Below, piece after piece: positions 1-59,489 of a DNA stretch of 59,489 nucleotides. The notes under the pieces are model-generated. The model was given only the letters and a program-made list of their open reading frames with translations. It was not told where the DNA came from and made no database searches. This DNA is from Armatimonadota bacterium (GTDB taxonomy: Bacteria; Armatimonadota; Hebobacteria; GCA-020354555; CP070648), in NCBI GenBank assembly GCA_035527535.1, contig DATLAK010000092.1, positions 1-59,489 on the forward strand, read 5' to 3'. Position 1 is the first letter of the stretch. The number at the start of each line of letters is the position of its first letter. The position numbers were made by a program, and so were the translations under genes.

Positions 1-1
1 C

Positions 2-862
2 GAACCCCCGCCCGCGGGCTGGGATATCATCTTCTGCCGCAACGTCACCATCTACTTCCGTCCGCGGACCACGCGCCAGGTGATCGAGCGCTTCCGGGAG
101 GTGCTGCGCCCGGGAGGGTTCCTGGTGCTGAGCCCGACCGAGTGCCTGTGCTGCATAAGCCACGACTTCGAGGTCATCGAAGTCGTGGGCGTCTTCATCT
201 ATGTCAAGCCGCCGGTGGAGGCGGCGCTGGCTGGGTTGCGCCCGTCCTACGTGGTGGCGCACGACCCCCCGACCCCGACGCACGCTCACCACGCAGCGGC
301 GGCGCGCCTGCGGGGCGACCTGCCATGTCCCGCGCGCAGCGTACCGCCTCCGGCCGCGCATGAGCAGGAGGCCTGCAGCCAGGCGATCGCGGCCGCGACC
401 GAGGAGCGCTGGGAGCAGGCGGAACAGATGCTGCTGCCTTTCGCGACGGAGGTGCGAGCGCCGCGCGCGCGCCAGTTGCTGGCCTGGGTGCGGACGATGC
501 GCGGGGCCGGGGAGCAGGCGGCGGCGCTGTGCCTGGAGCTGCTGGCGCGCGACCCCTTGGCGGGCGCGGCTCACTATGTCCTCGGCCTCATCGCCAGCCG
601 CGCGGGCGAACTGGCGGAGAGCGAAGAGCACTTTACCCGCGCCATCTACAGTGACTGCGGGCTGGTTCCGGCGCACTACTACCTGGGGGTCGCCCGCTGC
701 GCGCGCGGCGACCCCCAGGGCGCGCGCCGAGCGTTCCAGGGCGCCCTGCGCGCGCTGGGGGAGCCGCACACGGGGTGGCTCGACTTCAGCGAAGGGCTGA
801 CCGCCGATCACTGGCGCCGCGCCTGTGACGAGCGTCTGACCGCCATCGCCCGCTGCCACTAG
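2..862 (+). CDS. cheR: CheR-type protein methyltransferase with TPR tail (5' partial)
   Basis: The reading frame is open from the left edge, so the N-terminus lies outside the window; 286 residues are visible. The first 50 residues carry the end of the CheR methyltransferase fold: WDIIFCRNVTIYF near residues 7-19 is the family hallmark, followed by the LRPGGFLVLSPTE strand. CheR enzymes transfer methyl groups from S-adenosylmethionine to glutamates of chemoreceptors. Residues about 95-270 are Ala/Arg-rich helices with TPR-like periodicity (AAHYVLGLIASRAGELAESEEHF and the next helix pair), as in CheR-TPR proteins. A chemoreceptor is encoded near 57 kb on the other strand, but no other chemotaxis gene is visible here. 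The methyltransferase call is firm; its receptor partner is unknown. Confidence 0.85.
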   Translation, partial: EPPPAGWDIIFCRNVTIYFRPRTTRQVIERFREVLRPGGFLVLSPTECLCCISHDFEVIEVVGVFIYVKPPVEAALAGLRPSYVVAHDPPTPTHAHHAAAARLRGDLPCPARSVPPPAAHEQEACSQAIAAATEERWEQAEQMLLPFATEVRAPRARQLLAWVRTMRGAGEQAAALCLELLARDPLAGAAHYVLGLIASRAGELAESEEHFTRAIYSDCGLVPAHYYLGVARCARGDPQGARRAFQGALRALGEPHTGWLDFSEGLTADHWRRACDERLTAIARCH

Positions 863-873
863 ACTCCGCGCGC

Positions 874-2103
874 TTACCCCTGCGGGGGCGCCTTCACTCC
901 GCGCATGGCGCGCAGGATGAGCAGGGCGAGCAGGACGATCACCGCCGCCAACGCGGTCCAGAAGAGCGCGCGGTGCCGTTCACTCCAGGGCGGCGGGGGG
1001 GGCGGCTTGAGCGGCAGCTTGCGCTCCGGCCCCAACCCGGCCAGGGCCATCTTCGCGGGGGAGGTGGTGATGGGCAGGCGTTGGATGTCGTAAACCGGCG
1101 AGGCCGCGCCGCGCCGGCCGTACCACAACTCATAGGCGTGCGCGGGCGCGGCCCGGAAAATCAGGCCGCGCCGCACCCGAAACAGGTTCACGCCGCGCAA
1201 GGTGAGCGGGCGATCGTCGCCGTTCGAGACGGAGATGCGCACTCGCCGCGCCTGTGGAATCTCGAGCGGCACCATCACCTTGGCGCCGGGCGCCGCTCGA
1301 CGCAGGGCGGCGTCTCCCGCCCATCCGTAGTCCCGCCGGCTCAAGGCGGCCTCGATGGTCAGGGGACGGTCGAAGGTCGCCTCCGCCACCTCGAATGCCG
1401 CCTGCGCCAGGTCGCGGCTCAATCGCCCCAGGTCCAGGGTGAGGACGGTTGAGCGGTGTCGCGCATCCTCGCGGCGCGAGAGCTTGGCGGGAACGGGAAT
1501 CAGCTTGCGCTGGATCGGCACCTCGCTGACGACCCGCGCCTCGGACACCGCGGGCAGCTTCCCCTGGAGCGTGGATACGGTTATGCGCAGAAAGCGATAG
1601 TCATTGGCGGGCAGCGCTACCCGCGTCTGCTCGAAACGCGTCTCGTGACGATAGACCAGCCCTTGCGCTGTGAGCAGCCACCACTGCGCGCGATCGCGGC
1701 TGCCCTCGACCCGCACGCGGCTGCGGAAGTTGTCCCCGCGCAGCCCCAACTGAACCTGGTTGGCGTGCAGCGTCGCCGACCCCAGGTCCACAGTCACCTG
1801 GGCCTGCTGCCCTCTGATTTCGCCCCGGGAAATGACCGCCGCGGGGAGAACCCGCGTCTCGGAGCGCCCCTGCTCCACCACCATGCGGTAGGGGGTCTCG
1901 GCGCGGCCGTCGCCGACGATGCGATACTCCGCCAGGGACCTGACCGCCAGCGCCTGCTCGTCCAGGGGGAGATAGACCAGCCCGGGCGCGGACATCGGCG
2001 GCAGGATGACCGCCCGCGCGGTCGGCCATTCACCGCGGGGCAGGTCCGCCGACGCCGGCAGCGCCGCTATCATCACCACCGCCAGGATGATCGCTTTCTT
2101 CAT
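874..2103 (-). CDS. DUF3999 family secreted/membrane-anchored protein
   Basis: The 409-residue protein begins with a clear signal peptide (MKKAIILAVVMIAALPASA). It has a long beta-rich extracytoplasmic region and ends with one membrane helix near residues 380-400 (ALFWTALAAVIVLLALLIL) and a short basic tail. This layout, and its place directly after a DUF2339 gene, match the DUF3999 family, which is commonly paired with DUF2339 proteins. The function is unknown; an envelope role is inferred. Its start overlaps the end of the DUF2339 gene by 74 bp, so the two are probably translationally coupled. Confidence 0.75.
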   Translation of the reverse strand: MKKAIILAVVMIAALPASADLPRGEWPTARAVILPPMSAPGLVYLPLDEQALAVRSLAEYRIVGDGRAETPYRMVVEQGRSETRVLPAAVISRGEIRGQQAQVTVDLGSATLHANQVQLGLRGDNFRSRVRVEGSRDRAQWWLLTAQGLVYRHETRFEQTRVALPANDYRFLRITVSTLQGKLPAVSEARVVSEVPIQRKLIPVPAKLSRREDARHRSTVLTLDLGRLSRDLAQAAFEVAEATFDRPLTIEAALSRRDYGWAGDAALRRAAPGAKVMVPLEIPQARRVRISVSNGDDRPLTLRGVNLFRVRRGLIFRAAPAHAYELWYGRRGAASPVYDIQRLPITTSPAKMALAGLGPERKLPLKPPPPPPWSERHRALFWTALAAVIVLLALLILRAMRGVKAPPQG

Positions 2104-4711
2104 GTAACCGCCCCTCGAAGCGCGTGTAGAGCAGGCTCACCACCAGCAGGATGACCCCCAGGCCGAAGAAAGAGACGATGCGATAGGGCTGCTCCAGGAA
2201 ACGCAGGTCGAACAGGAACACCTTGAAGATGGACAGGTAGAGCAGGCCCATCGCGAACAGCCGCACCGGCCGCAGGCGGCGCCCGATGCCGACCGCCATC
2301 ATCGCCAGCGCGTAGATGCTCCAGAAGATGGACAGCGACAACTGTTGAATGCTGCCGCGCCCCGCGAGCGCCCCCCGCTGGCCGAAGTAAGCCCACAAGT
2401 CCAGGCTCACGAAGATGAGGGTGAAGGCGTTGGCCACCAGGGCGAGGACCGCGGGCGCCGAGCGCTCCTGGGCGGCGAGGGCGTCGCGCCGCCGCCACAT
2501 CATCCACGCCGAGACGTAGGCCGCCGCCACCACCGACGCCCCGGACAGCATGCGCTGGTTGAGCAGGAAGCGAAAGTGCGCGGAGGGCAGGTTATCCACG
2601 AACAAAGCCTTGGCGGCGGTAATGGCGAACAGGGCGACGCCGTACCAGCGCATGCGGCGCTCACCCGCCGCCAGCCCGCTCCATACCAGCAGCGCGCTCT
2701 CCACCGCCCACGCGAGGGTGATGTAGGCGGCCTTCAGCTGCAGCGGAATGGCGATGGTGAGGAAGGTCAGCGCCAGGCCGAGATAGGTGAAGCGAAGCAG
2801 CGCATCGTCTTGCGGGCGGCGCAGGACCGACGCGCCGACGAACGCGTGATATGCCGCCAGGGCAATCGCGCACCCGCACAGCAGCACCAATCCCTGATAT
2901 GACTGCAATCGCGCAGCGGCGGCCAGCAGGCCGAAGAACACCGCCGCGTTGCCGAAGGCCGCCAGCAGGTCCCCGCGAAATGCGGGCAGCGCGGTGAGGC
3001 GGCGCATCCCCACCCAGGCGCCGGAGATCAATAGAAACTCGCCCAGGAAAAGCGCCGTCGCCGGCCGCGCCGGCCACTGGCCGACAAAATAGAGCGCGGC
3101 CAGGAACGCGACCAGCGGCAGCGCCTGCGCCGCGATCATGACCGTCATCGGGAAGTAGCGCCCCTCGCGCTCTTGCCTTGTGGATATCCACAGCACGCCG
3201 AGCATGATCAGGCCGGCGAGCGGCAGCCACAAGGGGGCGGCATTAACGCCCCATATTCGCAGCGGCGCAAGCGCGTGAAAGACCACCATCAGGTGGGTCA
3301 CCGCGCCGACGGCGACCAGGAACACCGCCGGGCCCTCTTCGTCCGCGCGGCGCATGTGCAGCGCGACGCCCAGGAACAGCAGGTAGCTGAAGAGGGCGAA
3401 TGCGAACGAGTACGGGGCTTGCGCCCGGGACACGGACGGCGCCATCGCCGCGCTTGCGCCGACCAGCAGCACCAAGACCACCGCCGAGAGATAGCTGAAA
3501 ACCTGGCGCACCACGGGATCCTGCGCGCCCAACGGCGGCAAGGCCGCGGCCATCACCGCCAGCAGGAGCGCCGTCAAGACCCCAACGCCCGCCAGCGCCG
3601 GCAGCCCCAGCGCCTCCACCCCCACCAGGATGAGCGCGCTGGCGATGACGAAGGCGACGCAGCCCGCCAGAATCATGCCCACGCCGGAGCGCTGCGTTTC
3701 AGGCGCCGCTTCGGGCGCAGCCTTCACGGCGGCGATGCCGCCGTAGCAGGCGAAGAAGAGAAAGACTGCGGCGAATCCCTCGGTCAATAGGCCCTGCCCG
3801 CGCAGATTCCCCGCGCCGAAGAACAGCAGCCACGTCGCGCCGAACGACAGCGCGGTGAGCGAGCGCCAGGGGCGGTACCTGAGGAGCGCGGCGCTCCACA
3901 GGTTGAGAGCGGCCAGGTAGGCGTACAGGCGCACCAGGTCGCCCGCCCCGGCGCCGTCGCGGTGCAGCAGCACGGGGGTGGCGAAAGCGCCTGCCAGGCA
4001 CAGCAGGGCCACCGCCTCGGTGTTGTTCGCCATTGCCAGGGCGGAGGCGGCCAGCGCCGCCGCCGCGAGCACGACAAAGGCGGCCGACCACCCGATCAGA
4101 TGATAGGAGGTGTGGGCGGCATAGATGGACAGAAACAGGATGACCACGCCGCCCGAGGTTAGCACTTGGGCGTAGGCGCGATAGGTCGGCCTGGCCAGCA
4201 AGACCTGCCCCAGGCTAAGCAGTATCGCCGCAGCGACCAGGCCGGCGGTGACGCGGGCGGTGTCGCCGATCCAATTCGAATCGAACGCGTACTTGAGAAA
4301 GAAGGCGACGGCGATGGCGATCGCCGCCACGCCCAGCTTGCTCAGCCAGTTTGCGCCCAGGACGGATTCCAGGTCCGGGCGCGAAGCCGCCGGTGTCGCT
4401 GGCGTGGATGGCGGCGGCGGGGGCGGCGGGATGAGGGGCGGCGACGCCGGAGTTGGCGGCGGAAGCGGGGTCTCGGTTACCGTGACCGACGGGGTCGCGG
4501 CAAGCGGTGTGAGCGGGCCGATGACCCGCCGGCGCAAGTCCGCTGCTTCCGTCGCCGGCGCCTCCTCGCGCGGGGAGACGCGCCGCGCCAGCTCCCGGAG
4601 GTCCCCCATTGCGCGATTCAGCGCCGCCAGGCGGATCAACACATAGACCGGGAAGACCACGAACAGCGCCAGCAGCAGCAGCAATCCGACCACGAAACCC
4701 GACTCATACAT
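2030..4711 (-). CDS. DUF2339 polytopic membrane protein
   Basis: An 893-residue protein with an N-terminal membrane helix (FVVGLLLLLALFVVFPVYVLI), a Pro/Thr-rich linker at about residues 60-110 and then some twenty closely spaced hydrophobic helices to the C-terminus. The motif ESVLGANWLSKLGVAAIAIA opening the helical block is characteristic of DUF2339 predicted membrane proteins. The ATG at 4711 is chosen because GGAGGG lies 8 bases upstream; the frame stays open to 4909, but that stretch is Arg/Pro-rich and not membrane-like. A sigma-70 promoter lies at 4900-4928. The function is unknown, and it forms an operon with the DUF3999 gene. Confidence 0.85.
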   Translation of the reverse strand: MYESGFVVGLLLLLALFVVFPVYVLIRLAALNRAMGDLRELARRVSPREEAPATEAADLRRRVIGPLTPLAATPSVTVTETPLPPPTPASPPLIPPPPPPPSTPATPAASRPDLESVLGANWLSKLGVAAIAIAVAFFLKYAFDSNWIGDTARVTAGLVAAAILLSLGQVLLARPTYRAYAQVLTSGGVVILFLSIYAAHTSYHLIGWSAAFVVLAAAALAASALAMANNTEAVALLCLAGAFATPVLLHRDGAGAGDLVRLYAYLAALNLWSAALLRYRPWRSLTALSFGATWLLFFGAGNLRGQGLLTEGFAAVFLFFACYGGIAAVKAAPEAAPETQRSGVGMILAGCVAFVIASALILVGVEALGLPALAGVGVLTALLLAVMAAALPPLGAQDPVVRQVFSYLSAVVLVLLVGASAAMAPSVSRAQAPYSFAFALFSYLLFLGVALHMRRADEEGPAVFLVAVGAVTHLMVVFHALAPLRIWGVNAAPLWLPLAGLIMLGVLWISTRQEREGRYFPMTVMIAAQALPLVAFLAALYFVGQWPARPATALFLGEFLLISGAWVGMRRLTALPAFRGDLLAAFGNAAVFFGLLAAAARLQSYQGLVLLCGCAIALAAYHAFVGASVLRRPQDDALLRFTYLGLALTFLTIAIPLQLKAAYITLAWAVESALLVWSGLAAGERRMRWYGVALFAITAAKALFVDNLPSAHFRFLLNQRMLSGASVVAAAYVSAWMMWRRRDALAAQERSAPAVLALVANAFTLIFVSLDLWAYFGQRGALAGRGSIQQLSLSIFWSIYALAMMAVGIGRRLRPVRLFAMGLLYLSIFKVFLFDLRFLEQPYRIVSFFGLGVILLVVSLLYTRFEGRLHEESDHPGGGDDSGAAGVGGPAPR

Positions 4712-4899
4712 GCGCGGACCCTCCATTATTGCCGGTCGGCGCCGAAATGAATGAGAAGGCCGGCGGTCAGCCCCAGCCGTATGCACACCGCGGCGGCGCG
4801 CCATGCGCGTTCGGCCGTCCGGGACTACTGGTGATGACACTGGTGCGGTCGGCGGCGCCGGTCGTGCTCGGACCCGCCCGACGGGCCGACTGCGAGCGG

Positions 4900-4928
4900 A
4901 GTGTATCACTCCCGCAGACCGGCGTCAA
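4900..4928 (-). promoter_or_regulatory. sigma-70 promoter for the DUF2339-DUF3999 operon
   Basis: Read on the minus strand: -35 TTGACG (4923-4928), a 17-base spacer and -10 TACACT (4900-4905). It would give a leader of about 180 nt before the ATG at 4711. The rest of the 307-bp divergent interval shows nothing else recognisable apart from the CGGGAG ribosome-binding site of the next plus-strand gene. Confidence 0.6.
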
Positions 4929-5018
4929 CTGCGCCCCAGGCTGGGTGCCGGTGGCGCAGGTTGAGCGTCGCCCGCGGCGAATAGCAGCGCAGCGGGTGTC
5001 ACCCCGCGCGGGAGCCTC

Positions 5019-6293
5019 ATGCGCACGGTATTCGCCGACCTGCACATTCACATCGGGCGCGCGTTTGGGGGGCGCACCGACGCGGCGCCCTTGGCCGAGG
5101 CCGACGCTGACGGTCCGCCGCGGCCGGGCCAGCCGGTCAAGATCACCGCCGCCCGCGACCTCACCTTCGCCAACATCGCCCGCGAGTGCGCCGATCGCAA
5201 GGGCATCGAGATGGCGGGGGTGGTGGACTGCGCCTCGCCGGCGGTGCTGGCCGACATCCGCGCCCTCATCTCCTCCGGCGACATGGTCGAGCTGGCAGGC
5301 GGCGGCCTGCGCTTTCGCGACCGCACCACCATGCTCCTGGGCTGCGAGCTGGAGACGGTCGAGGCCGAGGGCGCCTGCGCCCACCACATCTCCTATTTTC
5401 CGACCCTGGCCGAGCTGCGCGGCTTCAGCCAGGTGATGGGGGGCCTAGTCACCAACCTCGACCTCAGCTCTCAGCGCTGCCGCCTGCCCGCGCAGAAGCT
5501 GTGGGAGATCACCGATGCCTGCGGCGGCGTCCTGGTTCCCGCCCACGCCTTCACCCCGCACAAGAGCGTTTACGGCAACTGCGCGCGGCGGCTGAGCGAG
5601 GTCTTCGACGACCGCGCGCTGGCGGCGATCCCCGCCCTCGAGCTCGGCCTGTCGGCGGATTCATTCATGGCCGACCAGCTGGCCGAGCTCGCGGAGCTGT
5701 CGCTGCTGTCGAACTCCGACGCCCACAGCTTGCCCCGGATCGCGCGCGAGTACAATCTCCTCGAGATCGAGGAGCCGACCTACGCGGAGCTCTTGCGCGC
5801 CCTGCGCCGCGAGGGCGGACGGCGGGTGATCGGCAACTTCGGCCTCGACCCGCGGCTGGGGAAATACCATCGCACCTATTGCCCGGCGTGCGACCGCATC
5901 GAGACCGAGCCGCCGCCGGTGCCGGCGTGCCCGCTGTGTGGCGGCGACGGGGTGGTAACGGGGGTGCTCGACCGCGTGACCGACATCGCCGACTACCCGC
6001 AGCCGCGGCCGCCCGCGCACCGCCCGCCGTATCGCTACCAGGTGCCGCTGCTGTTTCTGCCGAAGCTCGGGCCGGTGGCGCTGGGCAAGCTGCTCAATCG
6101 CTTCGGCACCGAGATGGCGGTGCTGCACGAGGTTGAGGCGGGAGAGCTAACGCAGGTGGTCGGCGGGCGCCTGGCGCAACTGATAATGGCGGCGCGGGCG
6201 GGGGCGCTGCCGCTCACGGCGGGGGGTGGCGGGCGCTACGGGCGCGTGCAGGCGGACCCCGCCGAGGCGCAGCTCGAGCTGGCCATCAGGTGA
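5019..6293 (+). CDS. endonuclease Q family PHP-domain protein
   Basis: A 424-residue protein starting MRTVFADLHIHIGRAFGG, where DLHIH is the first metal-binding motif of a PHP domain. Further PHP signatures are GCELETVEAEGACAHHI (about residues 108-124), VPAHAFTP and LLSNSDAHS. A zinc-ribbon region follows (YCPACDRIE and CPLCGG, about residues 288-310). Next comes PLLFLPKLGPVALGKLLNRFG, typical of the EndoQ/TIGR00375 family. EndoQ, first described in Thermococcales and later in some bacteria, nicks DNA 5' to deoxyuridine, hypoxanthine and abasic sites. The start has CGGGAG five bases upstream. The thymidylate kinase gene follows after 8 bp, so cotranscription is likely. Activity is inferred from family membership. 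Confidence 0.8.
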   Translation: MRTVFADLHIHIGRAFGGRTDAAPLAEADADGPPRPGQPVKITAARDLTFANIARECADRKGIEMAGVVDCASPAVLADIRALISSGDMVELAGGGLRFRDRTTMLLGCELETVEAEGACAHHISYFPTLAELRGFSQVMGGLVTNLDLSSQRCRLPAQKLWEITDACGGVLVPAHAFTPHKSVYGNCARRLSEVFDDRALAAIPALELGLSADSFMADQLAELAELSLLSNSDAHSLPRIAREYNLLEIEEPTYAELLRALRREGGRRVIGNFGLDPRLGKYHRTYCPACDRIETEPPPVPACPLCGGDGVVTGVLDRVTDIADYPQPRPPAHRPPYRYQVPLLFLPKLGPVALGKLLNRFGTEMAVLHEVEAGELTQVVGGRLAQLIMAARAGALPLTAGGGGRYGRVQADPAEAQLELAIR

Positions 6294-6301
6294 GGTGCGA
6301 G

Positions 6302-6970
6302 ATGTCCGCCCCGCGACAGGCGCCAGGTCCCGCGCGCGGAATCTTCATCAGCGTCGAGGGCATAGACGGCGCCGGCAAGACCACCCAGGCGCGCGCGCTG
6401 GCGTCGTGGCTGCGGGAGCGCGGCCGCGAGGTGGTGCTGACGCGCGAGCCGGGGGGCACGGAGTTGGGCGAAAGCCTGCGCGCGCTGGTGCTCGACGATC
6501 GCGCGCCGCTGGGCGCGGCCGCCGAGCTCCTGCTCTATGGCGCCGACCGCGCCCAGCATGTCGAGGAGGTGATCCGCCCCGCCGTGGAGAGCGGCCGAAC
6601 GGTCGTCTGCGAGCGCTTCGCCGACTCGACGGCGGCCTACCAGGGCCGCGGGCGCGGCCTCGATGCGGAATTCGTGCAGGCCCTGAACCGCTTTGCGACC
6701 GGGGGGCTGGAGCCCGACTTGACGGTGTTGCTGGAGCTGACGCCGGCAGCGGCGCGCGCGCGCCTGGCGCAGACCCCGGATCGCTTGGAGCGCGAGGCGG
6801 CGGACTTCCATCGCCGCGTGGCGCAGGGCTATCGCGAACTCGCGCGCGCCCACCCCGCACGCATCCGCGTGGTTGACGCGACCGGCGCGGTGGAAGAGGT
6901 CTCCACCCGCGCCCTGCAGGTGCTGCAAGACTTCCTCTCGGCGCGTGCCGACCAAGGAGGACCATCGTGA
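6302..6970 (+). CDS. tmk: thymidylate kinase
   Basis: A 222-residue P-loop kinase that phosphorylates dTMP to dTDP. Seen: Walker A in VEGIDGAGKTTQ (about residues 18-29), the substrate motif TREPGGTELGESLR, the ERFADSTAAYQGRGRGLD motif, and a lid containing RLAQTPDRLE. The length is close to the family norm of 205-220. The ATG at 6302 avoids overlap with the upstream stop; an in-frame GTG at 6290 is an alternative. The stop overlaps the GTG of darA by 4 bp (GTGA), implying coupling. The tmk-darA-holB order matches Bacillus-type genomes, except that no yaaR homologue is present. Confidence 0.95.
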   Translation: MSAPRQAPGPARGIFISVEGIDGAGKTTQARALASWLRERGREVVLTREPGGTELGESLRALVLDDRAPLGAAAELLLYGADRAQHVEEVIRPAVESGRTVVCERFADSTAAYQGRGRGLDAEFVQALNRFATGGLEPDLTVLLELTPAAARARLAQTPDRLEREAADFHRRVAQGYRELARAHPARIRVVDATGAVEEVSTRALQVLQDFLSARADQGGPS

Positions 6971-7296
6971 AGCTCATCATCGCCGTCGTACAGGATAAGG
7001 ACCGACGCAAGGTGACCGACGCGCTGCTTGAAGCCAGCTACAAGTTCACCAACATCGCCAGCACCGGCGGCTTCCTGCGCGAGGGCAACGTCACCTTTCT
7101 CATCGGCTGCCGGGACGACCAGGTACCGGCGGCGATGGACCTCATCGCCCAGCACTCCAAGCGCCGCGAGCAGTTCGTCAACGTCTTTCCCCCCACCATC
7201 GAGCCCATCGGCACCTGCATGCCGAGCCCGGTCAAAGTCACCGTCGGCGGCGCCATCATTTTCGTCCTCGACGTCGAGCAGTTCAAGGCGGCGTGA
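6967..7296 (+). CDS. darA: cyclic-di-AMP receptor DarA/PstA (YaaQ family, PII-like)
   Basis: A 109-residue protein beginning MKLIIAVVQDKDRRKVTDAL, with ASTGGFLREGNVTFLIG (about residues 31-48) and a GGAIIFVLDVEQF C-terminus. This is full length and typical of the DUF970/YaaQ family. Family members are PII-like trimers that bind cyclic di-AMP in the cytosol; the TGGFLREGNVT segment belongs to the ligand-binding region. Translation starts at a GTG overlapping the tmk stop codon, preceded by an AGGAGGA site. Genes of this family usually sit between tmk and holB, as here. What it signals to downstream in this organism cannot be read from the sequence. Confidence 0.92.
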   Translation: MKLIIAVVQDKDRRKVTDALLEASYKFTNIASTGGFLREGNVTFLIGCRDDQVPAAMDLIAQHSKRREQFVNVFPPTIEPIGTCMPSPVKVTVGGAIIFVLDVEQFKAA

Positions 7297-7387
7297 GGGC
7301 AAGCCCCTGCGCCGGCGGCAACCAGATCCGCGGGCTCTCGGATGAGCCGGACACGCTGGTGGGCGGGCTGGAGCAGGCGGAACGTAA

Positions 7388-7541
7388 GAGCCTATCCGAG
7401 AAACCGGCTGACTGTCATCCCGAGCGGCAGCGAGGGATCTCGTTCCGAACCGAGATTCCTCACTTCCCCCTTCGCCAAGGCTATGGGGGACAAATCGTTC
7501 GCAATGACATGCCCGTGGACTGTGTATCTTAGGATAGGCTC
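7388..7541. repeat. nested inverted-repeat element between darA and holB
   Basis: A perfect 10-bp inverted repeat, GAGCCTATCC (7388-7397) and GGATAGGCTC (7532-7541), bounds a 154-bp segment. Inside it a second element runs from TGTCATCCCGAGC (from 7413) to CGTTCGCAATGACA (ending 7509). It resembles the short noncoding dispersed elements common in metagenome-derived genomes. No protein-coding content is evident. The remaining interval to 7799 holds the terminator-like hairpin at 7608-7628 and nothing else recognised. Confidence 0.6.
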
Positions 7542-7607
7542 CAAATGGAACCGGCACCTGTATGACGGAAGAGTGCGAGGATATGGGCAGGTCCTCTTCC
7601 CGAAATG

Positions 7608-7628
7608 AAAAAGACCCCTTTCGGGGCC
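7608..7628 (-). terminator. terminator-like hairpin with U-tract on the minus strand
   Basis: GACCCC (7613-7618), loop TTTC, GGGGCC (7623-7628). Read on the minus strand it is a 6-bp stem with a GAAA loop followed by UUUUU, which meets the simple criteria for an intrinsic terminator. No minus-strand gene ends nearby; on the plus strand only a weak UCUUCC tract follows. It may belong to a repeat or to a short antisense transcript. Confidence 0.4.
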
Positions 7629-7799
7629 TCTTCCACGCCAGCCCTACGCGGGCTATCCACCTCCAGAATACTGGATTACCTATGGATTACCACGTTTTCA
7701 GGGAGAGTCAATACGCCCGACAAGGCATTGAGACCCCTTTTTCTTGACGGGGTTCTTCTCGGGTGCGCCGGAATGCCGGTGCGCTGCGGAGCTGCTTGC

Positions 7800-9050
7800 A
7801 TGACTGGCGATCTCCATAGCCTGAGCGACCTGGTGGGCCAGGAGGCCCCGGTCGGCGTCCTGCGCGCGGCCCTGCGCGAGGGGCGCGTCGGGCACGCCTA
7901 CCTGTTCGTCGGCCCCGAGGGCGTGGGCAAGCTGACCGCCGCCCTGCTGTTCGCGCAGGCGCTCAACTGCGAGGCGCGCGCGGGGGACGCCGACGCCTGC
8001 GGCGAGTGCAAGTCCTGCCGCCGCTTCGCCCACGGCAACCATCCCCAGATCTGGCGCATCGCCCCCATGTATCGCAAGCAGCCCATCACCGACCCGCGCC
8101 TGCTGGAGCTGGTGGAGGACCAGGCGTGGATCACCATCGCCCAGACCCGCGGCGACCCGCGCGACCGCCCGCCCCATCCCCCGGTGCTGCACGAAGCGGC
8201 GCTCAAGCCCGTGTTCTCGCCCTACAAGGTCTTCATCTTCGAGCCCGCGGATCGCATGACCGAGGAGGCGGCGGATTCGCTGCTGGCAACGCTGGAAGAC
8301 CCGCCGGCGGGGACCGTTTTCATCCTCGTCAGCAGCCGCCCCGCGGCCATGCGGGAAACGGTGGTGTCGCGCTGCGAGCAGGTGCGGTTCCACATGGTCG
8401 CGCCGCAGCGCATCGAGGAGCTGCTGCACGGGCGCGGGGTTGACCCGGATCAGGCGCGGCTGCTTGCGGGCCTCGCCGACGGCCGCCCCGGGCGCGCGAT
8501 TGCGATGGCGCAGCGCCCCTACCTGCTGGAGCTGCGGGCGCAAGCGATCGCCTTGGCGGAGGAGCTGTTCTCGGCCCCGGTGCAGGCGGCGCTGGCGCTG
8601 GCGTCACGGACGCTACAGGTCGCCGCCAGCCTGTGGGAGCTGGAGTACGCGGCCATCGTCGAGCAAGACCGGGCGCAGGACGATGACCCCGCGGACGCCG
8701 ACGCAGCCGGGGAGACGAAGAAGCTCGGGATCAGCCACACCCGCGCCATGCGCCGGGCGGTGCCGCAGGTGCTGGAGGTCATGGCCGGGTGGCTGCGCGA
8801 CATCATGGTCGCCAAGAGCGGGCGCCCGGAGCTGATGATCAACCGCGACTACCGCGACCAGGCGCAGGCGCGCGCCCGGGAAGCCGGCTACGATGTGCTG
8901 CGCCAGGCGATTGACGCCATCACGCGCACCGCGGCCTACATCCGCAGCTACGTCAATCTCGACCCGGCGCTCGAGGCCATGTACGTCGAGCTCGCCGGCA
9001 TCCTCGCGCCCGCGCAGACGCCGCGGCCCGCCTCTCGGGCGCGGTCGTAG
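7800..9050 (+). CDS. holB: DNA polymerase III delta-prime subunit
   Basis: A 416-residue clamp-loader ATPase-fold protein. It opens with LVGQEAPVGVLRAALREGRVGHAYLFVGPEGVGKLTAA: the sensor-region GHAYLF is followed by a P-loop. A zinc-binding cluster of four cysteines follows (CEARAGDADACGECKSCRRF, about residues 57-76). Later come LLATLEDPPAGTVFILVSS and the SRCEQVRF arginine-finger motif. It acts in the replisome, loading the sliding clamp. The ATG at 7800 is chosen because domain homology begins there; GCGGAG lies about 10 bases upstream, and the in-frame extension to 7605 runs through repeat DNA. An acidic insert near residues 288-305 (DDDPADADAAGE) is unusual. The 503-bp gap before it breaks the usual tight tmk-darA-holB spacing. 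Confidence 0.92.
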   Translation: MTGDLHSLSDLVGQEAPVGVLRAALREGRVGHAYLFVGPEGVGKLTAALLFAQALNCEARAGDADACGECKSCRRFAHGNHPQIWRIAPMYRKQPITDPRLLELVEDQAWITIAQTRGDPRDRPPHPPVLHEAALKPVFSPYKVFIFEPADRMTEEAADSLLATLEDPPAGTVFILVSSRPAAMRETVVSRCEQVRFHMVAPQRIEELLHGRGVDPDQARLLAGLADGRPGRAIAMAQRPYLLELRAQAIALAEELFSAPVQAALALASRTLQVAASLWELEYAAIVEQDRAQDDDPADADAAGETKKLGISHTRAMRRAVPQVLEVMAGWLRDIMVAKSGRPELMINRDYRDQAQARAREAGYDVLRQAIDAITRTAAYIRSYVNLDPALEAMYVELAGILAPAQTPRPASRARS

Positions 9051-9107
9051 TTCGGCATACACGCAACTGGTGCGCCCGGCGAACGTGCCGGCGACAGGAG
9101 GCGGCCC

Positions 9108-9701
9108 GTGTCTGAAGCAGCGGCGATTCTCGTACCCCTCCTCAAGGGCGCGCTTGCCCTGTGGATCGTGATGGACCCGCTGGGCAACGTGCCGGTTTTC
9201 GTCGCCCTCACCCGGGAGCGCACCCCCGCCGAGCGCCGCCGCGTGCTCTTCCTGGCGTGGGTGGTCGCGCTCATCATCCTCATGGTTTTCGTCGTCGGCG
9301 GGCGCTGGGTGCTGCGGGTCTTCGGCATCGAGCTGGCGGACTTCGAGATCGCCGGCGGGGCGCTGCTGTTCATCATCGCCCTGCGCATGGTGACCCGCGG
9401 CCACCCCGACACGGGCGATGACGGCGCCCCGGGGATCATTCCCATCGCCTGCCCGCTGCTGGTGGGGCCGGGGGCGATCACCACCACCCTGGTGCTGCTG
9501 GGGGTGCACCGGTTCCCCATCGTGCTGGGGGCGGTGCTGCTGGCGTTCGCGGGGACGCTGCCGGTGCTGTGGTTCACCGATGTCCTCAACCGGCTGCTGG
9601 GGCGCACCGGTTCGAGCGTGGTGGCGAGGATCATGGGTATCATCATTGCCGCCATCGGCGTGATGTACGTGCGCCAGGGCATCCTGGCGGTCATCCGCTA
9701 A
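9108..9701 (+). CDS. MarC/UPF0056 family membrane protein
   Basis: A 197-residue protein with six predicted membrane helices. The pattern is that of MarC proteins: LWIVMDPLGNVPVFVALTRE at about residues 18-37, AGGALLFIIALRMV near 90, and IPIACPLLVGPGAITTTLVL near 115. MarC-family proteins are inner-membrane proteins of unsettled function; despite the name, a role in antibiotic efflux is not established. The GTG start at 9108 has AGGAGG seven bases upstream. It follows holB by 57 bp and may be in the same transcript. Confidence 0.88.
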   Translation: MSEAAAILVPLLKGALALWIVMDPLGNVPVFVALTRERTPAERRRVLFLAWVVALIILMVFVVGGRWVLRVFGIELADFEIAGGALLFIIALRMVTRGHPDTGDDGAPGIIPIACPLLVGPGAITTTLVLLGVHRFPIVLGAVLLAFAGTLPVLWFTDVLNRLLGRTGSSVVARIMGIIIAAIGVMYVRQGILAVIR

Positions 9702-9871
9702 CCGAAAGCGTTCATACTTGAAGTCATAAACCTGTCCAGTCTTGAAGGTTACACAGCAAAGGGCCGGCGCAAGGAACCGCGCGCGACAGGCAGAATGGCG
9801 TTCCCGCGCTCTTGGCTGCACGGGCTCGGCTGGGCAGGCGGCCCCTGCCGCGACAGGAACGGAGGTGCGCG

Positions 9872-10960
9872 ATGATGTGGATTAATGCGATTCTGGCGGT
9901 CGTCGGCGGGGGCATCGTCCTGGCTCTCTCCCTGCGGGCGACGGCGCGCGCGGAAGCCGCCGCACGCAGGCAGGAGCCTGGTGCGGATGGGGACGAGGGA
10001 CAACCGGCCGGACTGCTGATCCGTTTGGCCGCCAGGATGAGCGACTATCTCGTCCTCTGGTCGCTCAGCGCGCTTGCCCTCATCGTCGGAACGGCTGCCG
10101 AGACCGCAGGGGCGCCCACCTCCGTAGTGTGGCCGGCGGTCGTGGTGGGTTCGGTCGGGGTCTTCCTGGCGTACTTCACAATCCCCACGGCCCGGCGCGG
10201 TGATACCTGGGGAAAGAGGCTGGCCGGCCTGACCGTCTTCGGGCCTGGCGGGAGGCGGCTGTCCTGGTGGCGAGCGTCGCTCAGAGCGCTGACGGATCTT
10301 ATCTGCATTGGGCTCTATCCGTATGTCGTGGGCTGCCTCGATCCCATTTGGCTCGCAGTTGGTCGCCGTAAGCGGGCGCTCCATGATGTGTTCGCGGGCT
10401 CGCGAGTGCGCCTGGTGCGCGCGCCGAGCCATTATCTCGCCTGGGCCGCCGCCTCCACTTTGCCGGCATGGTTCTTACTCTCAGTGATCGTCATCCGCCC
10501 TTACGTGATGCGCGCCTATTGCATTCCCTCGACCGCCATGCGCCCCGTCCTGGCCGAGGGCGACCGCTTCATGGTCAACCTGTTGACATACCGGTTGCGC
10601 GACCCTCGTCGCGGGGAGGTAGTCGTCTTCAAGGCGCCGCCGCAAGCGACGCCGGACGGGAACGCAAGGGACTTCGTCAAACGCATCGTCGGTCTGCCCG
10701 GGGACCTGTTGGAGATCCGCAGTTATGACGGCGTGTACGTTGACGGGGTCAAGCTCCCAGAACCCTACATCGCGCCCGAGCAGACTCCCGACTACGACTT
10801 CGGCCCTATCAGGCTCCCGGCAGGGCGATACTTCGTGCTAGGCGACCGCCGGCGCGACAGTAATGACAGCCACCGTTGGGGTACGCTGGCGCGCAGCGCC
10901 ATCAAAGGCAAGGTCACCCTGCGTTATTACCCGTCCAAGCGCCTGGGAGTTGTGCGGTAG
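9872..10960 (+). CDS. RDD domain fused to signal peptidase I-like (S26) domain
   Basis: A 362-residue two-domain membrane protein. After an N-terminal helix, residues about 48-180 form an RDD domain (GLLIRLAARMSDYLVLW, RRGDTWGKRLAGLTVFG, RKRALHDVFAGSRV). Residues about 190-362 form a signal peptidase I-type domain with the substrate-binding segment CIPSTAMRPVLAEGDRFMVN, the lysine motif RDFVKRIVGLPGD (Lys about 270) and the box E-like GDRRRDSNDSHRWG. The position matching the catalytic serine of E. coli LepB (Ser90, before the Met) is alanine 222 (codon 10535-10537). A serine is present two residues earlier. It could therefore be inactive, use the other serine, or be a regulator. The start at 9872 has GGAGG at 9861-9865; an upstream in-frame start at 9812 lacks one. 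Confidence 0.85.
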   Translation: MMWINAILAVVGGGIVLALSLRATARAEAAARRQEPGADGDEGQPAGLLIRLAARMSDYLVLWSLSALALIVGTAAETAGAPTSVVWPAVVVGSVGVFLAYFTIPTARRGDTWGKRLAGLTVFGPGGRRLSWWRASLRALTDLICIGLYPYVVGCLDPIWLAVGRRKRALHDVFAGSRVRLVRAPSHYLAWAAASTLPAWFLLSVIVIRPYVMRAYCIPSTAMRPVLAEGDRFMVNLLTYRLRDPRRGEVVVFKAPPQATPDGNARDFVKRIVGLPGDLLEIRSYDGVYVDGVKLPEPYIAPEQTPDYDFGPIRLPAGRYFVLGDRRRDSNDSHRWGTLARSAIKGKVTLRYYPSKRLGVVR

Positions 10961-11087
10961 GACTCGCCGACGGCACCTGCGCTGGTGGCGTCCGGCGGTG
11001 TGATCCGTTCGCAGGTTCCAGGGCCCGCAAGATCTGCGGATGAAACCGGTACCGGCTGCGGACGCGGGCCTCGTCAGGAATCCCGGT

Positions 11088-12320
11088 TCAGAATAGCTCC
11101 ATCAGCGCGTCCACGAACAGGCGGTGGCCGCGATCATCCGGGTGGTTGATGCTGTTGACCAGCAGCGTCTCGTAGGGGATCCCCGTCTCCCGCAGCGCGC
11201 CCCACCGCGCCGAGGCGTCGGCCAATGCGACTTTCTCCTCGGTCGCCACCTGCTTAAGGCCGGCGAGCGCCTCATCGAATCCGCCCATCCACTCCGGCCA
11301 CATGTAGTGCGGGGTGATAATCACCGCCTCCGCCCCTGCCGCCCGGATACGCGAGATCAGCCGGCGGTAGTTGGCGATCACCTTTTCCCGCGGCCACAGC
11401 ATGTCGTTGACGAACTCGATGACCACCAGTTGCGGCTGATGGTCGAGCACGTCGCGGTCGAGGCGTTCGAGGCCGAGATCCGAGTTGGCGCCGCCGATGC
11501 CGGCGTTGATGAGGGTGATACCGGCCTGCGGGTAGCGCGCGCTCAGGGTGGCGGCGAAGAGGTTGGGGAAGGCTAGCTCCGGCCGGCTCGCCTCGCCCCC
11601 GGCGGTGACGCTGTCGCCCAGCGCGACGATGGTCGCCTTGCCCCCCGCGGCGAGCAGCTTGCGGGTGGCGGCGGTGCCCGTGCGGTCGGGCGCGGGGAAT
11701 GACGGCGGCGGGCCGATGGGGTAGATGTCCTCGGCGGTGACGGCGGTCAGGCCCGGGCGCACCCAGATGTTGGCGATCGCTTCGTGCCCGCGGGCGGCGC
11801 CTGCGGGGTGGGGGCATACCGCGGCTGGTTTGCCGCGCCTGATGCTGGGCGTGTCGCGCGCCGTCACCTGCAGGGTGTCGAGGCGGGACCGGTAGTACGC
11901 GTAATCAACATAAACCCTCGCTCCCTGCGGGATGCGGCCTTCAGCGACGCGGCCCAGGGCCGCCCACCGCTCGTCGAGCAAGTAGTCCTTCCCCTGCTCG
12001 TAAGGCTCCGCGCCGGGAGCGGAGCACACCACCACCGAGCCGGGCGCCACCGCGCCGACGACGACAGAGCCGGTTCCAGTGACCAGCGCAGGCAAGCGGG
12101 TTCCTCTCGCCCACACATGGGGGGCATCATCGCCGATCACCACCGCCTCCCCGCGTACCTCGACCACCTCCGGCGGCGCCACGCGCAGCGTGCGCAGCAC
12201 GCGGTCGCCGTCCGTCACCTCCACCGACATCGAAGGCGGGTTGGTCGGCCGCGCTGTGGGCTCTGCCCAAAGCGCGGAAGCGGCGATGACGAGCAAGCAC
12301 CCGAATGCAAGAACGGTCAC
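11088..12320 (-). CDS. secreted SGNH/GDSL-family hydrolase
   Basis: A 410-residue protein with an N-terminal signal peptide ending near ALWA. A beta-rich N-terminal half (residues about 25-190) has no recognised domain. The C-terminal half is an SGNH hydrolase: block I ALGDSVTAGG (Ser nucleophile, about residue 234), block II NAGIGGANS, block III-like IEFVNDM (Asn) and block V NSINHPDDRGH (Asp and His near 395). Such enzymes are esterases or deacetylases acting on carbohydrate esters or lipids; the substrate cannot be told. The GTG start at 12320 has CTAGGAGG upstream. It converges on the signal peptidase-like gene with a 127-bp gap that shows no clear terminator. Confidence 0.85.
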   Translation of the reverse strand: MTVLAFGCLLVIAASALWAEPTARPTNPPSMSVEVTDGDRVLRTLRVAPPEVVEVRGEAVVIGDDAPHVWARGTRLPALVTGTGSVVVGAVAPGSVVVCSAPGAEPYEQGKDYLLDERWAALGRVAEGRIPQGARVYVDYAYYRSRLDTLQVTARDTPSIRRGKPAAVCPHPAGAARGHEAIANIWVRPGLTAVTAEDIYPIGPPPSFPAPDRTGTAATRKLLAAGGKATIVALGDSVTAGGEASRPELAFPNLFAATLSARYPQAGITLINAGIGGANSDLGLERLDRDVLDHQPQLVVIEFVNDMLWPREKVIANYRRLISRIRAAGAEAVIITPHYMWPEWMGGFDEALAGLKQVATEEKVALADASARWGALRETGIPYETLLVNSINHPDDRGHRLFVDALMELF

Positions 12321-12400
12321 CGAAACCTCCTAGCACTACAACGAGACTTGTGATTTCGCAGCCGTGCGCACGAGACAGGGTTCGGCGTCAGCGCGCAGGA

Positions 12401-12428
12401 GTAGGGGCAAGGCATGCCTTGCCCCTAC
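12401..12428. repeat. 28-bp perfect palindrome (dispersed copy)
   Basis: Arms GTAGGGGCAAGGCA and TGCCTTGCCCCTAC meet at the centre. The identical 28-mer recurs at 40030-40057, 44195-44222 and 59423-59450, where it forms the core of larger elements; here the outer element is not recognisable. It lies in the divergent interval between the SGNH gene and miaB. Confidence 0.85.
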
Positions 12429-12611
12429 TTGAATGTGGACCCCCGACTGGTCGGGGTCAGCCGGCGCCGCGCACGCGGCGCCCACCACGCACAGTCTCGG
12501 TTGGCGGTGTCCTGCTTCGCCTACCGCGACGGGAGCCCCTGCCGAATCCGCCCGCGAAAGGAGCGAGGCCGCCGCCAGGCGTTCTCCGCGGCGCGCCGAA
12601 CTCAGTGATGC

Positions 12612-13967
<1,356 letters not shown>

Positions 13968-13969
13968 AA

Positions 13970-14046
13970 CCGTAGAGGCCGCCAAGAGCGCAGAGGAAAG
14001 ATACGGATAGAGAAACCGCCGACGAACGCAGATGAACGCCGATGTC
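13970..14046. repeat. short dispersed repeats downstream of miaB
   Basis: The stretches CCGCCAAGAGCGCAGAG and GACGAACGCAGATGAACGCC resemble two widespread short repeats. Related text occurs just upstream of mutS (GCGGATGGACGCGGATTGG at 37881-37899) and at the mutS 3' end (AACCACGGAGAGCACAGAG on the minus strand). Noncoding. Confidence 0.45.
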
Positions 14047-14078
14047 AATAGCTGAAGTGTGCGCACAGTGCCCGGTTT

Positions 14079-14380
14079 GTGCGTCTGACAAACCGGCACC
14101 TGAAGGAGACCGATGTCTCTGAGCAGGACCGGAAGAGGTGGGTGCGCGAGGCCGAGGACCGCGTGAAGACGTATACGCCTCGGGTTGTCTGCTTCAATGG
14201 ACTTGGGCCCGCTCGCCGGGTCCCTATGCTGAAAGACCGCCGTCCGGGTATGCAGAGTTGTACGTGGGCCGGTGCCGAGATATGGGCAGTTATCAGCAGC
14301 AGCGCCCTGGCTTCTTGCTGGCACCCGCGCTGCCTTCAGTGTCTGAAGTGCTTGGCCCGATACCTCGGTGGCGATGCGAC
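14079..14380 (+). pseudogene. decayed mismatch uracil-DNA glycosylase (Mug/TDG-like)
   Basis: One frame reads RLTNRHLKETDVSEQDRKRW and then VKTYTPRVVCFNGLGP. This matches the region before and including the central strand of Mug/TDG glycosylases (GLTN motif, then a helix, then PrVVCFNG). After about 14215 similarity continues only in another frame (PYAERPPSGYAELYVG, resembling the loop before the VPSTSG motif). The N-terminal catalytic GINPG motif and the C-terminal VPSTSG motif are absent. I read it as a frameshifted, truncated remnant; the call rests on motif resemblance only. Confidence 0.45.
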
Positions 14381-14513
14381 TGACAGCGCCGCCGACCAGA
14401 TGCTGTTATGTTTCGCCTGCGGAGATCAGGGCTACGCGCCTGGCGAATAGCCGCTGATGAAGCCGCTTGGCGATGCGCGTCCTCTTGGCGGCGGCGGTGA
14501 TGCAGGACGGCGC

Positions 14514-14605
14514 GTGGGGCGTGGCGGCGCTTGACCTCCTCCCGCATTTCCTGGGGCGTGCCGACGGGCAGCACCTTCTGAGTGTCGCAGCGCCCCCTCG
14601 CCTTG
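14514..14605 (-). pseudogene. UroD-family C-terminal fragment
   Basis: On the minus strand one frame reads RCDTQKVLPVGTPQEMREEVKRR, which closely resembles the C-terminal signature of UroD-family proteins (GGxDTQxVLPFGTPEEVREEVKRR). Nothing flanking it in frame continues the similarity: the glycine-rich segment that normally follows and the barrel before it are missing. It is a relic, unrelated in position to the intact UroD-family gene at 25186. Confidence 0.45.
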
Positions 14606-14671
14606 TCATCCCGGCACCGTTTGTGCTAACCTCCGCCAGAGAGTCGGATGCTCGCGCGCCGGAGGCTGGAC

Positions 14672-15499
14672 ATGGTCGGCTTTGGTTCGGAGTCGCCGGC
14701 GCCGCGGCGCAGCGGGTGGCGTGCGGTGCTGGTGGCCGCGCTTGCCGCGGCGGTCGTGATCGCCATGCCGGGGCTAGCCCGCCGGCAGTGGGCCGGGGCG
14801 ATGCCACATGCGGAGGCCATTGAGATGGACGTGCCGACCTACATCATCCGGCGCACACCGCAGCCGATTGCGGTTGACGGCGTGCTGAACGAGGCGGTGT
14901 GGCGCCGCATCGAGCCGGTGGCCGCGTTCTCCCTGCTCGACGGCAGCCCCCCTGACTTCGAGACCGAGGTCAAGCTCTGCTGGGATGACCGCTACCTCTA
15001 CGTCGCCTTCTGCTGTGTGGACAACGATATCTGGGGCACCTACACCAAGCGCGACCAGCCTCTATTCGACCAGGAGGTGGTCGAGATCTTCCTCAACCCC
15101 AGCGGCGACCTGGTCAACTACTTCGAGTTGGAGGTCAGCCCGCGCAACGTGATCTGGGACGGCAAGGTCCACAGCCCGGATCGCAGACCGAGTGAGAAGT
15201 GGCGCGCCGACCCCAGGTGGAACTGCGAGGGGATGCTCACCGGGGTGCGCGTGGTCGGCACCCTCGATGACCGCTCGGACCTCGATCAGCTATGGACGGT
15301 GGAGATGGCCATCCCCTTCGACGCGGTTGCGGGGCGGGCGCCGACCGACGGCGAGCGTTGGCGCGGCAACCTGTACCGGATTGACCGCGGAGAGAGGGAC
15401 GAGTATAGCTGCTGGTCGCCCACGCGGGCCGGGCTCCCGAACGCCTTCCATCACGCGGAGCGTTTCGGGTGGTTCGTGTTCTCCGCGCGCGAGGCGTGA
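14672..15499 (+). CDS. secreted CBM9-like (DOMON-type) carbohydrate-binding protein
   Basis: A 275-residue protein with an N-terminal membrane or signal segment (WRAVLVAALAAAVVIAMPGLA, about residues 14-34), then a single beta-sandwich domain. PQPIAVDGVLNEAVWRRIEPV, ETEVKLCWDDRYLYVAFCCVDNDIW, FDQEVVEIFLNPSGD and VEMAIPFDAV are the classic pattern of the CBM9-like family (ligand-binding sugar or heme DOMON-type domains). It ends soon after the domain, so it is probably a stand-alone secreted or anchored binding protein. The ATG at 14672 is preferred over 14648 because GGAGG lies at 14661-14665. The interval before it contains only gene relics. Confidence 0.8.
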   Translation: MVGFGSESPAPRRSGWRAVLVAALAAAVVIAMPGLARRQWAGAMPHAEAIEMDVPTYIIRRTPQPIAVDGVLNEAVWRRIEPVAAFSLLDGSPPDFETEVKLCWDDRYLYVAFCCVDNDIWGTYTKRDQPLFDQEVVEIFLNPSGDLVNYFELEVSPRNVIWDGKVHSPDRRPSEKWRADPRWNCEGMLTGVRVVGTLDDRSDLDQLWTVEMAIPFDAVAGRAPTDGERWRGNLYRIDRGERDEYSCWSPTRAGLPNAFHHAERFGWFVFSAREA

Positions 15500-15525
15500 G
15501 GGGCGGAGGGGGCAGGCAAGCATGA

Positions 15526-15630
15526 GAAACCGGCGGCTATGGCGTGGTGGACCTCGAGCGGCCGCGGCTCACGCCCGAGGGCGATGTGATTGACCGCCTG
15601 ACGGTGACCAAGCGGCCGTGGCCGCGATGA
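15526..15630 (+). pseudogene. possible fragment of an envelope gene upstream of lptD-like
   Basis: Between the two genes an open frame reads GYGVVDLERPRLTPEGDVID then RLTVTKRPWPR and stops at 15628-15630, overlapping the next start. Its composition looks coding. A separate ATG with GGAGGG upstream (15522, MRNRRLW) begins a different frame, as if a signal-peptide start and a C-terminal piece had been joined by a deletion. An LptC- or LptA-like precursor would fit the neighbour, but this is speculation. Confidence 0.25.
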
Positions 15631-17093
15631 CCGCCGCCGACCGGCCGGCGGGGTCGAGCGGCGCGCGCGGGTGGCCGCGCTGCCTGGCCGCCGCTGCGCT
15701 CGCGCTCTTCGTCTGCGGTGCGGCGCGCGCGGATGACCTGCTGGTGGAACGCAAGTACCGCCTCCATGCGCGCGAGGTGACACTCGACCTGGAGCATCAC
15801 CGGAGCCACGCGCAGGGCGAGGCCGCGCTCACCTACGACGACCTCGAGCTGCGCGCCGATGCGCTCGACGCCGACTTCAGCGAGCGTACGGTTTCCGCCG
15901 CCGGCGACGTGTGTCTGCAGCGCGGCCGGGAGCGCCTGTTCGCCGATGCCGCGGACTATGACCTTGATGATCGCGCCGGGGTGCTGACCGGCGCGCGCGG
16001 CCAGGTGCAGGGGCTCTACTTCAGCGCGCGGTCGCTGGAGGTGACCCCGCAGCAGATGACGCTCAGCGACGGCTCCTTCACCACCTGTGATGCCGCCCAG
16101 CCGCACTATCGCGTCACCGCCCGCGAGATCGTGCTGCGGCCGGGAGAACGCGTGACGGCGCGCCGGGCAGGCCTGTGGTACGGCAAGCGGCGGCTGCTCA
16201 CCGTGCCCCACTGGAGCCAGTCCCTGCGCCGGGGGCAGGCGACGTCGCCGGTAGCGCCGCTGGCGGGGTTCAGCCGCCGCGACGGCGCCTTTGCCGGCCT
16301 GCGCTATAGCCTCTACCCCGCGCCGGCGGTGGAATGCCGGCTGCAGGCGCTTTATGCCACCTCCCGCGGCGTGCGCGCGCTGGCGCGCGTGGCGACACGT
16401 CATCCCTGGGGTGAGGCGGCGCTCGCCGTCAGCCGCCGCGACGACCTATCCCAACCCGACCTCGGTCTGTTTGCCCCGGACGCCCGGCTGAGCGACCTCA
16501 CCCTCGACCGCGTGCCCGAGGCGGCGGTCTCGCTCAGCCCGGTGCCCCTCGGCCGGTGGGTCACCGCCGGCGCCCGCGTCGCCGCCGGGCATTACCGCGA
16601 GGAGCCGAGTGGTATCAGCGCCTCGCGCGGCGTCGCCGATCTCTACCTTCGGGGGCGGCCGCTCCCTATCGCCCGGGGCATGACCGCGAGCCCCCTGTTC
16701 GGTCTCCGCGGCGTGCGCTGCAGCGGCGGCCAGGACCGGAGCGCGGTCGCTTACGGCGTGATCCTCGATGCGCAACCGAGCCGCAACCTGGGGCTGCGCG
16801 CAGGCTACCTCAAGCGCCACGCCCACGGCGCGGGGCCGTTCAGCTTCGACGCCCTCGACCTCTCGCGCGAGCTCTCGGTCGGGGTGACGGCGCGCCTGGG
16901 GCCGGGCTGGCGGATGGAGGCGCTGGCGCGGCGCGACCTCGAGCGCGGTTCGTTGGCGGCATTCGACGTCGGCGTCACCCGCGTCGCGCACTGCCTGGAG
17001 TACGGCCTGACCTGGCGCAAGGTGGGGGGGGAATTCGGCCTGCGCCTGGGGCTGGCGCAAGCGGGGCCGGCGGCGGCGGGCTGGGAACCGTGA
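15627..17093 (+). CDS. LptD/OstA-like outer-membrane protein
   Basis: A 488-residue protein with a signal peptide ending near ARA|DD (residue about 35). Residues about 45-165 are an OstA-type beta-jellyroll: repeats of LTYDDLELRADALDADFSERTVSAAGDV and DAADYDLDDRAGVLTGARGQVQGLYFSARSLE. This is followed by the TTCDAAQPHYRVTAREIVLRPGERVTARRAGLWYGKRRLLTVPHW segment typical of LptD. The remainder is alternating polar/hydrophobic strands, compatible with a beta-barrel. LptD inserts lipopolysaccharide at the cell surface. At 488 residues it is much shorter than E. coli LptD (784), so it may be a reduced form or a paralogue. GTG at 15618 is an alternative start; no convincing ribosome-binding site is seen. 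Confidence 0.75.
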   Translation: MTAADRPAGSSGARGWPRCLAAAALALFVCGAARADDLLVERKYRLHAREVTLDLEHHRSHAQGEAALTYDDLELRADALDADFSERTVSAAGDVCLQRGRERLFADAADYDLDDRAGVLTGARGQVQGLYFSARSLEVTPQQMTLSDGSFTTCDAAQPHYRVTAREIVLRPGERVTARRAGLWYGKRRLLTVPHWSQSLRRGQATSPVAPLAGFSRRDGAFAGLRYSLYPAPAVECRLQALYATSRGVRALARVATRHPWGEAALAVSRRDDLSQPDLGLFAPDARLSDLTLDRVPEAAVSLSPVPLGRWVTAGARVAAGHYREEPSGISASRGVADLYLRGRPLPIARGMTASPLFGLRGVRCSGGQDRSAVAYGVILDAQPSRNLGLRAGYLKRHAHGAGPFSFDALDLSRELSVGVTARLGPGWRMEALARRDLERGSLAAFDVGVTRVAHCLEYGLTWRKVGGEFGLRLGLAQAGPAAAGWEP

Positions 17094-17398
17094 TGCCCCG
17101 CCGTTAAGGTCGTCTCGTTTCCGATCATCCGGAGCCTCCGCGCCCCGGCTGCGCGGACGCAATCTCACCGGTTCCGGGTTCACGAGGGGGGACGTTCGAG
17201 AATAACATCGGCAGGCTGCGCGCGCGCAACCCTCGGGGGCAAGTGCGGCCGGGTCCGGGGCCACTGCTCGCCGCCCGGCGTGGACAGGAAGGCGGGCGCG
17301 AGAAGGCGAATGGCTGCTGCAGTCGCCGTACGCGCGATCCCTGCCAGTGGGTTTTTCCAGCCTCCAACCGGCGACGCCCACCGCGGGCAATACGCGAA
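17094..17398. other. intergenic region without recognisable features
   Basis: These 305 bases separate the LptD-like gene from the small exporter gene. I see no conserved frame, promoter pair, terminator or copy of the dispersed repeat families. Confidence 0.5.
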
Positions 17399-17914
17399 AT
17401 GAACGAAGCCGCTCATGGTTTCCTTAGCTGGCTGGCGGGGCTCGATCCGCTGCTGGCGGTGGTTGTGATTTCCGCGCTGCCGTGGATCGAGTTGCGCGGC
17501 GGCATCCCGGTGGGCATCGCGCTTCTGGGGCTGCCGGCGTGGAAGGCGGTGATCGCAGCTCTGCTTGGGAATGCCCTTGCCGTCACCCCGGTGGTGGTCG
17601 GCGCCAAGCTTTACCAAGGCCGCCTGGAGCGGTGGCGCTGGTCCCGCTGGCTCATGGCTTGGAGCCTGTCTCGTGCGCGCAAGCACGAACGCTTCGTCAA
17701 CCGCTACGGTTCGATAGGGCTTGCGCTGCTGGTGGCGATCCCCATCCCCGGCACCGGCGCCTGGTCGGCGAGTGCGATATCCATCCTCATCGGCATGCGT
17801 CTCGCGCCGACTCTGCTCGCCGTTTACGGTGGGCTGCTGGTGTGTGCGGGGATCATCCTCGCCGCCACCAGCGGCATCATGCTTGGCGCGGACTTCCTGG
17901 CGCCGGCAAGGTGA
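17399..17914 (+). CDS. small multidrug export family membrane protein
   Basis: A 171-residue protein with about four to five membrane helices. LLAVVVISALPWIELRGGIPVGIALLGLPAW (residues about 18-48) and VNRYGSIGLALLVAIPIPGTGAWSASAISILIGM (about 100-134) match the Sm_multidrug_ex (PF06695) family. Despite the family name, transport of drugs is not established for most members. The ATG at 17399 places the first helix at the usual distance; an in-frame extension upstream to 17243 is Arg-rich and unlikely. It converges on the minus-strand gene at 18051 across a 136-bp gap. Confidence 0.8.
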   Translation: MNEAAHGFLSWLAGLDPLLAVVVISALPWIELRGGIPVGIALLGLPAWKAVIAALLGNALAVTPVVVGAKLYQGRLERWRWSRWLMAWSLSRARKHERFVNRYGSIGLALLVAIPIPGTGAWSASAISILIGMRLAPTLLAVYGGLLVCAGIILAATSGIMLGADFLAPAR

Positions 17915-18050
17915 ACGAAGGCGCCGCGCCAACCGCGTGTGTCCGGTGGGCGCTCACGGCTGAGTTGAACGCATGACCATCCGGGCCGCGCTGCTTGACC
18001 GGCCGCTGTGCTTGCCCGGGCAGTGAACTTTCGGCACTGCGGCGGTGGCC

Positions 18051-18317
18051 TCAGCGCGGCGGGTAGTCCCCGTTCAGCGGCTCGGGGCGGATTTCCTCGA
18101 TCGCCACTTCGCCGGTGGCGTAGAGCTCCACCCGCGGCATGTAGCGCGGCTCGTCGTATTCCTCGTAGGGGTATTCGCAGACGTCCTCGAGGCGCGCCAC
18201 GATCCCCTCCGGGCCCAGCCGCACCTCGACCTTGTTGCACAGGTACCACACCGTCTCCGCCCGCACGTGGTAGCGGTAGCGGGGTGAGTAGCGCTCGTAT
18301 CCTTCTCGCCAGGACAT
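18051..18317 (-). CDS. small acidic protein of unknown function
   Basis: An 88-residue soluble protein, MSWREGYERYSPRYRYHVRA and onward, rich in Tyr, Arg and Glu with no membrane segment or cysteine cluster (one Cys pair far apart). It starts 12 bp after the stop of the FAD oxidoreductase on the same strand, so it is probably the last gene of that operon. I do not recognise the family. Its composition is clearly protein-like (no low-complexity bias), which supports it being real. Confidence 0.6.
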   Translation of the reverse strand: MSWREGYERYSPRYRYHVRAETVWYLCNKVEVRLGPEGIVARLEDVCEYPYEEYDEPRYMPRVELYATGEVAIEEIRPEPLNGDYPPR

Positions 18318-18329
18318 AAGTTTTCCGTC

Positions 18330-19625
18330 CTATCGCAGAGGCAGCAGATTCGCGCCTTGGCGCAGCAGCGCGCGACGCAGATCGTGGTAGGGCAAGGCCC
18401 GCGGCGCAATGCCGCGGTGGGCGCACAGCGCCCCCGCGATGCCCGCCGCTTGTCCCAGGGCGAAGCAGGTGGGCATGATGCGCAGCGACGCCTGCGCCTC
18501 GTGGGTCGCCGACACCGACCGCCCCGCCACCAGCAGGTTCTCGATCTTTTTCGGCAGCAGGCAGCGGTAAGGCAGGTCGTAGCTCTCGCCCGGGGGCAGA
18601 TGGCGTATCACCGTCCCGGTCCCCGCCGGGTTGTGGATGTCAATCGGGTAGTTGCCGCGCGCGATCGCGTCCTCGAACTTGCGCGCCTGCAAGATGTCCT
18701 CGCCGCTAACGACGTACTCGCCGACGATCCGCCGCGTCTCGCGCACCCCGATGTCCGTCGCCATCCGCTGCAGGTAGGCGCGCTCGAAGCCCGCCACGCG
18801 CGACTTGAGGAACGCCACCATCTCCCGCACCTGTCGTCGTCCCTCCAACTCCGCGGCGGTGAGGTCGCGCGCGTCCACCCCGCTGCGGCCCACCACCCGC
18901 GTGGTATTGAAAAACACCACCCCCGGCGCGGGCACGAAGAAGAACAGCACGTTCTCGCGCGGGTTGGTGATCTCCCCCGCTGCGCGCGCTGCGTCGTAGA
19001 GTTGGTTGATGCGCTGCCGCGACGGCAGGCGGCCGATGGTCACCCCGGCCATGCGGAAGCACAGGGTCATGGGCTGGGTCAGGCCGTCCCCCGCGCGCCC
19101 CATTTCGCATGGCGCGCCGGCGCGGGCGGCGAGGTCGGCGTCCCCGGTGGCGTCAATGTACACCCGCGCGCGCAGGTCCTGTCGCCCCGATTTGTTCTCG
19201 ACCGCGACCGACTCGATGCGTCCGCCCTTGACCGTCGGCCGCGCGATCCAGGTGTGCAGCAGCAGCTCCACCCCCGCCTCGCGACACAGGTCGTCGCCGA
19301 CGAACTTGAAGACCTCGGAGTCGAAGGCCAGGGGGGTGCGGCGGCTGCCCCAGCCGCCGCCGGCGCGCAGGCGCTCGATGACCTCAGCCAGGATGCCGCC
19401 GATGATGGGCTGTCGGCGGACGTGGAAGCCCATGAAAGGGTTGACCAGACCCGCCGTCGCCATGCCGCCGAGAAAGCCATAGCGCTCCACCAGCAGGGTG
19501 CGGGCGCGGCCGCGAGCCGCGGCCACCGCCGCCGCCAGCCCCGCGGGGCCGCCGCCCGCCACCAGCACATCGTAGGTCTCGTTGTCCGCTGCCGCTTTGC
19601 GTTTCATCGCCTCGGTCGTCCGCAT
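18330..19625 (-). CDS. FAD-dependent oxidoreductase (FAD_oxidored family)
   Basis: A 431-residue flavoprotein. The N-terminal dinucleotide fold VLVAGGGPAGLAAAVAAARGRARTLLVERYGFLGGMATAGLV (about residues 20-61) matches PF12831. So do the middle RVYIDATGDADLAARAGAP and the C-terminal LVAGRSVSATHEAQASLRIMPTCFALGQAAGIAGAL. These enzymes are abundant in Armatimonadota, Planctomycetota and relatives, usually near carbohydrate genes; their substrates are mostly unknown. No signal peptide is apparent. It lies 15 bp downstream of the NifV-like gene and 12 bp upstream of a small gene, forming a three-gene operon. Confidence 0.88.
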   Translation of the reverse strand: MRTTEAMKRKAAADNETYDVLVAGGGPAGLAAAVAAARGRARTLLVERYGFLGGMATAGLVNPFMGFHVRRQPIIGGILAEVIERLRAGGGWGSRRTPLAFDSEVFKFVGDDLCREAGVELLLHTWIARPTVKGGRIESVAVENKSGRQDLRARVYIDATGDADLAARAGAPCEMGRAGDGLTQPMTLCFRMAGVTIGRLPSRQRINQLYDAARAAGEITNPRENVLFFFVPAPGVVFFNTTRVVGRSGVDARDLTAAELEGRRQVREMVAFLKSRVAGFERAYLQRMATDIGVRETRRIVGEYVVSGEDILQARKFEDAIARGNYPIDIHNPAGTGTVIRHLPPGESYDLPYRCLLPKKIENLLVAGRSVSATHEAQASLRIMPTCFALGQAAGIAGALCAHRGIAPRALPYHDLRRALLRQGANLLPLR

Positions 19626-19640
19626 GCAGCGCCGCCGCCC

Positions 19641-20807
19641 CTACTCCGGTGATTCGCGCCGCGCGCCGATGACCTCCTCGTAGAGCTGCATCAGCTCCTT
19701 GTCGAAGAGCGAGCGCTTGCGCTCCTCGGAGTACTGGCGCACGCGCGCCAGCACCAGCGCCGCCAGGTCGTCGCTGAGGGGAACGCCGTACTCTTGGAAC
19801 TTGTTCTTGATGGCGTGGGTGCCCGAGTGCTTGCCGATGAGAATCTGGCGCTGCAGGCCGACCTCCTCGGGGGCGAAGGCCTCGTAATTCATGGGGTTCT
19901 TGAGGATGCCGTCGGCGTGGATGCCGCTTTCGGCGGCGAAGACGTTGGCGCCGACGATCGCCTTCCAGATGGGGATGTCGCGAGCCGAGGCCTTGGCCAC
20001 CAGCTCGCTGAGGCGGCGGAAACGGGCGGTATCAACCGACAAATCGAGCTTGTGCAGGTGCTTGAGCGCCATCGTCACTTCTTCCAGGGCGGCGTTGCCG
20101 GCGCGCTCGCCCAGGCCGTTGACGGTGGTGTTGACGAAGGTCGCCCCGGCGCGGATGCCGGCCAGCGCGTTGGCGGTGGCTAGGCCGAAGTCGTTGTGGG
20201 TATGCATCTCGACCGGCAGGCCGGCGCGCGCGATCAGCTCCTGCACCTGGTCGTGGACGGCGAAGGGCTCCATGATGCCGACGGTGTCGCAGTAGCGCAG
20301 GCGATCCGCCCCCGCTTCTTTGGCGGCGAGGCCGAACTCCACCAGGTACTCCATGTTCGAGCGCGAGGCGTCCTCGGCGTTGACCGAGATGTGGCGGATC
20401 CCGTGCTCGCGGGCGAAGGCGACGTTCTGCGTCATCGCCTCGATCACCCATGCGCGCGACTTGCCGAGCTTGTGCTCGATATGGATATCGGAGGTGGAGA
20501 TGGAGATGGCGACCGCATCCACCCCGCACGCGAGCGCCGCCTCCACGCTCCCGCGCACCGCGCGGCACCACCCCAGCACGCTCGCCTGCAGGCCCATGTG
20601 CGCCATCTTCTCGATCGCCGACTGCTCGCTGCCCCCCATCTCGGGGATGCCGGCCTCGATCTGGTGCACGCCGATCTCGTCCAGCATCTTGGCGATGTCG
20701 AGCTTCTCCTGGTGGGAGAACACCACCCCCGCCGTCTGCTCCCCGTCGCGCAGGGTCGTGTCCACGATCTTGATCGCGGTCGCCGGCGCTGAGTAGAACC
20801 TCTCCAT
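19641..20807 (-). CDS. homocitrate synthase family protein (NifV-like)
   Basis: A 388-residue DRE-TIM metallolyase. IKIVDTTLRDGEQTAGVVFSHQEKLDIAKMLDEIGVHQIEAGIPEMGG (from residue 12) contains the catalytic DTTLRDGEQ signature and the GVHQIEAGIP wording typical of NifV. HTHNDFGLATAN supplies the metal-binding HxH, and GERAGNAALEEV and GIHADGILKNPMNYEAF are also family motifs. It condenses acetyl-CoA with a 2-oxoacid. Homocitrate synthase is the best fit, but no nitrogenase or lysine-pathway gene is nearby, and citramalate or isopropylmalate synthase activity cannot be excluded. The ATG at 20807 has AGGAGG about 14 bases upstream. Confidence 0.85.
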   Translation of the reverse strand: MERFYSAPATAIKIVDTTLRDGEQTAGVVFSHQEKLDIAKMLDEIGVHQIEAGIPEMGGSEQSAIEKMAHMGLQASVLGWCRAVRGSVEAALACGVDAVAISISTSDIHIEHKLGKSRAWVIEAMTQNVAFAREHGIRHISVNAEDASRSNMEYLVEFGLAAKEAGADRLRYCDTVGIMEPFAVHDQVQELIARAGLPVEMHTHNDFGLATANALAGIRAGATFVNTTVNGLGERAGNAALEEVTMALKHLHKLDLSVDTARFRRLSELVAKASARDIPIWKAIVGANVFAAESGIHADGILKNPMNYEAFAPEEVGLQRQILIGKHSGTHAIKNKFQEYGVPLSDDLAALVLARVRQYSEERKRSLFDKELMQLYEEVIGARRESPE

Positions 20808-20835
20808 AGCGGGCTGTTGATCCTCCTGGCGCGTA

Positions 20836-20862
20836 GTAGGGGCGCATGGTCGTGCGCCCCTC
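20836..20862. repeat. imperfect palindrome upstream of the NifV-like gene
   Basis: GTAGGGGCGCA and TGCGCCCCT arms around TGGTCG. It is a variant of the GTAGGGG...CCCCTAC palindromes seen at 12401 and 34984. It sits in the leader of the minus-strand operon. Confidence 0.5.
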
Positions 20863-20874
20863 CAACTTCGCCAT

Positions 20875-20903
20875 ATCATAACACGCCGGGGGCGTAGTGT
20901 GGA
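20875..20903 (-). promoter_or_regulatory. promoter for the NifV-like/FAD oxidoreductase operon
   Basis: On the minus strand, -10 TATGAT (20875-20880) is preceded by TGT, giving an extended -10. After 17 bases comes TCCACA (20898-20903), a weak -35. The distance to the ATG is about 65 bases. Confidence 0.5.
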
Positions 20904-20995
20904 GATCGTTTGCGCCGGGCCGCCCCCGGTGCGCCGGGGGGAGCGCAGGTCTTGCACCATCGCCGCGGCGCGCTCATGACCGCGCCCTCCGCGTC

Positions 20996-21024
20996 TTGAC
21001 AAGCCCCGCGAATAAGTTTACAAC
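20996..21024 (+). promoter_or_regulatory. sigma-70 promoter for deoC-recO-polX
   Basis: A consensus -35 TTGACA (20996-21001), a 17-base spacer and -10 TACAAC (21019-21024). The leader to the deoC ATG is about 100 nt. Together with the minus-strand promoter it accounts for the 324-bp divergent interval. Confidence 0.6.
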
Positions 21025-21131
21025 AGTCTTGGCTGCTGCGTGTGCAGGCCCCGACCTTCGGTCGCCAAGTCAGCTCGACGGGTGGGGGTGGCGCACTGAG
21101 ATCGGCTCCAGGTTCGGGCACAGGAGACGGC

Positions 21132-21860
21132 ATGTTCTCTAGGATCGCCCTCGCCAAGATGATAGATCAATCCCTCCTGCGACCGGATGCCACGGAGGAG
21201 GAGATCGTCGCCTTCTGCGAGGACAGCCGGCGGGAGCACTTCGCAACGGTCGTCGTCTATCCCTGCTGGCTGGCGGTGGCGGAGCGCTGCTTGCGCGATT
21301 CGGACGTCAAGCTGGGCACGGTGATCGGGTTCCCCTCCGGCGCCACCACCACCGCCTGCAAGGTCTTCGAGACCAAGCAGGCGCTGAGCCTGTGCGCGAC
21401 CGAACTGGACGTGGCGATCAACATCGGCGCCCTCAAGTCCGGCAACCTGGAGGTGGTGAGCCGCGACCTCGAGGAAGTGGTGACCGCCGCGCAGATGGCG
21501 GGACTCACCGCCGACGGCGAGGGGGTCTTGGTCAAGATCATCGTTGAGACCGGCCTCACCACCCGCGCCGAGCAGGAGAAGGCGTGCCGCATGGTGCAGG
21601 AGGTGCGTGCGGATTTCGTCAAGACCTGCACCGGCTTCGGCCCCCGCGGGGTGACGGTGGATGACATCAAGTTCCTGCGGCAGGCGCTGGGGCGCGACAC
21701 CGGCATCAAGGCCGCCGGCGGCGTGCGCACCTACGAGCAGGCGCGCGCCCTCGTCAACGCCGGCGCCGACCGCATCGGCACCAGCGCCGGTCTCGCCCTG
21801 CTCGAGGGCTACGACCGGGCGGAAGAGCCCATCGCCGAGGAAGCCCTGGGAAGGGAGTAA
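21132..21860 (+). CDS. deoC: deoxyribose-phosphate aldolase
   Basis: A 242-residue class I aldolase that splits 2-deoxyribose 5-phosphate to acetaldehyde and glyceraldehyde 3-phosphate. Seen: IDQSLLRPDATEEEI (residues about 11-25), VIGFPSGATTTACKVFET, ELDVAINIGALKSGN, the Schiff-base lysine region DFVKTCTGFGPRGVT (about 158-172) and GIKAAGGVRTYEQA. The length is normal for the family. The ATG at 21132 has CAGGAGAC upstream. It heads a plus-strand cluster with recO 30 bp downstream. The combination with DNA repair genes hints at salvage of damaged deoxynucleosides, which is inference. Confidence 0.95.
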   Translation: MFSRIALAKMIDQSLLRPDATEEEIVAFCEDSRREHFATVVVYPCWLAVAERCLRDSDVKLGTVIGFPSGATTTACKVFETKQALSLCATELDVAINIGALKSGNLEVVSRDLEEVVTAAQMAGLTADGEGVLVKIIVETGLTTRAEQEKACRMVQEVRADFVKTCTGFGPRGVTVDDIKFLRQALGRDTGIKAAGGVRTYEQARALVNAGADRIGTSAGLALLEGYDRAEEPIAEEALGRE

Positions 21861-21890
21861 GCGCGCGCGCCGCGCGCGCCGCCTTCGTTC

Positions 21891-22694
21891 ATGCCTCGCC
21901 CTCGCCTCTATCGCGTCAGCGCCCTCGTCCTGCGCCAGCGCGACCTGCGCGAGGCCGACCGCATCCTGACCTTGCTCACCCGGGAGCGCGGCAAGCTGCG
22001 GGTGGTGGCCAAAGGCGTGCGCCGCTCTCGCAGCAAGCTGGCCGCCGGCGCCCAACTCCTGTGCTGCTCCGACCTGCAACTGGCCGCCGGCGCCAACCTC
22101 GATCTCATCACCCAGTGCGAGTTGCGCTGCGGGTTCTACGGCCTGCGCGAGGATCTGCGCCGCCTGTCCTATGCCAGCTACTTCGCCGACCTGGTGGATG
22201 CCTTCGTCGAGGAGCACGACGGCGGCGAACGCATCTTCGACTTGTTGCTGGCGGCGCTGGCGCGGGCGGAGCAAGGCGAACGCCTGGAGCTGCTGGCGCG
22301 GGTGTTCGAGCTGCGCCTCTTGAGCGCGCTCGGCTATGCCCCGCAGCTGGGCGCGTGCGTCCGCTGCGGCGCCGAGCTGGCCGACGAGTGGATGGGATTC
22401 TCGCCGGCGTCGGGGGGCGTCATCTGCCGCCGCTGCGCGGACGCGGAGCCGGGCTGGCAGCGCCTGTCGGCGGGCGCCCTGCGCAGCGCGCGCATCTGCG
22501 CCAAGGCCTCGCCGCGCCTGCTGCCGCGCATCAGCCTGACGCGCGCCGGCGGCGCCGAGCTGGAGCGCGCCCTGCGCGCGCATATCGAATACTACCTGGG
22601 CCGGCGCCTGCGCGCGGGGTGCTTTCTCGACGGGCTGCCCGCACTGCTGACCGCGCCGCGGCGCCAGCCGGCGGCGCCTGATGCAAATCACTAA
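21891..22694 (+). CDS. recO: DNA repair protein RecO
   Basis: A 267-residue protein with the N-terminal OB-fold pattern YRVSALVLRQRDLREADRILTLLTRERGKLRVVAKGVRRSRSKLAAGAQ. It has the helical C-terminal domain with a zinc-binding set (CVRCGAELADEWMGFSPASGGVICRRCA, about residues 159-186). RecO binds single-stranded DNA and SSB and, with RecR, loads RecA at gaps. The zinc cysteines are kept here, as in Deinococcus-type and Gram-positive RecO. It overlaps the start of polX by 14 bp, indicating coupled translation. Confidence 0.93.
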   Translation: MPRPRLYRVSALVLRQRDLREADRILTLLTRERGKLRVVAKGVRRSRSKLAAGAQLLCCSDLQLAAGANLDLITQCELRCGFYGLREDLRRLSYASYFADLVDAFVEEHDGGERIFDLLLAALARAEQGERLELLARVFELRLLSALGYAPQLGACVRCGAELADEWMGFSPASGGVICRRCADAEPGWQRLSAGALRSARICAKASPRLLPRISLTRAGGAELERALRAHIEYYLGRRLRAGCFLDGLPALLTAPRRQPAAPDANH

Positions 22695-24444
22695 TCGCGA
22701 TATCGCAGGCGTGCTCGCCGAGATCGCGGACATCCTCGAGATCAAGGGCGAGAATCCCTTCAAGGTGCGCGCCTATCAGCGCGCGGCCCAGGCCATCGAA
22801 AACCTTCCCACCCAGCTCTCGGCCGTGATCGGTCAGCACCCGCTGACCGACCTCCCCGGCGTCGGCGCCAGCATCGCCGACAAGATCACGGAGCTGCTGA
22901 CCACCGGCGCCTGCCGCCTTCACCAGGAGTTGCTGGCGCAGTTCCCGGCGAGCCTGGCCGAGCTGCTGAACGTGCCCGAGGTGGGGCCGCGCACAGTGAA
23001 GATACTCCACGATCAGCTCGGCATCACCAGCGTGGACGAGCTGGCGCAGGCGGCGCGCGACGGCCGCCTGCGCGGCCTCAAGGGCTTCGGCGAGCGCACC
23101 GAGGCCAATATCCTGCGCGGCATCGAGCGCCTGCGGGTGCACCAGGCGCGCCTGCCCCTGGCCCAGGCCCACCCGCTGGCGATGGAAGTGATCGAGCACC
23201 TGCGACTGGCGGCGCCGGTGGAGCAGATCGAGCCTGCCGGCAGCCTCCGCCGCATGCGCGACACCGTTGGCGATATTGACCTGCTCGCCACCTCCACCGA
23301 CCCCGAGGCGGTGATGTCCGCTTTCGCGTCGCTGCCGGCGGTGCAGCGCGTCCTCGCCCGCGGGCCGACCAAGACCAGCGTCGTGGGCGACAGCGGCGCG
23401 CAGATGGACCTGCGGGTGGTGGAGCCGGAGAGCTTCGGCGCCGCGCTCCAGTACTTCACCGGGTCGAAGGAGCACAACATTCGGCTGCGCGAGCTGGCGG
23501 CGCGGCGGGGATTGCGCATCAGCGAGTACGGGGTGTTCGACGTCGGCACCGAGCAGCGCATCGCCGGCGCCACCGAGGAGCAGGTCTATGCCGCCCTTGA
23601 GCTGCCGCTGATCGCGCCGGAGCTGCGCGAGGACCGCGGCGAGATCGCGGCCGCCCAGCGCGGCGAGCTGCCGCGCCTGATCGAGGTCGAGGATATCCAG
23701 GGCGACCTGCACGTGCACACCAAGCGCACCGACGGCCATCACACGATCGAGGAAATGGCCGAGAGCGCCCGCGCCCGCGGCTACAAGTATCTCGCCATCT
23801 GCGACCACTCGCGCTCGGTGGGAATGGCGGGCGGGCTGTTCGACGAGGACCTGCTGCAACACGCGGCCGACATCCGGGCGGCGAATCGCCGCATCAAAGG
23901 CATCACCCTGCTCGCCGGCACCGAGTGCGACATCCGCCGCGACGGCACCCTCGACTACCCCCAGGAGGTATTGGCGCAACTGGACTTCGTCATCGCCGCC
24001 GTGCACTCGGGGTTCAAGCTCGACGCCGAGAGCATGACCGCGCGCATCATTGACGGCATCAGCAATCCCTACGTGGACGCGCTCGCTCACCCCACCGGGC
24101 GCATCATCGGCCGCCGCGATCCCTACGCGGTGGAGATCGAGCGCCTGCTCGCCGCCGCCTCCGAACTGGGGGTGGCGCTGGAGGTCAACGCCTACCCCGA
24201 CCGCCTCGACCTGCGCGACCTTCACATCTGCCGCGCCAAGGAATTGGGGGTCCAGCTCGTCATCAACACCGACGCCCACGACTGCGACCATCTGCGGCTC
24301 ATCACCTACGGCGTCGCCACCGCGCGCCGCGGGTGGGCCGAGCCGCCGCAGGTCCTCAACACCCTGCCCCTGGCGCAACTGCGGCGGCGCCTGCGCAGGC
24401 GGCTAGGCCCTGCGGGCCGCCGTGGCGACGGCACAGCCGCCTAG
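22681..24444 (+). CDS. polX: DNA polymerase/3'-5' exonuclease PolX
   Basis: A 587-residue family X polymerase. Order: an N-terminal 8-kDa-like domain with helix-hairpin-helix segments ([33 protein letters not shown]); the polymerase palm with [19 protein letters not shown] (metal-binding aspartates near residues 200-202) and [26 protein letters not shown]; and a C-terminal PHP exonuclease ([19 protein letters not shown] from about 341, [20 protein letters not shown]). It fills short gaps in base excision repair and trims 3' ends. The start lies inside the end of recO. All PHP and palm residues appear intact. Confidence 0.95.
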
Positions 24445-24448
24445 CCAA

Positions 24449-25069
24449 ATGCGCAGCGTGGGAAATAGACGCTCACCCCGGTTCCGCGCGTTCTACCGGG
24501 ATTCCACGATCGCGGTCGCGCGCGCGCTGCTGGGGCAGGTGCTGGTGCACGATACCCCCGAGGGGCGCGTCTGCGGTCGCATCGTCGAAACCGAGGCCTA
24601 TCTCGAGGGCGACCCGGCGTGTCATGCGGTGCGGCGCGAGGGCGAGCGCTGGGTCGCCAAAATGACCGCGCGCAACCGCCAGATGTTCGGCCCGCCGGGG
24701 CACGCGTACGTCTATTTCATCTACGGCGCTCACCATTGCCTCAACGTCGTCACCCGCGAGGAGGGCGTCGCCGAGGCGGTGTTGATCCGCGCGGTGGAGC
24801 CGGTGGCGGGCATCGAGCTCATGCGCCTGCGGCGCGGGATCGGCGATGACCGCAACCTCGCCAGCGGACCCGGCAAGCTGACGCAGGCGTTCGGCATCGG
24901 CATCATGCACAACGGCGCCGACCTCACCCGGGGCCCGCTGCGCATCGAGCCCGGCGGCGCGGTGACGGACGACCGCATCGCGGCGCGCCCCCGCGTGGGC
25001 GTCAAGCCGGGCTGCGACCAGCCGTGGCGATTCGTGATGCGCGGCAGCCCGTGGGCATCGCGCAGGTGA
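24449..25069 (+). CDS. alkyladenine (3-methyladenine) DNA glycosylase
   Basis: A 206-residue protein of the AAG/MPG family. Seen: [23 protein letters not shown] near the N-terminus, the catalytic-glutamate motif [20 protein letters not shown] (about residues 40-59), [23 protein letters not shown] and AVLIRAVEP. It removes alkylated or deaminated purines from DNA. The ATG at 24449 lies just after the polX stop codon; a GTG at 24422 would overlap. No clear ribosome-binding site is visible, consistent with coupling to polX. Placement next to polX, which fills repair gaps, suggests a base-excision-repair operon. Confidence 0.92.
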
Positions 25070-25103
25070 GCCGGGCGCGCGATGGGACCGCCCCGGGTAG
25101 CGT

Positions 25104-25132
25104 TTGACTGGGTGCGCGCGGACCGCTATAAT
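25104..25132 (+). promoter_or_regulatory. near-consensus sigma-70 promoter for the UroD-family gene
   Basis: -35 TTGACT (25104-25109), a 17-base spacer and perfect -10 TATAAT (25127-25132), about 50 bases before the GTG start. It is one of the best promoter matches in the window. Confidence 0.75.
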
Positions 25133-25185
25133 CCGTACTCGCGCGGCGCGGCTTGCGCCCGATACCGCCCGCCCGGAGGTAGCCC

Positions 25186-26262
25186 GTGACCGATCGTGAG
25201 CGCTTCGTGCGCACCATGCACTACCAGCCGGTGGACCGCCTCCCCATCTGGGACTTCGGCTTCTGGACGCAAACCCTCGAGGAATGGCACAAGCAGGGCC
25301 TGCCCGAGGAGGTCTCGACCGACGAGTTCTTCGGCATGGACCAGCAGTGGCACGCGGCGCCGATCAGCCTGGGCATGATCCCCCACTTCGAGGAGATCAT
25401 CTACGAGGAGGACGAGCAGACCCAACTGCTGCGCAACACCGACGGCGTCCTGTGCCGCCGCTCCAAGCAAGGCACCAGCATCCCCACCTTCATCGAGTTC
25501 CCGGTGAAGAACCGCGCCGACTTCGAGGCGATGCGGGAGCGCTACGACCCCGACGACCCCGCCCGCTACCCGGACAATTGGGGCGAACTGGCGGCCTCCT
25601 ACCGCGACCGCGACTACCCGCTGGGCATCACCGGCGGCGGCTTCTTCGGCTGGGTGCGCGGGTGGATGGGGGTCGAGAACACCTGCATGTGCTTCCACGA
25701 CGACCCCCGGTTGATGCACGACATGATGGACTTCATCGCCGACTTCGTGTGTCGCACCATCGAGCGCGCGCTGTCGGAGGTGGAGTTCGACTACGCCTTG
25801 TTCTGGGAGGATATGGCGTATAACAAGGCGTCGCTGATCTCACCCGCCATGTTCCGCGAGTTCATGGTGCCGCGCTATCAGAAGATCACCGGGCTGCTGG
25901 CGGCGCACGGGGTAGATGTGAATATCGTGGATTGTGATGGCAAGATTGACGAGTTGGTGCTGCCCTGGCGCGAGGGAGGCGTCAACGTCATGTTCCCGCT
26001 CGAGGTCGGGGTGTGGGGGACGAACGCGGTGGAAATGGCGCAGCGCTTCGGGCCGGAGCTGCTGATGATCGGCAACATGGACAAGCACGCCCTCGCCCGC
26101 GACCGCGCGGCGATCGAGCACGAGGTGATGTCGAAGGTGCCGCCGCTGGCCAAGCGCGGCGGCTACATTCCCACCGTGGACCACCGCGTCCCGCCCGACG
26201 TCCCCCTCGCCAACTACCAGTATTACCTGGAGCTGCTGCGCGAGGCGGTGGTGGTGAGGTGA
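25186..26262 (+). CDS. uroporphyrinogen decarboxylase-family protein
   Basis: A 358-residue TIM-barrel protein beginning MTDRERFVRTMHYQPVDRLPIWDFGFW, the typical opening of UroD-like proteins in Armatimonadota, Planctomycetes and anaerobes. WEDMAYNKASLISPAMFREFMVPRYQKI (about residues 206-233) and the closing GGYIPTVDHRVPPDVPLANYQYYLELLRE are also family features. True HemE arginines for tetrapyrrole carboxylates are not apparent, so heme synthesis is unlikely. Methyltransferase-like (MtaA/CmuA-type) or other roles are possible. The GTG start has GGAGG seven bases upstream, and a strong promoter lies at 25104-25132. Confidence 0.8.
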   Translation: MTDRERFVRTMHYQPVDRLPIWDFGFWTQTLEEWHKQGLPEEVSTDEFFGMDQQWHAAPISLGMIPHFEEIIYEEDEQTQLLRNTDGVLCRRSKQGTSIPTFIEFPVKNRADFEAMRERYDPDDPARYPDNWGELAASYRDRDYPLGITGGGFFGWVRGWMGVENTCMCFHDDPRLMHDMMDFIADFVCRTIERALSEVEFDYALFWEDMAYNKASLISPAMFREFMVPRYQKITGLLAAHGVDVNIVDCDGKIDELVLPWREGGVNVMFPLEVGVWGTNAVEMAQRFGPELLMIGNMDKHALARDRAAIEHEVMSKVPPLAKRGGYIPTVDHRVPPDVPLANYQYYLELLREAVVVR

Positions 26263-26290
26263 AGTGGGCGCGGGGAGAGGGAGCAGCCAC

Positions 26291-26638
26291 ATGCGAGACA
26301 CCAACCAGAGACGTGGGACGGCGGAAGACCCTGCGCTGACGGAGATCGTCCGCCGACTGGTGGAGGCGTACCGGCCCGAACGGGTCTATCTCTTCGGCTC
26401 CGGCGCCCGCGGGGAGACGGGGCCGGACAGCGACTACGATCTGATGGTGGTAGTGCCGGACGACGCGCCGGCCGAACGCCGCCGCAGCCGAGTCGCCTAT
26501 GAAGCGCTGCGCGGGACGGGGACCGCCGCGGATGTTCTGGTGTGGACGCGGGAGGCCTTCGAGAGCAGGCTTTCCCTGCGCGCGTCGCTGCCCACGACCA
26601 TCGTCGCCGAGGGGAGGCTGCTCTATGCTGCCGGATGA
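26291..26638 (+). CDS. MNT-type nucleotidyltransferase domain protein
   Basis: A 115-residue minimal nucleotidyltransferase. The polymerase-beta-fold motif LFGSGARGETGPDSDYDLMVVV (about residues 36-57) has the GS-x10-DxD pattern with both aspartates. Residues 85-100 carry DVLVWTREAFESRL. It overlaps the HEPN gene by 14 bp, the usual order for MNT/HEPN pairs. In studied MntA-HepT systems the MNT enzyme AMPylates its partner. This pair belongs to a different HEPN subfamily, so antitoxin activity is inference. The start at 26291 has a GGGAG-rich stretch upstream; it follows the UroD-family gene by 28 bp. Confidence 0.85.
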   Translation: MRDTNQRRGTAEDPALTEIVRRLVEAYRPERVYLFGSGARGETGPDSDYDLMVVVPDDAPAERRRSRVAYEALRGTGTAADVLVWTREAFESRLSLRASLPTTIVAEGRLLYAAG

Positions 26639-27038
26639 GGCGAGGAGTGCGGATACTCGAGCCTGGCTCGCGAAGGCGCGCACCGACCTGCGCAGCGCGG
26701 AGCATGCCCTCGCCGCCTCTCCGCCGCTGCTGGAGGACGTTCTGTTCCACTGTCAGCAGACTATCGAGAAGGCAATGAAAGGGCTGCTGGTCTGGCACGA
26801 CGTGCCTTTTCGCAAAACGCACAGCCTGGAAGAACTGGGCCGACAATGCGTCGCCATTGAGCCGACGCTGGAGCCGCTGGCGGATCGGGTTTCGCCCTTG
26901 AGCGAGTACGCCTGGAGGTTCCGTTATCCCGATGAGCAGGATTCCCCGGCGCGCGAGGAGGCGGAGGAAGCGCTCGGGGCCGCTCGCGCCGCCCTCGCCG
27001 CGATTGCTGACTGCCTGCCCTCCGCGATCGGCGAGTGA
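26625..27038 (+). CDS. HEPN-domain protein (PF05168 type)
   Basis: A 137-residue all-helical protein. WLAKARTDLRSAEHALA, LFHCQQTIEKAMKGLLVWHDVPFRKTHSLEELG (about residues 39-72) and RYPDEQDSPAREEAEEAL match the PF05168 HEPN family. The RNase signature R-x4-6-H of toxic HEPN proteins is not clearly present: only the short R-K-T-H occurs, so nuclease activity is doubtful. Translation is coupled to the MNT gene (14-bp overlap, GGGAGG seven bases before the ATG). The pair may be a nucleotide-signalling or toxin-antitoxin-like unit. Confidence 0.8.
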   Translation: MLPDEARSADTRAWLAKARTDLRSAEHALAASPPLLEDVLFHCQQTIEKAMKGLLVWHDVPFRKTHSLEELGRQCVAIEPTLEPLADRVSPLSEYAWRFRYPDEQDSPAREEAEEALGAARAALAAIADCLPSAIGE

Positions 27039-27387
27039 TCGCCAGGCGATTCCCGCACCGCGACGGCCGGAATCGGACGTGTGCCGCGAGTGTGAGCGGC
27101 TCGATTGGGGCTCGCATACTATGTTCACTGCCAGGTGGACAACTGCATTCCGGTGGGGCGGGCGTCTCGCCCGCCAATTGAATTCATTCGCAGCCGAGAC
27201 GGCGTGGACGCAATCGGGTGCCCACAGGTCACGTTCGTGACCCCGCTCCGGGCGTGCTTTCGCCTGCCCCCGAAAAGGAGTACAATTGCGCCGAAGAGGG
27301 CGCGCGCGCCGAGCACCCGTCCGGCCGCAAATCTGGCAGGCCAGGCGTCTCGCCTCGTCGCGGCACGAAGCCGCCGGAAGATGCTTC
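27039..27387. other. noncoding interval with dispersed-repeat fragments
   Basis: It contains GGGCGGGCGTCTCGCCCGCC (27157-27176), a short inverted repeat, and CAGGCGTCTCGCCTCG before the next gene. Similar CGTCTCGCC text recurs near 59270, and GCAGCCGAGACGGC at 27190 recurs at 28270. A TACAAT hexamer at 27280-27285 could be a -10 site for the next gene, without a good -35. No conserved frame is seen. Confidence 0.5.
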
Positions 27388-28137
27388 ATGAATAACCTGT
27401 CCCTAATCTCCCATGTTGATCTGGAGGCGAGAAGTCGGCTTGCGGCTGCGACCGGGGCCTACTTGCGAGGGGAGACGAGGTCGTTTGCTTTCGACGAAGT
27501 TGTAGACGATGCAATGTATGATGAGTGTGAGGGTAGAGATGGCAGCCTGTCAAAGGTCGCTTACGAGCTTTGGTGCTTCTACGACGATTTCTCGGATCAC
27601 AGTGTTCGCACGAGCGCTGAAGGATGGGCGTACTTGAAACGGCTGCTAGCCTTCCTGACGACCGACTATGTTCTCACCGAACGCGTGCATCGCACGTGGC
27701 ATCGTGGCCAGCTCGTGGCGCTCGGCTCGCTGGCTATGCTGATCGTGGCGTACCTTGCCTGGTGCAACTCCACACACTGGCCGCTCTTCCTCCTGATGTG
27801 GATCGGGGTGGCCCTGGCGGTGCGATACTGCCCTGACCCTCCGGTGAGAGGGCCAGACATGGAGCAGTTGTGGCAATTCTCGCCGTTTCTGTCAGAGGAT
27901 GACTGGCAGGGACACGCGCGCCTCCTGGATCAGTACCGTATTCCCCCCTATGATCCGCAGAAGCACATGGAGCCATACCCGCCTCGGCTCGGCTGGTGGG
28001 TCATGGACATCCAAATTTGGATCTGGCGTTTCGTGGGATTACCGTTGGTGATCTTGCCTCGGCTTTGGCCACACACGGAGAGCGTGTTGCTACGAGAAGC
28101 CAATCAGGGCCAGGCCGTCGCCGTGGTAACTGTGTAG
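27388..28137 (+). CDS. membrane protein of unknown function
   Basis: A 249-residue protein, MNNLSLISHVDLEARSRLAA onward. The N-terminal 105 residues are soluble and acidic (FAFDEVVDDAMYDECEGRDG). Two close membrane helices follow (LVALGSLAMLIVAYLAWC and HWPLFLLMWIGVALAVRYC, about residues 110-150), then a soluble stretch and a possible amphipathic helix at 205-225 (WWVMDIQIWIWRFVGLPLVIL). I do not recognise the family. Base composition is visibly less GC-rich than its neighbours and codon use is less biased, suggesting recent transfer. It is flanked on both sides by repeat-containing noncoding DNA. The ATG at 27388 follows a GGAAG site. Confidence 0.7.
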   Translation: MNNLSLISHVDLEARSRLAAATGAYLRGETRSFAFDEVVDDAMYDECEGRDGSLSKVAYELWCFYDDFSDHSVRTSAEGWAYLKRLLAFLTTDYVLTERVHRTWHRGQLVALGSLAMLIVAYLAWCNSTHWPLFLLMWIGVALAVRYCPDPPVRGPDMEQLWQFSPFLSEDDWQGHARLLDQYRIPPYDPQKHMEPYPPRLGWWVMDIQIWIWRFVGLPLVILPRLWPHTESVLLREANQGQAVAVVTV

Positions 28138-28529
28138 GGTCTGGAACCGCGGGCGCCCGAGAAGCGCAGCCGCACCAGGCGTTTCAACGTGGCTATCCAT
28201 CGGTCCGGGGGATAGGAGCGGCCGACAGGACGCGACTGGTGTTGGTCGGGCAGGCGCCTGCCAACCTTTCGCAGCCGAGACGGCTGCGCTACCAGAGAGC
28301 TCACTTTGTGAACCTATTTGGCGAGCCTCTATAGTGGGGATGGTTGGGCGACGCACCGGGCGCGACTTCCCATAGAAGTCGCGTTGCTGCCGGTGCGCCC
28401 CGACAGGTCGGGACGCACCCACGAGGCGATCCCCATTTGTGGCGGTCACCAATGCCGTGTAGGGCAGGACCTTGCCTCCTGCCCTTTCTCGTCCCACATG
28501 CGGCTTTCGGCGGCACGACGTCGGGGTTC
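28138..28529. repeat. noncoding repeat region with a partial GGGTGTGACC-family element
   Basis: From 28331 to 28449 the text (GTGGGGATGGTTGGGCGACG, then GGGCGCGACTTC, ending GGCGGTCACC) matches the body and one terminus of the dispersed element seen at 39977, 44155 and 59381. Its central 28-bp palindrome is replaced and its left terminus is not recognised. The region before it (28150-28330) contains GCAGCCGAGACGGC, shared with 27190. No coding sequence is evident. Confidence 0.6.
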
Positions 28530-29198
28530 TCAGTACGGCGACCCCGCAAAGGGGCCCCCCTTCCGCGCCAGCACGTTCCAGTGCCGAATGCCGTCCGGCT
28601 TTTCATGAAACTCCCGTTCCGACATGGATTCGATGTCGAAAGCGCATAGCAACTCGCGGATCTCTTCCTCCGTGCAGTAATGATGCGGCACCGGCCCCTC
28701 GCGATGATCCTCGTTGACCCAGGTGCCGGGTTCGATTTCGCGCCCCTTGCCGCAGTCGCGATGCCGGGGAGAATGCGTCGCCCACATGAAGACGCCGCCC
28801 GAGGACAGCTTCTGCGCGATGAGACCGATGATGCGCCCGAGCGTCGCGCGGTCACAGTGGTGGATGACCTGAGTCGAAACCACGCCGTCGAAGTGCCCGT
28901 CGGGGAAGGGGAGCTCCCGCATGTCGAGCGCCAGCACGTTCGCCCGCAGCCCCGCCTGCTCCAGGTTCTGCCGGCACGCTGAGATCGCCGCCGGCGCGTT
29001 GTCGGTGGCGGTGACCTCGCAGCCCCGTCCGGAAAGATAGACCGTGTGGCGGCCCAGGCCGCAGCCGATGTCGAGCACGCGGCGGCGCCCCTCGGCGGCC
29101 AGCAGGTCCGCCATCGCCACCACCTCGGACAGGGGCGGAAACTCCTGCCAGAGCTTCGCTATTGCCGGGTTCTGCCACAGCTTCTGCCAGCCGCCCAC
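28530..29198 (-). CDS. class I SAM-dependent methyltransferase
   Basis: A 222-residue methyltransferase. Motif I is RRVLDIGCGLGRHTVYLSGRG (about residues 40-60), the acidic ribose-binding residue is in EVTATDNAP, then NVLALDMRELPFPDGHFDGVVSTQVIHHCD and a post-motif LSSGGVFMWATHSPRHRDCG. The substrate is unknown. The GTG start at 29198 shares its first base with the TAG stop of the upstream small membrane protein (TAGTG), strong evidence for coupling; the longer in-frame extension upstream is Arg/Pro-rich. It ends next to repeat DNA. Confidence 0.85.
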   Translation of the reverse strand: MGGWQKLWQNPAIAKLWQEFPPLSEVVAMADLLAAEGRRRVLDIGCGLGRHTVYLSGRGCEVTATDNAPAAISACRQNLEQAGLRANVLALDMRELPFPDGHFDGVVSTQVIHHCDRATLGRIIGLIAQKLSSGGVFMWATHSPRHRDCGKGREIEPGTWVNEDHREGPVPHHYCTEEEIRELLCAFDIESMSEREFHEKPDGIRHWNVLARKGGPFAGSPY

Positions 29199-29395
29199 TA
29201 CGGCTGGCCTTCGCCGCGGGCGCCGGGGGGCGGGTTGGGCTCCGGCTGGGGCACGCTGGTACGCGCTTTGAGCCAGCGCAGCAGGCCGGGCGCACCCGCG
29301 AGCCGCAGCCCCAGCGCGATGACCCACAGCAGCGCCATCGCCGCCAGCGGCAAGTACGCCAGGGCAAACACCAGGGTCACCAGTCTGTCGCTCAT
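29198..29395 (-). CDS. small single-span membrane protein
   Basis: A 65-residue protein with one long hydrophobic helix (LVTLVFALAYLPLAAMALLWVIALGL, residues about 5-30), then a basic and Pro-rich cytosolic tail. The function is unknown. Support for it being real: an ATG with a GAGAG site, a stop overlapping the methyltransferase GTG, and 10-bp spacing from the ferredoxin gene, giving an operon ferredoxin - membrane protein - methyltransferase. Confidence 0.6.
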   Translation of the reverse strand: MSDRLVTLVFALAYLPLAAMALLWVIALGLRLAGAPGLLRWLKARTSVPQPEPNPPPGARGEGQP

Positions 29396-29405
29396 CGGTT
29401 AGCTC

Positions 29406-29579
29406 TCACTCGTCCGCCGGCAGGGCCGCGCCCGAGGGGCACACCTGCGCGCACAGTCCGCAATCGGTGCACAGCTCGGGGTCTATGGTGTAAACCTCGC
29501 CCTCGCTGATCGCGTCCGCCGGGCATTCCTGGATGCACGCGCCGCACGCCGTGCAGTCATCGGTTATGGTATGAGGCAT
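29406..29579 (-). CDS. 2[4Fe-4S] ferredoxin
   Basis: A 57-residue bacterial-type ferredoxin with two complete cluster motifs, CTACGACIQECP and CTDCGLCAQVCP, each CxxCxxCxxxCP. It carries electrons in the cytosol. The ATG at 29579 has GGAGGG eight bases upstream. First gene of a tight minus-strand operon; no partner oxidoreductase is adjacent. Confidence 0.92.
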   Translation of the reverse strand: MPHTITDDCTACGACIQECPADAISEGEVYTIDPELCTDCGLCAQVCPSGAALPADE

Positions 29580-29947
29580 CCGCCGGCCCTCCGTTTGCAT
29601 CCGGGCGCCACCCCCGCGCCGGACCTATTCGGCCCTAGCCGCTTGCACACCTGCCGCGGATGAGGAGCATGGGCGCCCCCGCCCGTGATGCCCCTGGCCA
29701 AGGTGGCCAGGCTCCACGAGCGGTCAAGGCCGCCAGCCCCCAGAGGCCGTCCGGCGGCACTATCATCCGCGCCGACCCTCGCATTTATGCACACATCTGT
29801 TTTCCGCAATTTTCCAAAATCGCCCAGCCATGAGAAGGATGGCCTCATGCGAGGGAGAAGCGTTCTCTCGCTGGTCCGAATTCACCCCGCCAGGTCGGGG
29901 TGCTTGGACGAGTCCGAAGCAACCATCACAGCAAGGGAGGTGAAGCG
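29580..29947. other. divergent intergenic region
   Basis: This 368-bp interval separates the ferredoxin operon from the DUF5679 gene. It is less GC-rich around 29780-29830 (TTTATGCACACATCTG, then TTTTCCGCAATTTTCC). The TGCACACATCTG text has an inverted relative at 59340. No coding frame or complete promoter pair could be assigned. Confidence 0.4.
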
Positions 29948-30109
29948 ATGGAGGCCTATTGCGTCAAGTGCAAGGCGAAGCGGGACATGAGAAATCCGAC
30001 CCAGGTCACGATGAAGAACGGGAAGCCCGCGACCCAGGGCACGTGCCCGGCGTGCGGGACGAAGATGTTCAAGATCGGGGCGGCTAAGCCGGGCTGCTCC
30101 TGCGGCTAG
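29948..30109 (+). CDS. DUF5679 zinc-ribbon protein
   Basis: A 53-residue protein, MEAYCVKCKAKRDMRNPTQV onward, with two CxxC knuckles (CVKC and CPAC) spaced as in a zinc ribbon, and a GxPATQGTCPACGTKMFKIG core matching DUF5679. A strong GGGAGGTGA site precedes the ATG. These small proteins often occur singly in diverse bacteria and archaea; the role is unknown, and nucleic-acid binding is a plausible inference. The C-terminus ends PGCSCG. Confidence 0.85.
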   Translation: MEAYCVKCKAKRDMRNPTQVTMKNGKPATQGTCPACGTKMFKIGAAKPGCSCG

Positions 30110-30231
30110 TCAAGGTCCGGGCAGGCAATCTACCGGGGCGCGGGGACCCATCCGCGCCCCGTTCTGCTGGGGGCTGCGCCGATCAGGCTCGGCCGCGCCC
30201 AGCCCGGATCGAGGGAGGGGCCGGACTGAGC

Positions 30232-30795
30232 ATGACCCCCGAGGGCCAACTCAACGCCGTCGCCCGCAGCGTGCGGCGCTGTCGGCGTTGTCGTCTGTGG
30301 CGGTCGCGCGCCCGCGCGGTACCGGGAGAAGGCGCTGCGCGCGCGCGGATCGTATTCATCGGCGAGGCCCCAGGACGCGCCGAGGATGAGAGCGGCCGGC
30401 CGTTCCAGGGCATGGCGGGGCGCGAGTTCGACCAACTGCTGCGCCGCGCCGGCCTGCGACGCGAGGACATTTTCGTCACCGGCGTCAACAAGTGCCGACC
30501 GCCGGGCAACCGCCGCCCCCGCCGCGACGAGATGGACGCCTGCCGCCGCGCCCACCTCGACCGTCAGCTCGCCGCCATCGCCCCGCGGCTGGTGGTGCTC
30601 ATGGGTGGGGTCGCGGTGGAGGCGATGCTGGGCCGCCCGCGCCTGCGGGGCGTGCTCGGGCGCGTAGTCGAGCGCGACGGGCGGCGTTACTTCGTAACCT
30701 ACCACCCCGCCGCCGCCATGCGCTTTCCGGCGGCCGGCCGCAGTGCTCGCCGCCACTTCGCGCGGCTGCCGGCGGTGTCAGCCCGCGCTCGGTGA
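30232..30795 (+). CDS. uracil-DNA glycosylase, family 4 (iron-sulfur)
   Basis: A 187-residue glycosylase that removes uracil from DNA. Seen: cluster cysteines in RRCRRCRLW (about residues 17-20), the catalytic-loop motif IVFIGEAPGRAEDESGRPFQGMAGREFDQLL (about 40-70), VTGVNKCRPPGNRRPRRDEMDACRRAHLDRQL with the other two cluster cysteines, and the YHPAAAMR intercalation motif. Length and motif order fit family 4 (Thermotoga type). It is a single plus-strand gene, convergent with the minus-strand gene at 30800 (4-bp gap). Confidence 0.92.
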   Translation: MTPEGQLNAVARSVRRCRRCRLWRSRARAVPGEGAARARIVFIGEAPGRAEDESGRPFQGMAGREFDQLLRRAGLRREDIFVTGVNKCRPPGNRRPRRDEMDACRRAHLDRQLAAIAPRLVVLMGGVAVEAMLGRPRLRGVLGRVVERDGRRYFVTYHPAAAMRFPAAGRSARRHFARLPAVSARAR

Positions 30796-30799
30796 CGGC

Positions 30800-31087
30800 C
30801 TACGGCGCTGGCGGCGTTGCGCTTGCCGGCGCCGGTCGCGGCAGCAGGCCGTTGTATATCCAGCCCACGAGCACACCGCAGATGACGCCGTCCACAAACC
30901 CCCACAGGAAGCCGATGACGGCGCCGACCGGGGTCAGGCTCAGCCCCGGGTAGAGAGAGGCGAGCGTGACGATCCAGTTCGCGCCGTAGCTCCCCGTGAT
31001 CCGATTGGCGACCACGACTGCCAAGATCCCGACGCCCCAGATGATCCCCAGCGCCAATCCCAGAGCACCCGCATTCAGTCGCTGCAT
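30800..31087 (-). CDS. small three-helix membrane protein (holin-like annotation)
   Basis: A 95-residue protein with helices at about residues 8-28, 40-62 and 64-84 (LGLALGIIWGVGILAVVVANRI, GAVIGFLWGFVDGVICGVLVGWIYN) and a Pro/Ala tail. Proteins of this pattern are often labelled bacteriophage holin in environmental genomes, but no phage gene is nearby and the function is unknown. The ATG at 31087 has AAGGAG eight bases upstream. It lies downstream of the TPR membrane protein on the same strand, separated by a palindromic repeat. Confidence 0.7.
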   Translation of the reverse strand: MQRLNAGALGLALGIIWGVGILAVVVANRITGSYGANWIVTLASLYPGLSLTPVGAVIGFLWGFVDGVICGVLVGWIYNGLLPRPAPASATPPAP

Positions 31088-31158
31088 GTCACCGCTCCTT
31101 TCCCAAGCAGTACGCTGCCGTCCACCCACAAGCAACCCGCGGTCCCTCCTCATGTGCG

Positions 31159-31223
31159 AGGGGACAGTTCTCCGTCGCCCAGGGCAGCGCCCAGGCCCGG
31201 GGCGGGAAGGAACTGTCCCCCCC
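31159..31223. repeat. GGGGACAGTTC inverted-repeat element (copy 1)
   Basis: AGGGGACAGTTCTCC at one end and GGAAGGAACTGTCCCC at the other, separated by about 35 bases (CGCCCAGGGCAGCGCCCAGG). The whole 65-bp unit is nearly identical, in inverted orientation, to 46638-46710. It can fold into a long hairpin. Confidence 0.75.
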
Positions 31224-31305
31224 ATGCCCGAGCAGTGCATGGTTCGAGGAGATGTCCGCATATCCCTGGTGTGCAGCCGGAGCAAGCGGACGGCAAGAGC
31301 GGGCG

Positions 31306-32664
31306 TCAGTCAGAGGAGGCGGGCGCGGCGGGTGCGGCGGGCGCGGGAGCTGCGATCTCCTCTGCGGACGGGACGAGGGCCACGTCGTGGCTGTTGCCGT
31401 TGATGACGGCGTAGTCCACGAACACCTTGTCGCGCCAGGTGGCGCCGGTTCGCGGGTCGCGCACGGTCAGCAGGTAGTATCCCACCGGCATGCCGCGCAG
31501 CCGGTAGCGGCCCTCGGCGGAGGGGTCAAGCTCGCGCCGTTCCTCGCTGAAGGTGCCGGTGGCGGTGGTGGCATATACGAGGCCGCTGCCCGGATCCTGA
31601 AGCGTGATCTCGGCGCCCGGCACCGGCATCGTCATCGACAGGTCGCTGGTGCCGGGGACCGGCTGCAATACGCTGCCCTCGAGACTCCCCTGTCGGAAGT
31701 AGCCGGCGACGACGTAGACGGTGGCCGCCGCGATGAAAGCCCACACCAGGGCCCGTCTCCACTCGCCGAGCGGCGTGAACTTCGCCAGGGCCTCCGTCAC
31801 CGCCACTCCCAGGGCGCCGTAGGCCGCGGCGCGGACCAGGAAGTCGGTCATCACCGGCTCGTGCTCGGCTATCAGCGGGATCGCAACCCCTGCCGGGATC
31901 GCGATTAGCCCCGCGAGCGCGCCGGCAAAAGGCAGCCCGGGGATCTGAAACGACGCCGCGATGACGCCGGCGACGAAGGCGATCCCCGCTGTCGCATACG
32001 GCAACTGTCGCCACAGCACCGCGTCGCGCTCCAGCAACTGCGGGCTGGTGAGCAGTCGAAGCGTCGCGGCGTAGGCGAATGAGCCGAGGATGATCACGAA
32101 GATCGCGGCCAGCGCACCCAACGCAGTCTGCACCGGCCGGCTCAGGCGCCGGGCGCGCACGTGCACGGCTTCAAGGTGGGGCGCCGCCGCGCGCGGGCGA
32201 TTCTCGGCCGCTCCGGGCGGCGGCTCTGACAGCTCCCGTGTCGCCGCCCGCTCCAGCTCCTTGAGCAAGCTCTTGGAGGCGGCGTGAGCCGGGTCCTTGC
32301 TCAGGGCTGCGCGCACCTGCTGGAGCGCGTCATCCGTGCGTCCGGCGCTGCGGTAGGCGCGGGCCAGGTTGTAACGCGCCGCGGCACAGCCTGAGTCCAG
32401 CCACACCGCGCGCTCGAAGTGGTGCCCGGCAAGCGCGAGCTCACCTTGGCGCAGGTAGGCCTCGCCGAGCAGGTGATGCACCTGGTAGCTGCGGGGGCTG
32501 CTGCTGAGAGCTTGCTCCAGCGCCTCGATCGCCTGGTCGGCGAGGCCTTCCTGCAGCAGCGCGGAAGCGGCTGCGACCCGGTCGTCAACCGCCGAGGTGG
32601 CAGCGCCGCCGCACCCCGGGCAAGCGGCGCTGTCGAATTCCAGGTTGCACGTACGACAAATCAT
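31306..32664 (-). CDS. zinc-ribbon/TPR membrane protein with C-terminal Ig-like domain
   Basis: A 452-residue multidomain protein. Residues 1-20 form a zinc knuckle pair (MICRTCNLEFDSAACPGCGG). Residues about 28-140 hold three to four TPR units (ALEQALSSSPRSYQVHHLLGEAYLRQGELALAGHHFERAVWLD). Residues about 175-335 have five membrane helices. The C-terminal 100 residues are a carboxypeptidase-regulatory-like fold (ITLQDPGSGLVYATTATGTF, RYRLRGMPVGYYLLTVRDP). Such layouts suggest a membrane scaffold; the function is unknown. The tail is Ala/Pro-rich. A possible -10 TATAAT lies at 32726-32731. Confidence 0.75.
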   Translation of the reverse strand: MICRTCNLEFDSAACPGCGGAATSAVDDRVAAASALLQEGLADQAIEALEQALSSSPRSYQVHHLLGEAYLRQGELALAGHHFERAVWLDSGCAAARYNLARAYRSAGRTDDALQQVRAALSKDPAHAASKSLLKELERAATRELSEPPPGAAENRPRAAAPHLEAVHVRARRLSRPVQTALGALAAIFVIILGSFAYAATLRLLTSPQLLERDAVLWRQLPYATAGIAFVAGVIAASFQIPGLPFAGALAGLIAIPAGVAIPLIAEHEPVMTDFLVRAAAYGALGVAVTEALAKFTPLGEWRRALVWAFIAAATVYVVAGYFRQGSLEGSVLQPVPGTSDLSMTMPVPGAEITLQDPGSGLVYATTATGTFSEERRELDPSAEGRYRLRGMPVGYYLLTVRDPRTGATWRDKVFVDYAVINGNSHDVALVPSAEEIAAPAPAAPAAPASSD

Positions 32665-32725
32665 GCTGCGAATAAGCGCGCAAAAGCCGGCGTCAGGTTG
32701 TCAACGCCGGTGCGCTCACACTGCG

Positions 32726-32731
32726 ATTATA
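32726..32731 (-). promoter_or_regulatory. possible -10 element upstream of the TPR membrane protein
   Basis: A perfect TATAAT on the minus strand, about 60 bases before the ATG at 32664. No convincing -35 hexamer is seen at the right distance, so this is a weak call. Confidence 0.35.
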
Positions 32732-32838
32732 CCCGCTTCGGCGGCGCGTTTCGGCGCGCGATGTCGCCGGGGTGTGCGGTCTAGTCTCGCGCTCATCGCC
32801 GATGATTCGGCAGGGGCGGCCGCATTTCCTCTCGGAGC

Positions 32839-33942
32839 TTACGCGGCGGAACCCGCGTCCGCCCCCGCCGCTCGGGGCAGGTGGGCGCACAGCGGCTCGG
32901 GGCTCATCCAGTCGCCGCTGTGGGCGAAAGCGCGCGCGCGGCAGCCGCCGCAGATGCGCCTGAACTCACATATTCCACACTTGCCCTGGATGAGGTCATC
33001 GTCGCGCAGCGCCTGCAGCACCGCCGATGCGCGCCAGATCTCCGCCAGCCGCGACACCCGTACGTTGCCCGCCGGCAGCGGCAGATAGCCGCAGGGGTTG
33101 ACCTCTCCGCGGCTGGAGATGAAGCAGAACGCTCGCCCCGCCTGGCACCCCCGGGTCATGTGGTCCAGCACCGCCCCCGCCTCCCCTGGCGCGCGGCGCT
33201 CGGCCCCGTCCTGCGCCGCCACCCGGCAGTACTGCGGCATGTCCGTGGGCTTGAAGGCCAGCCGACCTCGCAGCTCGGCCTCCCGCCGGCGCAGGCGCAC
33301 CATCATCTCCTCGCAGCGCTCCGGCGTCAGCGCCTGGGGGGCCAGCTCCTCGCCGCGCCCCGTTTCCACCAACAGGAAGGGATGAAAGGCCGCCGCTCCC
33401 AGCGCCAATGCGAGGTCAATGACGCCCTCAACGTGGTCCACGTTGAGGGCGCTTATCGTGGTGTTCACCTGGCATTCGATCCCCGCCTCGCGCAGCAGGC
33501 GCAGGGCGCGAATCGCCGCGTCGAACGCGCCGGGTACGCCCCGGAACCCATCGTGCAGTGCGGGCGTCGGGAAGTCCAGGCTGATCGCGGCCCGCTGAAT
33601 GCCGCACGCGCGCATGCGGGCCACGACTTCGGCGGTGACGTGCAGCCCGTTGGGCGCCATCGTCACCCGCATGCCGGCGGCGGTCGCCCGCGCCGCGATG
33701 TCGGACCAGTCGTCCCGCAGCAGGGGATCGCCGCCGCTGAGGATGAGCAGCCGGGTCCCCGCCTGCGCGAGCTGGTCCACCAGCGCCAGCGCCTCGCCCG
33801 GGCTCAACTCCTGGGGATCGGGCTCGGTGTTCGCGCTCGCGCGGCAGTGCTTGCATGCCAGGTCGCAGCGCTTGGTGATCTCCCAGGCAACAATGCGCGG
33901 CGGGGGGAGCTCCCGCCGCGGCTCTGCCGACGGAGCTGTCAT
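32839..33942 (-). CDS. radical SAM/SPASM protein (AhbD/NirJ-like)
   Basis: A 367-residue enzyme. The radical SAM cluster motif is TKRCDLACKHCRASA (C-x3-C-x2-C, residues about 24-38), followed by LLILSGGDPLLR and MAPNGLHVT. The C-terminal SPASM region carries many cysteines: RGCQAGRAFCFISSRGEVNPCGYLPLPAGNVR and GKCGICEFRRICGGCRARAFAHSGD. The latter wording is close to AhbD/NirJ (heme side-chain modifying) enzymes and to peptide-maturation SPASM proteins. No precursor peptide or heme-pathway gene is adjacent, so the substrate is undetermined. The 348-bp region upstream contains no promoter I trust. Confidence 0.85.
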   Translation of the reverse strand: MTAPSAEPRRELPPPRIVAWEITKRCDLACKHCRASANTEPDPQELSPGEALALVDQLAQAGTRLLILSGGDPLLRDDWSDIAARATAAGMRVTMAPNGLHVTAEVVARMRACGIQRAAISLDFPTPALHDGFRGVPGAFDAAIRALRLLREAGIECQVNTTISALNVDHVEGVIDLALALGAAAFHPFLLVETGRGEELAPQALTPERCEEMMVRLRRREAELRGRLAFKPTDMPQYCRVAAQDGAERRAPGEAGAVLDHMTRGCQAGRAFCFISSRGEVNPCGYLPLPAGNVRVSRLAEIWRASAVLQALRDDDLIQGKCGICEFRRICGGCRARAFAHSGDWMSPEPLCAHLPRAAGADAGSAA

Positions 33943-34206
33943 GGCGGCCGCTTCAATCTCCAGCTCGGCGAGATCTGCGCAGTCTGCGCTTCAATGGCGG
34001 TGATTCCCCTGCAGGCGCCGCTCTAACCGTAGGACGGCGCCGCTCGGGATCGTGTGGAACAGGCGCCCCACCCCGGCGGGCAAGCCTCGCCTGCTCAATT
34101 CGGCGTCGCGCACGCGGCGCCGACACCCCACCCGGTCGGGGTGCCACCGGGCTGTCGCAGCACGCGAAGTCATTGCTGTAATGCACCAGACTCTTCAGTG
34201 CGCGGC
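33943..34206. other. noncoding interval with GC-rich inverted repeats
   Basis: It includes CCCCACCCCGGCGGGCAAGC and CACCCCACCCGGTCGGGGTG, short inverted repeats that resemble fragments of dispersed elements elsewhere (for example 39590-39640). No coding frame is recognised. Confidence 0.4.
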
Positions 34207-34300
34207 TAGGTTTTCTCCTCCTGCGCGCGGGCGCGGGCTTGCAGCTCCGCGAGCTTGTTGAGGGCGTCGAGCGGGGTCAGTGATTCAACATCAACGTCCT
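34207..34300 (-). pseudogene. duplicated 3' end of mutS
   Basis: On the minus strand the sequence encodes VDVESLTPLDALNKLAELQA then RARAQEEKT and a stop. It is nearly identical at DNA level to the true mutS 3' end at about 35215-35303 (VDVESMTPLDALNKLAELQA then RARAQEKK). About 85-90 bp are shared in direct orientation, about 1.0 kb apart. The copy has no upstream mutS sequence. The two copies bracket the mntA-hepT module. Confidence 0.8.
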
Positions 34301-34564
34301 TCGGCGTCCTCAACCGTCAAGATGCGTGTGATCTGGTCGAGCAACTGCGGGAGGTGATGGAGGGCGATGTCCCATACGATCTCGTGGTCTATCCCGAAAT
34401 ACTCGTGAATGACGATGTCACGCAGGCCGGCCATCTTCTTCCATTCGACTTCGGGGTAACGCTCTTGCGTTGCCTTGGGCATAGGTCAGCCCCTCGACAT
34501 AGCGCGCAATCTTGTCACAAGATGCCCGGATGTCGTCAAGGAAGAACCGGTAGTCACGCGACAT
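34291..34564 (-). pseudogene. hepT: HepT (DUF86) with internal deletion and frameshift
   Basis: The N-terminal part MSRDYRFFLDDIRASCDKIARYVEGLTYA and the C-terminal part PKATQERYPEVEWKKMAGLRDIVIHEYFGIDHEIVWDIA are both typical HepT sequence but lie in different frames. About 30 residues that normally join them (ending in the IGEAAK motif) are missing. The HEPN RNase motif R-x4-H (RDIVIH) is kept in the second part, which could start internally at 34482. The deletion near 34490 probably inactivates the toxin, unless an assembly error is responsible. It overlaps the mntA stop by 11 bp. Confidence 0.75.
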
Positions 34565-34844
34565 GGACGGCCTCTTCCTCCACGCGCGGCCGCAGACGCG
34601 GCTTGAGGGCTTTGCGCGTAACCAGGTCCACCTGGCAGCCCAGGAGCTCCTCGAGATACTCCTTGAGCGCCATGTAGCGGTCGAAGGTCGCTCGCCCCTC
34701 GAATTCCACGAGCAGATCAACGTCGCTGTCCGGCCCCGCCTGCCCGCGGGCGGCGGAACCGAAGAGGGCCAGCGATTTCGTGCCGAGGGCGGTGATCTCG
34801 GCGCGGTGGGACCGCAAGCGGCTTAGCAGTTCATCGCGCGTCAT
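34554..34844 (-). CDS. mntA: MntA-type nucleotidyltransferase antitoxin
   Basis: A 96-residue minimal nucleotidyltransferase. LALFGSAARGQAGPDSDVDLLVEF (about residues 25-48) carries the GS-x10-DxD motif. The C-terminus (YMALKEYLEELLGCQVDLVTRKALKPRLRP) is that of MntA proteins. In characterised MntA-HepT systems this enzyme attaches AMP units to a tyrosine of HepT and neutralises it. The ATG at 34844 has GAGG about 10 bases upstream; an in-frame upstream ATG would add a Lys/Arg-rich 22 residues. Its partner is broken, so the antitoxin may be a relic of a decaying module. Confidence 0.85.
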   Translation of the reverse strand: MTRDELLSRLRSHRAEITALGTKSLALFGSAARGQAGPDSDVDLLVEFEGRATFDRYMALKEYLEELLGCQVDLVTRKALKPRLRPRVEEEAVHVA

Positions 34845-34948
34845 GAGTCTTTGCCTCAGGCTGCGAATGAGCCGCCGTTTCTTCTCACGGCGCTTCCCAT
34901 AGTCTCCCACTCGCAGGCCGGCGAGTCAAGCAGAACAGCTCACGGATT

Positions 34949-35172
34949 ATAACCGCGAAGAGTGGGAACCGGAAGCCCAACTCGTAGGGGCGCACGGCGT
35001 GCGCCCCTACACAGCGGCTAGGTCTGCTCTGCAGGCCACCGTGGCGGGCCGATTCGTCGGCCCTAGCCACCTAAAGGCCACCGTGGCGGTCGCCTTGCGA
35101 CCTAGCCACCGACGGCGGCGGTGCCACGTCTCGGCGCGCAACCTAGCCATCCCCACCTAGGAACGGTCACGC
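34949..35172. repeat. diverged GGGTGTGACC-family element with internal palindromes
   Basis: The left part (AACCGCGAAGAGTGGGA) and right end (CATCCCCACCTAGGAACGGTCACGCC, given here as CATCCCCACC then GAACGGTCACGCC) resemble the termini of the copy at 39977. Inside, GTAGGGGCGCA...TGCGCCCCTAC (34984-35010) is a palindrome. GCGGTCGCCTTGCGACCTAG (35076-35095) recurs at 55927-55946. It fills the space between mntA and the mutS 3' end. Confidence 0.6.
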
Positions 35173-35179
35173 CTGGCTC

Positions 35180-37852
35180 TTAGCGATTCCGGTCTCTGTG
35201 CTCTCCGTGGTTAGGCTTCTTCTCCTGCGCGCGGGCGCGGGCTTGCAGCTCCGCGAGCTTGTTGAGGGCGTCGAGCGGGGTCATGGATTCGACGTCAACG
35301 GTCATCAGTTCGTCCACCAGCGGGTGGGGGACCGCCTCGAACAGCGTCAACTGTGACTGCGGCGCCGGGGGCGGCTTGACCGCGGGCGCGCGCGGCGGCA
35401 GGCTGCCCACGGAATTGGCCTGCTCCAGGCTCCACAGCACCTGCTTGGCGCGCTCCACCACCTCGTGCGGCAGCCCCGCCAGGCGCGCGACCTGGATGCC
35501 GTAGCTGCGGTCGGTGCCGCCGGGGACGATCTTGCGCAGGAAGATGATGCGCTCGCCTTCCTCCTTGACCGCCACGCGGTAGTTCTTCGCGCGCGGCAGG
35601 GTCTTCTCCAGATCGTTGAGGTGATGGTAATGGGTGGCGAACAGCGCCTTGGCGCCGATACGCGGGCTGTTGTGGATGTGCTCCGCCACCGCCCAGGCGA
35701 TGGAGAGGCCGTCGAAGGTCGAGGTGCCGCGGCCGATCTCGTCGAGGATGATGAGCGAGCGGCGGGTGGCGTTGTGGAGGATGTTGGCGGTCTCGTTCAT
35801 CTCGACCATGAAGGTGGACTGGCCGGTGGCGAGGTCGTCGCTGGCGCCGACGCGGGTGAAGATGCGGTCCACCGCGCCGATGCGCGCCGCGGCCGCGGGG
35901 ACGAAGCAGCCGATCTGCGCCATGAGCACGATCAGCGCGACCTGGCGCAGGTAGGTGGACTTGCCCGCCATGTTGGGCCCGGTGATGATGAGGAGCTGGT
36001 GGTCGGAGCAATCGAGGCGCGCGTCGTTGGGGACGAAGCGCTCGCCGGCCTGCGTCTTCTCCACCACCGGGTGGCGCCCGGCCTTGATCTCGACCGCCTC
36101 GCCGTCGTCCACCTCGGGCCGGATGTAGCCGCGCTGCGCCGCCAGCTCGGCGAAGGTCGCCGCCACGTCGGCGGTCGCCACCAGCGCCGCCGCCGCCTGC
36201 AGGCGCGCGGCTTCCCCCGCCACCCGCCGGCGCAGGTCGCACAACAACTCGTACTCCAGCTCCACGATCTGGTCGTGCGCGCCCAGCACCTTCGCCTCGT
36301 ACTCCTTGAGCGCGGGGGTGATGAAGCGCTCGCCGTTGGCCAGCGTCTGCTTGCGGATGTAATCGGCGGGCACCGCCGCCAGGTTGGGCTTGGTGACCTC
36401 GAGGTAGTAGCCGAAGACCTGGTTATAGCCGACCTTGAGCGACTTGATGCCGGTGCGCTCGCGCTCGGACTGCTCGAGGGCGGCGATCCAGTCTTTGCCC
36501 TCGGCGCTGGCGACGCGCAGCTCGTCCAGTTCAGCGTGGTAGCCCGGGCGGATGAGCCCGCCGTCGCGCAGGCCGATGGGGGGGTCGTCGGCGATGGCGG
36601 CGCGCAGGGCGGCCTCGAGCTCGGCCAGGGGATCGGCGCCCGCGGCGAGCGCGCGCAGGGGGGCGCAGTCGGTGGCCGCCAGCAGGGCGATAAGCTGCGG
36701 CAAACGCGCCAGGGAGTCGCGCAGGGCCGCCAGCTCGCGCGCATTGGCGGTGCCGGCGGCGGCGCGGCTGGTGAGGCGCTCGAGGTCGCTGATGGCGCGC
36801 AGCAGGTCGCGCAGGCTCGCCCGCAGCAGGGCGTCGCGGCGCAGCTCCGCCACCGCCTCCAGGCGCTGCTCGATCGCCGCCGGGTCGAGCAGCGGCGACA
36901 GCAGCCACCGCCGGAGCTGCCGCGCCCCCATCGAGGTCACGGTCTCGTCGAGCAGCCACAGCAGGCTGTGGGTGCGACCGCCGTCGCGCAGCGACTGGGT
37001 CAGCTCCAGGTTGCGCCGGGTGGCAGCGTCGAGGATCATGGACTGCGACAGCGAGTAGGTGGTGAGGCTGCGGATCTGTTCGAGGGCGGACTTCTGGTTC
37101 TTCCGGAGGTAGCACAGCGCCATGCCGGCGGCGTGGATGGCGAGCGGCAGCTCCTCGCAGCCGAAGCCGCGCAGGGAGGTGGTGCCGAAGTGGCGGGTGA
37201 GGATCTCGTGGGGGGTGTCGAGCTCGAAATCGTCCTCGGCGAACTCGCTCACCCGGCAGCCGCAAGCCTGGCCCAGGAGTTCCGCGAACGCCGCGTCCTG
37301 CGCCGCCTCCGCCGGCAGCAGCACCTCCGCCGGAGCGATGCGCGACAGCTCCTCCAGCAGCGCCTCCTCGCCCGTCCCCTGCGTCACCGCGAATTCGCCG
37401 GTCGAGCAGTCAACCGCCGCCACGCCCCATCCATCCTCCGCGATGACCGCCGCCGCCAGGTAGTTATTGCGCCGCTCATCGAGCAGGTAGTCCTCGACCA
37501 CCGTCCCCGGGGTGAGGACGCGCGTAACCTCGCGGCGCACCAGGCCGCGCGCCGTTTTCGGATCCTCGACCTGCTCGCAGATGGCGGCCTTGTGCCCCGC
37601 CGCCAGCAGCCGCGCCACGTAGCGCTCGACCGCGTGATAGGGCACCCCGCACATGGGCAGGCGCCGCCCCTTGCCGACCTCGCGCGAGGTCAGGGTCAGG
37701 TTGAGGATGCCGGCGGCGAGCTCGGCGTCAGCGCCGAACATCTCGTAGAAATCCCCCAGCCGGAACAGCAGGATGACATCGGCGTGCTCGCGCTTGATCG
37801 CCTGGTACTGCGCGAGCATGGGGGTTATGCCGTTGTCGGCGGGCTTGGTCAC
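35180..37852 (-). CDS. mutS: DNA mismatch repair protein MutS
   Basis: An 890-residue MutS. The mismatch-recognition motif RLGDFYEMF (residues about 31-39) holds the Phe-x-Glu pair; Walker A GPNMAGKSTYLRQ and Walker B SLIILDEIGRGTSTFDGLS are complete. PMCGVPYHAVERYVARLL is the usual domain I end. It binds mismatches and recruits MutL. The GTG start fits the conserved N-terminus (ITPMLAQYQAIKREH). The final residues KPNHGEHRDRNR come from a dispersed CACGGAGAGCACAGAGA-type repeat that replaces the natural end; a duplicated 3' end at 34207 stops instead after EEKT. A promoter lies at 37919-37947. Confidence 0.96.
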   Translation of the reverse strand: MTKPADNGITPMLAQYQAIKREHADVILLFRLGDFYEMFGADAELAAGILNLTLTSREVGKGRRLPMCGVPYHAVERYVARLLAAGHKAAICEQVEDPKTARGLVRREVTRVLTPGTVVEDYLLDERRNNYLAAAVIAEDGWGVAAVDCSTGEFAVTQGTGEEALLEELSRIAPAEVLLPAEAAQDAAFAELLGQACGCRVSEFAEDDFELDTPHEILTRHFGTTSLRGFGCEELPLAIHAAGMALCYLRKNQKSALEQIRSLTTYSLSQSMILDAATRRNLELTQSLRDGGRTHSLLWLLDETVTSMGARQLRRWLLSPLLDPAAIEQRLEAVAELRRDALLRASLRDLLRAISDLERLTSRAAAGTANARELAALRDSLARLPQLIALLAATDCAPLRALAAGADPLAELEAALRAAIADDPPIGLRDGGLIRPGYHAELDELRVASAEGKDWIAALEQSERERTGIKSLKVGYNQVFGYYLEVTKPNLAAVPADYIRKQTLANGERFITPALKEYEAKVLGAHDQIVELEYELLCDLRRRVAGEAARLQAAAALVATADVAATFAELAAQRGYIRPEVDDGEAVEIKAGRHPVVEKTQAGERFVPNDARLDCSDHQLLIITGPNMAGKSTYLRQVALIVLMAQIGCFVPAAAARIGAVDRIFTRVGASDDLATGQSTFMVEMNETANILHNATRRSLIILDEIGRGTSTFDGLSIAWAVAEHIHNSPRIGAKALFATHYHHLNDLEKTLPRAKNYRVAVKEEGERIIFLRKIVPGGTDRSYGIQVARLAGLPHEVVERAKQVLWSLEQANSVGSLPPRAPAVKPPPAPQSQLTLFEAVPHPLVDELMTVDVESMTPLDALNKLAELQARARAQEKKPNHGEHRDRNR

Positions 37853-37918
37853 GGGTCGGCCGGCTCCCCGGCTTGCGGCCGCGGATGGACGCGGATTGGC
37901 ACTGATGCAGCCGCGTGT

Positions 37919-37947
37919 AGTTTAGCGCAAGCGGACGCTCGTGGCAA
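37919..37947 (-). promoter_or_regulatory. promoter for mutS
   Basis: On the minus strand: -35 TTGCCA (37942-37947), a 17-base spacer and -10 TAAACT (37919-37924), about 65 bases before the GTG. Between it and the gene lies a short GCGGATGGACGCGGATTGG repeat. Confidence 0.5.
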
Positions 37948-37985
37948 TGCGCGACCGCGCCCTGCCAGAGAGAAACCGCCACTCC

Positions 37986-39581
37986 CTAGCCGATGTGCTC
38001 CCACGGCAGGGGCTCGTCGGCGGCGCGGGGACGGGCGGCGAAGGATTCGGGGTCGAGGTTCTCGGCCGCGAAGGCGCCGCGCCACGCCGCCAGCGACCCC
38101 CCCGCCTCCGCCGCGCGGGCGATGACCGCGCCCAGGCGCCGGTCGCCGCGGGCGAGCGCCGCCTGGATGAAGGCCCAGTTGGGGCTCTCGGCGGACATGG
38201 AGACGCCGGGTTCGGTGTGGAGCTGAGAGCGCAGGGCCTTCAATTGCGCGCCGATGTGGCGCGGCAAGGCCATGGCTTCGCGCTCGAAAGCGGTGCAGGG
38301 CTTGGGGACAAAGGTGCTGATGCTGGCCACCACCTGGGACATGTTGGCGTCGCGCTTGAGCCGGTGCACCAGGCGGGGGATGGCCTCGACATCGGCCGCG
38401 GTTTCGCCCGGCAGACCGAGCATGAAGTAGAGGCGCAGGCGCCGGATGCCGTTGGCCGCCGCCAGGCGCGCGGCGGCGAGGTATTGCTCCTCGGAGATGG
38501 ACTTGCGCAGACGACGGCGCAGCCGGTCGCTGCCGGCCTCGGGGGCGAAGGTGATGGCGCGTGCGCCGCCTTCGCCCAGGGCCTCGACGATGGTGGTGCC
38601 GGCGCCGTCGGCGCGGATGGAGGACAGCGAGATGCGCGCCTTCATCTCGCGCAGGCCGCGCGCCAGGTGATCGAGGTGAGGATGGTCGGAGACGGCGGCC
38701 GCCACCAGGCCGATGGTGCGCCGGTGCTCGAGCCCCCGCGCCGCGACCTCCAGGAGGTGCTTGACCGAGCGGTAGCGGTAGGGGTGATAGCAGGGCGCGG
38801 TGACGCAGAACTTGCAGGCATGGGCGCAGCCGCGGCTGATCTCGATCAGGAACATGTTGCCGAACTCCGTGTCCGGGGTCAAGACCCGCGTGTGGGTCGG
38901 CCAGCGGTCGAGGTTGTCGGCGCGCAAGCGGCGCAGGCGCCGCGGGGCGCCCTTGGCCGGCGCCAGGCTTACGAACGCCCCGGGCGGCGAATACCGCGGC
39001 GCGTAGGATGACGGCACATAGACCCCGGGCAGCGCCTGCAGGCGGCGCAGGGCGTCGCCGCGATCCTCCGCCTCCAGCAGCGCCTCCGCGACTCCGTCCA
39101 GCACCGGCTCGGCCTCGCCCACGACAAAGGCGTCCACCACCTCCGCCAACGGCTCGGGGTTGAAGCCCACGCACACCCCGCCGGCGATGACGAGCGGATG
39201 CCGGTGGTCGCGGTCACGCGCGAAAACGGGCATCCGCGCGCGGCGCAAGGCGTCCACGGCATGGAGGTAGTCGAGCTCGAACGCGAGGCTGAAGGCGACA
39301 ACGTCGAAGCGGTCGAGCGGGGTCTGCGACTCAATGGTCACCAGCGGGTGGTCTCGCTCCTGATCGTGACCGCGGTCGGGCATGAAGGCGCGCTCGCAGG
39401 CAACGTCGGGCCGCGCGTTGAGCAGGTGATAGATCGCGTGCACCGCCAGGCTGGACATGCCCACGTAGTAGGTGTTGGGGTAGACGAGGGCGATGCGTAG
39501 CACGCCCCCACCTGCTTTTATGACGGCGCCGGTCTCGCGGGTCAAGTGCCAGCGCGCCCGCTCGGCGAGAGGATTAGGCAT
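37986..39581 (-). CDS. B12-binding-type radical SAM protein
   Basis: A 531-residue protein. The N-terminal half resembles the cobalamin-binding-type Rossmann domain of the TIGR03960-like family (LRIALVYPNTYYVGMSSLAVHAIYHLLN, VVAFSLAFELDYLH, PLVIAGGVCVGFNPEPLAEVVDAFVVGEAE). The radical SAM motif is EISRGCAHACKFCVTAPCYHPYRYRS (about residues 262-287), followed by FAPEAGSDRLRRRLRKSISEE and YFMLGLPGETAADVEAI. A DxHxxG cobalamin motif is not obvious. The substrate is unknown. The ATG at 39581 has GGAG eight bases upstream; the next gene on this strand (mutS) starts 133 bp downstream with its own promoter. Confidence 0.85.
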   Translation of the reverse strand: MPNPLAERARWHLTRETGAVIKAGGGVLRIALVYPNTYYVGMSSLAVHAIYHLLNARPDVACERAFMPDRGHDQERDHPLVTIESQTPLDRFDVVAFSLAFELDYLHAVDALRRARMPVFARDRDHRHPLVIAGGVCVGFNPEPLAEVVDAFVVGEAEPVLDGVAEALLEAEDRGDALRRLQALPGVYVPSSYAPRYSPPGAFVSLAPAKGAPRRLRRLRADNLDRWPTHTRVLTPDTEFGNMFLIEISRGCAHACKFCVTAPCYHPYRYRSVKHLLEVAARGLEHRRTIGLVAAAVSDHPHLDHLARGLREMKARISLSSIRADGAGTTIVEALGEGGARAITFAPEAGSDRLRRRLRKSISEEQYLAAARLAAANGIRRLRLYFMLGLPGETAADVEAIPRLVHRLKRDANMSQVVASISTFVPKPCTAFEREAMALPRHIGAQLKALRSQLHTEPGVSMSAESPNWAFIQAALARGDRRLGAVIARAAEAGGSLAAWRGAFAAENLDPESFAARPRAADEPLPWEHIG

Positions 39582-39976
39582 TGGGACGCTCCGCCGCCGT
39601 CCCGACTGGTCGGGGCCATGGCGGGCAAGCCTCGGCGGGGTCAATCCTGCCGCGCGCAACCATGATTATCCGCGACCTCCCGCCGTCCCTGCCGCCGGCG
39701 GCGCACACTCGCGCTGCTTCGCATGGCAGCGCCGCCACGCCGCAGGCGCGCCGGCGCCGGCCGCGATCCGATCTCATGCCGGGACCGGTGAGCGCAAGTC
39801 GGGTCGAGCCGCACCCCGCAGCCGTGTCACCCTCACCCAACCTCCCCCCTTCGACAGGCTCCCTCGGCCTGGCTGGGGACCGGTCGGGGCAGGCTCTTGC
39901 AGGGGGAGGGGTTGCCGGGCGAACCACGACCAGTCATTGCGTTTTGAGGAAGGCTCGCCAAAGACGGAGCTCCCTC
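39582..39976. other. noncoding interval upstream of the radical SAM gene
   Basis: It contains short inverted repeats (CCGACTGGTCGGGG at 39601, also present at 12446) and a stretch with CCTCCCCCTTCGACAGGCTC and CTTGCAGGGGGAGGGG (39840-39912), which can pair. No conserved coding frame is seen on either strand. Confidence 0.45.
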
Positions 39977-40118
39977 GGGTGTGACCGTTTCCCGTTGGGA
40001 TGGATGGGCGCACGCCCGGGCGCGACCTCGTAGGGGCAAGGCATGCCTTGCCCCTACCTCCGCGCCCCGACGAGTCGGGGCGCGCCCAGGGTGATCCCAA
40101 CCTTTCGCGGTCACACCC
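39977..40118. repeat. GGGTGTGACCG-family inverted-repeat element (most complete copy)
   Basis: Terminal inverted repeats GGGTGTGACCG (39977-39987) and CGGTCACACCC (40108-40118) enclose a 142-bp unit. The inner arms GTTGGGAT / ATCCCAAC and the 28-bp palindrome at 40030-40057 make nearly the whole unit foldable. It ends 16 bp before the -35 of the cbi promoter. Confidence 0.85.
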
Positions 40119-40133
40119 GCTCCCTCAGCGAGG

Positions 40134-40162
40134 TTGACGCGGGTGATACAGCGTGCTATGAT
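40134..40162 (+). promoter_or_regulatory. sigma-70 promoter for cbiMNQO
   Basis: -35 TTGACG (40134-40139), a 17-base spacer and -10 TATGAT (40157-40162). Transcription would start near 40169, just before the paired leader segment. Confidence 0.7.
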
Positions 40163-40172
40163 TGTTGAAGAC

Positions 40173-40261
40173 GTGTTACCAGAGGGTAGATCGGCGGTAT
40201 CGTTCACCCTCTCCTTAATCCTCTCCCTTGAAGGAAGATTGAGCAAGTAACGGGGTAATAC
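40173..40261 (+). promoter_or_regulatory. candidate structured 5' leader of cbiM
   Basis: GTGTTACC (40173-40180) can pair with GGTAATAC (40254-40261), eight pairs including one G-U. Immediately inside, AGAGGGT (40181-40187) pairs with ACCCTCT (40206-40212). A third hairpin is possible around CCTTGAAGG (40227-40235). The closing strand ends 13 bases before the ATG, next to the AGAGGC site, so folding could mask or expose translation initiation. It does not show the conserved boxes of a cobalamin riboswitch and is too short for one. A metal-responsive element is a guess from the downstream transporter. Confidence 0.4.
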
Positions 40262-40274
40262 CACAGAGGCAGCG

Positions 40275-41039
40275 ATGCACATTCCCGACGGCTATCTGGG
40301 CCCGCAGACCTACGGCGCGGCGTACGCGCTCATGGCGCCGCTGTGGGCGGCGGCGTCCCGCATCGTCGGCCGCACCCTGCGCAGCCGGCAGGTGCCGCTG
40401 CTGGCGCTGGGGGCGGCGTTCAGCTTCGTCATCATGATGTTCAACGTCCCCATCCCCGGCGGCACCACCGGCCACGCGGTGGGGGCGGTGCTGGTGGCGG
40501 TGCTGCTGGGGCCGTGGGCGGCGGTGATCGCGGTCTCGGTCGCCCTCATCGTGCAGGCGCTGCTGTTCTGCGACGGCGGCATCACCGCCATCGGCGCCAA
40601 TTGCCTCAATATGGCGGTGATCATGCCGTTCGCGGGGTACGGCGTGTATCGGCTCATCGCGGGCCGCTCCGCCCTCACCTCGCGGCGGCGCTGGCTCGGC
40701 GCGGCGATCGGGGGATATGTCGGCCTCAACGCGGCCGCGCTCGCCGCTGCCGTCGAGTTCGGCCTCCAACCCCTGATCGCGCACAACGCCGCCGGGCGCG
40801 CGCTGTACGCGCCCTATCCGCTGAGCGTCGCCGTCCCGGTGATGGCGGCCGAGCACTTGCTGGTGTTCGGCTTGGTCGAGGCGGTGGTCACCGGCCTGGT
40901 GGTCGCCTACCTGCAGCGCGCGGAGCCGGCCTTGCTGCGCGCGCCGTCGGCGCCCGAGACGACCAGGCATGGAGCACAGCCGCCCCCGGCTGTGTCCGGG
41001 ACCTGCGCGATGGCCGGGGAACCGCAGGCGCAGCCATGA
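40275..41039 (+). CDS. cbiM: cobalt/nickel ECF transporter substrate-capture protein CbiM
   Basis: A 254-residue polytopic membrane protein. The N-terminus MHIPDGYLGPQTYG supplies the conserved Met-His metal-binding residues. FSFVIMMFNVPIPGGTTGHAVGAVLVAVLLGPWAA (about residues 50-84) and LLFCDGGITAIGANCLNMAVI are CbiM signatures. It is the S-component of the CbiMNQO importer in the inner membrane. The C-terminal 35 residues after the last helix are Pro/Ala-rich. It overlaps the next gene by 4 bp (ATGA). Nickel versus cobalt specificity cannot be decided from sequence. Confidence 0.93.
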   Translation: MHIPDGYLGPQTYGAAYALMAPLWAAASRIVGRTLRSRQVPLLALGAAFSFVIMMFNVPIPGGTTGHAVGAVLVAVLLGPWAAVIAVSVALIVQALLFCDGGITAIGANCLNMAVIMPFAGYGVYRLIAGRSALTSRRRWLGAAIGGYVGLNAAALAAAVEFGLQPLIAHNAAGRALYAPYPLSVAVPVMAAEHLLVFGLVEAVVTGLVVAYLQRAEPALLRAPSAPETTRHGAQPPPAVSGTCAMAGEPQAQP

Positions 41040-41383
41040 AGACCACGGCCAAGCTGTGGATCGCGCTCCTGGTGCTGGTGGCGCTGTCGCCGCTGGGCAT
41101 CATCGTCGCCGCCAAGTTGGGGGCGGAGACGGCGTGGGGCGAATGGGGCGCGGACGAGGTGCGCGACCTGGTTGGCTACCTCCCGGCGCAGATGGCGCGG
41201 CTGTCCGGACGGTGGCGGGCGCCGCTGCCCGACTACGCGCTCCCCGGCCAGGAGAACGCGTCGCTGCCGGCGCTGAGTGGGTCCTACATCCTGTCGGCGG
41301 TGATGGGAGTGGCCGTTATCGTCGCCGTGACACTATTGATCGGTCGGGTACTCGCGCGCCGTGACCAGTCAAACTCTGCCTGA
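41036..41383 (+). CDS. cbiN: CbiN-like PDGLE-type component
   Basis: A 115-residue protein with an N-terminal helix (LWIALLVLVALSPLGIIVAA), an extracytoplasmic loop (AWGEWGADEVRDLVGYLPAQ, PLPDYALPG) and a C-terminal helix (YILSAVMGVAVIVAVTLLIG). The WGEW and APLPDY segments match the small PDGLE/CbiN-type partners of CbiM. In studied systems CbiN contacts CbiM to enable metal entry. It starts on the cbiM stop (ATGA) and overlaps cbiQ by 23 bp. Confidence 0.85.
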   Translation: MKTTAKLWIALLVLVALSPLGIIVAAKLGAETAWGEWGADEVRDLVGYLPAQMARLSGRWRAPLPDYALPGQENASLPALSGSYILSAVMGVAVIVAVTLLIGRVLARRDQSNSA

Positions 41384-42335
41384 GTGGTATGCGCAAGCCG
41401 GCACGGACACAGCCGAGGGCGGCTGTGCTCCATCGCTGATGCCCGCGCCCGGTAGCGAGCGCCGAACCCGTCGCTGTGCGGGGAGGGTCGCGCGCCGCGC
41501 GCTGGCGCGCCTGGGCGAGGCGCTGGCGCGCGAGCTGGCGGGAGCGCAGGCCCCACCCGCGTCGCCGCTGACGCGCATCGAACCCCGGGCCAAGGTCCTT
41601 GGGTTCCTGCTGCTCATCTTCGGCGCGACCTTCGTGCATGGGCTGGTTCCCCTGGCGGTGCTGCTGGGCGGGGTGGTGGCGGTATGCGTCGCGAGCCGCG
41701 TGGGCGCGCGACGCTTGCTGCGCGTGTGGCTGGGCGTGCCGTTGTTCAGCCTGGCGATCATCCTGCCGGCGACGCTCAACTTGGTGACGCCCGGGGAGCC
41801 GATGTGGACGCTGTGGCGGCTCGCTCCCGGGCTACGGCTGGGGCCATGGGCCTTGCCCGAGGTCATCGCCGTCACGCAGCCGGGCGTGGTGGTGGCGACG
41901 CGCTTCCTCCTGCGCTCGACCGACTGCGTGCTGTTGGCGCTGCTGCTGGTGGCAACCAGCGACTCGGCGGCGCTGCTCGCCGGACTGCGGCGGTTGGGGA
42001 TGCCGCGGGCATTCGGCATGGTGCTGGCGATGATGCAGCGCTACCTGGCGGTGCTGCTGCGCGCCGCCGAGGAGACCCATCTGGCCAAGCTCAGCCGCAG
42101 CCTCGCTCCCGGCTCGCTGCGCGCGGAGCAGCGGTGGGTCGCCGCCGGCATCGGCAGCCTGCTGCGGCGCACGCGCGCGCTGGCCGAGGACGTCCACCGG
42201 GCGATGCTGGCGCGCGGCTGGGACGGCGAGGTGCGGATCGCCGCGCGCAGTCGCCTGCGGCTCGCCGATGGCCTGTTTCTCACCGCCGTGGCGGGGCTGA
42301 TGGTCGGACTGCTGGCGCTGGAGCGGTTGACGTAG
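41361..42335 (+). CDS. cbiQ: ECF transporter transmembrane protein CbiQ
   Basis: A 324-residue membrane protein with the T-component pattern: LTRIEPRAKVLGFLLLIFGATFV near residue 72, VVATRFLLRSTDCVLLALLLVATSDSAALLAGLRRLGMPRAFGMVLAMMQRYLAVLL, and cytosolic Ala-Arg-Gly motifs such as AMLARGWDGEVRI for coupling to the ATPase. About 70 residues at the N-terminus are longer than usual for CbiQ and include an Arg-rich stretch. A GTG start at 41361 overlaps cbiN; a later start is possible. Confidence 0.9.
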   Translation: MTSQTLPEWYAQAGTDTAEGGCAPSLMPAPGSERRTRRCAGRVARRALARLGEALARELAGAQAPPASPLTRIEPRAKVLGFLLLIFGATFVHGLVPLAVLLGGVVAVCVASRVGARRLLRVWLGVPLFSLAIILPATLNLVTPGEPMWTLWRLAPGLRLGPWALPEVIAVTQPGVVVATRFLLRSTDCVLLALLLVATSDSAALLAGLRRLGMPRAFGMVLAMMQRYLAVLLRAAEETHLAKLSRSLAPGSLRAEQRWVAAGIGSLLRRTRALAEDVHRAMLARGWDGEVRIAARSRLRLADGLFLTAVAGLMVGLLALERLT

Positions 42336-42341
42336 GGTTCA

Positions 42342-43166
42342 ATGAACGCATCGGTCTTCGAGGTCGAGCATGTAGATTACGCCTACCCGGACGGCGCGCC
42401 GGCGTTGCGCGACATCAGCTTCACCGTCGGCGCCGGCGAGCGCGTCGCCATCTTGGGCGCCAACGCCAGCGGCAAGTCCACGCTCCTGCACTTGCTCGAC
42501 GGCCTCTACTTCGCTGCTGGTGGCAGCGTCACCGCGTTCGGCGTGCGGCTCAGCGAGGAGCGGGTAGAGACGCCGCCCTTCTCCCGGGTGTTCCGGCAGC
42601 AGGTGGGCTTGCTGTTTCAGCATGCCGACGCCCAGCTCTTCAACGCGCGCGTAGACGAGGAGTTGGCGTTCGGCCCGCTGCAGCTCGGCTTGGCGCCGCC
42701 GCAGGTGCGGCAGCGCGTGGACGACGTGCTTCGCCTGCTGGGCATCGAGCACCTGCGCGGGCGTTCACCGCAGCGGCTCAGCGGCGGGGAAAAGCAGAAG
42801 GTCGCCCTGGGGAGCCTGCTGACCGTGGCCCCGCGGGTGCTCCTGTTGGACGAGCCCAGCGCCGGCCTCGACCCGCGCAGCCAGCAGTGGTTGCGGGAGT
42901 TCCTTGAGGTCCTGCATCACTCAGGGGTGACGCTGGTCACCGCCAGCCACGACCTGGCGCTGGTGCCGGAGGTCGCCGACCGCGCGCTGGTGCTGTCCGA
43001 GGATCACCGCCTGGTGGGCGATGCTCCCGTCGCGCAGGTGCTGGGCGACCTCGACCTGCTGCTGTCCGTCAACCTCATCCACGCGCACGCGCACGCGCAC
43101 GGCGAGCTGGTGCACGTTCACCCCCACCTGCACGAGGCGGGGCATGAGCATCCGCACCGGCGCTAG
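42342..43166 (+). CDS. cbiO: cobalt/nickel ECF transporter ATPase CbiO with His-rich tail
   Basis: A 274-residue ABC ATPase: Walker A LGANASGKSTLLHLL (about residues 39-53), Q-loop LLFQHADAQLF, signature LSGGEKQKVALGSLL, Walker B VLLLDEPSAGLDPRS and the switch His in TASHDL. It energises CbiMNQ. The last 30 residues hold about ten histidines (IHAHAHAHGELVHVHPHLHE), a probable metal-binding tail that is unusual on the ATPase and could buffer cobalt or nickel or sense its level. Start 6 bp after cbiQ. Confidence 0.94.
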   Translation: MNASVFEVEHVDYAYPDGAPALRDISFTVGAGERVAILGANASGKSTLLHLLDGLYFAAGGSVTAFGVRLSEERVETPPFSRVFRQQVGLLFQHADAQLFNARVDEELAFGPLQLGLAPPQVRQRVDDVLRLLGIEHLRGRSPQRLSGGEKQKVALGSLLTVAPRVLLLDEPSAGLDPRSQQWLREFLEVLHHSGVTLVTASHDLALVPEVADRALVLSEDHRLVGDAPVAQVLGDLDLLLSVNLIHAHAHAHGELVHVHPHLHEAGHEHPHRR

Positions 43167-43338
43167 CCACCCGGCTCGGCCGCGAATAGGGTAACGGGCG
43201 GCCATCATTCGCCGGCCATGCCATCGCCGGCTCGGTAGCACCGCCGTCCTGCGCCTGCGGCTCACAACCTCCTCGCGATGACCGGCGCGTGCTCAGCGGG
43301 ATGATGGGGTTGCCTGCGCCCACTTTCGTCACCAGGTA

Positions 43339-44076
43339 CTACCGCCCCCGCTGCAGCAGGCGCTTGACGTGCTCGAGGTCGGCGGGGGTGTCCACGCCGA
43401 TGCAGTTGTGCTGGGTTTCCACCACCTTGATGCGGTAGCCGTGCTCCAGCGCGCGCAACTGCTCCAGCTTCTCGACCTGCTCCAGCGGCGTCGGCGGCAG
43501 GGAGGCGTAGGTTAACAAGAATTCCTTGCGGTAAACGTAGAGCCCGGGATGATAGTAGTAGACCGTCTGCGCGCCATTCCCGCCGCGCACGTAGGGGATG
43601 AGTGACCGCGAGAAATAGAGCGCGAAGCCCTGGCGGTCCATCACCACCTTGACCACATTCGGGTTGTGCAGGTCGGCGGGATCAGTGATGCGCGCCACCA
43701 GGGTGCCCATGGGGATGGAGGCGTCCGCGAGCAGCGGCTGCACCGCCGCATCAATCACCGCCCCCTCAATCAGCGGCTCGTCGCCCTGGATGTTGACGAC
43801 GACCTCCGCCTCCATATCCGCCGCGGCCTCGGCCAGGCGGTCGGTACCGGTGGGATGATCAGGGCGCGTCAGCACCGCCTCCCCGCCGAAGCCGGTGACG
43901 GCCTGGAATATGCGGTCGTCGTCGGTGGCGACCACCAGGCGCTCCAGGGTCTGCGCCTCGCGCGCGCGCTCGTACACGTGCTGCACTAAGGGCTTGCCCA
44001 GCAGGTCCGCCAGCGGTTTGCCGGGAAAGCGCGTGGAGCCGTAGCGGGCAGGGATGATACCGACGACATGCGTCAT
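43339..44076 (-). CDS. kdsB: 3-deoxy-manno-octulosonate cytidylyltransferase
   Basis: A 245-residue enzyme that makes CMP-Kdo for lipopolysaccharide core synthesis. Seen: IIPARYGSTRFPGKPLADLLGKPLVQHVYERA from residue 7, VATDDDRI, DHPTGTDRLAEA, VVNIQGDEPLI and the C-terminal IGVDTPADLEHV. All nucleotide- and Mg-binding motifs are present and the length is normal. Together with the LptD-like protein it indicates an outer membrane with lipopolysaccharide. The ATG at 44076 has GGAGG seven bases upstream and a promoter at 44110-44139. Confidence 0.95.
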   Translation of the reverse strand: MTHVVGIIPARYGSTRFPGKPLADLLGKPLVQHVYERAREAQTLERLVVATDDDRIFQAVTGFGGEAVLTRPDHPTGTDRLAEAAADMEAEVVVNIQGDEPLIEGAVIDAAVQPLLADASIPMGTLVARITDPADLHNPNVVKVVMDRQGFALYFSRSLIPYVRGGNGAQTVYYYHPGLYVYRKEFLLTYASLPPTPLEQVEKLEQLRALEHGYRIKVVETQHNCIGVDTPADLEHVKRLLQRGR

Positions 44077-44109
44077 GGCGCGACCTCCGCGGTGAACGAT
44101 TGCCACAGG

Positions 44110-44139
44110 ATTATAGCCGCGCGCCGCGCACGGGGTCAA
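44110..44139 (-). promoter_or_regulatory. sigma-70 promoter for kdsB
   Basis: On the minus strand: -35 TTGACC (44134-44139), an 18-base spacer and perfect -10 TATAAT (44110-44115). It gives a leader of only about 25-30 nt. Confidence 0.65.
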
Positions 44140-44154
44140 GCCGCCCCCGGCTTG

Positions 44155-44275
44155 GGGTGTGACCGAAAAGTGGGGGTCGCCCTTGGGCGCGGATGTAGGG
44201 GCAAGGCATGCCTTGCCCCTACGAGGTCGCGCCCGGTGCGTCGCCCAACCACCCCCACTAAAATCGGTCCCACCC
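44155..44275. repeat. GGGTGTGACCG-family inverted-repeat element
   Basis: GGGTGTGACCG (44155-44165) and CGGTCCCACCC (44265-44275) bound a 121-bp unit. The inner arms AGTGGGGGT / ACCCCCACT and the 28-bp palindrome at 44195-44222 lie inside. The body is nearly identical to the copy at 59381. It lies between the kdsB and 44384-gene promoters. Confidence 0.85.
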
Positions 44276-44292
44276 GCGTTTGCCAGCGGCGC

Positions 44293-44321
44293 TTGGCCGC
44301 GTGCGGAAATGCTGCTATAAT
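44293..44321 (+). promoter_or_regulatory. sigma-70 promoter for the 44384 gene
   Basis: -35 TTGGCC (44293-44298), a 17-base spacer and perfect -10 TATAAT (44316-44321), about 60 bases before the ATG. Confidence 0.6.
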
Positions 44322-44383
44322 CACCGCTAACCGAGGCCGCACGGAGCAACGACAGCGAAGGCGGGCATTAGGGAGAACCGCGC

Positions 44384-45601
44384 ATGGCAATCAACGAGGG
44401 CATGATAGAGACGCTGCGCGCCGGGTTGGCAGGCGATGTGCGCGAGCGCATTGATCAAGCCGCTGGCGCCGTCGCGCGCGCGAAGGAGCGCGGCGGCAAG
44501 GTCGTCGTCGTCACCGGCAGCGGCCCCAACCTGCACGAGGGCGTAACGTCCCTGCTCGCCGAGCTCATCCACCGCGGCATCGTTGACGGCGTCACCACCT
44601 CCTCCGCCGTCATCGCCCACGAGATGGCGGGCGCGCTGGAGCGCGTGCACCGGGTGGCGGGCGACGCGCTTGGCTTCGACCCGGCGGCGCTGCCCATGGA
44701 CGGCAGGTTCGAGATCTCCGTGCTGCCCCCGGGCTGGCTCGACATCATCGCCGACGAAATGCCGGTTGATCGTCCCCTTATCGAGCGCGCGCTCGATGCG
44801 CAGGGCTCCGACATCATCAAGGCGGCGGGCAATCTCTCCTATCCCCTGGGCCTGCGCACCGAGCGCCTGGCGCGCGAGGCCGAGGAGCTGGCGCGAGCCG
44901 CCGGCGTACCCCTCGAGGAAATCGTGGGTGCCGGGGCTGACCGCCGCACCATGATCGGCGCGGGGCACCAACGCGGCGCCCCGGTGCTGGTCAGCATCCC
45001 CCAGCTCGTCGGCGGCGGCGCCGTCGGCCTCGCCATCGGCGACAGCATCTCCATCACCGACCGCGCCGCGCGCATCGCCGCCTTGCTCGCCGACGCCGAC
45101 GTCATCATCGAGTCCGCCGTCGCCCTCACCCAGGAGATCCACGACGGCCCCTTCGAGACCTTCACCGGCCACGGCATGTGGGCCGCCTGGGAGGGTCTCC
45201 CCACCTACTCCCTGGCCGCCAAGGAGCTCATCCGCATCGATCTCGACCCCAACCTCGATCGCGCGTGGCACATGGAGCGCGACTCCGGCGCGGTCGCCGA
45301 CGCCATCGCCGCGGGCAAGCCCAAGGCCAAGGTCACCGGCATCCCCTTCCGCATGGAGATGTCGGGGTTCGCGCGCCTGCCTGGAAGCCGGCCCATCGTC
45401 GGCGATATCGGCATCGTGTGGCCCCTCTTGGCGGCTGCGGTCGCGCGGGCGCTCGGCATCAACCTCGAGTTCATCTCGTACCCGCAGCACACGCCGGCCG
45501 GACGCGACATGCGCGAATGGATCGTGGAAAACGTGCGCCCGGTCGAGCGGGCGGCGATGCTCGCGGCGGCGCGGCAGCATCAGTCTCAGCGCGGCGCGTA
45601 G
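44384..45601 (+). CDS. uncharacterised protein, deoxyhypusine-synthase-like Rossmann fold
   Basis: A 405-residue soluble protein. GKVVVVTGSGPNLHEGVTSL (about residues 38-57), LLAELIHRGIVDGVTTSSAVIAHE, GHQRGAPVLVSIPQLVGGGAVGLAIGDSISI and DADVIIESAVALTQEIHDGPFETFTGHG are highly ordered and probably catalytic. They recall the nucleotide-binding half of deoxyhypusine-synthase-like bacterial proteins, but I cannot assign a family with certainty. No eIF5A-like substrate exists in bacteria, so a polyamine or amino-acid role would be inference. The 3' end overlaps the convergent deacetylase gene by 16 bp. Confidence 0.6.
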   Translation: MAINEGMIETLRAGLAGDVRERIDQAAGAVARAKERGGKVVVVTGSGPNLHEGVTSLLAELIHRGIVDGVTTSSAVIAHEMAGALERVHRVAGDALGFDPAALPMDGRFEISVLPPGWLDIIADEMPVDRPLIERALDAQGSDIIKAAGNLSYPLGLRTERLAREAEELARAAGVPLEEIVGAGADRRTMIGAGHQRGAPVLVSIPQLVGGGAVGLAIGDSISITDRAARIAALLADADVIIESAVALTQEIHDGPFETFTGHGMWAAWEGLPTYSLAAKELIRIDLDPNLDRAWHMERDSGAVADAIAAGKPKAKVTGIPFRMEMSGFARLPGSRPIVGDIGIVWPLLAAAVARALGINLEFISYPQHTPAGRDMREWIVENVRPVERAAMLAAARQHQSQRGA

Positions 45602-46623
45602 CCGCGTGGCGAGGTCCGCGGGGCTACCGGCGCCGGGTCGGCCGACTCGCCGGGCGTGCCGATGAGCTGCGACACGCTCACGATTTCGATCCCCGCCTCC
45701 CGCAGCAACGGCAGCAAGCGCGCCAACATCTGCGCGGTCTGCTCCCGGTAGTGGCAAATGCCAATGGCGCAGCCGCGGCGCTGAGCCAGGCGCCCCAGCT
45801 CCTCCACCCGCTCCTGCGCGAGCTCCAGGAACTCCTCGGCGGTGCCGGGTTCGGGCCGCAGGTTGGTGTCCAGAAAGACGCTGCGCGCGGCGTGCAGCAC
45901 GCCCAGTTCGGCAGCCACCTGCCCGGCGACGCTGCTCCCGGTGGTGCGGCTGTCAACGAACAACAGGCCCTGCCGCCGCAGCACCGACAGTACCGCCCGC
46001 ATTACTCGCGGATCGGCGGTCGCGCGCGACCCCATGTGGTTATTGACCCCGACCGCCGCCGGCACCGCCGCCAGGTCGTCCTCCACCAAGGCGGCGATCT
46101 GGTCGTCGGTCATCTCCACCATGATGCACCCCGGGCCGGGGTCGAGGCGCGAGTTGAGGGGCTCCATCGGCAGGTGCAGCATGACCTCGAACCCGGCCGC
46201 GGAGCACGCGCGGGCCAGTTCCCGCGAGCGCTCCACCCCCGGCAGCACCGAGAAAGTCAACGCATAGGGGAGCGCGGTGAATTCGCGGATAACGGCGGCG
46301 TTGTAGCCGACGTCGTCAACGATGATCGCCACCCGGCCGCCATCGTGGGGCAGCAGCGGGCGCTCCCGGGGCTTGGGTGACGGCCCCTCGGTGATCGGCC
46401 GGGCGGGGCTGGCGACGGCGGGCGGGCGCGCGTGGGCGCGCGCGCGGCGACCGCCGGTCGCGGGCGCCCCGACGCCGCCGGGTCGGGGCGCCGACGGCGG
46501 CGGGGCGGGAGGGCGTGATGCCCGCCCCAGCCACCACAGAACCGCGATCACCAGCAGAAATAGCGCGGCCAGGATCCACGGGAAGACGGGTCCGGCGGCG
46601 CGGCGCGGCGATGGGGTCGTCAT
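45586..46623 (-). CDS. divergent polysaccharide deacetylase (YibQ/DUF610 family)
   Basis: A 345-residue protein anchored by one N-terminal helix (FPWILAALFLLVIAVLWWLG). A Pro/Ala/Arg-rich linker to about residue 95 is followed by a NodB-like barrel: RVAIIVDDVGYNAAVIREF, FEVMLHLPMEP, GVNNHMGSRATADPRVM and LFVDSRTTGSSVAGQVA. The family is typically encoded next to a CtpA-like protease and envelope amidase activators, as here. It is probably periplasmic and acts on cell-wall polymers. The ATG at 46623 follows 95 bp containing a palindromic repeat. It overlaps the neighbouring convergent gene. Confidence 0.88.
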   Translation of the reverse strand: MTTPSPRRAAGPVFPWILAALFLLVIAVLWWLGRASRPPAPPPSAPRPGGVGAPATGGRRARAHARPPAVASPARPITEGPSPKPRERPLLPHDGGRVAIIVDDVGYNAAVIREFTALPYALTFSVLPGVERSRELARACSAAGFEVMLHLPMEPLNSRLDPGPGCIMVEMTDDQIAALVEDDLAAVPAAVGVNNHMGSRATADPRVMRAVLSVLRRQGLLFVDSRTTGSSVAGQVAAELGVLHAARSVFLDTNLRPEPGTAEEFLELAQERVEELGRLAQRRGCAIGICHYREQTAQMLARLLPLLREAGIEIVSVSQLIGTPGESADPAPVAPRTSPRGYAPR

Positions 46624-46637
46624 CACGCGTTCACATC

Positions 46638-46710
46638 CCGGGCTGGGAGGGGACAGTTCCTTCCCACCCCGGGCCTGGGCGGTGCGCTGGGCGGCGGGGA
46701 ACTGTCCCCT
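46638..46710. repeat. GGGGACAGTTC inverted-repeat element (copy 2)
   Basis: AGGGGACAGTTCCTTCCC and GGGGAACTGTCCCCT bound a unit that is nearly identical to 31159-31223 in the opposite orientation. It sits between the protease and deacetylase genes and could form a strong hairpin in their transcript. Confidence 0.75.
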
Positions 46711-46718
46711 CGCGCCCG

Positions 46719-48068
46719 CTAATTGCGGGCGGCAATCTGCTGCCGCAGCAGTTGCAGGGCCTTCTGGTACTGCAAGTCGTCGGGGCCGTTGCGGGCGGCC
46801 TCCGGCGCGGTCTTGGCCGCCACGTCCGGCGTCACCCCCTTGTGGTCTATGTCGCGGCGCGACAGCGTGTACCACTTGGAGGTCGTCAGCGCCATCGCCG
46901 AGCCGTCGCTCAGGGGCAGAATGGTCTGCACCGATCCTTTGCCGTAGGTGGGGGTGCCGACGAGCCGGCCGACCTTCGCATCCTGGATCGCGCCGGCGAG
47001 GATCTCCGAGGCGCTGGCGCTGCCCCGGTTGATGAGCGCCACCAGCGGGAGATCGAACTTGCTGCCCTTGCCGTTCTCGTCGTAGAACGGGCGCATGGGT
47101 TGGCCGCGCTCCTGCACATAGACGACCGGCTCTGCGGCGACGAACTGGTGCACTACCTCGAGGCAGCGATTGAGCAGACCGCCGGGGTTGTCGCGAATGT
47201 CGAGCACCAGCCCGCGCATGTGCTGCGCTCGCAGCTTGCGCAGCCCCGCGGCTACCGCGCGCCCGGTGTCGTCGTGGAAGTAGTTCACCCGCATCAGCCC
47301 GATCCCGTCATCCAGCAGCTTGGTTTCGACCGTCGCCAGCTCGATGGGGCCGCGCACGATCTCTTTGGGCACGGGGGCGGTGGCCCCCTCGCGACCGAGC
47401 AGGAGTTTAACCGTGGTCCCCCGCTCGCCGCGAATTCGCTTGGCCGCTTCGCTGACGGTCATGCCGTCGGTGGGCGCGCCGTCGATCTTCAGCACCAGGT
47501 CCCCAGCCTCCACCCCCGCCTTGGCGGCGGGACTCCCGGGCAACGGCGCAACGATCGTCAGCCGGAAGGAGCGGAGGGGAATCTCCGATCCGCACGCGGG
47601 ACAGCGCAGCCCCGGCGTGACCTTGGCCGTCTCGTCGTCGCCCTTGACTTCGGTCAGGCCGATGGTGGCGCCGATACCCTCGAAGCGTCCCTGGTTCTCC
47701 TCCTGGAACGACTGGTACTCCTGGGGGTCCATGAAGCGCGTGTAGGGATCGTCGAGCGCCGCCAGCATGCCGCGTATCGCGCCGTAGGTCAGCTGGCGGC
47801 GGTCCCCAACCGGCGATACGAAGAACCGATCAATATTCTCCAGCACTTGGCCGAACGTCTCCAGCGGTTGCAGGTCCACCTCGTCGCGCCCCTGGGCGCC
47901 GGAGGCGCCGGCTGCGCTCGCGACGCGGGTCGCTCTCAGCGCGCGGACCGCCTCCAGCCCGCCGGTGGTGCTGTCAGCCAGGATCTGAAACTGACGGCCG
48001 GCCATGAAGGACGCGACCATGACCACCAGCAGGGCGATGGTCAGGGCGATGCGATGTCTGCGTTGCAT
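46719..48068 (-). CDS. ctpA: S41 family C-terminal processing peptidase
   Basis: A 449-residue periplasmic serine protease. An N-terminal anchor (IALTIALLVVMVASFMAG), the N-terminal helical part (LTYGAIRGMLAALDDPYTRFMDPQEY), a PDZ domain (about residues 120-215) and the catalytic core with VLDIRDNPGG, the nucleophile in NRGSASASEILAGAIQD and the lysine in TYGKGSVQTI are all present. A CPACG knuckle inside the PDZ region (GLRCPACGSEIPL) is not usual for CtpA. It degrades or trims envelope proteins. The pairing with a divergent polysaccharide deacetylase follows a common gene order. ATG at 48068 or 48086. Confidence 0.92.
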   Translation of the reverse strand: MQRRHRIALTIALLVVMVASFMAGRQFQILADSTTGGLEAVRALRATRVASAAGASGAQGRDEVDLQPLETFGQVLENIDRFFVSPVGDRRQLTYGAIRGMLAALDDPYTRFMDPQEYQSFQEENQGRFEGIGATIGLTEVKGDDETAKVTPGLRCPACGSEIPLRSFRLTIVAPLPGSPAAKAGVEAGDLVLKIDGAPTDGMTVSEAAKRIRGERGTTVKLLLGREGATAPVPKEIVRGPIELATVETKLLDDGIGLMRVNYFHDDTGRAVAAGLRKLRAQHMRGLVLDIRDNPGGLLNRCLEVVHQFVAAEPVVYVQERGQPMRPFYDENGKGSKFDLPLVALINRGSASASEILAGAIQDAKVGRLVGTPTYGKGSVQTILPLSDGSAMALTTSKWYTLSRRDIDHKGVTPDVAAKTAPEAARNGPDDLQYQKALQLLRQQIAARN

Positions 48069-48219
48069 GAGCCTGCTGCCTCTCAATTCTATATGTGTGC
48101 GTCACGCGCGCCAGTGCGCGCGGCGGGACATCCCTGCCGGGATTATTCCATGGGGCGGGGGGCAGGCAAACCACGCCGCTGCCGGCCGCCACTCCCGGCC
48201 GGCGTCGGCGGCGACCCGG

Positions 48220-49020
48220 TCAGAGCCCGTAGATGTGGATACGGAAAACGCGCATGCGGTAGAGGACGAAGTCAACGGAGGGGTAGCTCAAGATGCAGCT
48301 ATTGGTGAAACCGACCATTCCGGCCGGGCCCGCATTCGCCGTGGCCGTCAGCGCGTCGCCCGGGGCCGCCCCCGCCGGCACGAAACCGAAGGCGGGGCCG
48401 ACGGGCGGCAGGGCGCCAGGTCCGCCATCATCCTCCCCTCCTCGCCCGCCGCCGCGACCGCCGAAGCTGATAGCCCCTCCCGGGGCGGCGGGCGCACCGG
48501 CTGCAGGAGTGGCCGGGGTGATCCGGCGTCCCGTTTCGCTGATGATCTCCGTGCGGTTGGGCCAGCCGTAGGTCCGCAGCACGTCGGCGAAGGTATCGCC
48601 GATCCGAATCCCCTTCTCGGTCTCGGCAACCTTGGAGGAAGCGAAAGTGCGCCACTGGCTGGCGACGACGTTGGTCACGTGGGCGTCTATCCCGCTGCCG
48701 GTCATGAGCACGCCGATGACCGCCGGGTCGCGGTTGTATATCCACTGAATCTGGTCCCCGCCGACTGCAGCCATGCGCACGGCGGTCGCCCATACCGGCA
48801 TCTCGAACTCCTGCGTCCCGATGAAGCTGAACGCGTTGCCGGGCGCGAACATCGCGTCCGGCGTGCCGAACGACGGCGACGACAGGAGATCGTCCGGCGT
48901 GTCGCCCAGTGACACGCCCGCCAGCTTCATCTCCAGGCACAGCGCGGGGGACGACAGCGCCGCGACCAGCGCCACCACCACCGCGACAACCACCACCTGC
49001 TGCATCCTTGCCCTGCCCAT
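48220..49020 (-). CDS. secreted RG-rich protein, tandem paralogue 2
   Basis: A 266-residue protein with a signal peptide ending near ALC|LE. Mature part: MKLAGVSLGDTPDDLLSSPSFGTPD (residues about 30-54) and later GIRIGDTFADVLRTYGWPN (about 138-156). Both share the pattern G-(hydrophobic)-x-(hydrophobic)-GD-x5-L-x2-(P/Y)-G-x-P, seen in BamE/SmpA-like and related beta-domain repeats. A Gly/Arg-rich linker (ISFGGRGGGRGGEDDGGPG) separates this from a final strand region. No known family is assigned. The ATG at 49020 has GGGGAGA upstream. It follows its paralogue by 28 bp. Confidence 0.7.
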   Translation of the reverse strand: MGRARMQQVVVVAVVVALVAALSSPALCLEMKLAGVSLGDTPDDLLSSPSFGTPDAMFAPGNAFSFIGTQEFEMPVWATAVRMAAVGGDQIQWIYNRDPAVIGVLMTGSGIDAHVTNVVASQWRTFASSKVAETEKGIRIGDTFADVLRTYGWPNRTEIISETGRRITPATPAAGAPAAPGGAISFGGRGGGRGGEDDGGPGALPPVGPAFGFVPAGAAPGDALTATANAGPAGMVGFTNSCILSYPSVDFVLYRMRVFRIHIYGL

Positions 49021-49048
49021 TGCTTCTCTCCCCACCTTCGGCTGCTAG

Positions 49049-49834
49049 CTATTCTGAACCTCGCCCACCGCCGCCGCCACGGCCACCGCCATAGGTGGGA
49101 GCGACACCCGCCGCCGGGCCTGCGGCGGGCCGCGCTGCTGCCGCCGCCGTTCCTTTGGCGAGGGCGATGGTAGTCACCCGCAGACTCGTCAGCGTCAGCG
49201 TCAGGCCGGCGTTTGCGTAACGCAAGACCAGGTTGCCCCCCGCGCCCTGGGTCGAGTCGGGAAAGCCGTATTTCTCAAGCACCGCAATGTATTGGTCGCC
49301 GAGTCCTATGCCCTGCTCCGTCCGCGCCCCCCGGTACCAGCTGCCGGAGACGGTGATCGTCTTGACGCGGCCGGCGGCGTTGAGCCCGACGACGACCTGC
49401 ACTGGGCCGGGCATGTTGTAGAGCCAATAGGTTGCGGTGCTGTCGTCCTCGACCACCACCGGCACGGTGGGGATCGCCGCGGGGGGAGCGAAGCTGCTGG
49501 CCGCCGGCAGCGGTGCGGGAGCGGCCTCCTCTACCTCACTACCGCGGCCGCCACCTCTACTCGGGACGAAACCTCTCGCCGGCGCAAGCGGTGCGAACCC
49601 CACCCCTGCGGGCGCTCCGACCGCCGCTAGTCGCGTCGGAGCCGTGAGCCCGTAGGTTACCACGGCCCCCGCCGGACCGAAAAAGTCCGGCGGGCCGTAG
49701 AGCGGTTCATCGAGGAGATCCATGGCCGGCTGGTCGAGCCGGATGCCGCCCAACTGTGCCTCGATCGCGTAGGCCCGCGGCGCCAACGCAAGCGCCGCAG
49801 CCGCGATCGCGAGTACCGTGAGGCGCCTGACCAT
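49049..49834 (-). CDS. secreted RG-rich protein, tandem paralogue 1
   Basis: A 261-residue protein with a signal peptide (LTVLAIAAAALALAPRAYA). The segment AQLGGIRLDQPAMDLLDEPLYGPPDFF aligns with KLAGVSLGDTPDDLLSSPSFGTPDAMF of the neighbouring gene. GIGLGDQYIAVLEKYGFPDST aligns with its second repeat. Two RG-rich segments are present (SRGGGRGSEVEE in the middle, YGGGRGGGGGRGSE at the C-terminus). Probably exported to the envelope; function unknown. The ATG at 49834 has AGGAGG six bases upstream. A prenyl synthase gene ends 166 bp further along the plus coordinates. Confidence 0.7.
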   Translation of the reverse strand: MVRRLTVLAIAAAALALAPRAYAIEAQLGGIRLDQPAMDLLDEPLYGPPDFFGPAGAVVTYGLTAPTRLAAVGAPAGVGFAPLAPARGFVPSRGGGRGSEVEEAAPAPLPAASSFAPPAAIPTVPVVVEDDSTATYWLYNMPGPVQVVVGLNAAGRVKTITVSGSWYRGARTEQGIGLGDQYIAVLEKYGFPDSTQGAGGNLVLRYANAGLTLTLTSLRVTTIALAKGTAAAAARPAAGPAAGVAPTYGGGRGGGGGRGSE

Positions 49835-50000
49835 ACCAAGCCTCCTGTGCGCCATTTCTACACCCCGGGGATAGCGTGCCTCAATCTATCACACGCCCCC
49901 GGCACTGTCAACCCTTCTGACGCTCGCGCGGGCCCCGGCGTTCCCCCGCTGACGAACGCGCGCCAGGCGGCGCTCCATGGCGGGGTCACGGCTCGGCAGG

Positions 50001-51029
50001 CTAGCGCTGGCGGACGGTCAGGAACTCCGTCAGCTCGCGCAGCGCGTGCGCAGCGCCGGGCGCCAACTGCACCGACCCCAGCGCGGCCCACGCGCGCTCG
50101 TGCTTCTGGGCGACCAGGTCTTCCGCCTGCGCCAGCGCGCCGAGCCGCTGGAGCGCGTCCACCACGGCGGCGATGCGCTCCGGCGACGACGCGCCCTGCG
50201 CGGCGAGGATCGTCTCGCGTTCCTCGCCCCGCGCCCGCTCCAGCGCGCAGATGACCGGATAGGAGCATCGCTTGCGGCTGAGATCGGTGCCGACCGACTT
50301 GCCGGTCTTATCGGGGTCGCCCCAGATGCCCAAGAGGTCGTCGCGGATCTGGAACGCGATGCCGAGGTCGAAGCCGAATTGGCGAAACGCCGCCTGCGTC
50401 TGGTCGTTCGCGCCGCCAAACAACGCGCCGAGCTGTGTCGCGCACGACATGAGCGCCGCGGTCTTGCGCCCGATCATGTCCAGGTACTCGCGCGGCGACA
50501 CCCGCGGCTGGTTGTGCAGCGCGAGGTCGTGCGCTTGCCCCTCGCACAGCCGCACGCAGGCCCGGCTCAGGAGCGCCACCGCCCGCAGGTGGCGGGTGTC
50601 CCCGGCGCCGGCGGCGCCCAGGTCGCCGAGGGCGGCATAGGCGAGGGAGTACATGCCGTCGCCGGCGTTGATGGCCTGGGCTTCGCCCCAGCGCCTCCAC
50701 ACCGTCGCCCGGCCGCGGCGCATCTCGTCGCGGTCCTCGATGTCATCGTGGATCAGGGAGAAATTATGCACCAGCTCGATCGCCGCCGCCGCCGGAGCCG
50801 CCACCTCCGGGTCGCCACCCACCGCCGCGCACGACAGCAGGCACAGCCGCGGGCGCACGAGCTTGCCCGCCGGTAGGGTGGCGGGCTTGCCCCCCGCCTG
50901 CGCCTCGGTCTCGTCCCATCCCAGGTGGTGGGACAGCATCGCGCGCAGCAACGCCCCCCCCGCGCCCTCCAGTCCGGCCAGCGCGGTGCGCATTAGCCTT
51001 TGCACCGCCTCCATGGGATCCGATGACAC
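50001..51029 (-). CDS. polyprenyl diphosphate synthase
   Basis: A 342-residue trans-isoprenyl diphosphate synthase. The first aspartate-rich motif LIHDDIEDRDEMRRGRATVWRRWG (about residues 107-130), GRKTAALMSCATQLGALFGG and the second motif FQIRDDLLGIWGDPDKTGKSVGTDLSRKRCSYP are complete. It condenses isopentenyl diphosphate with allylic diphosphates to make quinone, carotenoid or lipid-carrier precursors; chain length cannot be fixed. The GTG at 51029 is favoured by GGAGG seven bases upstream; later starts exist (ATG 51014). A promoter lies at 51101-51129. Confidence 0.9.
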   Translation of the reverse strand: MSSDPMEAVQRLMRTALAGLEGAGGALLRAMLSHHLGWDETEAQAGGKPATLPAGKLVRPRLCLLSCAAVGGDPEVAAPAAAAIELVHNFSLIHDDIEDRDEMRRGRATVWRRWGEAQAINAGDGMYSLAYAALGDLGAAGAGDTRHLRAVALLSRACVRLCEGQAHDLALHNQPRVSPREYLDMIGRKTAALMSCATQLGALFGGANDQTQAAFRQFGFDLGIAFQIRDDLLGIWGDPDKTGKSVGTDLSRKRCSYPVICALERARGEERETILAAQGASSPERIAAVVDALQRLGALAQAEDLVAQKHERAWAALGSVQLAPGAAHALRELTEFLTVRQR

Positions 51030-51100
51030 CTCTGCTCCTCCGGGGCACAGCGACCGCATCCGCCGGCAGCGCCGCTCCCGCGCCGCCAAGCTCACCCAGT

Positions 51101-51129
51101 AGTATAGTGAATCGCCGGGAGACTGTCGA
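51101..51129 (-). promoter_or_regulatory. sigma-70 promoter for the prenyl synthase
   Basis: On the minus strand: -35 TCGACA (51124-51129), a 17-base spacer and -10 TATACT (51101-51106). The predicted leader is about 65 nt. Confidence 0.6.
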
Positions 51130-51382
51130 GGGAGAAGCCTGCGGACATATCTGTGGCTTGTGCTCATGTGCGGGTGACTCCCATCTGCGCCCCACTCCGT
51201 CGTAACTCGCCTGGAGGATGCCGCCGGGAAGCCTCAGTGCAACAAACGTACGTCACCGCCACGACCGGTGCCCCGCAAAGCCCAATCGCCACGCCCCGGC
51301 GCATCTGGTACTCGGAAATGGGGAACTATCCCCGATTTCCTAATCTCTGGCTGCTCTCACCGCGCCCTGCTGCGGTACGGTC
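51130..51382. other. noncoding interval with a hairpin-forming repeat
   Basis: GGAAATGGGGA (51316-51326) and TCCCCGATTTCC (51330-51341) form a near-perfect hairpin, related in style to the GGGGACAG elements. It lies between the end of the DapA-like gene and the prenyl synthase promoter. Nothing else is recognised. Confidence 0.45.
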
Positions 51383-52306
51383 TCAGCCGCGTATCATATC
51401 TGCGTATTTCGAGTGGAGGTACTCGGCGAGTTTCTCTTCGTTCTGCTTGGGCACCGATATGAACGGCCGCCGCATGTAGCCGCACCTGAGGTAACCCAAG
51501 GCGTTGATCTTCGCCTTGTGGCCGCCGAGGCCATAGCCCTGCAGGAAGGGCTGGCTCGCGATGTCGCGCGCCATCTCCTGCCAGCGGTCAATCATCTTGA
51601 GCGCCTTGTCCCACAGGCCCTTCTTGCACAGGTCGTAGATCTCGACGGCGTAGTGCGGGATGCCCGCGCCGGTCATCGTGAAGAAGCCGCGCTCGCCCAT
51701 CTTCATCGTGGGGATGTACCAGTCGGGCTCGGTGGAAGTGAACAGGCCGAGTTCCGGGAAGTTGCGGTGCAGGTTGCACCACAGCGACCAGTCGTAGTGA
51801 GCTTCCTTGGCGCCGCAGAAGGTCTTGATGTCGATGATGCCGCGGTAGGTCTCAACATCGTGGATCTGGGAGGTCTGGGGGTTGTTATAGATGACGATGC
51901 CGATGTTGGGGCACGCCTCGGCGAGGTCGTGCCAGAACTTGATCAGTTCCTGGCGGGTCAGTTTCAGGTAGTAGGGGCTGAGGTTCATGACGGCGTCGCA
52001 GCCGGCTTTCTCGGCGGCGGCGACCTTCATGATCGCCTCGTCGGTGTTGACGCCGGAGCAGCCGCAGACGGAGACGATGCCCGCGGCCTTGCACTCCTCG
52101 GCTAGCGCCTTTGCGAGGCGCTGGTGGTCGGGCCAGGAAATGGTGTGGAATTCGCCCAGGCTGCCGGTGGTGACGACGGCGTGGATCCCGGCGGCGGCCA
52201 GCTTGCGCACGTTCTCGCGAAAGGCCTGCTCGTCGAAGATGCCGTTCTGGTCGAATGGGGTTGGGGGAAGGCAATAGACGCCTTCCATCGCTTCGCGTGT
52301 AAGCAT
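51383..52306 (-). CDS. DapA-family (dihydrodipicolinate synthase-like) aldolase
   Basis: A 307-residue TIM-barrel lyase: GVYCLPPTPFDQNGIFDEQAFRENVRKLAAAGIHAVVTTGSLGEFHTIS, YNNPQTSQIHD (the Tyr of the active site near residue 143), the Schiff-base lysine in FCGAKEAHYDW, and GAGIPHYAVEIYDL. GSLGEF replaces the usual GTTGE, and the protein is likely one of the paralogues acting on sugar acids or other 2-oxoacids rather than the lysine-pathway enzyme. The ATG at 52306 has GAGGAGG ten bases upstream. Nearby IS and hydrolase remnants suggest a remodelled accessory locus. Confidence 0.85.
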   Translation of the reverse strand: MLTREAMEGVYCLPPTPFDQNGIFDEQAFRENVRKLAAAGIHAVVTTGSLGEFHTISWPDHQRLAKALAEECKAAGIVSVCGCSGVNTDEAIMKVAAAEKAGCDAVMNLSPYYLKLTRQELIKFWHDLAEACPNIGIVIYNNPQTSQIHDVETYRGIIDIKTFCGAKEAHYDWSLWCNLHRNFPELGLFTSTEPDWYIPTMKMGERGFFTMTGAGIPHYAVEIYDLCKKGLWDKALKMIDRWQEMARDIASQPFLQGYGLGGHKAKINALGYLRCGYMRRPFISVPKQNEEKLAEYLHSKYADMIRG

Positions 52307-52407
52307 CAGATCATATCCTCCTCGTGAGTGGGATTCTCCGCCCGACGAGAGAGCGCCTTCACGGCGGAGCCGGTCGGGATTCACCCCAAGGATGAACAGG
52401 TAGATCC

Positions 52408-52957
52408 TTACCCCGCAGGCGTTGAATTTCCTTTGGCAACAAGATGTAGGAGTGATCTTCGAGGAAAGCAGTGGGCCACAGGGTGATGCGCGGTTTCGAC
52501 ATCGCTCTGGCAAGTGTGCACCGAGGGCGGGATGAAGTTGTGGGTCACCCGGCGCGCTTCCACGGTCGGCTTGAAGCCATGCGGGACGCCGCGGCGATCC
52601 TGACCGCCACCATACTCCGAGCCGTTGTCGGTCTGGAAGCCGACCTCGTCGAGCGCGACGCCGCAGGCGACGAGGTGGGCCATGACGCGCTCGGCGGAGA
52701 CGCCCCGCTAGGCGGGGCACTCCTGGGCGTAGTCAACGAAGGTCAGGCTGCTTCTCACCTCGCGGGCGCTGTACTGAATCAGCGGCAGCCCCAGCGCCTG
52801 GGCTTGCGGCCAGTAGTAGGGGATGTCGTCGAGTTCCTTGGCATCGTGGCACAGCTTCGAGAACAAGGGCCAGGTGGCCTTGACGCTAGCGGGCAGCTCG
52901 AACTCGAGCTTGAGGCACGCGGCGCTGGTATGAGTTGTCGAATTGGAAAGAGAGGAT
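52408..52957 (-). pseudogene. transposase remnant (DDE integrase-core, IS481-like)
   Basis: The minus-strand frame reads CLKLEFELPASVKATWPLFS, KLCHDAKELDDIPYYWPQAQ, TFVDYAQECPA, an in-frame TAG stop near 52710, then VMAHLVACGVALDEVGFQTDNGSEY and QSDVETAH. It therefore carries the second Asp and the Glu of a DDE domain. It lacks the N-terminal part, has the amber stop and degenerates after DVETAH. No terminal inverted repeats were found. It lies between the DapA-like and cupin genes. Confidence 0.75.
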
Positions 52958-52974
52958 GGCGGCCAAGCTATCGC

Positions 52975-53316
52975 CTATGCTCTTTCTACGCGCTTGCCGC
53001 CGAAGGCGTCAATGGCGCGATAGCCGGCCGAGTACTCGCCGTCGTGGGGCACGCCGGCGGGGATGAAGTACTCGTCGCCGGGCCCGAGGGTGATCGCACG
53101 GCCGCCGATGGTGCCGGCGAACGTGCCCTGCGCGACGATGGCATACTCGTCGAAGTCGTGGGTGTCCATCTCGCTGCGGCCGCCTTGCGCGCACTGCCAG
53201 ATCACCACTTGGCTGCCGTCGGCGCCGTCGAAGACATAGCCCTCCAGGCCGCCGGCCTGCGAGGTCTGCTTCACCGCATTGGCCGGCCGCCGCATGAACT
53301 CGGGAAATTGGTTCAC
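52975..53316 (-). CDS. small cupin-domain protein
   Basis: A 113-residue single-domain cupin: SQVVIWQCAQGGRSEMDTHDFDEYAIVAQGTFAGTIGG (residues about 34-71) and ITLGPGDEYFIPAGVPHDGEY (about 74-94) are the two conserved motifs, with His in THDFDEY and VPHDG as possible metal ligands. Cupins of this size are isomerases, oxygenases or sensors; no specific role can be assigned. The GTG at 53316 has AAGGAGG five bases upstream. It lies just downstream of a degraded hydrolase gene on the same strand, perhaps once its operon partner. Confidence 0.85.
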   Translation of the reverse strand: MNQFPEFMRRPANAVKQTSQAGGLEGYVFDGADGSQVVIWQCAQGGRSEMDTHDFDEYAIVAQGTFAGTIGGRAITLGPGDEYFIPAGVPHDGEYSAGYRAIDAFGGKRVERA

Positions 53317-53339
53317 GGGAGCCTCCTTGGTCGGGAGTA

Positions 53340-53576
53340 TTATCGGAAGTCCACGCCGTAGGCGACGGAGTTCTTGCCACAGATGCGCGGGGTGATGAAC
53401 TTGGCCCTCAGCGCGCCGCCCGGGCACGGGAAGGGAATGCTTTCGGACTATCCCTAGCCCTCCAATGGCTGGCCGACGAGCCGCCCGGCGGTGAAGGTCG
53501 CCAACCCGGTCGCCCCGTGGCCGCCGCCATCGTCGTGGCGTTCCCGTGAGCCATAGTAATAGTACCAACGCTGATC
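53340..53576 (-). pseudogene. C-terminal relic of a glycoside-hydrolase-like gene
   Basis: On the minus strand one frame gives WYYYYGSRERHDDGGGHGAT then GLATFTAGRLVGQPLEG and a stop; after a frame change comes ALRAKFITPRICGKNSVAYG then VDFR. The pattern (YYYG, gap, H, GG, GLAT, R-hydrophobic-V) is common near the C-terminus of secreted hydrolase-like proteins in Armatimonadota and relatives. Frameshifts and a missing N-terminal part mark it as a pseudogene. Family assignment is tentative. Confidence 0.35.
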
Positions 53577-53638
53577 GGGTAGTGTCAAGATTTGTGTGAG
53601 GGCTGGACCCGTTCCCAGGGCAGGGATTCACCCCGACA

Positions 53639-53667
53639 TTGACAAGCCCCCGCCCTCGCGCTATCAT
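53639..53667 (+). promoter_or_regulatory. sigma-70 promoter for purA
   Basis: Perfect -35 TTGACA (53639-53644), a 17-base spacer and -10 TATCAT (53662-53667). Transcription would begin near 53674, before the terminator-like hairpin in the leader. Confidence 0.7.
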
Positions 53668-53699
53668 TGCGCGAGGAACTGCCCAGGGGCAGGGTCCCT

Positions 53700-53735
53700 A
53701 ACCCAAATGGTTCCCCCCGTTTGGGTTTATTTTTT
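53700..53735 (+). terminator. intrinsic terminator inside the purA leader (attenuator candidate)
   Basis: AACCCAAA (53700-53707) pairs perfectly with TTTGGGTT (53720-53727), followed directly by TATTTTTT (53728-53735). It lies downstream of the purA promoter and 25 bases before the GTG start. No plus-strand gene precedes it, so it is unlikely to end another transcript. A short upstream hairpin CTGCC-CAGG-GGCAG (53679-53692) could be part of the control element. Confidence 0.7.
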
Positions 53736-53760
53736 CCGCCGCGAGCGGGGAGGTGCGAGC

Positions 53761-55038
53761 GTGCCCAGCACAGTCGTAGTCGGCGCCCAGTGGGGCGACG
53801 AAGGCAAGGGTGGCGTGGTTGACGTCTTGGCCGAGCGGGCGGATATGGTGGTCCGCTTCAACGGTGGCAACAACGCCGGTCACACCGTGTTCGTGGGCGA
53901 GGAGCACTTCGCGCTGCATCTGGTGCCGTGCGGCATTCTGCGCGGCAAGGCGTGCCTCTTGGGCAACGGGGTGGTGATTGACCTCCAGGGGCTGCTGGGC
54001 GAGATGCGCGAACTGGAATCGCGCGGCATCGCCGTGCGCGACCACCTGCTGATCAGCGAGAGCGCGCACCTGGTGCTGCCCTACCATCGCGCGCTCGACG
54101 CGGCCGAGGAGCAGGCGCGCGGCGCCGCCGCCATCGGCACCACCCTGCGCGGTATCGGCCAGGCCTATGCCGACAAGTACGCCCGCAGCGGCCTGCGCGC
54201 GCTTGACCTGACGCAGCCCGCGGTCTTCCGCGACAAGCTGGCCGCCGCCCTCGCGCACAAGAACGCGCTGCTGACCAAGGTCTATGGCGCGCCGCCGCTC
54301 GACTTCGACCAGGTCTATGCCGAGCTGGCGCCGGCGGCGCAGGAGTTGGCGCCGCTGGTGGCCGATATCGCAACCGTCATCAATCAGGCGCTCGACGACG
54401 GCAAGCAAGTCGTGTTCGAGGGGGCGCAGGGGACGCTGCTCGACATTGATTTCGGCACCTATCCGTTCGTCACCAGCTCCAACCCCATTGCCGCCGCCGC
54501 CGCGGTCGGCAGCGGGGTCTCGCCCAAGCGGCTGCACCGCATCGTCGGCGTGGTCAAGGCCTACACCACGCGCGTCGGCGCGGGCCCGTTTCCCACCGAA
54601 TGCGAGCCCGAGCTCGCGGACAAGTTCCGCGTCCAGGGGCGTGAGTTCGGCACCACCACCGGCCGCCCGCGCCGCATCGGCTGGTTCGATGCGGTAGTCG
54701 CGCGCAAGGCCGCCATGCTCAACGGCATCGAGCACCTCGCCGTCACCCACCTCGACGTCCTCGATCAGTTCGACCGCATACCCATCTGTGTCGCCTATCG
54801 CTGCGACGGCGAACAGCGTCACACCTTCCCCACCTCCCTGGAGACCCTGGCGCGCTGCACGCCGGTGTACGAGGAGATGCCGGGCTGGCGCGAGGAGACG
54901 ACCGGGGTGACGTCGCCGGCGGGGCTGCCCCGCGCCGCCAGAGCCTACCTCGATCGCTTGGCGGAGATCGCGGGCGCGCGGCTGCTCATGGCGCGCATGG
55001 GACCGCGCCGCGACCAGACCGTCGTCGTCGAGGCGTGA
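53761..55038 (+). CDS. purA: adenylosuccinate synthetase
   Basis: A 425-residue enzyme that joins IMP and aspartate with GTP in the first committed AMP step. Seen: VVVGAQWGDEGKGGVVDVLAE from residue 4 (catalytic Asp in GDEGKG), NGGNNAGHTV (catalytic His), IGTTLRGIGQAYADKYARSGLR, VVFEGAQGTLLDIDFGTYPFVTSS, TTTGRPRRIGWFD and the C-terminal MGPRRDQTV. Length is normal. The GTG at 53761 has GGGGAGG eight bases upstream. The gene has its own promoter and an apparent attenuator. nth follows after 4 bp. Confidence 0.96.
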   Translation: MPSTVVVGAQWGDEGKGGVVDVLAERADMVVRFNGGNNAGHTVFVGEEHFALHLVPCGILRGKACLLGNGVVIDLQGLLGEMRELESRGIAVRDHLLISESAHLVLPYHRALDAAEEQARGAAAIGTTLRGIGQAYADKYARSGLRALDLTQPAVFRDKLAAALAHKNALLTKVYGAPPLDFDQVYAELAPAAQELAPLVADIATVINQALDDGKQVVFEGAQGTLLDIDFGTYPFVTSSNPIAAAAAVGSGVSPKRLHRIVGVVKAYTTRVGAGPFPTECEPELADKFRVQGREFGTTTGRPRRIGWFDAVVARKAAMLNGIEHLAVTHLDVLDQFDRIPICVAYRCDGEQRHTFPTSLETLARCTPVYEEMPGWREETTGVTSPAGLPRAARAYLDRLAEIAGARLLMARMGPRRDQTVVVEA

Positions 55039-55042
55039 GGGG

Positions 55043-55789
55043 ATGATCGCGGCGCCGGGCAGCGAGTCGCCGGCGGCCCGGCGGCGGCGGGTGGTTGCCA
55101 TCGCCGCAGCGCTGGAAAAGGAGTACGCGCTCCCGCATTCCCCGCGCGCCAAGCCCTCCACATTGATCCGCCCGGGCGCACCGCCGGCGGGCAAGCCGCT
55201 CGACGTGCTGATCGCCACCATCCTGTCGCAAAACACCAGCGACGTCAACAGCGGCCTCGCCTGGGCGCGCCTGCGGGAGCGGTTCCCGTCTTGGAACCAG
55301 GTGGCGGACGCCGACGTGCGCGCGATTGCGGCCGCCATTCGCCCCGGCGGGCTGAGCAACGTCAAGGCCCCGCGCATCAAGCACATCCTGCGCCATATCG
55401 GGCGCGAGCGCGGCCGCCTCAGCCTCGATTTCCTCGCCCACATGAGCGACGGCGAGGCCCGCGACTACCTGTTGGCGCTGCCCGGCGTGGGGCTGAAGAC
55501 CGCCAACGTCGTCCTGCTGTTCGCCCTCGACCGGCAGGTCTTCCCGGTGGATACGCACGTGCTGCGCGTGGCCCGGCGTCTGGGATTGATCGGGCCCAAG
55601 GTCTGCGCTGACCGCGCCCACGGCGAACTGGAACCGCTGGTCCCGCCCCCCCGCCGCCGCGCCCTTCACCTCAACCTTATCGCCCACGGCCGCCAGGTAT
55701 GCAAGGCACGATGTCCGCAGTGCCCCCGCTGCCCCCTCGACCGCGCGGCGCTGTGCCCCTATCCCCGCCGCGAGCGCCGGTGGGTGTGA
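55043..55789 (+). CDS. nth: endonuclease III-like DNA glycosylase/AP lyase
   Basis: A 248-residue HhH-GPD glycosylase. PLDVLIATILSQNTSDVNSGLAWARL (about residues 52-77), the helix-hairpin-helix LLALPGVGLKTANVVLLFALDRQVFPVDTHVLRVARRLGL with catalytic Lys (GLKTA) and Asp (VDTHV), and a C-terminal cysteine cluster CKARCPQCPRCPLDRAALC. The cluster spacing C-x6-C-x2-C-x7-C differs slightly from the classical x5. It repairs oxidised pyrimidines. The last codons (WV-stop) are formed by the terminus of a dispersed repeat element, so the C-terminus may be altered. Confidence 0.9.
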   Translation: MIAAPGSESPAARRRRVVAIAAALEKEYALPHSPRAKPSTLIRPGAPPAGKPLDVLIATILSQNTSDVNSGLAWARLRERFPSWNQVADADVRAIAAAIRPGGLSNVKAPRIKHILRHIGRERGRLSLDFLAHMSDGEARDYLLALPGVGLKTANVVLLFALDRQVFPVDTHVLRVARRLGLIGPKVCADRAHGELEPLVPPPRRRALHLNLIAHGRQVCKARCPQCPRCPLDRAALCPYPRRERRWV

Positions 55790-56006
55790 TCGCTTTTCGT
55801 TGGTGGAGTTGACCGGAGAGGTGGCGCCGTGCATCCCGCGTGGCGCATAGGCGCCCTCGCCTGTGTCATCTGGCGACCCGACGAGGCGGGTCGCCCACAC
55901 GGCGGCTAGGCCCAAAGGCCGCCGTGGCGGTCGCCTTGCGACCTAGCCACCGGGGCGGCCATGCTCCATGGGTTGAGCCTCATCCCAACTTCTCGAGGTC
56001 ACACCC
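55782..56006. repeat. GGGTGTGACC-family element between nth and the chemoreceptor gene
   Basis: It starts GGGTGTGATCG (55782-55792), overlapping the nth stop codon, and ends GAGGTCACACCC (55995-56006), seven bases before the stop of the chemoreceptor gene. The inner part contains TGGCGGTCGCCTTGCGACCT (55925-55944), shared with 35074-35093. It fills the entire convergent gap. Confidence 0.75.
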
Positions 56007-56013
56007 GCGCCGG

Positions 56014-57783
56014 TTACGACGACTGCTCGGAGGCAAGTGAATGCGCCGCGTCGTCCGCCGGCTGGCGGTCGAGGCGCGGGCTGTGGGCGGGCGGCGGGCC
56101 GCTGGCCGGCGGGTGCTCGCCGTTGAAGACGAAGCGACTGGATTCCTCCTCGAAGCCGGCGGCGAGGGAGGTCAACTGATTGACGAGGCCGGAGGCCTTT
56201 CGCATGCCCTCGGCGGCGTCGCGGGCGTTATCGGCGATGCCGCGGATGACCGCCACCACCTGGTCGCTGGCGGCGCGCTGCTGTTGGGTGGCGAGCGAGA
56301 TCTCGCGTGCGGTACGAGTGGTCTTCTCGATCAGGGCGACGATCTCCTGGAGTGCGCTGTCCACGCCGCGGGCGAGCTCGACCCCCACGCCGACTTCCTT
56401 GGTGCCCTGCTCGGTGGCCATGACCGAGGCGCTGATGGCGCCCTGGATCTCGGCGACCAGAGACGCGATTTCCTCGGCGGAGGCGCGAGAGCGCTCGGCC
56501 AGGCGGCGCACCTCGCCCGCCACTACCGCGAAGCGCCGCCCGTGCTCGCCGGCAGCCGCGCTTTCGATGGCGGCGTTGACCGCCAGCAGGTGGGTCTCGG
56601 AGGCGATCTCCTGGATGATGTTGAGGACATCGCCGATCTTCTGCGAGCGGTCGCCCAGGCGCACCGAGGAGGCGGCGATGTTCTGCACCGTCTCGCGGAT
56701 GCGGTCCATGCCCTCGAGGGCGGCGCTGACGGTGTGCTGACCGCCGATGGCGGCCGCCACCGTTTCCTCGGCGGTGGTCACCACCGACTCCGAGCGGTCG
56801 GCGATCCCGGCGGCGGAGGCGGCGAGCTCCTCCAGGGACGAGGTAACCTCCTCCACCGACACCGCCTGATCGACGGAGCTGGCGGTCTGCTGCTCGGCCA
56901 GGCCCTCGATATCCGACGAGGCGGCGCCGATCTGGACGATGCCGTCCTGCATGTGCTTGATCAGGGCGCGCAGGCTGCGCACCATGTTATTGAAGACGCC
57001 CGACAACTGCCCCATCTCGTCGCGGCGAGAGTCGTCAATCTCGAAGGTCAGGTCGCCCCGGGCCACGCGCTGCGCGGCCGTGACCAGTTGCTCGAGGGGA
57101 CGAGTAACGCTGCGCCCGAGGGCGATCACGATCAGAATCGCGCACAGCACGACCCCGCCCGTCAGCAGCGCGGTCGTGCGCACGACCCCGGCAATGGCGG
57201 CGTTGACGCCGTCGTGGGACATTCCCACTCGCACCACGCCGATGCGCCGGCGCGCCGGCGAGGCGTCGGTCGGCTGCTGGGGGGTCTGCTCCGACAGCAA
57301 CGATGACTCCAGCCCCGGCGTGTCGTCGGCGGTAGTGTATACTGGGGCGGCGACCTCGCATACGGTCACCCCCGACCGTACGCGGTACATGCGCGAGCGC
57401 GGCGCCTCAACCTGCTCCGCCCGCTTGCCGTCGTCGCGCCGGGACCTGACCTGCTGCGGCGACATGCCGGCGCTCGCCAGGACGCTGCCGTTGGCGTCCT
57501 CCACCCAGGCGTAGGCGACATCGCGTTCGCGGGTGATGCCGGCCAACTGCTGGTGGAGCATCTGCTGCGAGCCGACGAGCACCCCATATTCGCTGTTGTA
57601 GGCGGCGTTCTTGGCCAGCGCCAGCCCGCGCGCCCGCAAGCTCTCGTGGATCTGGCGTGACTGCTGGCGCACGAAGAACACTCCGAGCACCACCGCAGCC
57701 GCTGTCACCAACAGCGTGGCCCAGAGCGCAAACCGCGCGCTCAGGCCCAGCCCCAGGTTTCGCCACCGTCTAGTCAGCCGCAT
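56014..57783 (-). CDS. methyl-accepting chemotaxis protein
   Basis: A 589-residue transmembrane chemoreceptor: first helix at about residues 18-39 (ALWATLLVTAAAVVLGVFFV), a periplasmic sensor of about 165 residues including a Ser/Pro/Gln-rich part, second helix at about 205-227, HAMP (RSVTRPLEQLVTAAQRVARGDLTFEIDDSRRDEMGQLSGVFN), then a coiled-coil signalling domain with the hairpin tip IIQEIASETHLLAVNAAIESAAAGEHGRRFAVVAGEVRRLAERS. No C-terminal CheR-docking pentapeptide is evident. It lies 28 bp downstream of a periplasmic binding-protein gene, suggesting that the receptor senses that protein's ligand. The tail is Pro/His-rich. Confidence 0.93.
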   Translation of the reverse strand: MRLTRRWRNLGLGLSARFALWATLLVTAAAVVLGVFFVRQQSRQIHESLRARGLALAKNAAYNSEYGVLVGSQQMLHQQLAGITRERDVAYAWVEDANGSVLASAGMSPQQVRSRRDDGKRAEQVEAPRSRMYRVRSGVTVCEVAAPVYTTADDTPGLESSLLSEQTPQQPTDASPARRRIGVVRVGMSHDGVNAAIAGVVRTTALLTGGVVLCAILIVIALGRSVTRPLEQLVTAAQRVARGDLTFEIDDSRRDEMGQLSGVFNNMVRSLRALIKHMQDGIVQIGAASSDIEGLAEQQTASSVDQAVSVEEVTSSLEELAASAAGIADRSESVVTTAEETVAAAIGGQHTVSAALEGMDRIRETVQNIAASSVRLGDRSQKIGDVLNIIQEIASETHLLAVNAAIESAAAGEHGRRFAVVAGEVRRLAERSRASAEEIASLVAEIQGAISASVMATEQGTKEVGVGVELARGVDSALQEIVALIEKTTRTAREISLATQQQRAASDQVVAVIRGIADNARDAAEGMRKASGLVNQLTSLAAGFEEESSRFVFNGEHPPASGPPPAHSPRLDRQPADDAAHSLASEQSS

Positions 57784-57811
57784 GTGCCGCCTACCTCGCT
57801 CCTGTGTCGCC

Positions 57812-58945
57812 CTACTTGAAGACCTTGTCCGCCGACCGCCTCAGCGTTTCGGGAACCGTCAACCCCAGCGCGCGCGCCACGCTCAGGTTGAGCGCGAGCA
57901 GGGACTTGCGCGGCCCGACCACCGGGATTCGCCCCGGCGCCTCGCCGGAGATGATGCGCAACGCCAGGTATCCCGCCTGGCGGCCGATGTCGGTGTAGTC
58001 CGGGTAGAGCGCCAGCAGCGCCCCCGCCTGCACCAGGTTGGGCGAGAATCCCGCCACCGGCAGGCCGTTGCGCACCGCGAACAGCAGGACGTACTTCGCC
58101 GACTGCGGGCTGTAGACCGTCGTGTCAATCGGGGCGTAGATGGCGTCCACCTTGCCGCGCAGCTTCCCCGCCGCCGCCGGCACCTCGGCCGCCGAGCGCA
58201 CCGCCTGCGCCACCACTCGCAGCCCCACTGAGCGCGCCCCCGCGGTGATCTCGTCCACCTCGGGCTCACTGTTGGAGGGGTCGTAAATGACCCCCACAAT
58301 TCGCACCGTGGGCACGACGCGCCGCAGCGCCTGCAGCGTCTCGGAGGCCGGGATCTCCAGGTGCACTCCCGTCATGTTGCCGCCGGGCCGCCCAGGGTTG
58401 TCCATGAGCTTGCTCTGAACCGGGTCCACGACCATAGCGAACACCACCGGAATGTCCCCCACCGCCTTGCCCACTTGTTGCGCCGCTTCGGTGCCTAGCA
58501 CCAGCACCACCTGTGGCGGGTTGGCCTTGATCTGCGCTGCCACCTGGCGCGCCGCCGTGGAATTCGCGCTCAGGCTATATCGGGTCACGCTGACCTGCGT
58601 TTGGGCGCCGATCACGCTCATGAATCCCTGCTCGGCGGCATCGTAGCCAGACAAGGCTCGGCTCTTCACCACCGCCACGCGCGTAGATGCCGCCCACGAC
58701 TCGGACACTGTGAGCACCAGAGCCGCGGCCGCGAGCGCGCAGCGCAGCACCTGAACCCAAGCGACGGTCCGCACCCGGCGCGCGGCGCGGGAGCCGGCAG
58801 GCACGGCGAGGCTCGCAGGCAACCGCAGGGGGGCGACTCCCAGGCCGATGGGGCCCGAGCTGCACAGCCGCCAGGGGGTGGCCGCCGACGCCTTGCCGGT
58901 CGGAGCCCCAGCGCCGTATGGTCGGCCGTAGGTGCATGGTCGCAT
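57812..58945 (-). CDS. ABC-type substrate-binding protein (PF04392 family)
   Basis: A 377-residue exported binding protein. The secretion signal (RCALAAAALVLTVSESWAAST) lies unusually far in, at about residues 70-90. The mature part has STRVAVVKSRALSGYDAAEQGFMSVIG, PPQVVLVLGTEAAQQVGKAVGDIPVVFAMVVDP, GGNMTGVHLEIPASETLQALRRVVPTVRIVGVIYDPSNSE and DAIYAPIDTTVYSPQS, matching the TrpX/ABC_sub_bind family. No permease or ATPase gene is adjacent; instead a chemoreceptor gene follows. The ATG at 58945 has GGGAGAG, but a GTG near 58774 would give a normal signal peptide. The ligand is unknown. Confidence 0.82.
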   Translation of the reverse strand: MRPCTYGRPYGAGAPTGKASAATPWRLCSSGPIGLGVAPLRLPASLAVPAGSRAARRVRTVAWVQVLRCALAAAALVLTVSESWAASTRVAVVKSRALSGYDAAEQGFMSVIGAQTQVSVTRYSLSANSTAARQVAAQIKANPPQVVLVLGTEAAQQVGKAVGDIPVVFAMVVDPVQSKLMDNPGRPGGNMTGVHLEIPASETLQALRRVVPTVRIVGVIYDPSNSEPEVDEITAGARSVGLRVVAQAVRSAAEVPAAAGKLRGKVDAIYAPIDTTVYSPQSAKYVLLFAVRNGLPVAGFSPNLVQAGALLALYPDYTDIGRQAGYLALRIISGEAPGRIPVVGPRKSLLALNLSVARALGLTVPETLRRSADKVFK

Positions 58946-59380
58946 GCTGCTCTCCCTGGTGCGATCCAGCGACTGCAATCGCAACCGCGCCCACGCGCGG
59001 AAGCGCACGAGGGGCACCCGGACCGCGCTCGCCGGGCTGCCTGGAGACCATGCATCTTTTCCACATTGCCGCGCTGAACTGAGACCCCGACTGGGCGGCT
59101 CTGTCGCACTGGCGCGCAAGCGCACCGCCCTTCGTCGGCGCGCGACGCCGCGGCGCGCCGGCGCAGGACGTCAATGCCGCTTGAATCTCGCCGAAGCCGT
59201 TGACAACTCATGGCAAGGCGGCCGGCGTTCACCCTCCGAACGTAGCGCGTATTATTCATACTTGGTGGCGCAAGCGTCTCGCCTCGAGCGGCGTCCAGGG
59301 GCATCAGGCTGGAATGTTGCCGACTTGCTATCGCACACAGATGTGTGCATACCCGCGCTTATGACCCTCTCCTGCGCGGC
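58946..59380. other. noncoding upstream region of the binding-protein/chemoreceptor operon
   Basis: Contains GCAAGCGTCTCGCCTCGAGC (59269-59288), like the text at 27350. It also has CACACAGATGTGTG (59335-59348), a short palindrome related to 29785. A TTGACA hexamer at 59199-59204 has no matching -10. No coding frame is convincing. Confidence 0.4.
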
Positions 59381-59489
59381 GGGTATGATCTCGAAAAGCA
59401 GGGGGCGCCCTTGGGCGCGGAGGTAGGGGCAAGGCATGCCTTGCCCCTACGAGGTCGTGCCCGGCGCGTCGCCCAACCATCCCCACTGG
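59381..59489. repeat. GGGTGTGACC-family element, cut by the window end
   Basis: It begins GGGTATGATCTCGAAAA, includes the 28-bp palindrome at 59423-59450 and runs into GCGTCGCCCAACCATCCCCA at the window edge. The body matches 44166-44262 almost base for base. Confidence 0.8.

Follow-up and report, generated by a model that had tools for sequence, protein, structure and literature searches.

Two adjacent genes in the window, the 59,489-nucleotide stretch of Armatimonadota DNA analysed here, encode what are, on good support, two old paralogues (ORF1 and ORF2) of an unnamed protein family that is near-universal in Armatimonadota. Each is predicted, with good support, to join two BamE-like alpha/beta units in a single body that resembles DUF4309/CAP_assoc_N, and, on equally good support, a long, fast-changing, glycine-rich segment predicted to be disordered is inserted in that body. 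The two proteins are most likely growth-linked envelope adaptors, a role that we infer. Taken as a whole, the best explanation, which we advance tentatively, is a near-universal family of exported tandem BamE-like proteins that would act as growth-linked soluble envelope adaptors and would, in Hebobacteria, be tied to CtpA.

The pair and the signal sequence of ORF2 are placed as follows:

49049..49834, minus strand: ORF2, exported tandem-unit protein; the ORF opens at ATG 49855, likely start ATG 49834
48220..49020, minus strand: ORF1, exported tandem-unit paralogue; the ORF opens at GTG 49035, likely start ATG 49020
49766..49834, minus strand: ORF2 Sec-type signal sequence, called by script rule; helix 2-24 in the model; cleavage, by eye, after AYA

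ATG 49020 is the best start for ORF1, with GGGGAG just 5' of it, and ATG 49834 the best for ORF2, with AGGAGG just 5' (both read by eye); the latter is also where an earlier note on this DNA had ended the pair. Sec-type signal sequences stand at the N-termini of both proteins by the script rule, and a pattern scan flagged a lipobox in neither. In a two-sequence BLASTP comparison, to which the E-values refer, ORF1 and ORF2 align over one stretch of 67 aa (33%, E 8e-7) and, apart from it, another of 59 aa (34%, E 1e-4). The earlier note had described adjacent exported proteins that align at two segments and belong to no recognised family. Both descriptions hold, and neither protein has a match in Pfam or NCBIfam at E values up to 10.

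Structure prediction, which the earlier note had proposed, gave a shared tandem core and not disorder throughout: the AlphaFold2 models of ORF1 and ORF2 have the same tandem alpha/beta core and a disordered linker, which falls inside unit 1 of ORF2 and inside unit 2 of ORF1.

49673..49762, minus strand: ORF2 unit 1, first part, GIRLDQPAMDLLDEPLYGPPDF; helix 44-48 and strand 58-61; from model and unit profile
49436..49672, minus strand: ORF2 predicted disordered linker inside unit 1, residues 62-140, with SRGGGRGSE; pLDDT 36-58 in 10-residue blocks over 71-140
49346..49432, minus strand: ORF2 unit 1, three strands, TYWLYNM...VVVGLNAAGRVKTITVS; E142-148, E152-158 and E163-170 in the model
49154..49324, minus strand: ORF2 unit 2, RTEQGIGLGDQYIAVLEKYGFP...TTIAL; from BLASTP, model and unit profile
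49052..49153, minus strand: low-confidence tail at the C-terminus of ORF2, containing GGGRGGGGGRG; last three blocks at pLDDT 51-57
48847..48936, minus strand: ORF1 unit 1, first part, LAGVSLGDTPDDLLSSPSFGTPDAMF; from model and unit profile
48655..48753, minus strand: ORF1 unit 1, three strands, IQWIYNR...VTNVVAS; E95-102, E105-112 and E119-127 in the model
48541..48627, minus strand: ORF1 unit 2, first part, AETEKGIRIGDTFADVLRTYGWPNRTEII; from BLASTP, model and unit profile
48307..48540, minus strand: ORF1 predicted disordered linker inside unit 2, containing GGRGGGRGGEDDGG; pLDDT below 50 at 171-177, 181-206 and 210-235
48223..48306, minus strand: ORF1 unit 2, closing strands, CILSYPSVDFVLYRMRVFRIHIYGL; E246-250, E254-259 and E262-269 in the model

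That the units are true repeats follows from their family-level profiles, built from the 28-row core alignment, which match each other (unit 1 versus unit 2: probability 96.8%, E 2.3e-10 in local mode; 94.0%, 2.5e-8 in global mode). The likeness of the two segments within each protein, claimed earlier, is borne out to this extent; the strict pattern G-x-x-h-GD-x5-L-x2-[YF]G-x-P, however, is exact only in unit 2, in both proteins (GIRIGDTFADVLRTYGWP, GIGLGDQYIAVLEKYGFP). Unit 1 follows it more loosely, with two additional residues before FG/YG in both proteins and, in ORF2, DQ instead of GD.

The family was found in 265/291 Armatimonadota genomes. It is present in 154 of the 156 Armatimonadota genomes at least 95% complete (the window's own counted) versus 8/235 from other phyla, both counts resting on a list that puts non-matching genomes of the phylum first and leaves out 209 non-matching genomes. 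Each matching genome has one to three matches among the matches listed. The A2 profile, of 16 rows with ORF2's core among them, matches ORF2 at 2.2e-34 and ORF1 at 1.3e-14; a search of genome contigs with ORF2 alone as query found no relative. Spread beyond the phylum was considered and set aside: on reading, the eight outside matches give the impression of sharing the fold, as whole proteins or as domains, without the long linker. The deepest two come from one family (E 1.3e-9 and 3.1e-8), and the match in genome G319 has internal stops and did not return in an ORF search. Sec-type export signals are a well-supported feature of the members, and so is the lack of a clear lipobox. A scripted rule, rather than a trained predictor, called the signal in 49/52 members, both window proteins included; the other three comprise two masked N-termini and one start outside the scanned part. 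A lipobox-like tetrapeptide occurs in 2/52 members, by eye inside the hydrophobic stretch in both. In the family tree the ORF1 rows form one group (97/86); several forks are weak, and no supported clade unites the ORF2 proteins of families f1 and f3.

The neighbourhood of the gene was compared at 41 loci, of which the 40 fetched ones were picked, before their neighbours were known, for long contigs and family spread and not at random. BLAST served to group the neighbouring dnaG, rpoD, ctpA and deacetylase genes, and Pfam was applied to two of the dnaG genes, one sigma gene, one ctpA gene and two of the deacetylase genes. The family gene lies, as is well supported, directly 5' of dnaG and rpoD in most of the families sampled outside Hebobacteria. 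It thereby fills the slot just 5' of dnaG that belongs to rpsU in the macromolecular synthesis operon (rpsU-dnaG-rpoD): dnaG is next downstream on the same strand in 31/41 loci, from 21 of the 26 GTDB families sampled, and rpoD follows it directly in 29 of these 31 (of the remaining two, L068 reaches the contig end). The estimated dnaG start is at most 272 bp from the family gene stop in 30/31 loci (median 35 bp). In the window genome it is ctpA, not dnaG, that follows the pair; dnaG sits on contig C139, where a search of ORFs 80 aa or longer, up to E 10, found no hidden family member 5' of it.

Gene neighbourhood, taken as functional evidence, can be historical, and the dnaG link is absent at the f1, f3, f8, f11 and f22 loci and at one of two f24 loci. 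The strongest rival, which we consider unlikely though far from negligible, accordingly holds that the dnaG and ctpA neighbourhoods are simply inherited and that the family consists of ordinary secreted proteins without a partner encoded nearby. Besides the several families without the dnaG link, it can draw on the finding that elsewhere the gene 5' of dnaG varies from lineage to lineage, being rpsU or a gene peculiar to a lineage (yqxD and serp1129, for example; PMC2824700). Against it, the dnaG link is kept in most of the families sampled, with gaps that are mostly short, and the ctpA link is kept across three families.

The latter link was seen in Hebobacteria, the class of the window, where the gene is, on good evidence, duplicated and directly 5' of ctpA.

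46719..48086, minus strand: ctpA, S41 carboxyl-terminal processing protease with PDZ, next gene downstream; Pfam PF03572, 7.8e-50
45586..46875, minus strand: divergent polysaccharide deacetylase, yibQ type, after ctpA; Pfam PF04748, 2.2e-70; same order in locus L041
49883..49911, minus strand: promoter-like site 5' of ORF2, TTGACA-17-TAGATT with TG before the second hexamer; a consensus match only

Both CtpA and a deacetylase had been put forward earlier as neighbours to look for. The first expectation proved sound, ctpA being next downstream of the pair in 8/8 Hebobacteria loci examined; the second was borne out in part, the yibQ-type gene being found in the window and in L041, that is, in only two of the eight. 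An unrelated deacetylase cluster, one member of which was checked with Pfam, lies 5' of the family gene in 9/41 loci. Promoter-like sites number three in 4.8 kb against a shuffle mean of 0.2; with a promoter-like site 5' of ctpA itself (48169-48142), ctpA may be transcribed independently of the pair.

In the adaptor reading that we prefer, the family gene would be expressed along with growth and its product would be a soluble binding adaptor of the cell envelope. By analogy with BamE and BLIP, the rigid two-unit body would bind a protein partner, with the linker as a spacer. The most likely partner in Hebobacteria would be CtpA or a CtpA substrate, so that the pair would influence which cell-wall enzymes undergo proteolysis, helping to select or shield them much as LbcA does for CtpA in Pseudomonas (PMC6050968). 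LbcA is a lipoprotein unrelated to ORF1 and ORF2, which counts against the analogy. A more specific version, to which we give little weight, makes the family a soluble, growth-coupled double-BamE factor of the envelope that defines the phylum and carries a disordered tether. Produced from the primase/sigma operon, this factor would replace the lipoprotein partners known elsewhere and would serve the outer-membrane assembly machine as an adaptor or, in Hebobacteria, the CtpA cell-wall protease.

It is improbable, in our judgement, that the family is a BAM accessory that does BamE's job and stabilises the outer-membrane assembly machine in a phylum with Omp85 but no detectable BamE. Omp85 (PF01103) is found in 25/25 genomes (the window's own and 24 relatives) and BamE/SmpA_OmlA (PF04355) in 0/25; the BamE model matches E. 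coli, Caulobacter and Bacteroides among 14 controls, but it is silent in 11 of the 14 too, some of which have Omp85, so that its absence from Armatimonadota is not special. The ORF2 model gives a single-unit match to chain E of the BAM complex, which we take to be BamE (Z 6.6 over 61 residues, 2.5 A), whereas the top structural rows are DUF4309 and CAP/SCP proteins, and BamE is not among the VIA-align rows for the ORF1 model. BamE, moreover, is a one-unit lipoprotein, while the window proteins are two fused units in prediction, have no lipobox at the cleavage site and have no PF04355 match; nor was bamA noticed among the neighbours. The separate evolution of BAM subunits by lineages (PMC3359395) speaks for such a substitute.

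Quite improbable is an inhibitor or immunity-type protein whose two units would close on a secreted enzyme in the way that BLIP clamps beta-lactamase. BLIP is likewise a secreted tandem alpha/beta repeat, and one unit superposes well on the models, though with low scores (Z 5.3 over 57 residues and 4.7 over 55, at 2.1-2.2 A); rows that span both units are weak (e.g. Z 3.8, 5.2 A, 94 residues; Z 3.3, 4.1 A, 82 residues). The T6SS immunity protein BtiO (Z 6.4) and RhsI1 (Z 5.3) also appear among the model matches. Immunity genes, however, change fast, whereas this family is near-universal, with one to three matches per matching genome among the matches listed, and has recurrent housekeeping neighbours; BLIP, for its part, is a Streptomyces inhibitor, and no beta-lactamase gene was noticed beside ORF1 and ORF2.

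The glycine/arginine-rich stretches to which the earlier note had drawn attention are indeed present, GGRGGGRGG in ORF1 and GGGRGGGGGRG in the tail of ORF2; the polyanion binding that it had raised as a possibility is not supported, and neither are the stretches as a defining feature. Across the phylum the linkers are GMPG-, GA-, GQ- or RG-rich, with a rough net charge from -11 to +18, cut by a rule that gave NA for 5/52 members and in several, window ORF1 included, begins inside the signal or unit 1. The window linkers are about neutral (ORF1, 4 basic and 5 acidic, net -1; ORF2, 4 basic and 6 acidic, net -2), and the ORF2 tail has 3 basic and 1 acidic residues (net +2). An RG-rich protein of the envelope that binds polyanions or phase-separates is therefore rejected as the family function and very improbable, since the folded core and not the linker is conserved, even though both window proteins carry RG stretches and some relatives in the class have a strongly basic linker (net +18 in L070).

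With its presence in nearly all near-complete genomes (154/156), no Pfam or NCBIfam match for the two window members and a position 5' of dnaG in 31/41 loci, the family makes a strong candidate for a basic function in the Armatimonadota envelope; it would supply the phylum with a marker protein. The BamE/CAP_assoc_N/DUF4309 fold, whose roles are to our knowledge mostly unknown apart from BamE and BLIP, is thereby linked to a testable housekeeping context.

The family lies near known ones at the level of fold. Against PDB chain sequences, profile searches had no significant match (the best were TonB, E 0.44 with A2, and 4ifa, E 0.39 with A5), nor did Foldseek find one against the PDB with the ORF1 model, where the best match, MYST acetyltransferases at E 0.31, was judged noise. 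Pfam over 28 members returned 11 families at E up to 1: Collagen was best (2 members, 4.5e-4) and was discounted as by nature a match to the low-complexity linker, followed by CAP_assoc_N (0.015) and TonB_C (0.016). When the ORF2 model was compared with viral models by Foldseek, a single row fell below 0.001 (E 2.7e-4, TM 0.39); its target, from Siphoviridae, bears the label restriction endonuclease. A phage lipoprotein aligned across 48 columns (E 0.013). VIA-align covers only chains ranked high by Foldseek, so families outside its rows are not excluded. For both models its top row is YjgB/DUF4309, followed by two CAP/SCP proteins, and the earlier suggestion of a BamE/SmpA and DUF4309-like fold was correct at that level, for DUF4309 with both models and for BamE with that of ORF2.

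Compared with known systems, the genes described upstream of dnaG elsewhere (rpsU, yqxD, serp1129; PMC2824700) do not encode exported proteins of the ORF1/ORF2 kind. Single units of the ORF2 model resemble OsmE (Z 5.9 over 59 residues) as well as BamE. The ORF2 model also matches E. coli YfeY (PDB 2qzb; DUF1131), with Z 10.0 over 122 residues; YfeY is not among the ORF1 rows, DUF1131 matches 1/28 members at E 0.061, and the sequence similarity to YfeY is not significant. CAP_assoc_N (PF14504; 4ifa and 4h0a) has the same tandem fold (Z 9.9 and 9.4 for the ORF1 model, 11.2 and 11.1 for that of ORF2, 114-125 residues). We take the aligned N-terminal part of these entries, titled SCP and cysteine-rich secretory protein, to be CAP_assoc_N. 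A weak sequence match to it is seen in the best relative with the linker removed (E 2.5e-4, 21.3 bits versus a curated cut-off of 29.3); the CAP/SCP domain attached in CAP_assoc_N proteins is not found by Pfam in ORF1 or ORF2. Closest is DUF4309 YjgB (PF14172; PDB 4ygt), a Bacillus protein by its solved structure, to which the models of ORF1 (Z 10.3, 121 residues, 3.6 A) and ORF2 (Z 11.8, 119 residues, 3.3 A) correspond; PF14172 itself is absent from the window proteins and matches 1/28 members at E 0.25. By model comparison the two-unit body is the same as that of YjgB; the window proteins differ in having a long inserted linker.

The two open frames that drew attention in the window, here called ORF1 and ORF2, are neighbours and co-oriented, and the gene next downstream encodes a protease:

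49049-49855, minus strand: ORF2, open frame of 268 aa, likely start ATG 49834
48220-49035, minus strand: ORF1, open frame of 271 aa, likely start ATG 49020
46719-48086, minus strand: ctpA, S41 carboxyl-terminal processing protease

The starts are favoured by ribosome-site spacing, judged by eye, and consensus matches place a promoter-like site immediately upstream of ORF2 and a second one upstream of ctpA. As the earlier note had proposed, the two proteins are paralogues that align at two separate segments (BLASTP, E 8e-7 and 1e-4), and the two segments within each protein are alike, with unit 1 of the family matching unit 2 at a profile probability of 96.8% (E 2.3e-10). The shared motif that it had read in them, G-x-x-h-GD-x5-L-x2-[YF]G-x-P, is strict in the second units of ORF1 and ORF2 but loose in the first. 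Matches to ORF1 occur in 31 of 61 genomes (tblastn; its own and 60 from the same phylum), and tandem pairs are present in several fetched loci (phmmer). A single architecture holds across 28 aligned members, running from a signal sequence through ELAGIRLGxxxxxVLxxYGxP, a low-complexity linker and W.Y with three strands to ARTxxGIxLGDxxxxVxxxYGxP and the closing strands; in ORF1-type proteins of the window's class the long linker sits in unit 2, at the matching place. By a scripted rule, 49 of 52 members carry a Sec-type signal, and lipobox-like tetrapeptides occur in two of the 52, both within the hydrophobic stretch. One 889-residue open frame (L033:283-2949) appears by eye to contain the tandem module twice in a single chain, with a separate Gly-rich linker for each copy.

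The suggestion that the Gly/Arg-rich stretches bind polyanions did not hold up. Linkers of RG, GMPG, GA and GQ types are found, the strongly RG type having been seen in the window's class; net charge runs, by rough cuts, from -11 to +18 across the family, and the linkers of ORF1 and ORF2 are near neutral. This variation between members speaks against a conserved role in binding RNA or polyanions.

The suggested likeness to DUF4309 is borne out at the level of the predicted fold, and that to BamE has partial support, from the ORF2 model. AlphaFold2 models of ORF1 (mean pLDDT 76.7; 136 residues at 90 or above, the linker mostly below 50) and ORF2 (mean 75.7; 130 residues at 90 or above) were compared by VIA-align with Foldseek's candidates. 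The ORF1 model matches YjgB (4ygt, DUF4309) at Z 10.3 over 121 residues (3.6 A), and the CAP/SCP-protein structures 4ifa at Z 9.9 over 114 residues (2.4 A) and 4h0a at Z 9.4 over 125 residues (3.3 A), after which Z drops to 5.3. For the ORF2 model the values are 11.8 for 4ygt (119 residues, 3.3 A), 11.2 for 4ifa and 11.1 for 4h0a, followed by YfeY (2qzb, 10.0), an antifungal effector (9j9w, 8.7), BAM chain E (7ri5_E, 6.6 over 61 residues), BtiO (6.4), OsmE (5.9) and BLIP (5.3). Both rankings are headed by the same three entries. Weak sequence signals for CAP_assoc_N, at E 0.015 in a full-length relative and at E 2.5e-4, under its cut-off, in a linker-free one, agree in direction with the structural matches. 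Counting against the fold reading, Foldseek alone gave no significant match for the ORF1 model, and profile searches of PDB sequences gave nothing significant.

A profile of the C-terminal core matches 265 of the 291 genomes of the phylum (the window's own counted), 146 of its 156 genera, and 189 of the 194 genomes with completeness of at least 90% and contamination of at most 5%. A second search, confined to genomes at least 95% complete, matched 162 of 391, which by the split taken from the listing comprise 154/156 in the same phylum versus 8/235 in other phyla. The matches outside seem to be proteins or domains that share the fold and lack the long linker, and therefore the fold appears widespread and the linker-bearing family essentially confined to Armatimonadota. 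Two genomes of one outside family (G350 and G460; loci L095 and L096) encode a compact, linker-free two-unit protein (profile 1.3e-9 and 3.1e-8). A Hebobacteria-type protein also lies on DAOVEW010000009.1 (L040; 11,008 bases), whose title, 'Bacillota bacterium isolate CSMAG_1093', looks mis-assigned.

Of 41 loci compared (40 from the phylum and the window), 31, representing 21 of the 26 sampled families, have dnaG as the first clustered gene downstream, on the strand of the family gene (Pfam-confirmed for two). An rpoD-type sigma factor follows dnaG on the same strand within 1500 bp in 29 of these 31 (Pfam-confirmed for one), the exceptions being L056 and L068, the latter of which stops at a contig end. 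From the family stop to the estimated dnaG start the distance is at most 272 bp in 30 of the 31 (median 35 bp) and 1028 bp in the other. In the window's genome dnaG lies elsewhere (contig C139), with no family member detected ahead of it. In two genomes of family f11 (L086, L088) dnaG is directly preceded by what is, by eye, a metallocarboxypeptidase-like gene, and the family pair is located elsewhere. One report describes the gene upstream of dnaG as varying between lineages (PMC2824700); among the matches listed, no publication on the family gene was found.

Hebobacteria, a class proposed inside Armatimonadota (PMC10290634), has another arrangement. In all eight class loci examined, from three families (the window, L041, L042, L070, L071, L092, L093 and L094; other class genomes were fragmentary or left out), ctpA follows the tandem pair. 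A yibQ-type deacetylase after ctpA, in the order ctpA, deacetylase, kdsB, is common only to the window and L041. In nine of the 41 loci (L049, L052, L053, L055, L059, L065, L068, L078 and L079) the family gene is preceded on its own strand, 26-249 bp away, by a TPR/polysaccharide deacetylase gene; the L055 member, checked by Pfam, has TPR and PF01522. A tree was built from 57 core sequences, with few columns and unsettled bootstrap. In it all seven ORF1 rows group together (97/86), and ORF2 of f1 (98/88) and of f3 (95/99) form separate groups whose joining the tree does not support. From these groupings the ORF1/ORF2 split seems older than the f1-f3 split; the tandem pairs of f5, f11, f12 and f26, as read from the tree, look like independent duplications.

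BamE and BLIP, the better-known members of the fold, both work by binding other proteins. For BLIP, action through protein binding is described in PMC8363833, and lineage-specific BAM subunits are reported in PMC3359395. The family may have a BAM role, because Omp85 was found in 25 of 25 genomes (the window's own and 24 relatives) and BamE (PF04355) in none of them, the same models matching seven and three, respectively, of 14 controls. One f5 genome (G014) has five Omp85 matches, and each of the remaining 24 has one or two. Results of tools or predictions underlie the statements on export, fold, spread and neighbours; as to partner and function, we infer, as the preferred reading, that the family protein would be a soluble envelope adaptor linked to growth, specialised in Hebobacteria as a pair next to CtpA. 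A partner-dependent CtpA is described in Pseudomonas, where the protease requires LbcA for degrading cell-wall hydrolases (PMC6050968).
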